Origin: Schlesneria paludicola DSM 18645
GTDB taxonomy: Bacteria; Planctomycetota; Planctomycetia; Planctomycetales; Planctomycetaceae
Length of the DNA: 36,357 nucleotides
Assembly: GCA_945862235.1 (NCBI GenBank)
Contig: CAMAYU010000040.1
Location: 1-36,357 of the forward strand
Reading direction: 5' to 3'
Below are positions 1 to 36,357 of the stretch, piece after piece. Within the stretch, counting starts at the first letter, position 1, and every line of letters begins with the position of its first letter. The translations under genes were made by a program, and so were the position numbers. The notes beneath the pieces were generated by a model. That model made no database searches and was not told the origin of the DNA. It was given only the letters and a program-made list of their open reading frames with translations.

Positions 1-60
1 CAGCCCCCGGACTCTTCGCATCGAATGAAGCAGTCCGGGGGCTGACGCCGCCCGGCTCAC
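1..60. repeat. Palindromic repeat inside the PKS AT region, cut by window edge
   Basis: Arms at 1-13 (cagcccccggact) and 32-44 are exact reverse complements. The following gacgccgcccgg continues a motif whose left mate would lie outside the window. The same core (ggcgtcagccccc and its complement) recurs in the intergenic palindrome at 27615-27697 and, eroded, at 23225-23290. Here it is translated in frame as part of the PKS, residues ~998-1018. Confidence 0.7.
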
Positions 61-3055
61 CGAGTTCCGATTTCAAGTCGATTGCCTCTAGCCCAGCCAT
101 CGTCGCCCGCAATTCATCCGCCGAGCGGTCGATCACCCCGGAGACCCAATCGACCGACTCACCCTCAGGCACGCCCCACGCCTTTCGCGCCGCATCGAAC
201 GGCGCGACGAGGTCGCTGCCAAACAACGGCGACTCTTCCATCCGACGCAGCATCTCATCGCGGTCGATCCAAGCGCGCAGGCCGAACAACGCGGCGGACT
301 CGCCGAGGCTGTAGCCGATGCTGGCCGAGGGCCTCACGCCAAACAGTGCCAGCAGATCACACACCGCCGTTCCGATGGCGACTTGTCCGAAGATCATCGC
401 CTTGTGGTTGGCGAGCAACTCGGCATTGGAACGGCCTTCCCAAATGAGGTCGGGGCGATACTGATCGTGGAGCCGTTGGTTCTCAGCTTCCTGACGACGC
501 AGTACATCGGGGAACGCGGCGAGCAACTCACGGCCCATGCCGACAAAGGCATTGCCCGAACCAGGGAAGACGAACGCGACTCGGCCCGTTTCGCCAAGCG
601 GCTTGCGCCAACCCGCCGATCTGCATGTTTGCGGGACCGGTCCATCTTCGGTTGCGTCTCGCCAAAGCTCGCGTGCGGAAGCGGTCGCAGCTTCAGGGCG
701 GAACGAATTGAGAAGCCCGGTGGGGTGGTGGTGCTTCAGCGGGCCGCAGCGGTTGGAGGCTTCGTTGAACACCGCGTGGATGCGCGTGCCCGTGCGATGA
801 GCGTCCTCCAGCCGAGTCAGCACGAAGCCGATCGCGCCGTCTTGCGGTTCGTCTTCCGTCGCGCCAACGAGATAGCGAACATCGCACGGCAGATCGACCG
901 CGCCGACGATCGCGCGATCCAGCTCGCCTCGCTGCAACATGCCGACCGCGACACGAAACGCGACACCGCCCGAGTCGCCTCCCGCCGAAATCGTGAAGCT
1001 GGGGCCGCCGACATCGAACTCGCGGGCCAGACGGCTGGCGACGATACCGCCGAGGTTGCCCATCACGCGGTTCGGTGTGAGCGGCGGGCCGGCGGCGTCC
1101 TTGAGTTGCTTCGTCCACTCAGCGAGTTCGTCCGGCGTGAGGTCGAGGCCCAGCATCTCGACCCAGCGCGGGGCGTCCTGCTCGATCGACCATCTCAGGT
1201 GGAAGTTCGTCGTGTTGGGATCGAGTTCGATCCCGATAAAGACGCCGGTGCGGGACGGGTCGAGGGTTTTAGGTTGAGGGTTGAGGAGCAGAGACTCCGC
1301 GTCGCGCAGCGCTTCGGCAGCGACCTTCAGCATCAGTTGCTGCTGCGGGAGCATGTCCTGCATTTCGAGCGGCGGAATGCGGAACTGGCCCATTGGCATC
1401 CGAACTTCGTCGATGGCTCGCACATGCGGGGCTGCATCTGACCGCTCGCCCACGATTGTGGATTTCCCGGCGATGGCGATCGGCCGGGGATCGCTCGCAG
1501 CGACTGTCGGATGGGCACTCCTGCCCGTCCGCTCTTCGCCTTGGCTTTGAGTTTGCGGTGTCATTGCATCACGCGGCGATGACGAACGAAGAGGACGGGC
1601 AGGAGTGCCCATTCTACTGTCATCGCACCACTCCTCGATCAGCACATGCGCGTTGATGCCGCCGAAGCCGAAGGCGTTGATGGTGGCTCGGCGCGGGATG
1701 TGAGCGCCGTCTTCCTGCTGCCCCTCAACCCTCAACCCTCGACCTTCAACTCTCTCCACCCACGGCTGCGCTTCCGCCAACACACGGAACGGGCTGTCGG
1801 CAGCGGCCATGCGCGCGGCGGGTTGTCGGTAGTTGGCGGTCGGCGGCAGCGTGCGGTGCCTGAGTGCGAAAAGGACTTTCATCAGGCCAGCCGCGCCGGC
1901 TCCGGTGAGCAAATGGCCGACGTTCGACTTCACTCCGCCGATGACGCATTGCTGAGGCCGCGCGTGTTCGTTCTGCCAGAGTTGATGCAGCGACTCGATT
2001 TCGACGGCGTCTCCGACGGGAGTCCCCGTCGCGTGGCATTCGATCAGATCGACATCGCTCGGCTGCCAACCGGCCTGTTCGTAGGCGGAACGCATCGCGC
2101 GGAGTTGCCCTTCGGAAGCCGGGGCCAGCAGGTTCGCACCCCGATCGTTCGAGAGGCCGATCCCCGCGATGACGCCATAAATGTGATCGCCCGCCGCGAC
2201 TGCATCGCTCAACCGTTTGAGGACGAAGACGCCCGCTCCCTCACCGACAACAAGTCCATCCGCTTCACCACTGAGCGGCGCACAACGGCCACTCTTCGAC
2301 AACGCCTGCAGCTGCGCGAAGCCCATCTGCGTGTACTGGCAATCGGGCCGAGACATCCCCCCCGCCAACATCGCATCGGCGCGATGAGCCAGCAGTTCCT
2401 CCGACGCGAACTTCAACGAGTAGAGCGACGATGCACAGGCCGCATCGAGCGTGAAGGCCGTCCCGCCCAGACCAAGGCCCTGTGCGATGAGGCTCGACGG
2501 GAGACCGGCCGCGTAGCGATTTAGCGGGTGCCAGTCACTTCGGTTCAGCGCGGCTTTGAGTACGTGGCGTCTCTCGTCCGGCAGCGGGGTCACATCGATC
2601 AGGTTCTCAACGAACGTCCGTCCGACGACATCGCGGCAGATGGCGGAAGTCGATTCGGTCGGGAGCGCGATGTTGCCGAGAATCACGCCGACGCGCGCGA
2701 GGTCGGTGCCCCCAAGCTGTCTCGCGTCCCGAAACGCCGCGCGCGCCGCATGCAGTCCGAGATGAAACATCGGGTCGAGCCGCTCCAGCAAAGCGCGGTC
2801 AAGGTTCAGCCCTTCGGGGTCAAACTGAAAGCCCTCAATGAAGCAGCCCCATGTCGAATAGACGCGATCCGGTTGCGGAGGCCACGGCGCGGATGCCTTC
2901 TCGGGCGAGAGGTACCACCGTCCGTCAGGCACATGCCGCCCGCAATCGACACCATTCGCGACATTCTTCCAAAACGTGTCGAGGTCCGGCGCACCGGGAA
3001 AGATACCCCCCACGCCCACAATGGCGATCCGTTCAGACTGATCAGAAACAGGCAT
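1..3055 (-). CDS. Type I polyketide / PUFA-synthase-like protein, KS - half-KS - AT, 3' end outside window
   Basis: The minus strand reads open from ATG at 3053-3055 to the window edge, about 1018 residues. Residues ~8-472 form a complete ketosynthase: active-site Cys207 in DAACASSL, His341 in HATGTP and His381 in KSNVGH. Residues ~522-800 resemble only the N-terminal half of a second KS; its cysteine position reads SAGGDSGG (Gly ~693) and no HGTGT or KSNxGH follows, so it should be catalytically dead, like a chain-length-factor or PfaB-type domain. From ~825 an acyltransferase begins (VAFVFPGSG) with nucleophile Ser916 in GYSLGE. The KS, KS-like, AT order recalls bacterial PfaB/PfaC and other iterative PUFA-type synthases, so a long-chain polyketide or polyunsaturated lipid product is inferred. 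Loops and the interdomain linker carry repeat-derived insertions (see repeats at 1258, 1511 and 1724). No clear Shine-Dalgarno precedes the ATG; the start is chosen because the KS motif RIAIVGVGG follows nine residues later. Confidence 0.9.
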   Translation of the reverse strand, partial: MPVSDQSERIAIVGVGGIFPGAPDLDTFWKNVANGVDCGRHVPDGRWYLSPEKASAPWPPQPDRVYSTWGCFIEGFQFDPEGLNLDRALLERLDPMFHLGLHAARAAFRDARQLGGTDLARVGVILGNIALPTESTSAICRDVVGRTFVENLIDVTPLPDERRHVLKAALNRSDWHPLNRYAAGLPSSLIAQGLGLGGTAFTLDAACASSLYSLKFASEELLAHRADAMLAGGMSRPDCQYTQMGFAQLQALSKSGRCAPLSGEADGLVVGEGAGVFVLKRLSDAVAAGDHIYGVIAGIGLSNDRGANLLAPASEGQLRAMRSAYEQAGWQPSDVDLIECHATGTPVGDAVEIESLHQLWQNEHARPQQCVIGGVKSNVGHLLTGAGAAGLMKVLFALRHRTLPPTANYRQPAARMAAADSPFRVLAEAQPWVERVEGRGLRVEGQQEDGAHIPRRATINAFGFGGINAHVLIEEWCDDSRMGTPARPLRSSSPRDAMTPQTQSQGEERTGRSAHPTVAASDPRPIAIAGKSTIVGERSDAAPHVRAIDEVRMPMGQFRIPPLEMQDMLPQQQLMLKVAAEALRDAESLLLNPQPKTLDPSRTGVFIGIELDPNTTNFHLRWSIEQDAPRWVEMLGLDLTPDELAEWTKQLKDAAGPPLTPNRVMGNLGGIVASRLAREFDVGGPSFTISAGGDSGGVAFRVAVGMLQRGELDRAIVGAVDLPCDVRYLVGATEDEPQDGAIGFVLTRLEDAHRTGTRIHAVFNEASNRCGPLKHHHPTGLLNSFRPEAATASARELWRDATEDGPVPQTCRSAGWRKPLGETGRVAFVFPGSGNAFVGMGRELLAAFPDVLRRQEAENQRLHDQYRPDLIWEGRSNAELLANHKAMIFGQVAIGTAVCDLLALFGVRPSASIGYSLGESAALFGLRAWIDRDEMLRRMEESPLFGSDLVAPFDAARKAWGVPEGESVDWVSGVIDRSADELRATMAGLEAIDLKSELGEPGGVSPRTASFDAKSPGA
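1258..1285. repeat. Heptamer tandem array (ggttgag)n inside PKS
   Basis: Four consecutive 7-bp units read ggtcgag, ggtttta, ggttgag, ggttgag. They encode about ten residues (NPQPKTLDP, near 591-600) in a loop of the degenerate second KS domain, just before GVFIGIE. A matching array in opposite orientation lies at 1724-1751. Confidence 0.6.
1511..1612. repeat. Long palindrome absorbed in frame into the PKS interdomain linker
   Basis: A 20-bp arm at 1511-1530 (atgggcactcctgcccgtcc) is exactly reverse-complementary to 1593-1612, with a further imperfect match (gctcttcg against cgaagag) inside. The element is read in frame and encodes PKS residues ~482-515, a Ser/Arg/Thr/Gln-rich stretch between KS1 and the KS-like domain. 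It resembles intergenic REP/MITE-type palindromes elsewhere in the window but is coding here. Confidence 0.75.
1724..1751. repeat. Second heptamer array inside PKS, inverted relative to the first
   Basis: Four 7-bp units read ctcaacc, ctcaacc, ctcgacc, ttcaact on the plus strand, i.e. ggttgag-type units on the minus (coding) strand. They encode VEGRGLRVEG (residues ~435-444) in KS1, between the ...QPW segment and the conserved RRATINAFGFGG segment, where most ketosynthases have only a short linker. Confidence 0.6.
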
Positions 3056-3303
3056 GAGGCATCCGAGGGGGGGCGTGGTGGCAGTGTTGCGAAGCCCGGC
3101 CGTTCGGAAACCCGGTCTTCGACAACGGGCGGCATCATAGTCCCCGCCGATTGCGCACTCCATTCAATAGATACGGTCGAACGGTATGTCTGTCGGCAAA
3201 CGAGCGGCCTCGTGACCGAACGGCTGATTCAACCGGGACAACCACTCAAGTCGGTACGCGCGGACGGTCGATGGCAGTTGGTGAGTTGGCGCAAGGACGA
3301 TCA

Positions 3304-3400
3304 GCCTGTTGAAACACTTCGAGTAGGCGGCCCGCCTGCTCACATGTCTCGTTGAAAAACACAGGCGAGCCGCCTGTGCTACGAGGTCTTCAACAGGCGG
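3304..3400. repeat. Nested palindrome in the PKS-lipoprotein gap
   Basis: The 398-bp gap 3056-3453 holds no convincing gene. Its right part contains an imperfect inverted repeat: gcctgttgaa at 3304-3313 pairs with ttcaacaggc near 3389-3398. Inside are a perfect hairpin cacaggcg-agc-cgcctgtg at 3360-3378 and an aggcgg/ccgcct hairpin near 3324-3337. The ORFs crossing it look like translated repeat. Nothing recognisable was seen in 3056-3303. Confidence 0.55.
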
Positions 3401-3453
3401 CTCTGGGCGTGACATCTGAGTAAACAAGGCCACCATTTATAAAGGGGCAGGCG

Positions 3454-3834
3454 ATGAGAAGGCTCTGGTTGGTGGTGGGGATGGTGATCGCCAGTGGCCT
3501 TTCATCGGGTTGCCGCTGTTGTTCGCTCATGCATTCGTATGCCAGCGCGGTCGATGATGTCAGTGATTCCCATCTGCATTTCGACAACTGGTATCACCCG
3601 CGCTGGGACATCAGCCGTGCGGGGAAGCCCGATTGGTGCGGCGACAATGGCCGGCAGAGAAGCTGGTACTGCTGTCGCGAAGGAACGTGGGGCCGTTACG
3701 ACGACTGCAATCTCTATCCGACCAGCTACCCGTATTCGTATCCAGGCACCGCGTTTTTATCCGGGGGATCACCGGTTCCCTCGACACCCGCACCTGCGGT
3801 GGCAGAACCGTATGAGAAGCCCATGGTCGAATGA
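3454..3834 (+). CDS. Small cysteine/tyrosine-rich lipoprotein, unknown function
   Basis: A 126-residue protein. The N-terminus has two arginines, a hydrophobic stretch and a lipobox LSSGC ending at Cys20, so export and lipid anchoring are predicted. The mature part is rich in Cys, Trp, Tyr and Asp (CRCC near the anchor, later WYCC) and ends in a Pro-rich tail. I do not recognise a family; it resembles planctomycete-specific small lipoproteins. The start is supported by aaggggcagg 5-14 bases upstream and by the signal sequence beginning directly at the ATG. It is a single gene facing the minus-strand pncC-like gene with a 49-bp gap. Confidence 0.7.
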   Translation: MRRLWLVVGMVIASGLSSGCRCCSLMHSYASAVDDVSDSHLHFDNWYHPRWDISRAGKPDWCGDNGRQRSWYCCREGTWGRYDDCNLYPTSYPYSYPGTAFLSGGSPVPSTPAPAVAEPYEKPMVE

Positions 3835-3883
3835 TTCGGGGAAGCCGTCGCCTATCGGTGTGAGAGAATGCCGGGCTGGCCAG

Positions 3884-4501
3884 TTACAAACCGGCACCAA
3901 GGCTCGTGTGCAACAAATCACGAACAGTGGTCAGCACGAGTGCAACGGCGGCCCATTGCCGCACTTCTCGAATGGTCTCACCTCGGGAGCTGCACTGGAT
4001 CGGCGAGACATGTTCCTGTTCGAGCGGCAATTGATGCTGTGTTGTCAGAGTCCGCATTGAGCCTAGGCCGTGCGGCACTTCTCGCCGCGCGACTCCGACA
4101 TAGACGACGCCATCCAGATCACTCGGCGCATTCGGCCCGAGGTGCCCGGTGATCGACACCGCGAAGTCGGCTTCCGGGGTGAGGGCCAACACTCGCTCAG
4201 CCATCAGCGACGCGATGACATTACTGACGGGACCGGGATCGTCCAGCAGAGCCGCGGGAATATCGAGCCACTTCGATTTCGTCTCCAGCCGATACACAAC
4301 GGCTGAGCCGCAAAGGTACTCGGAGATTCCCGGTACCCGAGCGAGTGACGCGGCGACCAGTCCAGCAGTGCAGCTCTCCGCGAAAACGACCCGCTGTCTC
4401 GACCGGTTGAGTAACGCCGCGACTTCTTGAACCAAGGGGGTGAGTGGTTGTGGCACCGCTGGTACTCCGTGTTTCAAGTGTTTCGCCTCATCAATAGCCA
4501 C
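3884..4501 (-). CDS. pncC: CinA C-terminal-like nicotinamide-nucleotide amidohydrolase (PncC)
   Basis: A 205-residue stand-alone CinA C-terminal domain. Members hydrolyse NMN to nicotinate mononucleotide and ammonia in NAD salvage. Seen here: the nucleophile motif AESCTAGL with Ser43, the segment VVYRLETKSKWLDIP matching the conserved Tyr/Lys region after it, GPVSNVIASLMAERVL matching the VS..VA..MA helix, and SITGHLGPNAP in place of the usual TGxAGPxG loop. The last ~50 residues after the VGVARR segment diverge. The ATG at 4501 adds a ~20-residue extension; an internal start cannot be excluded. The gene is divergent from the exported protein at 4843, with a palindrome in the shared upstream region. 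Confidence 0.8.
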   Translation of the reverse strand: MAIDEAKHLKHGVPAVPQPLTPLVQEVAALLNRSRQRVVFAESCTAGLVAASLARVPGISEYLCGSAVVYRLETKSKWLDIPAALLDDPGPVSNVIASLMAERVLALTPEADFAVSITGHLGPNAPSDLDGVVYVGVARREVPHGLGSMRTLTTQHQLPLEQEHVSPIQCSSRGETIREVRQWAAVALVLTTVRDLLHTSLGAGL

Positions 4502-4692
4502 GACTCATGCTGTCCAGGATTGTGGCGTTTGATCGCGTGGAATTTGAGTCACGTGTTGGCCGTCTTGCCGTTTGATGCGACATCGCATCTCCGTGATGGC
4601 GTTGGCTCCGGGCAACTCACGCTCGTGCTGGACTTGAGTCATTATTCCGACTGTACCGGTCGTAGCAGTCGTGCCGATGAAAGACATTGTGC

Positions 4693-4747
4693 CGGTGATC
4701 GGTCACTCCCCGCGATCGGAAATTGTGGGGAGTGACCGATTACCGGG
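4693..4747. repeat. 20-bp-arm palindrome in a divergent intergenic region
   Basis: ccggtgatcggtcactcccc (4693-4712) pairs with 4728-4747 with a single mismatch and a 15-nt spacer. It lies in the 341-bp gap 4502-4842 between two divergently transcribed genes, about 95 bp before the downstream start. It could be a repeat, a transcribed hairpin or an operator; no second copy was seen in the window. The rest of the gap shows no gene I can support. Confidence 0.6.
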
Positions 4748-4842
4748 CAATCTGGACGCGGCGTCGCCGTGAGCCAAGTCTCTACGGCCAGCAGCCGTTT
4801 GGCCAGTTCACTGGCGGAATTGGCTCGGGGGGATGGACCGAG

Positions 4843-5931
4843 ATGACTCGTCATCGAAAGCGTTTTGGTCGGCACTGGGTTTGGTCGGCCGGAGCGATTT
4901 GTGGTTTGGCTCTGGCGGAAGCCACATGGCCAGGAGCGGGCTGGGCGACCGATCCTGTTTCGCCGCGCGACGGTCTGGAAACGGCCGGTGTCAGGGCTTC
5001 GGCCGCCGATGCGGAGATGGAGGCCTCCTTCCAGACGCTCGGCGTGAACACGATGAAAACCGGTTCATCCACGACAGCCGTCCGCAAGCAGGCACTGCAC
5101 GATCTCCCGTTGGAACGATTGTCGAACGAAGCACGCGGCAAAGCGGAGTCGCTGCTGAAGAACATCGGCATGTTTCGTCGCCTGCCCTCGCTGTCGTTCG
5201 AGGTCGATCCCGATGTTTACGGCTACTTCGTACGCAATCCGGATGTGGCCGTGGCCACTTGGCGGGCGATGGACATCTCGAAGTTCAACCTCCAAGAGGT
5301 GGGGCCGAATCGCTATCACGCAGATGCGGGAGACGGTTCCATCGGAGAGGTCGAGCTGTTCTATCACACGCCCGAAGACACACTGATCCACTGCGACGGA
5401 GCCTTCAAAAGTCCGCTGCTGCCGAAGCCGATCGTTGCGAGATCGCTGATGCGGTTGCAGACGACCTTTGCCAAGGAACCCGATGGGCGTGTCATCGGCA
5501 CTCATTCCGGTGATGTTTTTGTCGAGTTTCCCTCGCAAGCGATCGAGACGGTGGCGAAAGCGATTTCACCCGTCAGCCACACGATCGCGGATCGCAACTT
5601 CAAGCAGATGACCCTGTTCGCGCATCTGATGTCGCAGGCCATGGCCAAGCACCCAGGTTGGATCGAAGTCATCGGCAACAAGCTGGATGGAGTCGATGCA
5701 AAGCGGAAGCAGGAGTTCATGGAAGTCTCCGCCCGCAGCCATGCCATCGCCCGGAAGCGGCTCAACACGTCCGTGAAGCCCGTGTCTCTGTTCACACCGG
5801 ATGAACTCTTGGCTCCGTTGCGACAATCCGGAGTTCCCAACAACAGCTTCTCGTTCGACACATTCCAGTTTTCGCAGTCAGGTCGGCTTGGAGCGGAAAC
5901 GCTGACGGGAACGGCTTCGTTGCGAGAGTAA
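4843..5931 (+). CDS. Exported protein of unknown function, planctomycete type
   Basis: About 362 residues. The start chosen is ATG 4843, preceded by a purine-rich ggggggat ~8 bases upstream; it gives an Arg/His-rich n-region, a hydrophobic core (WSAGAICGLALA) and a likely signal-peptidase site after GWA. An ATG-less extension to 4723 would carry translated palindrome and is rejected. The mature part has no motif I can name: a segment with FEVDPDVYGYFVRNPDVAVATWRAMDI..., a middle region FYHTPEDTLIHCDGAFKSPLLPKP that looks like beta strands, a helical stretch FAHLMSQAMAKHPGWIEVIG and a low-complexity C-terminus. It could be a lipid- or surface-binding periplasmic protein, but function is unknown. 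It is convergent with frr, with a strong terminator after it. Confidence 0.75.
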   Translation: MTRHRKRFGRHWVWSAGAICGLALAEATWPGAGWATDPVSPRDGLETAGVRASAADAEMEASFQTLGVNTMKTGSSTTAVRKQALHDLPLERLSNEARGKAESLLKNIGMFRRLPSLSFEVDPDVYGYFVRNPDVAVATWRAMDISKFNLQEVGPNRYHADAGDGSIGEVELFYHTPEDTLIHCDGAFKSPLLPKPIVARSLMRLQTTFAKEPDGRVIGTHSGDVFVEFPSQAIETVAKAISPVSHTIADRNFKQMTLFAHLMSQAMAKHPGWIEVIGNKLDGVDAKRKQEFMEVSARSHAIARKRLNTSVKPVSLFTPDELLAPLRQSGVPNNSFSFDTFQFSQSGRLGAETLTGTASLRE

Positions 5932-5984
5932 GACTTTCATTGAAACAGACGCGACGACGAGCGACCCGGCTCGCCGTTGCGCCC

Positions 5985-6024
5985 ACAGCCCGGCTTCCTG
6001 AAAGGAGGCCGGGCTGTGTTTGTT
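5985..6024 (+). terminator. Rho-independent terminator after the 4843-5931 gene
   Basis: A GC-rich stem (acagcccggc/gccgggctgt with ttcct/aggag adding inner pairs) is followed by tgtttgttt, about 50 bases after the stop codon. This is a good intrinsic terminator for plus-strand transcription between two convergent genes. Confidence 0.7.
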
Positions 6025-6042
6025 TGCAGTCGCAAAAAAAGT

Positions 6043-6101
6043 AAGCCCGACACGCAAACGCAGGACCGATGTCGCACGGGCTTCGTTTGCGTGTCAGGCT
6101 T
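6043..6101. repeat. Palindrome between convergent genes (possible frr terminator)
   Basis: 18-bp arms at 6043-6060 (aagcccgacacgcaaacg) and 6084-6101 are complementary with one mismatch. It lies 32 bp past the frr stop, so it could end minus-strand transcription of rpsB-tsf-pyrH-frr, and read-through would continue into the A-rich tract at 6033-6040 (T-rich on the minus strand). Confidence 0.6.
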
Positions 6102-6132
6102 CGCTGGGCGGAATCGTTTTCAATGGCTCGCG

Positions 6133-6693
6133 CTACGACTCCATGATGTCCTGCTCCTTCGACTCGACCAGCGAATTGATCTGGCCTTCAAAATGCTTGG
6201 TCAGATTCTGCACGCTTTCCTTGGTCTGATCGTGGATATCTTCGCTCATCGTCTTGTCCTTGAGCGCGACATCGGCGTGCTTGTTGGCATCGCGGCGAAC
6301 GTTGCGAATGGCGACGCGACCGTCTTCCGCCAAGTCCTTTAGCCGTGAGACCAATTGCTTCCGGCGTTCTGTCGAGAGGGGCGGGATATTGAGCCGAATC
6401 ACGCGACCGTCCGAGTTGGGTGCCAAGCCCACATCACTCGATTGAATCGCCTTCGCAATGTCGTTCAGCGTCCCTTGGTCGAACGGCCGAATCATGATCT
6501 GCTGAGGTTCGGGAACGCTGATCGTTGCGATTTGTTTGAGCGGCGTGGGCGAGCCATAGCAATCGACTCGGATGGAATCGACCAAGCCTGGAGTTGCACG
6601 GCCGGTACGCAGTCCCTGCAACTGGTTCTGCACAACATGGACGGCCTTTTCCATGCGTTCTTCAGCATCCAACAGAATTTCATCAGGGTCCAT
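6133..6693 (-). CDS. frr: Ribosome recycling factor
   Basis: 186 residues, the usual RRF length. It splits post-termination 70S complexes together with EF-G in the cytoplasm. Diagnostic segments: LQGLRTGRATPGLVDSIRV in the first helix, then YGSPTPLKQIATISVPEPQ of the beta domain, RLNIPPLSTERRKQLV and AIRNVRRDANK of the helical bundle. A Shine-Dalgarno aggagc lies ~9 bases before the ATG. It is the last gene of rpsB-tsf-pyrH-frr, 142 bp after pyrH, in the order common to many bacteria. Confidence 0.97.
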   Translation of the reverse strand: MDPDEILLDAEERMEKAVHVVQNQLQGLRTGRATPGLVDSIRVDCYGSPTPLKQIATISVPEPQQIMIRPFDQGTLNDIAKAIQSSDVGLAPNSDGRVIRLNIPPLSTERRKQLVSRLKDLAEDGRVAIRNVRRDANKHADVALKDKTMSEDIHDQTKESVQNLTKHFEGQINSLVESKEQDIMES

Positions 6694-6835
6694 GAGAGAT
6701 CAGCTCCTGGAAATGATTTGATCAACAGTGCGACACGACCAACACCACGTCTCGATCAACGAGAACGACACGCGAACCAACGACGACAGCCAAGCACGAT
6801 CGACGCATAAAGCAGGAGTCTACAGGCGACGAAAG

Positions 6836-7582
6836 TCATGCGCGATCGGGGGCGGAACTGACTCGCGTCCCAAGTCGCTCCCCGGCAATGGCCCGTTCAA
6901 TGTTGCCTGGCTTTTGATAGTTCAGCACCACGATCGGAATGTCATGTTCCATGCAATGATGAATGGCCTGCGCGTCCATCACCTGCAAGTTCTGGCGCAG
7001 GACATCCTGATAACTGATTTCTGAGTACCGGACGGCATGTGGATTTTTGAGTGGGTCATCCGAGTAAACCCCATCGACGCGCGTGGCCTTGACGACGAGA
7101 TCCGCATCAATCTCTCTGGCTCGAAGAGCGGCAGCGGTGTCGGTCGTCACGAACGGGCTACCCGTTCCAGCCGCCAGAATCACGACGCGTCCCTTTTCAA
7201 GATGGCGAATGCAACGTCGGCGAATGAATGGTTCGGCCACGGGCGGGATGGTGATTGCGCTCTGAATTCGCGTTGGAACACCGAAGTGCTCCAGCGAATC
7301 TTGCAATGCGAGGGCGTTCATCGCGGTCGCCAACATTCCCATGTAGTGGGCTGTTGCCGGGACGACAATCGAGTTCGACGACGAGAACTCACGGCCTCGA
7401 AGTATATTGCCCCCGCCACAGACGATTGCGAGCTGGACGCCTGACTCGACCACGCGCTTGATCTGTTCGCAAATCACCTGAACTTCAGAGAGGCAGATTC
7501 CCGATTCACCCGGTCGGGCGAAACTTTCGCCGCTGAGCTTCAGCAGGACACGTTTGTACTTGGGTAACGCTGTGTCAGTCAT
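6836..7582 (-). CDS. pyrH: UMP kinase (UMP to UDP)
   Basis: 248 residues from ATG 7582, which has gagagg ~8 bases upstream; an in-frame extension to 7744 runs through the hairpin at 7655-7673 and into tsf and is rejected. Amino-acid-kinase fold: [10 protein letters not shown] at the N-terminus (phosphate loop), [24 protein letters not shown] (effector/UMP region), [16 protein letters not shown] and [13 protein letters not shown], all characteristic of the bacterial hexameric enzyme. It phosphorylates UMP with ATP in pyrimidine synthesis. It lies between tsf and frr; a GC-rich hairpin separates it from tsf. Confidence 0.97.
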
Positions 7583-7654
7583 TGAACTGCCTCTCTCCGT
7601 GAGCTGATCTCGATCCGGACCATCAATCCATTCTGAAGTCTTACCAAAGCAAAC

Positions 7655-7673
7655 GGGGGGCAAATTGCCCCCC
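7655..7673 (-). terminator. GC-rich hairpin between tsf and pyrH (attenuator candidate)
   Basis: The perfect palindrome ggggggcaaattgcccccc, followed on the minus strand by the moderately T-rich gtttgctttgg, sits 53 bases after the tsf stop and 73 bases before the pyrH start. It may partly terminate transcription after rpsB-tsf and lower pyrH-frr expression. The U-tract is imperfect, so efficiency is uncertain. Confidence 0.5.
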
Positions 7674-7725
7674 GCGCTGAACTCAAACTGCCCGAATTTC
7701 GAGCCGCTCCACCGCGCGAGTGGCT

Positions 7726-8562
7726 TCAGTTTCCAAGAACCCACCTTGTAAAGCCGATCGCCTTGAGGCCGCTCTCGGCCAAGGCTTGGTTGACCGTTTT
7801 GGAGTCATCTTTCGCAAACAACTGGAAACCCAACACGCCGTTCTCGGCGTAAAAGGTCTTCATGCGGCCATCTACAATTTTCTCGACAATGTTGGCGGGC
7901 TTGCCAGAAGCAGCTGCTTCATCAGTCAACCGAGTTCGCTCGGCGGATACCAAGTCGGCTGACAGCTCTTCACTGTTCGTGACCAATGGTTTCAGTGCAG
8001 CTATGTGCATGGCCACATCACGGAGTACGGGTGCCGTCTTGTTTTCACCTGCGGCACGAAACAGCACACCGGTCTTGCCATCGTGGTGAGCGTAACCACC
8101 GGCAGGTCCGGCGACGCGAATCACGCGAGAAACCACCATCTTTTCACGGATCTTGCCGACGACTTCTTCGAGCAAACTACCCAACGTCATCCCAGCTCGA
8201 TCAGGAGCTGACTGAGCCAAGAGTTCCTCAGGAGTGATCGCGCCCGGTCCAGTTAAGAGTTGCTTGACGCATTGATCCGCGAGGAACAGGAAATCATCAG
8301 CCTTCGCGACGGGGGCGGATTCACACTGAATCTCGACCATCGCTCCCTGAGTTCCATCGGCGGAGATTACAACGCGAACGACGCCCTCCGAAGTGGAGTT
8401 CTCAAGCCGCTTCAGCATGACCTTCTTGTTACGCTCTTTCAAAATCTCGATGGCCCGCTCTTGGTTCCCCTCAGCTTCGACAAGAGCCTTCTTGACATCC
8501 ATCATGGGTAGGTCGGTCAGATCACGCAGTTGCTTAACGGCCTGCGCGGTGATCTCTGCCAT
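7726..8562 (-). CDS. tsf: Translation elongation factor Ts
   Basis: 278 residues from ATG 8562, preceded by aaggag ~9 bases upstream; the in-frame extension to 8661 is not needed. It is the nucleotide exchange factor for EF-Tu. The N-terminal UBA-like domain reads [16 protein letters not shown], matching the conserved TGxxMMDCKKAL pattern with Asp/Val in place of the usual Gly-Ala and Cys. Later come EGVVRVVIS and the core-domain segments. The C-terminal region ([10 protein letters not shown]..., [11 protein letters not shown]) has the EF-Ts dimer repeat. Located 171 bp after rpsB, as in most bacteria. Confidence 0.96.
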
Positions 8563-8733
8563 CACAAACACTCCTTCAGCGAACAATTCAACAACCACAT
8601 GAACACAACGGAGAGACTGCGAATACGAACTCGCAACCAAATGCCCCGAACAGATTTCCAATCTCTTTCGCTCAGCTCAGGCATCGCAGTGAATCAATTC
8701 ATGCTTGCTGGGGCGACTCAAGATTGGCAGCGA

Positions 8734-9483
8734 TCAATTTTGAATGGACGGCACAGCCTTGTACTGCACTTCTTCCGCAGCCGCGGCACTGTCCTTGGGC
8801 AAGCTGGCGCGGCCTTCGACGATCGCTCCGACCAAGTGCTTAAGGACCAACTGAATCGAGCGGATGCTGTCGTCGTTGCCCGGAATCGGCAGATCGATCA
8901 AGTCTGGGTCGCAATCCGTATCCAGCAATCCGATGACCTTGATTCCAACGAGACGTGCTTCGTGAACGGCGTTGTGCTCCTTGCGAGGATCAACAACGAT
9001 GATCGCCTCGGGGAGGCGGTTCATGATGCGCAGACCATTCAGGTTCCGCAGCATCTTCTTGTGTTCACGGAGCAGCGTGGACTGCATCTTTTTGGAATAC
9101 GTTTCAATCGAGCCGGAACTGAAAATCTGGTCCAGTTCTTCGAGTCGCTTGATACGACTGCGAATCGTCCGGAAGTTGGTGAAGATGCCGCCCAGCCAAC
9201 GATAGTCGACGTAAGGCATATTGACCGAAACAGCCGAGTCGCGAATCGTGTCGGCCGCCTGCTTCTTCGTGCCGCAGAACAGCACGAGGCTCCCCGCCGC
9301 CGAGACCTTCTGCAGGTAACGCTTTGCACGGAGCAAACCCCTGACGGACTCTTTCACGTCGATGATGTGGATCAGATTCCGGCGACCATAAATGTACGGT
9401 CGCATCTTCGGGTTCCACCGACTGGTTCGGTGCCCGTAATGAATGCCAGCTTCCAGGAAGTCCTTCACCACAATCTCAGACAC
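8734..9483 (-). CDS. rpsB: 30S ribosomal protein S2
   Basis: 249 residues. Family signatures: [18 protein letters not shown] at the N-terminus, [45 protein letters not shown] and [21 protein letters not shown]. It binds 16S rRNA on the small subunit together with S1. A Shine-Dalgarno gaggag lies ~11 bases before the ATG. First gene of the rpsB-tsf-pyrH-frr cluster, with ~300 bp of upstream non-coding sequence carrying a candidate promoter. Confidence 0.98.
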
Positions 9484-9580
9484 GTTGCCGACTCCTCGAC
9501 GAATTATGAGGCGATGTTCTCGGTGCTATTCCAATCAGGCACCACAAGATTCTCGCACAACCCCTACCAAGCGGGGCGGC

Positions 9581-9609
9581 ATGTTAGCGGTCGAGTAGTA
9601 TGCCGTCAA
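9581..9609 (-). promoter_or_regulatory. Candidate sigma-70 promoter of the rpsB operon
   Basis: On the minus strand TTGACG (9604-9609) and TAACAT (9581-9586) are separated by exactly 17 bases, about 100 bases upstream of rpsB. The -35 box matches 5/6 and the -10 box 4/6 of consensus. This implies a leader of roughly 90 nt. The remainder of the 9484-9782 gap shows no gene. Confidence 0.4.
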
Positions 9610-9782
9610 ATCAACCGACGCCCGTTGATGTTGTGGCCGAAATGTTTGCCAGAGAGCCTGGCAATTGATTTCACGTGGCCAGAAATTACAGGCGTCAGAA
9701 AAGTTTGCCTCGCGCCCGCATGAAGTCAGTCAGCCAATGCAGGCGATCAACTTCAACCGGACGCGATCCAGAGCAATCGAGT

Positions 9783-10592
9783 TCACTGGCGAGGCGGCTC
9801 GGCCTGAAACAGGCTTGATCGATACAGGCCCATCTGGCGCAGGCTGTACTTGGCCAACACGCCGAGCGTCGAGAGGCCGTACTTCACGCTGCGTCGGAAA
9901 TTGATGCTGCTTGCCTCATCGAAGTAGCGGACGGGGACGGGGATGTCGCCGAGCTTGAAGCCGAAGTGAACGGCCTGCGCGAGGAACTCGCTGTCGAACA
10001 CGAAGTCGTTCGAGTTCTTCATGTACGGGATCGTCTCCAAGACTTCGCGACGATACGCCCGGAAGCCACTGTGAAAGTCGCCGAGGTTCTGTCCGAGGAC
10101 GACGTTCTCGATCAACGTCAGGCCGCGGTTGGCGACGTACTTCCAAGCGGGCATTCCGCCGGAAAGGGCTTCGTGCCGCGTGCGAATGCGCGAACCCATT
10201 ACAAAGTCGCAGATACCGAGTCGGATGATTTCGACCGCGACGGGAATCACGCGACTGTCGTACTGATAGTCGGGATGAATCATCACGATGTAGTCGGCAC
10301 CGGAGTCCAACGCCCGCCGGTAACACGTCTTTTGATTGCCTCCGTAACCGAGGTTTTTCTCGTGACGAATGACTGTCAGCCCGAGTCGTTCGGCAATCTC
10401 GACCGTGTTGTCACGGCTGCAATCATCGACGAGGATGATCTCATCGACAGTGTTTGGCGGAATGTCCGCGACAGTCCGCTCCAACGTTCGGGCCGCGTTG
10501 TAGGCGGGCATGACGGCAACCGTCTTACCGCGTGCGGGCCGCGAGGTTGTGATGGGTGATGCCATTCCCAATGGCTCAGCGAGAGACGCCAT
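9783..10592 (-). CDS. Family 2 glycosyltransferase (dolichol-phosphate-mannose-synthase-like)
   Basis: About 269 residues from ATG 10592. GT-A fold: [17 protein letters not shown] at the N-terminus, [17 protein letters not shown] (first Asp pair), [16 protein letters not shown], a MIHPDYQYD segment in the position of the DxD metal site, MGSRI, and a C-terminal [15 protein letters not shown] region; there is no obvious transmembrane anchor, so it is cytoplasmic or peripheral. These proteins transfer a sugar from a nucleotide sugar to a lipid carrier or glycan; the acceptor cannot be told. The start is uncertain: GTG 10646 and ATG 10565 are in frame and none has a clear Shine-Dalgarno; all precede the conserved first strand. 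Confidence 0.85.
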
Positions 10593-10812
10593 TGGGTTCA
10601 GTTCAGGAGCGATTGACACGGAAGCACATTCCAGCAAAAGGGCCACAAAAAACGACGAGAAACGGCGGAGTCAAAATGCGGTGCCATCGTGACGGGGGTG
10701 GGAACCGTCGTCCACAACAATTCCTGTAGAGGGAGACGGCGGGAAGACTCGTCGTGCTTGAGCAACCGGCTGCCAACAGACGCCATGTCGTGACATGGCT
10801 GCCGTCCGCCCG

Positions 10813-11718
10813 CTACTTCAGCCAACTGTTCTGCCTCATCCAGAACAGCACGTCTTTGCCCCACGGGTGGACATCGTTTGCCGCGACGCCGTTTCTTCCT
10901 TCGCTCAGGCCGATGCCGTGCGGGCCTTTTTGGTAGACGTGGAAGTCGTAAACGATTCCCGCCTTTTCAAGGGCCATCACGAATTGCAGCGAGTTCATGA
11001 CGGGAACCGCTTTGTCTTCTTGCGTACTCCAGACGAAGCAGGGGGGCGTTTCCTTTGTTACCTGCTTCTCGTTGGAAAGGAGTTCGACCAATGCGGGATC
11101 GGGCTTATCACCGAGCAGGTTTCTTTTCGAGCCGCTGTGCGTCACTCCGTCCTGCATCGAGATGACCGCATAGCACAGGATGCCGAAGTCGGGGCGTGAG
11201 CTTTGCTTTTCAATCGCATCCGTTGCGTCGGCCTTCCCCGCGTCGAAGTGCGTCACGGCCGTTGAGGCCAGATGTCCACCGGCACTGCTCCCCATGATGC
11301 CGATCCGCTTGGGGTCGAGCTTCCAGTCGGCGGCCTTTGATCGCACGAGGCGAATCGCCCTTGAAGCGTCTCCCAACATGACCGGGTGCCGATACCCCTT
11401 CGACCCGAGTCGGTACTTCAACACAAACGCAGCGACGCCATTGTCGGCGAGCCACTTCGCATAGCCTTCGCCCTCGTGCCCCGCGAGTCCACCGTATCCG
11501 CCACCGGGGCAGACGACGATGGCCGTGCCGCTCGCCTTGTCACTCGCGGGAAGATACGGAGTCAAAGTCGGGACATCAGGATCCTCTTTGCCCAATGCAC
11601 CGGGAGCGTCCCCGTCCCACAACCGGATCGGTTCGGCCGCCGTCCCCCACGACGAGGACCACCCGATCACCAATGCCGCCAATACCGCGAGCCTGTTCCA
11701 GCCGATCTTGTTGCTCAT
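10813..11718 (-). CDS. Exported alpha/beta hydrolase (acetyl-esterase / lipase-like)
   Basis: About 301 residues from ATG 11718, which has aggag ~9 bases upstream and opens directly into a signal peptide (NRLAVLAALVIGW...GTAA, cleavage near AAE). The mature protein starts with PIRLWDGDAPGA, typical of planctomycete alpha/beta hydrolases related to acetyl-xylan esterases. Motifs: CPGGGYGGLAGHEGE (oxyanion HGG-like loop), nucleophile elbow GIMGSSAGGHLAS, and late acid and base candidates in WSTQEDKAVP and KGPHGIGLSEG. It probably deacetylates plant or algal oligosaccharides outside the cytoplasm; the substrate is inferred. It lies 166 bp upstream of the GT2 gene on the same strand. Confidence 0.88.
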   Translation of the reverse strand: MSNKIGWNRLAVLAALVIGWSSSWGTAAEPIRLWDGDAPGALGKEDPDVPTLTPYLPASDKASGTAIVVCPGGGYGGLAGHEGEGYAKWLADNGVAAFVLKYRLGSKGYRHPVMLGDASRAIRLVRSKAADWKLDPKRIGIMGSSAGGHLASTAVTHFDAGKADATDAIEKQSSRPDFGILCYAVISMQDGVTHSGSKRNLLGDKPDPALVELLSNEKQVTKETPPCFVWSTQEDKAVPVMNSLQFVMALEKAGIVYDFHVYQKGPHGIGLSEGRNGVAANDVHPWGKDVLFWMRQNSWLK

Positions 11719-11944
11719 CCTGTCCGTCTCCTGTTGTGATTCGTTGAGAATCTTGTCGTCACACTTAGCCGGTGAGTCGGCCATTTCCGACTCGGGCACG
11801 ACGATAATGAACTCCGAATGAACAATCAGCCAGCGATCGACGCAGCCAACATCTCTAATTGCCGATTCCCATCACTCGTTCTTCTCTTGTGGCGCGGACG
11901 TGGTTTTGCGAATGAATTCCGCAACAGCGAACTGCCCATGACTC

Positions 11945-12226
11945 GTGAGTGTTTCCCCCACGATCGACATTCCCATCCGATTCCCCACCGCACGAGAGCG
12001 TTTGCAGCGGTCGATTGCCGCAGCCCGTTCCTTGAGCTTGCTGGATAGGCTCCGCGTAGTTGATGGTCTGTTACAAGCCATCAAGCAATTGCGGGAGTCA
12101 GCCCAAAACAATGTCGATCACGGGCGCTTACGACGTATTCGCAAGGGGGAAGTCACGAGGTGTTTTGAGGAGTTCATTCGCAGGCAACTCGCCGGGCAAC
12201 CTGGTTCTGAGGACAAGGCTGACTGA
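11945..12226 (+). CDS. Small basic protein paired with a nucleotidyltransferase-like gene
   Basis: A 93-residue protein read from GTG 11945. It is rich in Arg and Leu: IPIRFPTARERLQRSIAAARSL, then DRLRVVDGLLQAI and a charged C-terminus. It is probably all helical with no recognised domain. The stop is 8 bp before the ATG of the nucleotidyltransferase gene, so the two are likely co-transcribed, as in toxin-antitoxin-like MNT pairs. The start is uncertain because the 5' part could begin slightly upstream in another reading, and no strong Shine-Dalgarno is seen. Confidence 0.6.
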   Translation: MSVSPTIDIPIRFPTARERLQRSIAAARSLSLLDRLRVVDGLLQAIKQLRESAQNNVDHGRLRRIRKGEVTRCFEEFIRRQLAGQPGSEDKAD

Positions 12227-12234
12227 CTGACGCG

Positions 12235-12765
12235 ATGCTGGCCGTCTCGGCAGTGTTTGCACGTCAGCAGATCAAGTACGTGCTGATTGGCGGACTCCGT
12301 ATTGGGGTTCACGGTCAAGGCCGAGCGACAGAAGATGCCGACTTCCTCCTGCACATCCCCGCGCTCCAACGGCCACCACTTTTGGAGGCAATGGCGGAGG
12401 CTGGCTGCACGGTGGATGTCGTGCAATCCATTCGCGACTGGAACGACGGCGGGATGCTCGTTGTCCTCGGGCCGGGCGGAGTTCACATCGACTGTTTGAA
12501 GGCCGTCTCCCACTGTTCCATCGCATCCTCGAACGAGCACGTTCCGAAGTTATTCGGTTCGCAGGTCGTGCGAGTCGCAGATGCCGAAGGTTTGTTGCTG
12601 CTCAAGCTGATCGCCTTCAGGTCGCTCGATCCGGAAGGCATTCGCGGCATCCTCGCCGCGAACGTCGGTCGCTTGGGCCTCGATTGGGTGCGACACGAGG
12701 CGACTCTGGCCGGACTCGATCCCAACCGCATGGCCGAGTTTGAAGGAATGGTTCAGGAGTTCTAG
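12235..12765 (+). CDS. Nucleotidyltransferase-fold protein (MNT/AbiEii/DUF6036-like)
   Basis: 176 residues. The N-terminal half shows the nucleotidyltransferase signature: VLIGGLRIGVHGQGRATEDAD, with Gly19-Gly20, Asp34 and Asp36 as candidate metal ligands, and a third acidic strand GGVHIDCLKA. The C-terminal half (VADAEGLLLLKLIAFRS, later DWVRHEATLAGLDP) matches the helical tail of the AbiEii/MNT-like group. Relatives are toxins or antitoxin modifiers that transfer NMPs, or proteins of unknown role. The gene follows the small basic protein by 8 bp and is followed by 160 bp of spacer carrying the sdh promoter. Confidence 0.75.
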   Translation: MLAVSAVFARQQIKYVLIGGLRIGVHGQGRATEDADFLLHIPALQRPPLLEAMAEAGCTVDVVQSIRDWNDGGMLVVLGPGGVHIDCLKAVSHCSIASSNEHVPKLFGSQVVRVADAEGLLLLKLIAFRSLDPEGIRGILAANVGRLGLDWVRHEATLAGLDPNRMAEFEGMVQEF

Positions 12766-12817
12766 GTCGATTGAACCGGCAAACGGCGATAAGTGCGACC
12801 ATCATCAAGGGCCTGAA

Positions 12818-12845
12818 TTGAAGTTGTGAAGTGGCTCCCTATAAT
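12818..12845 (+). promoter_or_regulatory. Candidate sigma-70 promoter of sdhCAB
   Basis: TTGAAG (12818-12823) and a perfect TATAAT (12840-12845) are separated by 16 bases, ~80 bases before the sdhC GTG start. This is the best consensus promoter seen in the window. Confidence 0.55.
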
Positions 12846-12924
12846 CCGCCAGACGAACGTGAACTGGCTTGACTCCAATGATGGCGGTTGAGGTATCGCG
12901 GCGGATGCCGCAGGGAGTGACAAC

Positions 12925-13662
12925 GTGTCGGATTCGGCAGCTTCCCCGTCCAAAGCGGGGATTTTGGATTGGTTCGGGTTGCGTTGGTTCTTTCGTTTCT
13001 TGTCGTCATCCATCGGACAGAAGTTCGTGATGGCGATCACCGGCCTGCTGCTGTGCGGGTTCCTCGTGGTGCATCTCGAAGGGAACCTACTCCTCTTCGT
13101 CAGTGCCGAGAAATACAACGCCTACGCCCACTTCCTGCACAGCCAGGAAGAGCTGCTGATGGTGGCTGAAACCGGCCTCTTCGTGCTGTTCCTCGCCCAC
13201 CTCTATCTGGCGTTTGCCACCGCGTGGGGGAATGCCAAGGCTCGCGTCGATCAGTACGCCGTGAAGCAGACCAAGCAGGCGAAGGGGCTTTGGGCCGCCA
13301 GCCCCAGCACGTGGATGTTTGCTTCGGGATCGGTCGTGTTGGGCTTCGTGATCCTGCATCTGATCGACATGAAATTCCAAGCGCGGCCCGACATCGTGTA
13401 CCTAGATGAACACGCTCCGAACGCTCCGTATGCGAATGCACTCGCCGTTCTCAGCAACCCGATCAGCCGCGTCGTCTACACCATCGGCGTGATCGTCCTA
13501 GGCTTTCACCTGTCGCACGGATTCGCCAGTGCGTTTCAGTCGCTCGGCCTGAATCACCCGAAGTACACGCCGCTCATCAAGTGGATCAGCCGCTTGTTCG
13601 CGTTCGCCATCGCGGCCGGATTTGCCAGCCTGCCGATCTTGGTCCCGAGTTTGTCGCGGTAA
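12925..13662 (+). CDS. sdhC: Succinate dehydrogenase cytochrome b subunit (b558 family)
   Basis: 245 residues from GTG 12925, with ggag ~9 bases upstream. It has five predicted membrane helices: ~30-55 (VMAITGLLLCGFLVVH), ~77-100, ~130-150, ~175-200 and ~220-240. Histidines in helices, in FLVVHLEGN, FLAHLYLAF, VILHLIDM and GFHLSHGF, are candidates for the two b hemes. Single-polypeptide b558-type anchors are typical of succinate:quinone oxidoreductases in Bacteroidetes, epsilonproteobacteria and planctomycetes. It passes electrons from SdhB to the quinone pool. First gene of sdhCAB, 118 bp before sdhA. Confidence 0.95.
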   Translation: MSDSAASPSKAGILDWFGLRWFFRFLSSSIGQKFVMAITGLLLCGFLVVHLEGNLLLFVSAEKYNAYAHFLHSQEELLMVAETGLFVLFLAHLYLAFATAWGNAKARVDQYAVKQTKQAKGLWAASPSTWMFASGSVVLGFVILHLIDMKFQARPDIVYLDEHAPNAPYANALAVLSNPISRVVYTIGVIVLGFHLSHGFASAFQSLGLNHPKYTPLIKWISRLFAFAIAAGFASLPILVPSLSR

Positions 13663-13682
13663 TGATTTGACGCTGAAAACAA

Positions 13683-13768
13683 GTAGGGTGCGTGGAGTCT
13701 TCGGAACGCACCGCCATCAGAAACAACACATTTCCCCCGGTTCGTTCCGAAGACTCCACGCACCCTAC
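13683..13768. repeat. Perfect 26-bp-arm palindrome between sdhC and sdhA
   Basis: Arms 13683-13708 (starting gtagggtgcgtggagtcttc) and 13743-13768 are perfect reverse complements around a 34-nt loop. It fills most of the sdhC-sdhA gap and ends 12 bases before the sdhA ATG, so it is transcribed in the operon mRNA and adjoins the sdhA ribosome-binding region. Confidence 0.85.
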
Positions 13769-13780
13769 GGCTGACTCCTC

Positions 13781-15712
<1,932 letters not shown>

Positions 15713-15779
15713 TTGTCGTAGGCTGGGAACCGCCCAGCGTACGTTGCTGGTTTTGGAACATTTAGACCATCTGCTTTCC

Positions 15780-15839
15780 CTCTGTGTCACTGTGTCTCTG
15801 TGGTAAGAATCTTTACCACAGAGACACAGTGACACAGAG
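15780..15839. repeat. Perfect 27-bp-arm palindrome between sdhA and sdhB
   Basis: Arms 15780-15806 (beginning ctctgtgtcactgtgtctct) and 15813-15839 are perfectly complementary, with a 6-nt loop. It lies in the 197-bp sdhA-sdhB gap, ~70 bases before the sdhB start. The arm itself is a degenerate tandem of cacagaga/cacagtga units. RNA from either strand would form a very stable hairpin. Confidence 0.85.
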
Positions 15840-15909
15840 GAGACGGGAGATTGTCATCAGACTTTGTGGGCCTGCTTCGGGCCTGACAACATGACCAGAT
15901 GAGACCAAC

Positions 15910-16683
15910 ATGAGCCATACCGGATCGAAGATACTCAACCTCAATCTGCAAATCTGGCGACAGGCCGGGCCGGATCAGCCGGGGGCGCTGAAGGCGTACC
16001 AGCTCAGCGGCATCTCGACCGACATGTCGTTCCTGGAAATGCTCGACATCCTGAACGAACAACTCATCGCCAAGGGTGAAGAGCCGGTGGCGTTCGACCA
16101 CGACTGCCGTGAGGGAATCTGCGGGACGTGCGGAGTCATGATCAACGGCCAAGCCCACGGCCCCGATAATGCGACGACAACCTGTCAACTTCACATGCGC
16201 CGCTTCAACGATGGCGACACAATTGTCATCGAACCTTGGCGAGCGAAAGCCTTCCCCGTCGTGCGCGATCTGGTCGTCAACCGCTCCGCGTTCGATCGCA
16301 TCATCCAATCGGGAGGCTACGTCTCGGTGAACACCGGCGGCGCACCCGATGCCAACGCGATCCCCGTTGCCGGTCACAAGCAGCAAGAAGCGATGGCCGC
16401 CGCCGCGTGCATCGGCTGCGGCGCGTGTGTCGCCTCATGCAAGAATGCCTCGGCCATGCTGTTCGTCTCGGCCAAAGTCTCGCATCTCGCCAGCCTGCCT
16501 CAAGGCCAGACCGAACGATCCAAGCGAGTCGTCAGCATGGTGGCCACGATGGACAAGGAACAGTTCGGCAACTGCACCAACACGGGCGAATGCGAAGCCG
16601 CCTGCCCCGCCGGAATCAAGCTGACCAACATCGCCCAACTCAACCGCGAGTACATGAAGGCCGTCCTGTTCTCGGGCGAGTGA
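15910..16683 (+). CDS. sdhB: Succinate dehydrogenase iron-sulfur subunit
   Basis: 257 residues. Three cluster motifs: CREGICGTC (Cys66, 71, 74) plus a fourth Cys (~92) for [2Fe-2S]; [11 protein letters not shown] for [4Fe-4S]; and the C-terminal [12 protein letters not shown] group for [3Fe-4S] and the remaining ligands. It transfers electrons from FAD to the b-heme anchor. The extra Cys-rich N-terminal strand of the plant-ferredoxin fold is intact. Last gene of sdhCAB, 160 bp before gcvT, with a hairpin-rich spacer. Confidence 0.97.
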
Positions 16684-16690
16684 TCTTCTT

Positions 16691-16828
16691 ATCCCCTCGC
16701 CCCGGCCTTGCGGGGAGAGGGTTAGGGTGAGGGGTCTTCGGTTTCCTTCGATGAGGAATGACGATTGACCTCCGCCAGTGACTCCCTCACCTCCCGGCCC
16801 CTCTCCCACAAATCTGGTGTGAGGGGAA
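16691..16828. repeat. CCCTCACC/GGTGAGGG-type inverted repeat between sdhB and gcvT
   Basis: The left part holds a local hairpin, ccccggcc-ttg-cggggag, followed by agggttagggtgagggg (to 16734). The right part begins ctccctcacctcccggcccc at ~16781 and ends tgtgagggga. The two sides are imperfect reverse complements. This matches a very widespread bacterial repeat type. It could end the sdh transcript; the gcvT leader (ggggaaagaag) uses its right end. Confidence 0.6.
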
Positions 16829-16843
16829 AGAAGCAAACGCGAT

Positions 16844-17971
16844 ATGACACTCCTCCGCACGCCGCTCTACGACTGGCACGCTTCTCACAACGGTCGCATC
16901 GTCGAGTTCGGTGGCTGGGAGATGCCGGTCCAATACACGAGCATCGTGGAAGAGCATCATGCCGTGCGGAAAGCGGCGGGGTTGTTCGACATCTCGCACA
17001 TGGGGCGGCTCACGTTCAGCGGTCTCGATGCCGAACCGTTGATGTCGCGGCTGTTGACCTGTCGCGTGGACAACCTCATCGATGGACAGATTCGCTACGG
17101 CTTGGTCTGCAACGAGGCGGGCGGCGTGCTGGACGACGTTCTCGTCAATCGGCTCAACGACATGAACTTCGGCCTCGTGGTGAACGCCAGCAACCGGACG
17201 AAGATCGTCGCGTGGGTTGAGCGGCTCATCGCAGAGATCGATCACGAGCATCGCGCTCGCGACCTAGACTTCGATGACCAGACATTGGAGACCGCGATGA
17301 TCGCCATCCAAGGTCCAAAGGCTCTGTCGATCCTGTCGCGTGTGACGCAAAGTGATGTCCCGCTCGGATCACTCAAGTATTACTCGGGCTGTCCCGCCGA
17401 AGTCGCCGGCTGCGAAGCCTTCGTCAGCCGGACGGGCTACACGGGCGAAGACGGCTTTGAAATCATCGTCGCTCAAGACGCCCCCGAGACCATCGCGCTC
17501 TGGCAACGCCTGCTCGACGAAGGTCAGGGTGATGGCCTATTGCCATGCGGACTCGGCTGTCGCGACACGCTCAGACTCGAAGCGGCGATGCCACTCTATG
17601 GACACGAGCTCGGCGAAGCGGTCGATCCACTGACGGCGGGTTTGGCGTTCGCTGTGAAGCTCGACAAGCCGGACTTCGTCGGACGCGAAGCGTTGCTCGG
17701 CATCAAGGACCAGCCGAATCGACCTGTTCGCGTCGGCCTGCGACTCGGCTCCAAGCGAATCGCGCGAGAACACACTGAAGTCTTCTTCGGCCCCAAGCCG
17801 ATCGGTCTGGTCTCGTCGGGAACGTACTCGCCGACGTTGGAACAGTCGATCGCGATGGCCTACGTTGCGGCCGATCACTCCTCAATCGGATCGACGCTCG
17901 AAGTAGACATTCGTGGCAAGCGAGAATCGGCCACCATCGTGCCGCTGCCGTTCTACAAACGTGCGGTCTGA
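16844..17971 (+). CDS. gcvT: Glycine cleavage system T protein (aminomethyltransferase)
   Basis: 375 residues, full length. It moves the methylene group from H-protein-bound aminomethyl to tetrahydrofolate and releases ammonia. Family segments: TPLYDWHASHNGRIVEFGGWEMPVQY, FDISHMGRL, GGVLDDVLVNRL (with the conserved catalytic Asp), ASNRTKIVAW, SRTGYTGEDGFEI, GCRDTLRLEAAMPLYGHEL, and the C-terminal barrel GLRLGSKRIARE and SSGTYSPTLEQSIAMAYV. The other gcv genes are not in the window, unlike the usual gcvT-H-P order. It is preceded by the repeat spacer and followed by a small gene after 52 bp. Confidence 0.96.
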   Translation: MTLLRTPLYDWHASHNGRIVEFGGWEMPVQYTSIVEEHHAVRKAAGLFDISHMGRLTFSGLDAEPLMSRLLTCRVDNLIDGQIRYGLVCNEAGGVLDDVLVNRLNDMNFGLVVNASNRTKIVAWVERLIAEIDHEHRARDLDFDDQTLETAMIAIQGPKALSILSRVTQSDVPLGSLKYYSGCPAEVAGCEAFVSRTGYTGEDGFEIIVAQDAPETIALWQRLLDEGQGDGLLPCGLGCRDTLRLEAAMPLYGHELGEAVDPLTAGLAFAVKLDKPDFVGREALLGIKDQPNRPVRVGLRLGSKRIAREHTEVFFGPKPIGLVSSGTYSPTLEQSIAMAYVAADHSSIGSTLEVDIRGKRESATIVPLPFYKRAV

Positions 17972-18023
17972 TTGCAGACAATTCACTCTCCCACCATTCA
18001 CTATCTACTTTCGGATTCAGCTC

Positions 18024-18335
18024 ATGGCTCAGCGAGATCTGTCGAGATACCAGGAAAAAATCGTCAAGCGGTACTACGAGAACCGCCCCGCGCTGGATGC
18101 CGAGCGTCTCAGTGAACTTGTCGCCGAGCTGTATCTCGCCAGCGATAAGAAGAAGCCCAAGCTGTGGGAGACCGCCAAGGACATCATGCTTCGGCTCGGC
18201 ACGCCGCAATCGCGCGTCGATCACGTTCTGAAGACCGCCGACCCAGTGATCCTCGCTGAAGTCGTGAAGGACGTGCAGTCAGGCAAGATCCGTCCAAAGC
18301 CACCCGAGAAAAAGATCGACAAGCCCGCCGAGTGA
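18024..18335 (+). CDS. Conserved small helical protein, unknown function
   Basis: 103 residues from ATG 18024, with a ribosome-binding-like gattcag just upstream. The in-frame extension to 17913 overlaps gcvT and is rejected. Begins MAQRDLSRYQEKIVKRYYEN and is Lys/Arg/Glu rich: a run of helical segments, then LRLGTPQSRVDHVLKTADP and a proline/lysine C-terminus. The pattern of a helical core and basic tail suggests a nucleic-acid-associated protein, but this is a guess. It is convergent with the giant cytochrome gene, separated by 30 bp. Confidence 0.75.
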   Translation: MAQRDLSRYQEKIVKRYYENRPALDAERLSELVAELYLASDKKKPKLWETAKDIMLRLGTPQSRVDHVLKTADPVILAEVVKDVQSGKIRPKPPEKKIDKPAE

Positions 18336-18365
18336 CGTGCCGACTCAGCCGCGTGAACCCTGCCC

Positions 18366-21300
18366 TCACTTCGCCGGGGCTTGCGCTTTGATGAAGGCGA
18401 TCAGGTCGGCGAGGGCCTGTTTGTCGATGTCCCTTTCCAAGCCTTCGGGCATGAGGGACTGACCCGTTGAGATCAGTTCGTCGAGCGTTTCGCGGAGGAC
18501 GACATCCTCTTTGGCTTCGGCCCGCTTGAGGGTCAGGCTGGCGGCGGTTTCGGCGGAAATCAGGCCCGTGTGGATGCGTCCTTGCAGCGTGACGGCCGTG
18601 TAGGTTTGAAAGCTCGGCTGGGCTTCGCGGTTCGGGTCCATGATCGCGACGAGTAAGTCGGACGGTGACTTGTTCTGGACGCTCGCGAGGTCCGGGCCGA
18701 CCTGGTGGCCGGCCGTTCCCGCGCGATGGCATTGGACGCACGTCTTGCCGTACAGCATCTGGCCTCGCGCGGCGTCGCCCGTCAGGTCGAGCGTGGCCTG
18801 ATAGTCGGCGACGACCTGTTTGCGGTTGCTCGGTGGTTCGGCGAGCACCTTCTTCGCGGCTTCCTTCACTGCTCCGTTCGGATGGTTGAGAAGCAGTTGC
18901 CGCTTGTCCCGTTCGATCTCGCCAATCTTGATCGACCCCGTTTCGACGGCCTTCACCAGCGCAGTCGCTCCCCCCGCCGATGAGACCAGTTGATCGACGA
19001 CTTCGCGCCGCGTGGCCGGTCCAAACGTCTTCCACGGGGCGAGCAGCAACTCGACCGACTTCGCGGAACCCTGTGCCGCGAGAGCCTTCACCGCCGCCTG
19101 CTGCAACGCGGGCGAAGTCTGCGGAGTGAAGACGGCGGGCAACGCGGTCTCGGCCAGTTGCGCCTCGGCTAGTGCCAGTAGATTGATCGCCGCCAACCGC
19201 GCCGCCTCATTCGAGGCCGCATCACCCACAACACCGCTCGCCTGTTGATAGACCTTGCTCAGCGAGTCACTAATCGTCGCGTCGGCCTTCGTCTCGGCCA
19301 GCACCTTAGCAATCGAAGTCCCTCGCCGCCGCAGTCCCTCACCCAGCGCGACGAGTACCGGCGAGCGTGTCGTCGCCGGAACTTTGTCGTCGGTGACTGC
19401 CTTCAGCAATGCGACAACATCGTCACTCTTCGGCGATGAACCAATCAGTCGTGCCAGTTCGACGAGCAATGGTTTGACCGGCTCCGTGTGACCCGACATC
19501 AGTTCGACGAAGAGCTTGCCCATGTGCGGATAGACCGACGAAAGCCACGCCGTGCGGAGGTCCGCGTCTTTCGAGGCAATCGGCGCGAGGTAACGCAACT
19601 CGGGAATCGCGATCTCGGGGGCGAACTGTCCGACGGTCAAGAACCACTGACAATAAAAGCGGTACGAAGGATGGCTTGTTGCTGGCCCTCCATTCAGGCG
19701 ACTAGCTGTCATGAACTTGGAAGCCGTGACATCCGCGCCGGGAATCTTCTCGGCCAGCGTCAGTCCCAATTGTCGGTAGTCGCGGAACAGGCCAGCCAAG
19801 TCTTCAGGTCCGGCTTCTGCAAGTCCGTGAAGAGTCCACGCGGCATGCAGGCGACTACGAGACAAGTGAGCGTTGTTCATTCCTTCCCAAAAATCATCGG
19901 GCCGTTCATGGTTCGTGTTGGGGTAGTAGGGATTCTCTTGCCAGAAATGATGATTGGAATCATGTCGCGTGGCTCGATGCAGCAACGCCAGTGCATCCCG
20001 TTCTTGTCTTTCCACGATCAGGCGTTGTGCCGTATCGCGCGCCCATCCATTCCATGAGCCGAGCTGCCTCGCCAGTTGATCGCCCTTGAGTTTGCTGAGG
20101 TCTGGCGGCGCGACTCGCTTCATGCCGGGAGCGACCAACCGCCAGATGCGGCCTTTGTCGTGGCCACTTTCCAAGTCGCAAAGGGCTTTGATGTCCTCGG
20201 GGATTGAGGCGGGGTGTTCGATCGTTTCGCGGTACATGTCGAGCATGTAGAGCGTCCCGTCGGGGGCGTTCACGAAATTGGTCGGCCGGAACCAGTTGTC
20301 GGTCGAGGTGAGGAACTCGCAGTCTTTCTCGGTTCGTTCGGCGGTGAAGCTGATGCCGTCGGGAGTCAGTTTTTTGCGGTGGACGAGGTTCGCTCCGACA
20401 TCGCCGATGAAGACGTTGCCGTGGAATTCGGGCGGGTACGCGCCGCCGCGATAGACCGTGATGCCCGTCGCCGACGTGAAGAAGCCGATCGGAACGAGCT
20501 CCGATTCGGGCAGCCGCTTGCGCATCTCGGGGTCCGCCGCGCGACGGGCGGTGCGGACGAGTCGCCACGGTTCGGCACCGCTCGTCCGGAAGACGGTCGC
20601 GGCGGCTCCCTCCTTTGCGATCGAGCGGGTCGTGCTGGGAATCGTCAGTTGCGGATTGCGTTCGAGGTATTCGAGCGGCCACACGACATGCACGACGTGA
20701 TTGCTGTTCGAGCAAATGAACCGGTTGCCCCAGTCGTCGATCGTGTGTCCGAACTGCTGGCCTCCCGAAACCATCGTCAATTCATTCGTGGCGGGGTCGA
20801 GCCGCAGATCGCGCCGCCCCGGCGTGAATTTTTTCTCCGGCTTGCCGTCTCTGCCGGGAATGGTCAGCTCACCACCGGCCAGTCCCGACGAAAAGTAGAT
20901 CGCGTTGTCTCGTCCCCATTCGAGGCCGTTCGCCAACGCCTGCACATTCGCGTGACTGAAGCCGGTGCAGATGATGTCCTTCACGTCGGCCACGTCATCG
21001 CCATCAGTGTCCCTCATGAAGAAGAGGCTGCCTGATGCGAGGACGTACACGCCTCCCTTCGAGCAACAGACCGACTGGCCCCAGCGCAGTTTGTCGGCAA
21101 ACACGACGCTGTGATCCATCCGACCGTCGCCGTCTTTGTCGGTGAGGAGCCGGATGCGCGACCACGTTTCGGCCCGCTGGTCCTTGTACTTCTGCACGCG
21201 CTGCTCGGGAAGAAACGGATAGTCGGACATCTCGACGACGTACATGCGGCCGCGTTCGTCGAACGCCGCGTCGATCGGATCAACCACGTCCGGCTCAGCC

Positions 21301-21494
21301 GCAACCAATTCCAGCGTGAACCCATGTTGCAGCTTGAAGGTCTTGAGTTCCTCTTCGGGCGTCTTGCCTGGGATGCGCGTCATCAACTCGGCCAGCGGCT
21401 TCTCTTGAGCGACGAGGGTCGATGCCGCGAACAACCCGTTCAACGCAACGGCCACTGCGAGGCAGAATGATCGAACCACGGAATGCATCAGCAT
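18366..21494 (-). CDS. Giant PVC-type beta-propeller / HEAT / cytochrome c protein (1)
   Basis: About 1042 residues from ATG 21494, with gggag ~7 bases upstream and a second ATG at 21488; the in-frame extension to 21650 would translate palindromes and is rejected. A signal peptide (FCLAVAVALNGLFAASTLVAQ) opens the protein. Next is the PVC propeller/dehydrogenase-like domain: FTLELVAAEPDVVDPIDAAF, DERGRMYVVEM, DKDGDGRMD and further blade motifs. The middle is alpha-helical and HEAT-like. The C-terminus is a single-heme cytochrome c: Cys919-x-x-Cys922-His923 in GKTCVQCHRAG, VGPDLASV and a distal Met in SLMPEGLE. It is periplasmic and probably passes electrons from an oxidised sugar or alcohol to the respiratory chain; the substrate is unknown. 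Confidence 0.9.
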   Translation of the reverse strand: MLMHSVVRSFCLAVAVALNGLFAASTLVAQEKPLAELMTRIPGKTPEEELKTFKLQHGFTLELVAAEPDVVDPIDAAFDERGRMYVVEMSDYPFLPEQRVQKYKDQRAETWSRIRLLTDKDGDGRMDHSVVFADKLRWGQSVCCSKGGVYVLASGSLFFMRDTDGDDVADVKDIICTGFSHANVQALANGLEWGRDNAIYFSSGLAGGELTIPGRDGKPEKKFTPGRRDLRLDPATNELTMVSGGQQFGHTIDDWGNRFICSNSNHVVHVVWPLEYLERNPQLTIPSTTRSIAKEGAAATVFRTSGAEPWRLVRTARRAADPEMRKRLPESELVPIGFFTSATGITVYRGGAYPPEFHGNVFIGDVGANLVHRKKLTPDGISFTAERTEKDCEFLTSTDNWFRPTNFVNAPDGTLYMLDMYRETIEHPASIPEDIKALCDLESGHDKGRIWRLVAPGMKRVAPPDLSKLKGDQLARQLGSWNGWARDTAQRLIVERQERDALALLHRATRHDSNHHFWQENPYYPNTNHERPDDFWEGMNNAHLSRSRLHAAWTLHGLAEAGPEDLAGLFRDYRQLGLTLAEKIPGADVTASKFMTASRLNGGPATSHPSYRFYCQWFLTVGQFAPEIAIPELRYLAPIASKDADLRTAWLSSVYPHMGKLFVELMSGHTEPVKPLLVELARLIGSSPKSDDVVALLKAVTDDKVPATTRSPVLVALGEGLRRRGTSIAKVLAETKADATISDSLSKVYQQASGVVGDAASNEAARLAAINLLALAEAQLAETALPAVFTPQTSPALQQAAVKALAAQGSAKSVELLLAPWKTFGPATRREVVDQLVSSAGGATALVKAVETGSIKIGEIERDKRQLLLNHPNGAVKEAAKKVLAEPPSNRKQVVADYQATLDLTGDAARGQMLYGKTCVQCHRAGTAGHQVGPDLASVQNKSPSDLLVAIMDPNREAQPSFQTYTAVTLQGRIHTGLISAETAASLTLKRAEAKEDVVLRETLDELISTGQSLMPEGLERDIDKQALADLIAFIKAQAPAK

Positions 21495-21597
21495 GGAGAG
21501 TCTCCCAAAAGTTGGAGCCGGTCGGCGGGACTTCGAGCAGAGGCAGCACGGTATCGGGGAGGCTCGGAGACTTGAAGCGGCTCGACCCCATTTCGTA

Positions 21598-21619
21598 GGC
21601 CGGACCCGTTGGTCCGGCC
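21598..21619. repeat. 9-bp-arm palindrome upstream of giant cytochrome 1
   Basis: ggccggacc (21598-21606) pairs perfectly with ggtccggcc (21611-21619) across cgtt. It is on the promoter side of cytochrome 1, next to the long palindrome that follows. Confidence 0.5.
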
Positions 21620-21633
21620 GCAGGGTGGGATTA

Positions 21634-21696
21634 GGGGTCAAGTGGTTCAAAGTCCATTTTTCGCAGCGAAAAATGAACTTTGAACCACTTGACCCC
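21634..21696. repeat. 31-bp-arm palindrome, copy 1 of a two-copy family
   Basis: Arms 21634-21664 (starting ggggtcaagtggttcaaagt) and 21666-21696 match with one mismatch and a single central base. A second copy starts at 36305 and runs off the window. Both copies sit upstream of minus-strand genes for exported proteins (cytochrome 1 and DUF1501). Confidence 0.85.
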
Positions 21697-21714
21697 GGCT
21701 TTTAGACGCGCGCG

Positions 21715-23019
21715 TCAAAGCCGCGTGATGCGGTAGCCGGGATGTTCGGGTGTGAACAGTTCTGGAAGCAGGCGGACGCCCAAACCGGGGCGTGTTGGTA
21801 GCGGCAGGTGGCCGTTGGTCACGACGACCGGTTCGTCGATCAGCAGCGGGTAGAGCGTCTTCAAATGTGCACGGACGGTCTCTTGATAGGTCACGTTGGC
21901 ACACGACGCGGCGATGTGCAGGCCCGCGAACAGCGTGAGTGGTCCCGTGCAGTCGTGCATGAGAGTCGGGACGTTGAAGGCTTGAGACAGCTCCGCCGCG
22001 CGGCGTGTCTCACTGATGCCGCCGATCCATGTTGGGTCGATCATCGTGTAGTCGGCCGCACGCTGTTGCAGGACTTGGCGGTACTCCTCGCGACTCACCA
22101 GCATCTCGCTCACGGCGATGGGGACTCCCGCGCGGTCGCGGAAGTCGGCGATTGTGTCTACGCAATCGGGGCGGATCACGTCTTCGAGCCACAGTGGCTG
22201 GAGTGGTCTCATCGCCTCGGCAATGCGGAGTGCGGCGGGGAGTGAGAAGAAGCCATGTCCGTCGAGCATCAACTCCATTTTTAAGCCGACTCGTTCGCGG
22301 ATCTCGTGCAACGGACGGAGGGCTTGTTCGAGATCGGGCCAACTGACGCGATGACCTCCAGACTTACGATAAATCTGATCGAGCGACCACGTCTTCATCG
22401 CGGTGTACCCGGCGGCGAGCAATTCCTCGGCGAGGTCTCCCGCATGATGGACGCTGTTGTAGTTGTCTTCGAGCGGCCCCGGTTGCCCGAGATCGCCATG
22501 TCCCGGCCAGCCCTGTGCGTCGGGAGCATCCTTCGGGCGACGGCCATACGTCGGGCCACCGCAACTGTTGTAGACCGGGATCGCGTCTCGTACCGGTCCG
22601 CCCAACAGCTTCCAGACGGGACGCTGAGTCAACTGGCCGAGGATGTCCCACAGCGCGAGGTCGATCGCGGAGATGGCTCGCAACTCGCAGCCTCGCACCC
22701 CGAAGGCGGTTCCTCGTTCGTACAGGAATCGCCAGTGACTTTCGATCGCCGTGGCATCGGCCCCCAGCAACCGCCGCGACATCCAATCGTGCAGCGTCGC
22801 CGCGACCGCGTGAGGAATGTAGTACGTCTCACCGTGACCAATGACCGGTTCACCACCGACGGTCCCGGCGTCAGTGTGAATCCGCAGCAGCAGGATCCCG
22901 GCCATGATGTCGTGCGGGATCAGCGTCTCGATGGCGACGATGCGCGGTCCGTGGCGAAACGCATGTTCTTGCGTGGGACTCGAGGCGCGGGAAAGGAATT
23001 CGGCGGGAGGTGTGGTCAT
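21715..23019 (-). CDS. Enolase-superfamily sugar-acid dehydratase (MR/MLE type)
   Basis: 434 residues. Mandelate racemase/muconate lactonizing fold: an N-terminal capping domain (VAIETLIPHDIMAGILLLRIHTD) and a (beta/alpha)7 barrel. Candidate Mg2+ ligands: Asp in MELMLDGHG, Glu in LWLEDVI and Glu in AVSEMLVSR; a general acid/base His follows in LMHDCTGPL. This arrangement fits the mannonate/gluconate dehydratase-like branch (D-sugar acid to 2-keto-3-deoxy acid). The N-terminal ~24 residues are an extension relative to the usual start. No signal peptide, so cytoplasmic. Located upstream of giant cytochrome 1 on the same strand, 220 bp away. Substrate uncertain. Confidence 0.88.
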   Translation of the reverse strand: MTTPPAEFLSRASSPTQEHAFRHGPRIVAIETLIPHDIMAGILLLRIHTDAGTVGGEPVIGHGETYYIPHAVAATLHDWMSRRLLGADATAIESHWRFLYERGTAFGVRGCELRAISAIDLALWDILGQLTQRPVWKLLGGPVRDAIPVYNSCGGPTYGRRPKDAPDAQGWPGHGDLGQPGPLEDNYNSVHHAGDLAEELLAAGYTAMKTWSLDQIYRKSGGHRVSWPDLEQALRPLHEIRERVGLKMELMLDGHGFFSLPAALRIAEAMRPLQPLWLEDVIRPDCVDTIADFRDRAGVPIAVSEMLVSREEYRQVLQQRAADYTMIDPTWIGGISETRRAAELSQAFNVPTLMHDCTGPLTLFAGLHIAASCANVTYQETVRAHLKTLYPLLIDEPVVVTNGHLPLPTRPGLGVRLLPELFTPEHPGYRITRL

Positions 23020-23072
23020 AAAGAGTGATGTCCTAAGGCGGCCGAGCTGCCACCAATGCGAGACCGTGTTCG

Positions 23073-23139
23073 GTTTTCCGTGTTCAGTAAGACAATGTGA
23101 TTGAAGTCTGGCCTTCTGTCTTTACTGAACACCGAAAAC
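23073..23139. repeat. 18-bp-arm palindrome upstream of the dehydratase
   Basis: gttttccgtgttcagtaa (23073-23090) pairs with 23122-23139 with one mismatch, in the 438-bp gap 23020-23457 between divergent genes. It begins 54 bases before the dehydratase start, so it might be in the promoter or leader. Nothing coding is recognised in the rest of the gap. Confidence 0.65.
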
Positions 23140-23224
23140 TGTAAACTTTTTCCGAGCCAATCTTCTTCGCAGATTGCACAGGAGTTACGGACGAAGAAAC
23201 TAAAGTCAGTGCCATTAGGCATCA

Positions 23225-23320
23225 GCCCCCCCCCCTGTTTCTTGGGCGTAAGCCCGTTTTCAAAGAGTCCGGGGCTTACGCCGCCCCGCTCAGACACCTC
23301 TCACTCTCCGCCGTGCGAGG
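23225..23320. repeat. Eroded member of the ggcgtcagcccc palindrome family
   Basis: It starts with cagc followed by a run of ten C, then cttgggcgtaagccc and ggggcttacgccgccccgct, and ends with gcgaggtat at ~23313-23321. The segment cttgggcgtaagcc and the terminal gcgaggtat also occur in the 27587-27725 element, so both are probably the same repeat, one arm of this copy being degraded. Confidence 0.55.
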
Positions 23321-23457
23321 TATCGCAATGTCTCAGCATTGGCCGCGTGCGGTATCGACATTCGTCTGGACGATCCGTGAGTCGGTCGTCACAGTACCAC
23401 GTCGTTGTTTCATCCGGCTGAATTGCGGTGACCCGGTCGCCGTTGATGGGGAATTGC

Positions 23458-24306
23458 ATGGTTCACGTTCCCACCTCCATTCGTACGCCTGCTCGGTCGC
23501 TGCTGACTCGTTGGCGACTCGTGGCGCTGTCGTTGTTGGCGATGAGTGTCGTCGGATACACGGCATTCACGTACACAGCGTTTGGTCAGTTTCGACGCGA
23601 GGCGAAAGGAAGCGTGGCGGGGTTCCGCGTCGTGGCGGAGTACCCTCATGATGCGTCTGCCTTCACGCAAGGTTTGGTTTTCACCGACGGACGCTTGTAT
23701 GAGGGGACGGGCAAGAAAGGGGAGTCGTCTCTCCGCCGAGTCGAACTCAAGACCGGTCGCATCGAGCAGATTGTCCCACTCGATTCCGCGTTGTTTGGCG
23801 AAGGGATCGCGGTTCTCGACGGCAAGGTTTTTCAACTGACGTGGCAGAACCGACTGGGGATCATCTACGACCAGAAAACGTTCGATTCGCTCGGAACGTT
23901 TCGTTACACGGGCGAAGGCTGGGGACTGACGCACGATGGCAAGCGGCTGATTCTGAGCGACGGCACGTCCACGATTCGGTTTCTCGACACGAAGACGTTT
24001 GAGGTCGTGAAACGCCTGAAAGTGCGCGCCTCCAACGGCCCGGTCGATCAACTCAACGAACTGGAGTTTCGCAAAGGTGAGATCCTGGCCAATGTCTGGC
24101 ATACGAACCGCATCGCTCGCATTTCGCCTGAAAGCGGTGAGGTTCTCGGCTGGATCGACCTCGCCAGCCTCTATCCCGAACGGCAACGTCAGAGCCGTGA
24201 GGATGTCCTGAACGGCATTGCCTATGACGAAGCCAACGACCGCCTCTTCGTGACCGGCAAGAACTGGCCGAAGATTTACGAGATCGAAGTCGTCCCGCAG
24301 AAGTGA
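23458..24306 (+). CDS. Glutaminyl-peptide cyclotransferase (bacterial/plant QC type)
   Basis: About 282 residues from ATG 23458; an ATG at 23446 and GTG 23428 are also in frame. gatgggga lies just upstream. One N-terminal hydrophobic helix (RLVALSLLAMSVVGYTAF) anchors or exports it. The body is the five-bladed propeller of the QC family (PF05096): RVVAEYPHDASAFTQGLVF, YEGTGKKGESSLRRVEL, FGEGIAVLDGKVFQLTW, WGLTHDGKRLILSDG, ELEFRKGEILANVWHTN and NGIAYDEANDRLFVTGKNWPKIYEI. It cyclises N-terminal Gln to pyroglutamate on exported proteins. The ALDH start codon lies ~130 bp downstream. Confidence 0.9.
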   Translation: MVHVPTSIRTPARSLLTRWRLVALSLLAMSVVGYTAFTYTAFGQFRREAKGSVAGFRVVAEYPHDASAFTQGLVFTDGRLYEGTGKKGESSLRRVELKTGRIEQIVPLDSALFGEGIAVLDGKVFQLTWQNRLGIIYDQKTFDSLGTFRYTGEGWGLTHDGKRLILSDGTSTIRFLDTKTFEVVKRLKVRASNGPVDQLNELEFRKGEILANVWHTNRIARISPESGEVLGWIDLASLYPERQRQSREDVLNGIAYDEANDRLFVTGKNWPKIYEIEVVPQK

Positions 24307-24436
24307 TGCGATGCGTCTCGACGAGTCGGATGAATTTCCCGATCTCTTGAGATACTCTCTCGGCCCGCCAAACAGCGGGTCGCCACGTGCGATTCGTCTC
24401 ACCCGCATCAGCCTCATCTTCAGGAAAGCCGCCCCC

Positions 24437-25873
24437 GTGTTCGATATTCCCGTGCTTCGCTTTGGTCAGGTTTACGAGTCGATGGAAAAGCAGCCGGTCG
24501 TTCATTTCGACACCGGCGAGGAACTGGCCCGGCTGCATCAAGCGACCGGCGCGATGGTCAAGCTGGACCTGAAGAAATCGCAGAAAGCACGCGATGCCTT
24601 GCGAGCCATTCCGATCGCGAAGCTGATCGAAATCTGCAAGAGCGCGGCCGAGTTCTACCTGAACGACACACTGCCGATGGGGAGCGGATCGCTGTCTCCC
24701 GCCGAATTCTGCCGGATGCAATCGGCGACGACGGGTCTCCCCGAACACATGTGCGCGACGAACATGCGCAAGAACGCCTTCGTCCTGTCTCACATGGACG
24801 AGGTGTTGGACGCGCTGACGCGCGGTCTGCCGTATGAAGTTCTCGAACGGGGCTACGGGAAAGAGTCGCGCGGCGTGATGGTTTCGTATCAAGCGAACTC
24901 GCCCGTGTTCGGCATGGTGCTGCCGAACAACTCACCCGGCGTACACACGCTGTGGTTGCCCGCGCTGCCGATGCAGATTGGTCTGTGCATCAAGCCCGGT
25001 TCGCAAGAGTTCTGGACGCCGTACCGCATCACCGAAGCGTTTTATAAAGCGGGCCTGCCGCGCGAAGCGATCTCGATCTATCCCGGTGGCCACGATGTCG
25101 GTGGAGCGGTCATGACCGACTGCCAACGCGCGATGATCTTCGGTGGTCAGGCGACCGTCGATCAGCACGCGGGGAACCCCAAAATCTCCGTTCACGGGCC
25201 GGGGTTCTCGAAGATCGTGCTGGGCGATGATGTGGTCGATCGCTGGGAAGACTATCTCGATCTGATGGTCGATAGCATCTTCTTGAACAGCGGCCGAAGC
25301 TGCATCAGCGCGAGCGGTGTCTGGGCCAGTCGCCACACGTGCGAGATTGCCGACGCGCTCGCACAACGTCTCGGCCCGATCGCGCCGCTCCCGCCGAGCG
25401 ATCCGAAGTCGCCACTTGCCGCCTTCACGACGGCGGGTGTTGCCGACGCGATGAACGCCCAGATCGACGAAGGCTGTCAGGCCGATGGTGTGACCGAAAT
25501 GACGGCGAAATATCGCGGCGGCGATCGTCTCGTGAAGCAGGCCCGCTGCGACTACCTGCGGCCGACGATTATTCATTGCTCCGGCCCCGACGTGCCGCTC
25601 GCGAACACCGAATACATGTTCCCGTTCGCCTCGGTCGTCGAATGCCCTCAGAACAAAATCGTGGCCGCGATGAAGCAGACGCTGGTTTGCACGGCTCTCA
25701 CGGACGACGCGAAGTTCAAGCAACAGTTGCTCGACGCGACGAATATCGACCGGCTGAACATCGGCACGGTGAAGACGCTGCAACTCAACTGGCTGCAACC
25801 GCACGAAGGGAACATCGTGGACTTCCTCTTCCGCGCGCGAGCCTTCCAAGACAGCCCGCCGCCAGCGCATTGA
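24437..25873 (+). CDS. Aldehyde dehydrogenase-like protein of a planctomycete type
   Basis: About 478 residues from GTG 24437, with aggaaag ~9 bases upstream; the in-frame ATG 24311 would add 42 residues without ALDH similarity. The catalytic Cys289 lies in NSGRSCISAS. NAD-binding region: VFGMVLPNNSPGVHTLWLPAL, CIKPGSQEFWTPYRI and FGGQATVD. The position of the usual ELGGK general-base motif reads VHGPGFSKIVLGDD, so the standard Glu appears replaced. C-terminal MFPFASVVECP matches the hydrophobic FGPV segment. It probably oxidises a sugar- or amine-derived aldehyde in the cytoplasm; the substrate is unknown. A repeat separates it from the sulfatase. Confidence 0.85.
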   Translation: MFDIPVLRFGQVYESMEKQPVVHFDTGEELARLHQATGAMVKLDLKKSQKARDALRAIPIAKLIEICKSAAEFYLNDTLPMGSGSLSPAEFCRMQSATTGLPEHMCATNMRKNAFVLSHMDEVLDALTRGLPYEVLERGYGKESRGVMVSYQANSPVFGMVLPNNSPGVHTLWLPALPMQIGLCIKPGSQEFWTPYRITEAFYKAGLPREAISIYPGGHDVGGAVMTDCQRAMIFGGQATVDQHAGNPKISVHGPGFSKIVLGDDVVDRWEDYLDLMVDSIFLNSGRSCISASGVWASRHTCEIADALAQRLGPIAPLPPSDPKSPLAAFTTAGVADAMNAQIDEGCQADGVTEMTAKYRGGDRLVKQARCDYLRPTIIHCSGPDVPLANTEYMFPFASVVECPQNKIVAAMKQTLVCTALTDDAKFKQQLLDATNIDRLNIGTVKTLQLNWLQPHEGNIVDFLFRARAFQDSPPPAH

Positions 25874-25923
25874 AATGGCTGACGCAGAAGCCCGGCTTAG
25901 CAGGCTGTTGAGAAACGTAATTT

Positions 25924-25977
25924 GGACGCCCTCGTCCGAGTCTTTTCTCGTTGGAAACGGACGGACGGAGGGCGTCC
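25924..25977. repeat. Palindrome between ALDH and sulfatase genes
   Basis: ggacgccctcgtccg (25924-25938) pairs with cggacggagggcgtcc (25962-25977) with one extra base. Outer flanks (ctgttgagaaacg and ttttcgacag) are also partly complementary. Similar base words (ggacggacg) recur in the palindrome at 34735-34800. Confidence 0.6.
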
Positions 25978-26060
25978 ATCCTACTGTTTTCGACAGACTG
26001 TTAGCCTTGTTAGCCGGACATCGAGGTCGTTCGCTCTTCCGATCCCCTGAGGCACTCACC

Positions 26061-27557
26061 ATGCAGCGTTATCTGACAGTACTGTTCGTCGCCGTCGCGT
26101 CCGTTCCTGCGTGGGCCGCTTCGCAGCGGAATGTGATCGTCATCGTCGCCGATGATTTGGGGAAGCAGCTCGGTTGTTATGGTGACAAGCTCGCGAAGAC
26201 GCCGAACGTGGACCGGCTCGCGGCACAAGGCGTTCGGTTCAATCGAGCCTACTGCACGACCGCCAGTTGCAGTGCGAGTCGCTCGGTTCTGATGAGCGGC
26301 CTCCACAACCATGCGACCGGACATTACGGACACGCTCACGGCAGCGGTCACTTCAGCACGTATGAGTCGGTCCGCTCGCTGCCGGTCATGTTGGGCGACG
26401 CTGGCTATCGAACGTGCCTCATCGGCAAGTATCACCTCGCCCCCGAGTACACCTATAAGTTTGAGACGCAGCGGCAAGAGGGGACTCAAGGGGCACGCAA
26501 CACGGTCCGGATGGCCCAGAACGCGAAGGCGTGGATCGCAGAGAACGATCAGAAACCGTTCTTCCTCTACTTCTGTCCGACTGACCCGCATCGTGCTGGA
26601 GCCGACTCGTTCGCCAATCATCCCAATCAATCCGACTTTTATGCCGGCATCCAGCCGACGGTCTATCGCCCCGAAGAGATGAACGTTCCAGCGTGGCTTC
26701 CCGACAAGCCCGAAGTCCGCCAAGAACTGGCCGAGTACTATCAATCCATCGCGCGGCTCGATGTTGGAATCGGCACGTTGCTCGACGGGCTGAAAGAGAC
26801 CGGTCATTGGGAAGACACGCTGGTGATGTTTCTCAGCGACAACGGCCCGCCGTTTCCGGGAGCCAAGACGACGCACTACGAACCGGGCACAAACCTGCCG
26901 CTCATCGTGCGTGACCCCCGATTGAAGACGCAGGGCGGAACGAACGAAGCCCTTGTGACGTGGGTCGATGTGGTGCCGACGGTCCTTGATTACTGCGGCG
27001 TCAAACCGCAGGGACTTGGCCCGGTGCGCATGTCCGAAAACATCGGTCGCACCCCCGTTGCCGGTGAAGGGAAGAAGCCGAACGCTGCGAAGGAATCAGG
27101 CGAACTGAAGCCCTACAAACTCCACGGCCGCTCGTTCCTGAGCGTCCTCGATCAAGAGCGGCCGGCCGGTTGGGACGAAGCGTTCTCATCGCACACGTTC
27201 CACGAAGTCACGATGTACTACCCGATGCGCACGGTGCGCAGCGGCAAGTTCAAACTGATCTTCAACATCGCCAACCCGCTGCCGTATCCGTTCGCGTCCG
27301 ATCTGTTCGCGTCCCCCACGTGGCAGGCGGTTCTCAAGCGGAACGATGAGTACGAACAGTACGGCCAACGCTCGGTCAAAGCCTATCTGCACCGACCTCG
27401 TTTCGAGTTGTTTGACTTAGAAGCCGATCCGCACGAGACCAAGAACCTCGCCGAAGACCCCGCTCACCAGACGACGTTCGAGACGTTGCAAGCGAAGCTC
27501 AAGAAATGGCAAGAGGCCACGAACGACCCGTGGGATACGAAGTGGACCTATGAATGA
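26061..27557 (+). CDS. Exported type I sulfatase
   Basis: About 498 residues from ATG 26061; an ORF extension to 25875 reads through the repeat and is rejected. Signal peptide YLTVLFVAVASVPAWA, cleavage near Ala20. The N-terminal alkaline-phosphatase-like core shows VIVIVADDLGKQLGCYGDK (Asp31, Asp32 metal ligands) and the formylglycine site Cys70-x-Ala-x-Arg74 (CSASR), a Cys-type maturation motif. Later LSDNGPPFPGAKTTHYEPGT holds the Asp-Asn-Gly metal site and substrate residues. It removes sulfate esters from polysaccharides or glycans in the periplasm, a hallmark gene of planctomycetes. Substrate not deducible; the maturase is not in the window. Confidence 0.93.
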   Translation: MQRYLTVLFVAVASVPAWAASQRNVIVIVADDLGKQLGCYGDKLAKTPNVDRLAAQGVRFNRAYCTTASCSASRSVLMSGLHNHATGHYGHAHGSGHFSTYESVRSLPVMLGDAGYRTCLIGKYHLAPEYTYKFETQRQEGTQGARNTVRMAQNAKAWIAENDQKPFFLYFCPTDPHRAGADSFANHPNQSDFYAGIQPTVYRPEEMNVPAWLPDKPEVRQELAEYYQSIARLDVGIGTLLDGLKETGHWEDTLVMFLSDNGPPFPGAKTTHYEPGTNLPLIVRDPRLKTQGGTNEALVTWVDVVPTVLDYCGVKPQGLGPVRMSENIGRTPVAGEGKKPNAAKESGELKPYKLHGRSFLSVLDQERPAGWDEAFSSHTFHEVTMYYPMRTVRSGKFKLIFNIANPLPYPFASDLFASPTWQAVLKRNDEYEQYGQRSVKAYLHRPRFELFDLEADPHETKNLAEDPAHQTTFETLQAKLKKWQEATNDPWDTKWTYE

Positions 27558-27586
27558 GCCACGCTGAAGTCCGGCTTAGTTTTGTA

Positions 27587-27725
27587 ATACCTCGCGGCAC
27601 AAAGTGAGACATTTCCGAGTGGTGCGGCGTCAGCCCCCCGGCTCTTGGGCGTAAGCCAGTCTGGGAAGAACCAGGGGGCTGACGCCGCACCACTCGGATG
27701 ACTCATCACTCACCGCGCGAGGTAT
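27587..27725. repeat. MITE-like nested palindrome with terminal inverted repeats
   Basis: Outer 10-bp inverted repeats atacctcgcg (27587-27596) and cgcgaggtat (27716-27725) flank an inner palindrome with 24-bp arms, 27615-27638 and 27674-27697. About 139 bp in total, between the sulfatase and SGNH genes. It shares its core with the repeats at 1-60 and 23225-23320. No target-site duplication or transposase was identified. Confidence 0.75.
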
Positions 27726-27781
27726 AGTCGGATTTCGTTTCTTAACAACACGCACTAAACCCATCACCAAGAGTTGCCGCC

Positions 27782-28690
27782 ATGTTTGATCGACTGTTGC
27801 ACCGAGCCTGTCTCTGCTGGATGAGTCTGCTGGTACTCAGCGCCTCGACCTTGATCGCCGCCGATTCGGCTCCGGTCTTCGAGTTGAAAGACGGCGATCG
27901 TGTGGTGACGCTCGGCGGGACGTTTATCGAGCGGGAGGGACAGTTCGGTTTCATCGAGTCTGTCTTCACGCTCGCCGTGCCCGATCGGAAGGTCACGTTT
28001 CGCAACCTCGGTTGGAGCGGCGACACGGTGTGGGCCGAGTCGCGCGGGATTTTTGATCCCGCTCAAGTGGGCTATGGACGGATGCTCGAACTGGTCAAGG
28101 AACTGAAGCCGACTCTGATCGTGATGGCCTACGGGCAGAACGAATCGTTCGCGGGAGAGGCGGGTCTCGAACGCTTCGTCCAGCAGTACGAAAAACTCTG
28201 CAACGACGTGAAGCCGACCGGCGCGCGGCTTGCCTTCATCACGCCGCACAAGTTTGAGAAGCCTCGCGCACCGCTCCCCGATGCCAGCCGACACAACGCG
28301 AATCTCGGGAAGTACGCCGACGCGGTGAAGCAGCTCGCCGCACGTCGTTCCGCGCCGGTGCTTGATCTCTATGCGCTGGAACTGCCGTCACAGAGCCTCA
28401 CCGAAAACGGAATGCACTTCGGCCCGAACGGCTACGCAGCGGTGGCCGCTGCCATCCGCTCGCAGTTGAAGCTGACCAACGGCGGGAAGACGTCTCAGCA
28501 GGAAGAGGCGATCCGGCAGAAGATCGTCGAGAAGAACATGCTCTTCTTCCATCGCTGGCGTCCGCAAAACATCACCTACCTGACCGGCTTCCGCAAACAC
28601 GAACAAGGCAACAACGCCGTCGAGATCGCCCAGTTCGACCCGCTCGTCACTCAGGTCGAGGTCGCAATCAACGCGATGAAAAAGCCTTGA
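27782..28690 (+). CDS. Exported GDSL/SGNH-like protein with altered block I
   Basis: 302 residues, with a signal peptide (LCWMSLLVLSASTLIAAD). The pattern is the planctomycete SGNH group: GDRVVTLGGTFIEREG in the block I position, TFRNLGWSGDTVWAESRG, YGQNESFAGEAGL (block III Asn, Asp-less) and TENGMHFGPNGY in the block V position, where His is present but the usual Asp is Asn. The canonical Ser of GDS reads GGT, so serine esterase activity is doubtful; Thr could replace it or the protein could only bind. It is probably periplasmic and acts on carbohydrate esters with its neighbours, the sulfatase and cytochrome 2. Confidence 0.8.
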   Translation: MFDRLLHRACLCWMSLLVLSASTLIAADSAPVFELKDGDRVVTLGGTFIEREGQFGFIESVFTLAVPDRKVTFRNLGWSGDTVWAESRGIFDPAQVGYGRMLELVKELKPTLIVMAYGQNESFAGEAGLERFVQQYEKLCNDVKPTGARLAFITPHKFEKPRAPLPDASRHNANLGKYADAVKQLAARRSAPVLDLYALELPSQSLTENGMHFGPNGYAAVAAAIRSQLKLTNGGKTSQQEEAIRQKIVEKNMLFFHRWRPQNITYLTGFRKHEQGNNAVEIAQFDPLVTQVEVAINAMKKP

Positions 28691-28702
28691 AGGCCAAGAT
28701 AT

Positions 28703-28850
28703 GAACCACGAAATACTCGAAAGGCACGAAAGGAAGAGGGGAGTCGGTAACAGCCAAAGTGGCGTATTGCCGACGGGCGTATTACTGACGGCTTGTGAAT
28801 GGTCCTCTACTTTTTCTTCCCTGTCTTTCCTTTCGAGTCTTTCGTGGTTC
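28703..28850. repeat. Long imperfect palindrome of cacgaaag units before cytochrome 2
   Basis: gaaccacgaaatactcgaaa (from 28703) pairs with tttcgagtctttcgtggttc (ending 28850), interrupted by a ~60-nt loop that holds two near-copies of gcgtatt and acggc words. Genome-wide 'cacgaaag' repeats of this kind are common in planctomycetes. It overlaps an upstream in-frame start of the cytochrome ORF (28799), which is why that start is rejected. Confidence 0.65.
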
Positions 28851-28885
28851 CCTCTTCTTCTGATTTCCTCCCCCTGAGTTCTGCC

Positions 28886-31800
28886 ATGATTTTGTATCGC
28901 TTCTCACTCGCGACCCTGTTCGTTCTCGGTTCTCTCGCCTCGGCGCAGGTCGCGCTGGCTCAGAGGGAACTCAAAGATATTCCGATCCCCGATGCCGAGG
29001 AGGAACGGAAGACGTTCGTCCTGCCTGAGGGATTCGAGGTCAATCTGTTTGCGGCCGATCCGGGGATTCACAAGCCGGTTCAGATGAACTTTGATCCACA
29101 GGGGCGGCTGTGGATTGCGGCTTCCGAGGTTTATCCGCAGATCGCGCCGGGGCAGAAGGCGACCGACAAGATTCTGATTTTGGAGGACACCAACGGCGAT
29201 GGCGTCTCGGACAAGACGACCGTGTTTGCCGATGGCCTGCTGATACCAACGGGCGTTGAGCCGGGAGACGGCGGCGCGTATGTGGCGAATTCGACGGAGG
29301 TACTGCACCTCAAGGACACCGATGGCGACGGCAAGGCCGATCAGTCGCGGATCGTGCTCAGCGGGTTCGGCACCGAGGACACGCACCATATTCTTCATAC
29401 GTTTCGGTGGGGGATGGACGGCCAACTCTACATGAACCAGTCGATCTACATTCACAGCCACGTCGAGACACCTTTTGGCGTACGGCGACTGAATGCCGGC
29501 GGCATCTGGCAGTTCCGGCCCGAGACGATGAGGCTCGAAGTGTTTGCTCGCGGCTGGGTCAATACGTGGGGACATACGTTCGATCGTTGGGGCCAATCGT
29601 TCGCGACCGACGGTGCGGGAGGAGAAGGGATCAACTACGTCGTGCCGGGTGCGTCGTACCCGGCGGTGTTTGGAGTCCCTCGGATTCTGCATGGCTTGAA
29701 CCCCGGCAGTCCGAAGTACTGCGGACTCGAAATGGTTGACGGACGGCATCTGCCTGACGACTGGCAAGGCAATCTCATCACGCACGATTTTCGTGGCCAT
29801 CGCGTTTGCCGGTTTGTGCTGAGCGAAGACGGTTCCGGTTTCGCGGCGCGTCAGCAGCAAGACCTCATTAGTTCCAATCACGTCGCGTTTCGACCGATCG
29901 ACGTGAAGCAGGGGCCGGACGGAGCGATCTACATCGCTGACTGGTACAACCCGATCATCCAACACGGTGAAGTCGATTTCCGCGATCCTCGTCGCGATCA
30001 CACGCACGGACGCATCTGGCGCGTGACCGCGAAGGGGCGGAAGCCGCTCGCGAAACCGAAGCTGGTCGGGGCCGATGTTGCCTCGCTGTTGAGCTCGCTC
30101 AAATCGCCCGAGACCTTTGAACGTCAACATGCCAAGCGCGTCTTGAAGGAGCTGGGAGCCGACAAGGTTTTGCAGCCGCTCACCGCGTGGGTCGCGCAGC
30201 TCGACGCGAATGATCCGCAGTTCGAGCATCATCGGTTGGAAGGCTTGTGGATGTTTCAGAGCCTCGACGTGCCGAACGTGTCGTTGTTGGACGCCGTGTT
30301 GAAGTCGAAGACGGCTCAAGCGCGAGCGGCCGGTGTGCGCGTGGTGGCTCAGTGGTTTGGTGTGGCCGTCGGGGCAACAGACGAACCAAAACTTCCCGGT
30401 CAATCGGCGAAGGCTCTCGCGTGGCTTGAGACCGCCATCGCTGATGAGCATCCTCGCGTGAGGCTGGAAGCGGTGCGAGCACTCGCCGAGTTCCCGCAGC
30501 TTGATGCGGCGAAGCTCGCGTTGAGAGCCGTTGATCAACCGCTCGATCAATTCAGTGAATACGCCCTCTGGCAGACGAGCCGCGAGTTGGCTTCGGTCTG
30601 GTTGCCCGAGGTTGTTGCTGGCCGATTCGACTTCGAGGGGAAGATCCCACGCCTGCTGTTCGCGATCCGGTCGGCGGAGGCCACGCCCGCAGTGTCGGTT
30701 CTGGTGGCGAAGTGGAAGAACGGCGAGGTGCTCGCCGAGAACGGGATCGCTGCGGTCGAGACGATCGCGCAACTGGGCGATCCCGATCATCTGCGGTTCG
30801 TGTTTGACAAAGTCACGTCGAACGACGCGGTTCCCAGCACGGCTGCCTTGATGCTGCGGACGCTGGCCGAGGCGAAGCGAAAGCGAAACGTGCAGCCTGC
30901 GGGAGACCTCGGCTCGTTGATCAATGCCCTCAAGTCGCCCGATCCCCGGCTGCAATTGGCGGCGGTCGATTGCATCGGAGCGTGGAAGGTCGAGTCGTTC
31001 CGTGCCCCGCTCGCCGAATTGGTGAATGATGCTCAAGCGAGCGGTCCCGCGCGGCTCGCCGCCATTCAAGGCGTGGCCCAACTTGGCGGAGGTGCCAGCA
31101 AACAACTGCTCGCTCAGTTGGCCGGGGCGAACGAAGCCGAGTCAATTCGCGCGGCGGCGGTCACGTCGCTCATTCCGCTCGACACGGGCAACGCCGCAAA
31201 GCTGGCGGTCACTTGGCTGGCGTCGTCCAAAGAGATCGGCCAACAGGGGGCGGTCATCAACGCCTTCTTGCAACACAAAGGGGGGCCGGATGTTCTCGCG
31301 TCGGCTCTGGTCGATCAAAAACTTCCCGAGGATGCGGCCAAAGTCGCGCTGCGGATCATCACCGGCTCGGGCCGACAGGAGCCAAAGCTGACCGACGCGC
31401 TGAGCAAATCCGGCGGCATCACGAACATGCCCAAAAAGCTCGCGAAGGAAGAGATGGAAGCGCTCGTCAACACGATCAAGGATCAGGGGGACGCGGCTCA
31501 CGGCGAACGTATCTTCCGTCGCGCTGAGTTGAACTGCCTCAAGTGTCACGCCATCGGCGGCGCGGGAGGTAAGGTTGGCCCGGACCTCGTCAGCATCGGG
31601 GCGAGCGCCCAGGTCGATTACCTCGTCGATTCGATTCTCGATCCGAACAAGAATGTGAAGGAAGGCTATCAGTCGGTCGTCGTCACCACGGACCAAGGCA
31701 AAGTTCTGACGGGGATCAAGCTCCGCCAGACCGACACCGATCTCTTGCTGCGCGACGTGGAAGACCGCGAGTTCGGCGTGCCGCTCAAGTCGATTGATGA

Positions 31801-32386
31801 ACTGTCGAACGGATCGTCGCTGATGCCGGTCGGCCTCGTGGACAAACTGACCAAGTCCGAACTGATCGATCTCGTCCGCTTCATGAGCGAACTCGGCAAA
31901 CCCGGCCCGTACGCGGCCGTCACCGCGCGAGTCGCCCGACGTTGGGAGACGCTGCAGCCGACCGAGGAGTCCTACCGCCGACTGACTCGCAACAGCGAGA
32001 CACAAACCGTCGCCGACGACACCGGCGTGAACTGGCTTCCCGTCTACAGCAGCGTACAGGGAAGCCTCCCCGTGCAGGACATCCTCGACTTCACCTTCCA
32101 ACGCAAACTGGAAGGGACAACGCGCAAGATCGGCTACGTCCGAACAACGGTCAACGTCACCACCGCCGGACCGGTCGGTGTGACGCTCAACAAACCCGAC
32201 GGCCTCTTCGTCTGGATCGACGGCAAGCAGATCGACCCCGCAACTAAGCTGACGCTCCCCCTAGAAGTCGGCTCGCACAAGCTGTCGTTTGCAGTCGATC
32301 TGCATTCACGGACGGAACCATTGCGGGTCGAGTTGACCGACGTGTCTGGCTCCGTCGCACAGGCTCAGTTCGTGGGTGGCAAATAG
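28886..32386 (+). CDS. Giant PVC-type beta-propeller / HEAT / cytochrome c protein (2)
   Basis: About 1166 residues from ATG 28886. Signal peptide FSLATLFVLGSLASAQVALAQ. Propeller/dehydrogenase-like domain (~25-400): EGFEVNLFAADPGIHKPVQM, DTNGDGVSDKTTVFADG, DTDGDGKADQSRIV, GPDGAIYIADWYNP. A HEAT-like alpha-helical region follows (VRLEAVRALAEFP, LAAVDCIGAWK, ARLAAIQGVAQLG). Cytochrome c at Cys884-x-x-Cys887-His888 (CLKCHAIGGAGGKVGPDL) with a distal Met in SSLMPVGLV. A C-terminal ~100-residue beta-rich module (YVRTTVNVTTAGPVGVTLNK, FVWIDGKQI) resembles a jelly-roll carbohydrate-binding or PA14-like fold and is absent from cytochrome 1. Periplasmic; electron acceptor and substrate are unknown. 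Confidence 0.9.
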   Translation: MILYRFSLATLFVLGSLASAQVALAQRELKDIPIPDAEEERKTFVLPEGFEVNLFAADPGIHKPVQMNFDPQGRLWIAASEVYPQIAPGQKATDKILILEDTNGDGVSDKTTVFADGLLIPTGVEPGDGGAYVANSTEVLHLKDTDGDGKADQSRIVLSGFGTEDTHHILHTFRWGMDGQLYMNQSIYIHSHVETPFGVRRLNAGGIWQFRPETMRLEVFARGWVNTWGHTFDRWGQSFATDGAGGEGINYVVPGASYPAVFGVPRILHGLNPGSPKYCGLEMVDGRHLPDDWQGNLITHDFRGHRVCRFVLSEDGSGFAARQQQDLISSNHVAFRPIDVKQGPDGAIYIADWYNPIIQHGEVDFRDPRRDHTHGRIWRVTAKGRKPLAKPKLVGADVASLLSSLKSPETFERQHAKRVLKELGADKVLQPLTAWVAQLDANDPQFEHHRLEGLWMFQSLDVPNVSLLDAVLKSKTAQARAAGVRVVAQWFGVAVGATDEPKLPGQSAKALAWLETAIADEHPRVRLEAVRALAEFPQLDAAKLALRAVDQPLDQFSEYALWQTSRELASVWLPEVVAGRFDFEGKIPRLLFAIRSAEATPAVSVLVAKWKNGEVLAENGIAAVETIAQLGDPDHLRFVFDKVTSNDAVPSTAALMLRTLAEAKRKRNVQPAGDLGSLINALKSPDPRLQLAAVDCIGAWKVESFRAPLAELVNDAQASGPARLAAIQGVAQLGGGASKQLLAQLAGANEAESIRAAAVTSLIPLDTGNAAKLAVTWLASSKEIGQQGAVINAFLQHKGGPDVLASALVDQKLPEDAAKVALRIITGSGRQEPKLTDALSKSGGITNMPKKLAKEEMEALVNTIKDQGDAAHGERIFRRAELNCLKCHAIGGAGGKVGPDLVSIGASAQVDYLVDSILDPNKNVKEGYQSVVVTTDQGKVLTGIKLRQTDTDLLLRDVEDREFGVPLKSIDELSNGSSLMPVGLVDKLTKSELIDLVRFMSELGKPGPYAAVTARVARRWETLQPTEESYRRLTRNSETQTVADDTGVNWLPVYSSVQGSLPVQDILDFTFQRKLEGTTRKIGYVRTTVNVTTAGPVGVTLNKPDGLFVWIDGKQIDPATKLTLPLEVGSHKLSFAVDLHSRTEPLRVELTDVSGSVAQAQFVGGK

Positions 32387-32403
32387 CGTGGCGACCGGTC
32401 ACT

Positions 32404-32476
32404 TCATCATCATTCTGCCGACACCTCATTTTGCTAAAGGCTCAGACAGAATGAGGTGAAGGCAAAATGATGATGA
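32404..32476. repeat. 30-bp-arm imperfect palindrome before the isomerase-like gene
   Basis: tcatcatcattctgccgaca (from 32404) to 32433 pairs with 32447-32476 with about four mismatches. It lies between cytochrome 2 and the TIM-barrel gene and ends 41 bases before the downstream ATG. Confidence 0.65.
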
Positions 32477-32517
32477 GGAACGATGTGCGGCTTTGTTGAG
32501 CAGTGGAGTCCGTACAG

Positions 32518-33372
32518 ATGCGTCTTGGCTACAACACGAACGGGATGACCGGCCATCGGTGGGAGCAGGCTCTCGAACTGATGTACGAGGTCGGCTATCG
32601 GTCGGTCGCCATCACGGTGGACCAATATTGTCTGAACCCGTTCGCGCCGCAGTTGGCGCGCGAGCTGAGCCACATGGGACGACTGCTCGAACGGTTTGAG
32701 ATGACTTCGGTGATCGAGACCGGAGCACGTTTTCTACTCGACCCGCGCGCGAAGCATGAACCGACGCTCGTCAGTCCGACTGAGGAACTGCGCGATGTGC
32801 GGATCGACTTTCTTCGCAAGTGCGTCGCGCTGGCCAAGCATCTCGGTTCCGATGCCGTTTCGTTTTGGTCGGGAGTCGTGCGCGATGGGGCAGCACGCGA
32901 CGTGGCCTTCGATCGGCTGGCTGAGGGTGTTCGACGGGTGCTCGACGGGGCCGACGAAATGGGCGTGCGACTCGCGTTCGAACCGGAGCCGGGGATGCTT
33001 GTCGCCACGTTCGATGACTTTCGTGAGTTGCTCGCGCGAGTCGATGGTCCGCGATTGGGACTGTGTGTGGACATCGGTCACGTCCATTGCCTCGAACCGC
33101 GACCGATCTCGGAGTACCTGGTCGAGTGGCGCGACCGGCTGTTCACGATCCACATCGAAGACATGGTGCGCGGCGTTCACGATCATCTGCGGTTCGGTGA
33201 CGGGACGATCGACTTTCCGCCAGTCCTGCAGACGCTGCAAGAGATCGATTATCGAGGCGGCCTGAATGTGGAACTCAGCCGACACAGCCACATCGCGCCC
33301 GAAGTTCTGCGTGAGTCGTTCGAGTTTCTGTCGCGCGCGATGCGAGATCGGGGGCAGAACGAGGTCGTTTAA
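32518..33372 (+). CDS. Sugar phosphate isomerase/epimerase-like TIM barrel
   Basis: About 284 residues from ATG 32518, with ggag ~9 bases upstream (in-frame GTG 32503 is less likely). AP-endonuclease-2/xylose-isomerase-like barrel: MRLGYNTNGMTGHRWEQAL at the start, and candidate metal ligands in AFEPEPGML, LCVDIGHVHCL, FTIHIEDMVRGVHDHL and LNVELSRHSH (Glu, Asp/His, His, Glu). This family isomerises or epimerises keto-sugars and their phosphates, or acts in inositol catabolism. No signal peptide, so cytoplasmic. It fits a sugar-catabolic neighbourhood; substrate unknown. Confidence 0.87.
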   Translation: MRLGYNTNGMTGHRWEQALELMYEVGYRSVAITVDQYCLNPFAPQLARELSHMGRLLERFEMTSVIETGARFLLDPRAKHEPTLVSPTEELRDVRIDFLRKCVALAKHLGSDAVSFWSGVVRDGAARDVAFDRLAEGVRRVLDGADEMGVRLAFEPEPGMLVATFDDFRELLARVDGPRLGLCVDIGHVHCLEPRPISEYLVEWRDRLFTIHIEDMVRGVHDHLRFGDGTIDFPPVLQTLQEIDYRGGLNVELSRHSHIAPEVLRESFEFLSRAMRDRGQNEVV

Positions 33373-33403
33373 CCGCGCGGGGCGTTGCCCACGCGGTTAA
33401 ACG
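33366..33403. repeat. Hairpin overlapping the stop of the TIM-barrel gene
   Basis: cgtttaaccgcg (33366-33377) and cgcggttaaacg (33392-33403) are perfect complements around a 14-nt loop. The stop codon taa lies inside the left arm. It could act as a terminator or mRNA stabiliser; no U-tract follows. Confidence 0.6.
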
Positions 33404-33424
33404 ACGCGGTCTTCGGCCGCAGCC

Positions 33425-33540
33425 AAAGTAGCCTTCATCGCTCCGCGTGAAGTGAGCTGAATACGAGTCAACCGCAACTGGAGCGATCGACACCGAACTC
33501 GCGCTCGGCTTCCTTCACGCGGAGCGATGAAGGCTACTTT
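33425..33540. repeat. 28-bp-arm palindrome with a 60-nt loop
   Basis: aaagtagccttcatcgctcc (from 33425) to 33452 is perfectly complementary to 33513-33540. It lies in the 286-bp gap between the TIM-barrel and the Gfo/Idh/MocA-like gene; no gene is seen in the gap. Confidence 0.75.
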
Positions 33541-33658
33541 CAGGAGACCCAAATGCCTGCCGCCCGACAATATTTCAAAACCGAGGAGTAGTGTGAGGCA
33601 AGCGTGCCCACTAGATGCTCGTTCGGTTCAACACACCTTTCAAAAAATGGAGTGACTC

Positions 33659-34729
33659 ATGACTCGGAAGTTTTTCGCTTTGATGGCAGTGACGGCGATG
33701 TGCCTGACAGGTGGGACGGGATCGGCTGCGGAGCCGGTTCGCGTCGGCCTCTTGGGGATCGATAACTTCGGGTCGGTGGCGTACACGGAGTTTCTGAATC
33801 GGCCTCACGCAGAAGGAGTTTTCGAGGGTGTGCGCGTGGTCGCGGCGTATCCGATCGGCAGCGACGACTATCCCGAGAGCGACAAACTGGTCGCGAGTTG
33901 GAAGGACCAACTGCTGAAGATGTATCAGTCACCCAAGGATCCCAAGGACGCCGTGCCGCCGATTGAGATGGTCGATTCCGTTGAGGCTCTGCTGGCGAAG
34001 TGCGACGCGATCATGATCTTCAGCATGGACGGTCGTCTCCACTTGAAGCAGGCCGATGCGGTACTCAAGGCGGGCAAGCGACTCTTCATCAGCCGCCCGT
34101 TGGCCTCGTCACCCGCGGATGCCGTCGCGATCTTGAAGCTGTCCGAAGCGACGAAGACACCCTGTTGGAGCAGCTCGCAGCATCGCTACAGCACGGGCTT
34201 CAGTGGGATGCGAGATCACCCGGAAGTGGGCCGCGTCATCGGCTGCGATGTCTACGGCGGCTGGGCCGAGAATGCTCCCGCAGCCGACCAGTTCACGCGC
34301 CCGCTGCACAGCATCGAGACGCTCTACACGATCATGGGGCCGGGTGTGGTGTCCGTGACCTGCGTCTCGACGCCGAAGGTCGAGTCGATCACGGCGGTTT
34401 GGAAGGACGGTCGCGTCGGGACGTATCGAGGGATCAAGGAGGGAGCCGTCAAATATAGTGCGACGGTCTTCGGTGAAAAGGGGGTCTCGACCGCAGGCAT
34501 CTACGGCCACGGCATCCCCGTGAACGGAATCGTTCCCACGAACGACAAGTACGTCGGCTACGAAGGTCTGGCGATCGAGATCGCCAAGTTCCTCAAAGGT
34601 GGCCCGACGCCGGTCAGCCCCGCCGAGACATTGGAAATCTTCGCCCTCATCCAAGCGGCCGAGGAGAGCAAAGCTCAAGGGGGAGCGGTCGTGCGATTGA
34701 AGAGTCTTTGGGAGAACGCCAAGCCGTAA
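33659..34729 (+). CDS. Exported Gfo/Idh/MocA-like protein with altered EKP motif
   Basis: 356 residues, with ggag 7 bases before the ATG and a signal peptide (FFALMAVTAMCLTGGTGSAA). The Rossmann start VRVGLLGIDNFGSVAYTEFL follows; the usual GxGxxG is altered to GIDNFG. The catalytic EKP motif position reads LFISRPLASSPADA, so the lysine is replaced by Arg. The C-terminal beta domain (KVESITAVWKDGRVGTYRG, VFGEKGVSTAGIYG) fits the family. These oxidoreductases act on sugars with NAD(P)(H), but this copy may not be active in the usual way. Exported members are a planctomycete trait. Convergent with the DUF1501 gene. Confidence 0.85.
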   Translation: MTRKFFALMAVTAMCLTGGTGSAAEPVRVGLLGIDNFGSVAYTEFLNRPHAEGVFEGVRVVAAYPIGSDDYPESDKLVASWKDQLLKMYQSPKDPKDAVPPIEMVDSVEALLAKCDAIMIFSMDGRLHLKQADAVLKAGKRLFISRPLASSPADAVAILKLSEATKTPCWSSSQHRYSTGFSGMRDHPEVGRVIGCDVYGGWAENAPAADQFTRPLHSIETLYTIMGPGVVSVTCVSTPKVESITAVWKDGRVGTYRGIKEGAVKYSATVFGEKGVSTAGIYGHGIPVNGIVPTNDKYVGYEGLAIEIAKFLKGGPTPVSPAETLEIFALIQAAEESKAQGGAVVRLKSLWENAKP

Positions 34730-34734
34730 AGACC

Positions 34735-34800
34735 GTAGGACGGACGGCTCGTCCGTCCGAGCTTGCCAATGGGGCCGGACGGACGAGCCGTCCATCCTAC
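34735..34800. repeat. 25-bp-arm palindrome between convergent genes
   Basis: gtaggacggacggctcgtcc (from 34735) to 34759 pairs with 34776-34800 with one mismatch. It sits 6 bases after one stop codon and 6 bases before the other, so it could end transcription from both directions, although no clear U-tract follows either arm. Confidence 0.75.
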
Positions 34801-34805
34801 GTGTC

Positions 34806-36239
34806 TCATGCGAACAGCTTGTTCACCACGTTTCCTTCGACATCGGTCAGGCGGAAGTTGCGGCCAGCGTAGCGGTAGGTCAGGCGTTCGTGGTCGAGGC
34901 CCAAGAGGTGCAGGATCGTGGCGTGCAGGTCGTGGATGTGGACTTTGTCCTCGGCCGCGTAGTAGCCGTAGTCGTCGGTTGAGCCGTAACGGAAACCACC
35001 CTTTACGCCCCCTCCTGCCAGCCACATCGTGAAGCCTTCGGGATTGTGATCGCGGCCGTTGGTCCCTTCGCACGTCGGCGTTCGACCGAACTCCCCCCCC
35101 CACCAGACGAGCGTGTCTTCAAGTAAGCCGCGCGCCTTGAGGTCACGCAGCAACCCGGCGATCGGCTTATCGACCTCGCGCGCATTCTTCTCGTGTCCCT
35201 TCTTGAGATCACTGTGTTGATCCCACTGGACGTGGCTGTCGCTGTGAGTCACTTGAATGAACCGCACGCCACGCTCGGCGAACCGTCGCGCCATCAGGCA
35301 CATCCGTCCGAAGTTTGCGTTGACCGGATCATCCATTCCGTAGAGCTGCTGCGTGGCGAGGGTCTCGCCCGACAAGTCCTCGACGAGCGGCATGGCCGTC
35401 TGCATCCGGAAGGCCAGCTCGAACGAGTTGATCCGTGCTTCGAGCGATGCTTCGGGACCGCTCGCCGCTTGATGTTCGCGGTTCATCGCTTTGAGTCGTT
35501 CGAGTTGCAGCCGCTGTACGTCGCGTGGCAGATCGGGATTGTTGATGTAACGGACGCGAGCCTTGTCCGACGGAACGCTCGCATTGCCGAGCGGCGTTCC
35601 CTGGTAGGCCGCTGGCAGGAAGGCCGATCCCCAATTGTTGATGCCACCGTGGCCAAGCGTCGGGCAGATCGTGACGAACGCGGGGAGGTTGGCGTTGTCG
35701 GTTCCCAAACCGTAACTGACCCACGAACCGATGCTCGGTCGAACGAAGTTGTCGCTCCCCGTGTGGAGCTTCATCATCGCGCCGCCGTGCGCCGGGTTGG
35801 TGCCGTGCATCGAATGGATCATGCACAAGTCATCGACGCAGCCCGCGACGTGCGGAAAGAGTTCGCTCACCGGCAAGCCGCTCTCGCCGTACTGCTGGAA
35901 CTTCCACGGCGACTTCAGCAGGTTGCTCGTCGCATTGAACTGCACGCGCGGCTTGGCAAACGGCAGCGGTTTGCCATCGTCACGATCGAGCAGCGGCTTC
36001 GGATCGAACGTGTCCACCTGCGACGGCCCGCCGGTCATGAACAAAAAGATGACTCGCTTGGCCCGCGCGAAAAAATGAGACGGCTTCGGTGCGAGCGGGT
36101 CGAGATCGTGAGCCGCCGCCGTCACGACCGGATTGGCCCGGGACTCATCCGCGAGCAACGATGACAGCGCGAGCGAACCGAACCCGACACCGGATTGCCT
36201 CAGCAACTCGCGCCGCGAAACGGGGGAATTCAACGACAT
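34806..36239 (-). CDS. DUF1501 protein with twin-arginine leader
   Basis: 477 residues. The N-terminus has [23 protein letters not shown], a twin-arginine signal. Family segments follow: [101 protein letters not shown] and [28 protein letters not shown]1501 proteins belong to the alkaline-phosphatase/sulfatase-like superfamily and are usually encoded with a DUF1549/DUF1553 cytochrome c partner, which could lie outside this window. Function unknown; likely exported folded. The coding strand contains a run of nine G at 35093-35101 (WWGGE). Confidence 0.92.
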
Positions 36240-36304
36240 GATGTTCGACTCCCAAAGAATGTACGGTGGGTAATGCCCACCAATCCGTAATCCACAAGCG
36301 ATCA

Positions 36305-36357
36305 GGGGTCAGGTGGTTCAAAGTTCATTTTTCGCCGCGAAAAATGAACTTTGAACC
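36305..36357. repeat. 31-bp-arm palindrome, copy 2, cut by window end
   Basis: ggggtcaggtggttcaaagt (from 36305) and the complementary right arm running to 36357 match copy 1 at 21634-21696 almost base for base. Here the left-arm internal mismatch of copy 1 (tcc) reads ttc, making this copy more symmetric. It lies 65 bases upstream of the DUF1501 start. Confidence 0.75.

Follow-up and report, generated by a model that had tools for sequence, protein, structure and literature searches.

Protein-coding palindromes are classically associated with Rickettsia. The Rickettsia palindromic elements (RPEs) are dispersed palindromes of ~100-150 bp that lie in frame in unrelated genes and also occur between genes, according to the available parts of the source papers (PMC2229807, PMC10969869, PMC6649704), one of which places 'nearly half' of them in ORFs (PMC10969869). 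A second class, the GTAG/CGTC REPs (Di Nocera et al. 2013, PMC3733652), forms inverted dimers; the accessible sections of that paper report copies in frame within several genes, uvrA among them, different REPs near the same recB site in two Xanthomonas, and REP families in Planctomycetes. In-frame REPs and protein-coding palindromes (Rickettsia, Opitutus) are thus already known, as are REPs inside genes (PMC3733652, same sections). Coding DNA with dyad symmetry, spread among genes and taxa, is also a feature of PARCEL, as outlined in the available part of PMC2996958, and resembles what we report here.

We describe a lipid-type megasynthase gene from a Schlesneria-like planctomycete that carries segments which very probably arose when short, dispersed palindromic elements, themselves non-autonomous, inserted into a functioning gene. 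The window analysed, a stretch of 36,357 nucleotides, contains the following features.

1..3055, minus strand: 5' part of the megasynthase gene, 1018 codons, domain order KS / KS-like / AT
1..59, minus strand: first copy of palindrome P, truncated at the contig end and present in full where contig C317 begins (about 1-73)
1258..1285, minus strand: C-arm of heptamer element H, in the KS2 loop that follows ALRDA; translates as LLNPQPKTLDP
1502..1621, minus strand: REPIN-like doublet R, two GTAG-REP-like arms with cores 1506-1530 and 1593-1617
1724..1751, minus strand: G-arm of heptamer element H, read VEGRGLRVEG, directly before PRRATINAFGFGG

A megasynthase gene split over two contigs

An ATG at 3055 opens a minus-strand frame that runs to the contig start and beyond, encoding 1018 aa in the window. 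Contig C317 continues this frame, giving 2377 open codons in the joined gene, with the 59-nt overlap lying within a palindrome. Pfam identified a KS domain and, at 32.4 bits (slightly below the curated 32.7), an AT domain that is interrupted by the contig end; the KS-like domain has Gly where the active-site Cys is usual, and three FabA-like stretches occur in the joined product. The gene is under purifying selection (dN/dS 0.10 between the sister species G011 and G012).

The draft genome comprises 377 contigs and the gene is split over two of them at a repeat, features that would suit faulty assembly or binning, or a pseudogene in decay. Against this, the joined frame is open and aligns with orthologues along its whole length, C317 is the sole strong match for the continuation, and insertions of the same kinds are found in further assemblies, among them that of G015, a genome in one contig; we consider such an origin very improbable.

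Repeat-derived segments in the reading frame

A first-pass annotation had proposed four in-frame insertions. The segments are indeed repeat-derived and in frame, but the number was too low: the joined gene contains at least eight, from four families. The palindrome placed at 1-60 in the AT region is borne out by arms at 1-13 and 32-44, which are 100% complementary; it sits at the contig end, where a longer palindrome is cut short, and the complete copy on C317 has a fold z of -11.2. This first P copy is read as GEPGGVSPRTASFDAKSPGADAARI in a variable AT loop, and a second in-frame copy lies on C317 at about 1288-1352. The palindrome claimed at 1511-1612 proved longer, with arms (1502-1533/1590-1621) reaching 1502-1621 that are 88% complementary; its fold z is -7.3, and none of 200 shuffles matched its stability. 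This R doublet, read SRMGTPARPL...GEERTGRSAHPT in the KS1-KS2 linker, has one arm tagged GTAG and the second GTCG. Two heptamer arrays, mutually inverted as previously described, extend over 1257-1286 and 1722-1754, the G-arm at 1724..1751 having the gene-sense order AGTTGAA GGTCGAG GGTTGAG GGTTGAG.

Judging from the sequence, these segments would be absorbed as peptide into the gene products by translation. The alternative, that they are excised from RNA or protein, or passed over by the ribosome, in an intron-, intein- or bypass-like manner, would fit the strong hairpins (fold z -6.7 to -11.2 across five elements), yet it would not require sense-frame stop avoidance or open, frame-keeping inserts, and appears exceedingly improbable. 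An AlphaFold model of the protein is weak (mean pLDDT 64.3) and proves little about the inserts, since native stretches (237-270, 766-829 and 911-956) are of low confidence too, like insert residues 480-521 (R) and 590-597 (H C-arm).

Comparison with orthologues

The same peptide segments, judged by eye, were present in 0 of 29 aligned orthologue loci and, in a second alignment, in 0 of 17 full or partial genes. This absence and the genomic recurrence of the DNA words are the two checks named in the earlier proposal, and both favor it. The host sites are length-variable linkers among orthologues, which agrees with the earlier proposal that the segments keep the frame open and fall in linkers or loops. 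The ~15 extra residues noted before RRATINAFGFGG hold up in comparison with several relatives, but in other congeners comparably long, unrelated extensions occupy this position. The full-length alignment, screened at a 70%-gap threshold, flagged the C-terminal inserts and not the three in KS1/KS2, because congeners carry other residues at those sites.

In the sister species G011 and G012, the KS-KS linker that holds R here contains another REPIN, likewise in frame; the core of this second REPIN has 21 and 9 genome matches, respectively. In the gene tree, G010 and G013 (on the G011/G012 side) and G009 (on the side of the present gene) are without it. The G011/G012 REPIN shows 0 synonymous differences over 17.7 sites, against a gene pS of 0.43, and a pS of 0 occurs in a fraction of 0.0035 of 1691 overlapping 22-codon windows. 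Such conservation could indicate domestication, with the elements kept as useful flexible linkers, DNA/RNA hairpins or G-quadruplexes; consistent with this, the MnmG genes of G039 and G393 carry H at the same site, and the (GGGTTGA)n of H presumably matches the G3N4 quadruplex pattern. The conservation concerns a single segment, however, and recent gene conversion would yield the same pattern; moreover, most orthologues are without insertions, which are therefore dispensable to the protein family. We accord domestication a low probability, and favor insertion of the elements.

Dispersal of the elements

The DNA words of the segments had been expected to recur across the genome, and H, R and P all proved multi-copy. 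H gave 60 matches in its own genome versus 0 for a reversed-pattern control, and the R arm 127 versus 0; P gave 89 BLAST matches, in which every palindrome scores on its two strands and the window is included; they merge to ~40 places. Among 14 other genus members, H had 0 matches; R was missing from eleven of them and had 1, 2 and 1 matches in the others. Across 397 genomes searched, 41 contained at least one H match, and H is less tied to genes outside the present genome: 8 of the 20 H loci examined in other genomes lie in CDS, with UvrA, MnmG, MetG and Omp85 genes as hosts.

By its sequence features, R is a GTAG-REP-like REPIN. GTAG marks the base of its short, imperfectly palindromic unit; many of the 24 R loci listed show GTAGGATGGGCA-CTCC-TGCCC or close variants; and inverted doublets occur at many loci. 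Among the matches listed (100 of the 127 arm matches plus those from another R search), 62 of 80 places are intergenic, 12 are in CDS and 6 at gene edges. Within genes, the 5' arms of R shun the TAG-containing frame in 11 of 11 cases, the twelfth copy being a lone 3' arm. High-copy inverted REP doublets recall the REPIN/RAYT system, as set out in the available part of PMC3116915, as do the Y1_Tnp genes flanked by GTAG hairpins: the genome has six Y1_Tnp matches, one with internal stops, and three are flanked by GTAG hairpins other than R. Unlike in that system, no R-flanked RAYT was found within the flanks examined of the six loci.

The heptamer element and its reading frame

The heptamers form the arms of an inverted-repeat element that is dispersed through this genome and lies in frame in ~32 of its genes, an arrangement like that of the Rickettsia palindromes invoked earlier. 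The usual H arm is GGTTGA[GT]-GGTCGAG-GGTTGAG-GGTTGAG, followed by a variable loop and an inverted arm. The order recurs in unrelated genes, the second heptad being TCGA or another non-TTGA unit, followed by GGGTTGAGGGTTGAGGG. Hosts include MutS, UvrA, MnmA and prenyl-diphosphate synthase, DNA-repair and tRNA-modification genes among them, and Pfam domains were recognized in 30 of the 33 called ORFs that carry H. Relative to solved homologues, MnmA has 77 extra residues, prenyl-diphosphate synthase 34 and MutS 58, part of this excess being native loop. The H insert is missing from orthologues of the megasynthase and, in 14 congeners each, of prenyl-diphosphate synthase and MnmA, at positions that tolerate it; for MutS the comparison covers solved structures only.

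Heptamer stretches could also arise by in-place slippage in GC-rich linker codons, the family likeness being only apparent. The arms have period 7, many are single (19 G-only and 15 C-only versus 20 G-arm/C-arm pairs), and genus-wide alignment of two H host loops shows both to be hypervariable. Slippage would not, however, readily give a similarly ordered arm in unrelated genes, often paired with an inverted arm in elements of 57-198 nt, nor the absence of matches in congeners and in the reversed control; we regard it as unlikely.

The heptads also vary with reading phase. In phase 0 of sense-read arms, where TTGA would give a TGA stop, the 24 units comprise 0 TTGA, 15 TCGA and 9 others, a stop avoidance partly conditioned on open-frame calling. 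The corresponding counts are 62, 1 and 6 in phases 1-2, and 123, 16 and 24 in C-sense arms.

Placement relative to genes

A search for copies between genes had been proposed; in this genome R and P are mostly intergenic, and H rarely. A purpose-written gene caller, the same for H, R and P, placed 40 of 42 H places in CDS and 6 of 40 P places, with three repeat arms on C317 counted as within the megasynthase. For H this indicates a lack of depletion in genes and not a targeting to them, because its in-CDS share was judged no higher than the coding share of the genome (79-82%). An enrichment of H over coding density was unsupported (47/53; p 0.09 at 79%, 1.0 at 88%), and a Poisson enrichment of H in the megasynthase was rejected, as it mixed hit thresholds and the one used for the genome-wide H count leaves one H place in this gene. 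P has two copies in the megasynthase versus 0.04 expected (p ~0.0009, post hoc).

Proposed origin and relation to described elements

On the preferred reading of insertion by dispersed palindromes, elements would arrive by transposition or copy-paste, R perhaps via a RAYT. Insertions that break the frame or enter a folded core would be lost; survivors would keep the frame open, span a multiple of 3 nt and lie where the protein is disordered, and would be translated as hydrophilic linker peptide. H carries a non-TTGA unit where its usable frame would otherwise hit TGA; able to pass as coding, it would therefore be little selected against in genes. More tentatively, H could be an ORF-adapted mobile palindrome, its frame opened by the recurrent non-TTGA heptad, that colonizes genes as freely as intergenic DNA, supplies new loops to essential proteins across planctomycetes, and is perhaps moved through its telomere-like G-quadruplex arms.

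H resembles RPEs in its arrangement: copies of a scattered palindrome have joined the reading frames of several conserved genes that are unrelated to one another. It differs in phylum (Planctomycete), in its heptad arms and in its CDS share, compared with the 'nearly half' given in the available part of PMC10969869. R is GTAG-tagged, inverted and found in genes like the GTAG/CGTC REPs, and the different REPIN at one linker in G011/G012 parallels the recB case in the accessible sections of PMC3733652. H differs in having neither a GTAG nor a CGTC tag, its arms being GGTTGA heptads, and no GTAG tag was seen in P; the present gene combines at least four repeat families, and the accessible text of PMC3733652 contains no heptamer family. 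We recognized no published report of the heptamer element among titles and abstracts, nor a match to its literal peptides and DNA words, in literature mostly without subscription papers.

This planctomycete family, undepleted from genes, stands beside gene-depleted REP-like repeats in one genome examined with one gene caller. The conversion of selfish DNA into protein sequence thereby becomes testable, in terms of which loops accept it and how an element evolves an open frame, as does the question whether long odd loops of planctomycete enzymes derive from repeats. Annotators and structure modellers should be aware that STLNPQP, VEGRGLRVEG, VGRALLPV, DGQECPSY and EPGGVSPRT can be repeat-derived.

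Heptamer loci between genes

A suspected extra insert in an EF-G-like protein encoded beside an H locus was examined and was unconfirmed. The H loci on contigs C85 and C89 were each checked for lying in a broken gene; they look truly intergenic, because the neighbors on the two sides are different genes (DUF58 and BatA; SIS and the EF-G-like protein). At a third such H locus, on C299, only one of the two flanks holds a called gene.

Repeat segments in the joined megasynthase gene

The Schlesneria paludicola genome comprises 6.83 Mb in 377 contigs, one of which (C40, 36,357 nt) is the entire window. The megasynthase frame starts at 3055 on the minus strand and stays open until the contig end; Pfam assigns a KS domain at 8–409 and an AT domain from 828, the latter at 32.4 bits versus the curated 32.7. 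A second KS-like stretch, read from the translation, has glycine at the usual active cysteine position. Among the matches to P, a palindrome family, an end of contig C317 carries the same 59 nt as the start of the window (1–59). Joined by this exact overlap, the two contigs hold an open frame 2377 codons long in which AT resumes in frame (RVYLLIVNTPTQCVIGG), with three FabA-like stretches downstream of it. C317 alone matched the continuation strongly (669 bits; two other matches gave 43 and 22 bits). We take the KS/KS-like/AT/DH order to recall PUFA synthase subunits of the PfaC or Pfa3 type.

The four features that the first-pass annotation had described in frame inside this gene, palindromes and heptamer arrays, were all located in the window. 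The joined gene holds eight tool-located segments from four families: the heptamer element H (GGTTGA-type arms), the REPIN-like GTAG-REP doublet R, and the palindromes P and T. Two further stretches resemble repeats as judged by eye only.

Table. Tool-located repeat segments in the joined megasynthase (minus strand in the window; amino acid positions)
435–446: H G-arm
478–518: REPIN R
590–599: H C-arm
about 1001–1022: P copy 1
near 1097: H arm pair
near 1232: H arm
about 1430–1450: P copy 2
1730–1787: composite of H arm, T palindrome and H arm

The composite (locus L127, 2192–2363) consists of an H G-arm, the T palindrome (LTLALSPQSRGEG) and an H C-arm, as if one element had entered another. 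An inverted repeat in the intergenic DNA that precedes the megasynthase start (window 3299–3403; ends GTAGGCGG... and ...CCGCCTGTGCTAC) is probably another REP-like element.

Orthologues and a second REPIN at the KS–KS linker

Matches at E ≤ 1e-30 were found in 69 of 99 genomes, our own included, many of them to KS paralogues only. The repeat segments are absent from all 29 aligned orthologue loci, among which the three corresponding sites (before PRRATINAFGFGG, the KS–KS linker and after ALRDA) differ in length and sequence; the AT site of P copy 1 is variable as well. When 17 relatives were aligned over the full length of the gene, a 70%-gap rule flagged inserts from residue 994 onward and left the three KS1/KS2 inserts unflagged, because congeners have other residues there.

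The sister genomes G011 and G012 carry a different GTAG doublet at the KS–KS linker, read as VGR(L/I)SNPSEMNSLPDG(L/V)EIRPT, whose core occurs in 21 and 9 copies in their genomes, 2 in our own and 0 in 12 others. In the megasynthase gene tree, G010 and G013 group with G011/G012, and G009 with our sequence; since these three lack both REPINs at the linker, two separate gains would be the most parsimonious history. For the G011/G012 pair, the megasynthase shows pS 0.43, pN 0.064 and dN/dS 0.10; in its REPIN part none of the 17.7 synonymous sites has changed, and 2 changes are nonsynonymous. This lack of synonymous change in the coding REPIN (loci L136 and L137) may reflect DNA constraint, gene conversion or chance. 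In the megasynthase orthologues of G015 and G039, which belong to other genera, a later linker contains H-like peptides.

Dispersal and residence of the elements in genes

An H 18-mer (≤1 mismatch) gave 60 matches in the genome (reversed control, 0) and none in the 14 other genus members. The R arm 21-mer (≤2 mismatches) gave 127 (control, 0), with 1, 2 and 1 in three congeners and 0 in eleven, and P gave 89 BLAST matches, counting both strands. Many R copies among 24 loci listed have the form of a GTAG-REP doublet, GTAGGATGGGCACTCCTGCCCGTCCGCTCTTC–loop–inverted arm. Folding of R, two H elements, P and the G011 REPIN gave a strong hairpin in each of the five cases (z −6.7 to −11.2).

Places were counted in 142 segments (556 kb) around listed matches, with genes called by a purpose-written codon-likelihood program and C317 assigned to the megasynthase beforehand. 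H lies in CDS at 40 of 42 places; the coding share being 79% in these segments and 82% in the window contig, H is therefore not depleted in genes. R and P are strongly depleted: R is in CDS at 12 of 80 places among the matches listed (100 of the 127 arm matches, plus loci of another R search), with 6 more at gene edges, and P at 6 of 40 (one of the six near an N-terminus) plus a single edge place; the P list enters the window's copy twice, once per contig. Finer instances within segments were in CDS for H in 50/53, R in 12/84, P in 9/57 and T in 18/28 (H versus R, Fisher p 4e-22); both 100-codon flanks scored as coding in 23/53 for H and 11/84 for R (p 1e-4).

Anatomy of H and avoidance of stops

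In gene sense, H comprises a G-rich arm, usually GGTTGA[GT] GGTCGAG GGTTGAG GGTTGAG, a loop and a C-rich arm. Arms pair within ≤220 nt in twenty cases, of which CDS calls contain 18, while one is at a gene edge and one between genes; 19 G-arms and 15 C-arms are unpaired. A pure (GGGTTGA)n array has TGA in all frames, and (TCAACCC)n is stop-free. Across 23 intragenic G-sense arms, the 24 units where TTGA would give TGA read TTGA 0, TCGA 15 and other 9 times, a count conditioned by open-frame calling, which itself excludes TGA. The informative part is therefore that G-sense arms in this phase persist, through several different substitutions. The other two phases gave TTGA 62, TCGA 1 and other 6; C-sense arms (n = 39) gave 123, 16 and 24, and ten arms first called intergenic, three of them really in the megasynthase, 30, 7 and 8. 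Sense-first R arms in genes occupy the two frames that TAG does not close in 11 of 11 cases.

Host genes of H

Pfam domains were found in 30 of the 33 ORF calls with H, the megasynthase being counted twice and C256 and C42 covered in part; the scan gave no domain for those on C73, C58 and C153. Hosts include MutS, UvrA, MnmA, polyprenyl synthetase, AIRS-type (PurL-like) protein and Lhr-type helicase, as well as UbiD, MqnA-type, proline racemase, nitrite/sulphite reductase, PSD1/PSCyt2 and DUF7133 proteins. Versus solved homologues, MnmA has 77 extra residues (T palindrome and variable native loop included), MutS 58 extra, and the prenyl-diphosphate synthase 34 at the H site versus 3. Across the 14 congeners, the corresponding loops of MnmA and the diphosphate synthase are of differing length, some also being long, and no H was seen in them by eye.

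Across the class, H was found in 41 of 397 genomes, our own included, many with one to three matches and at most 323 (G026); the reversed control also matches in some (e.g., 113 in G374). Among 20 loci from seven other genomes, a non-random choice among matches listed, 8 are within CDS and 2 at contig ends, and the other 10 lie between genes, immediately precede a start or have no convincing frame; near-exclusive residence of H in genes is thus demonstrated for our own genome only. Pfam supports all eight CDS hosts as real proteins.

Table. CDS hosts of H in other genomes
UvrA: G026, G015, G319
MnmG: G039; same site in G393
MetG, Omp85 protein, VWA protein: G319

MnmG of G039 has 29 residues at the H site versus 5 in a solved homologue, and this site is shared across two different genera (L340, L351). 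Two H arrays in G039 (L338, L339) directly precede an apparent start codon; H may become part of leaders or N-termini too.

Mechanism and place among known elements

The elements are dispersed and lineage-specific, keep the frame, occupy tolerant sites and have sense arms free of in-frame stops. They may have moved by transposition, harmful insertions presumably being lost, and the inserts would be translated into disordered linkers. PMC3733652 already describes REPs that lie in frame within genes, the occurrence of REPs in Planctomycetes, and two species with different REPs at about one gene site; RPEs are the classic case of repeats in genes (PMC2229807, PMC6649704 and PMC10969869). The window is a new case of in-frame repeats of this REP/RPE kind. 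No report of the heptamer family was found in the literature searched, and H, in CDS at nearly all its places here, is a new variant among in-gene repeats.

The genome has six Y1_Tnp matches, one with internal stops. Three Y1_Tnp genes (L091, L093 and L095, on C75, C195 and C119) are flanked by inverted GTAG hairpin pairs of several types other than R, so RAYT-like systems are present. None of the six loci was tied to R, and nothing was tied to H or P. One doublet like the G011/G012 REPIN lies on C75 (L332, 227–333), with a Y1_Tnp gene some 3 kb away.
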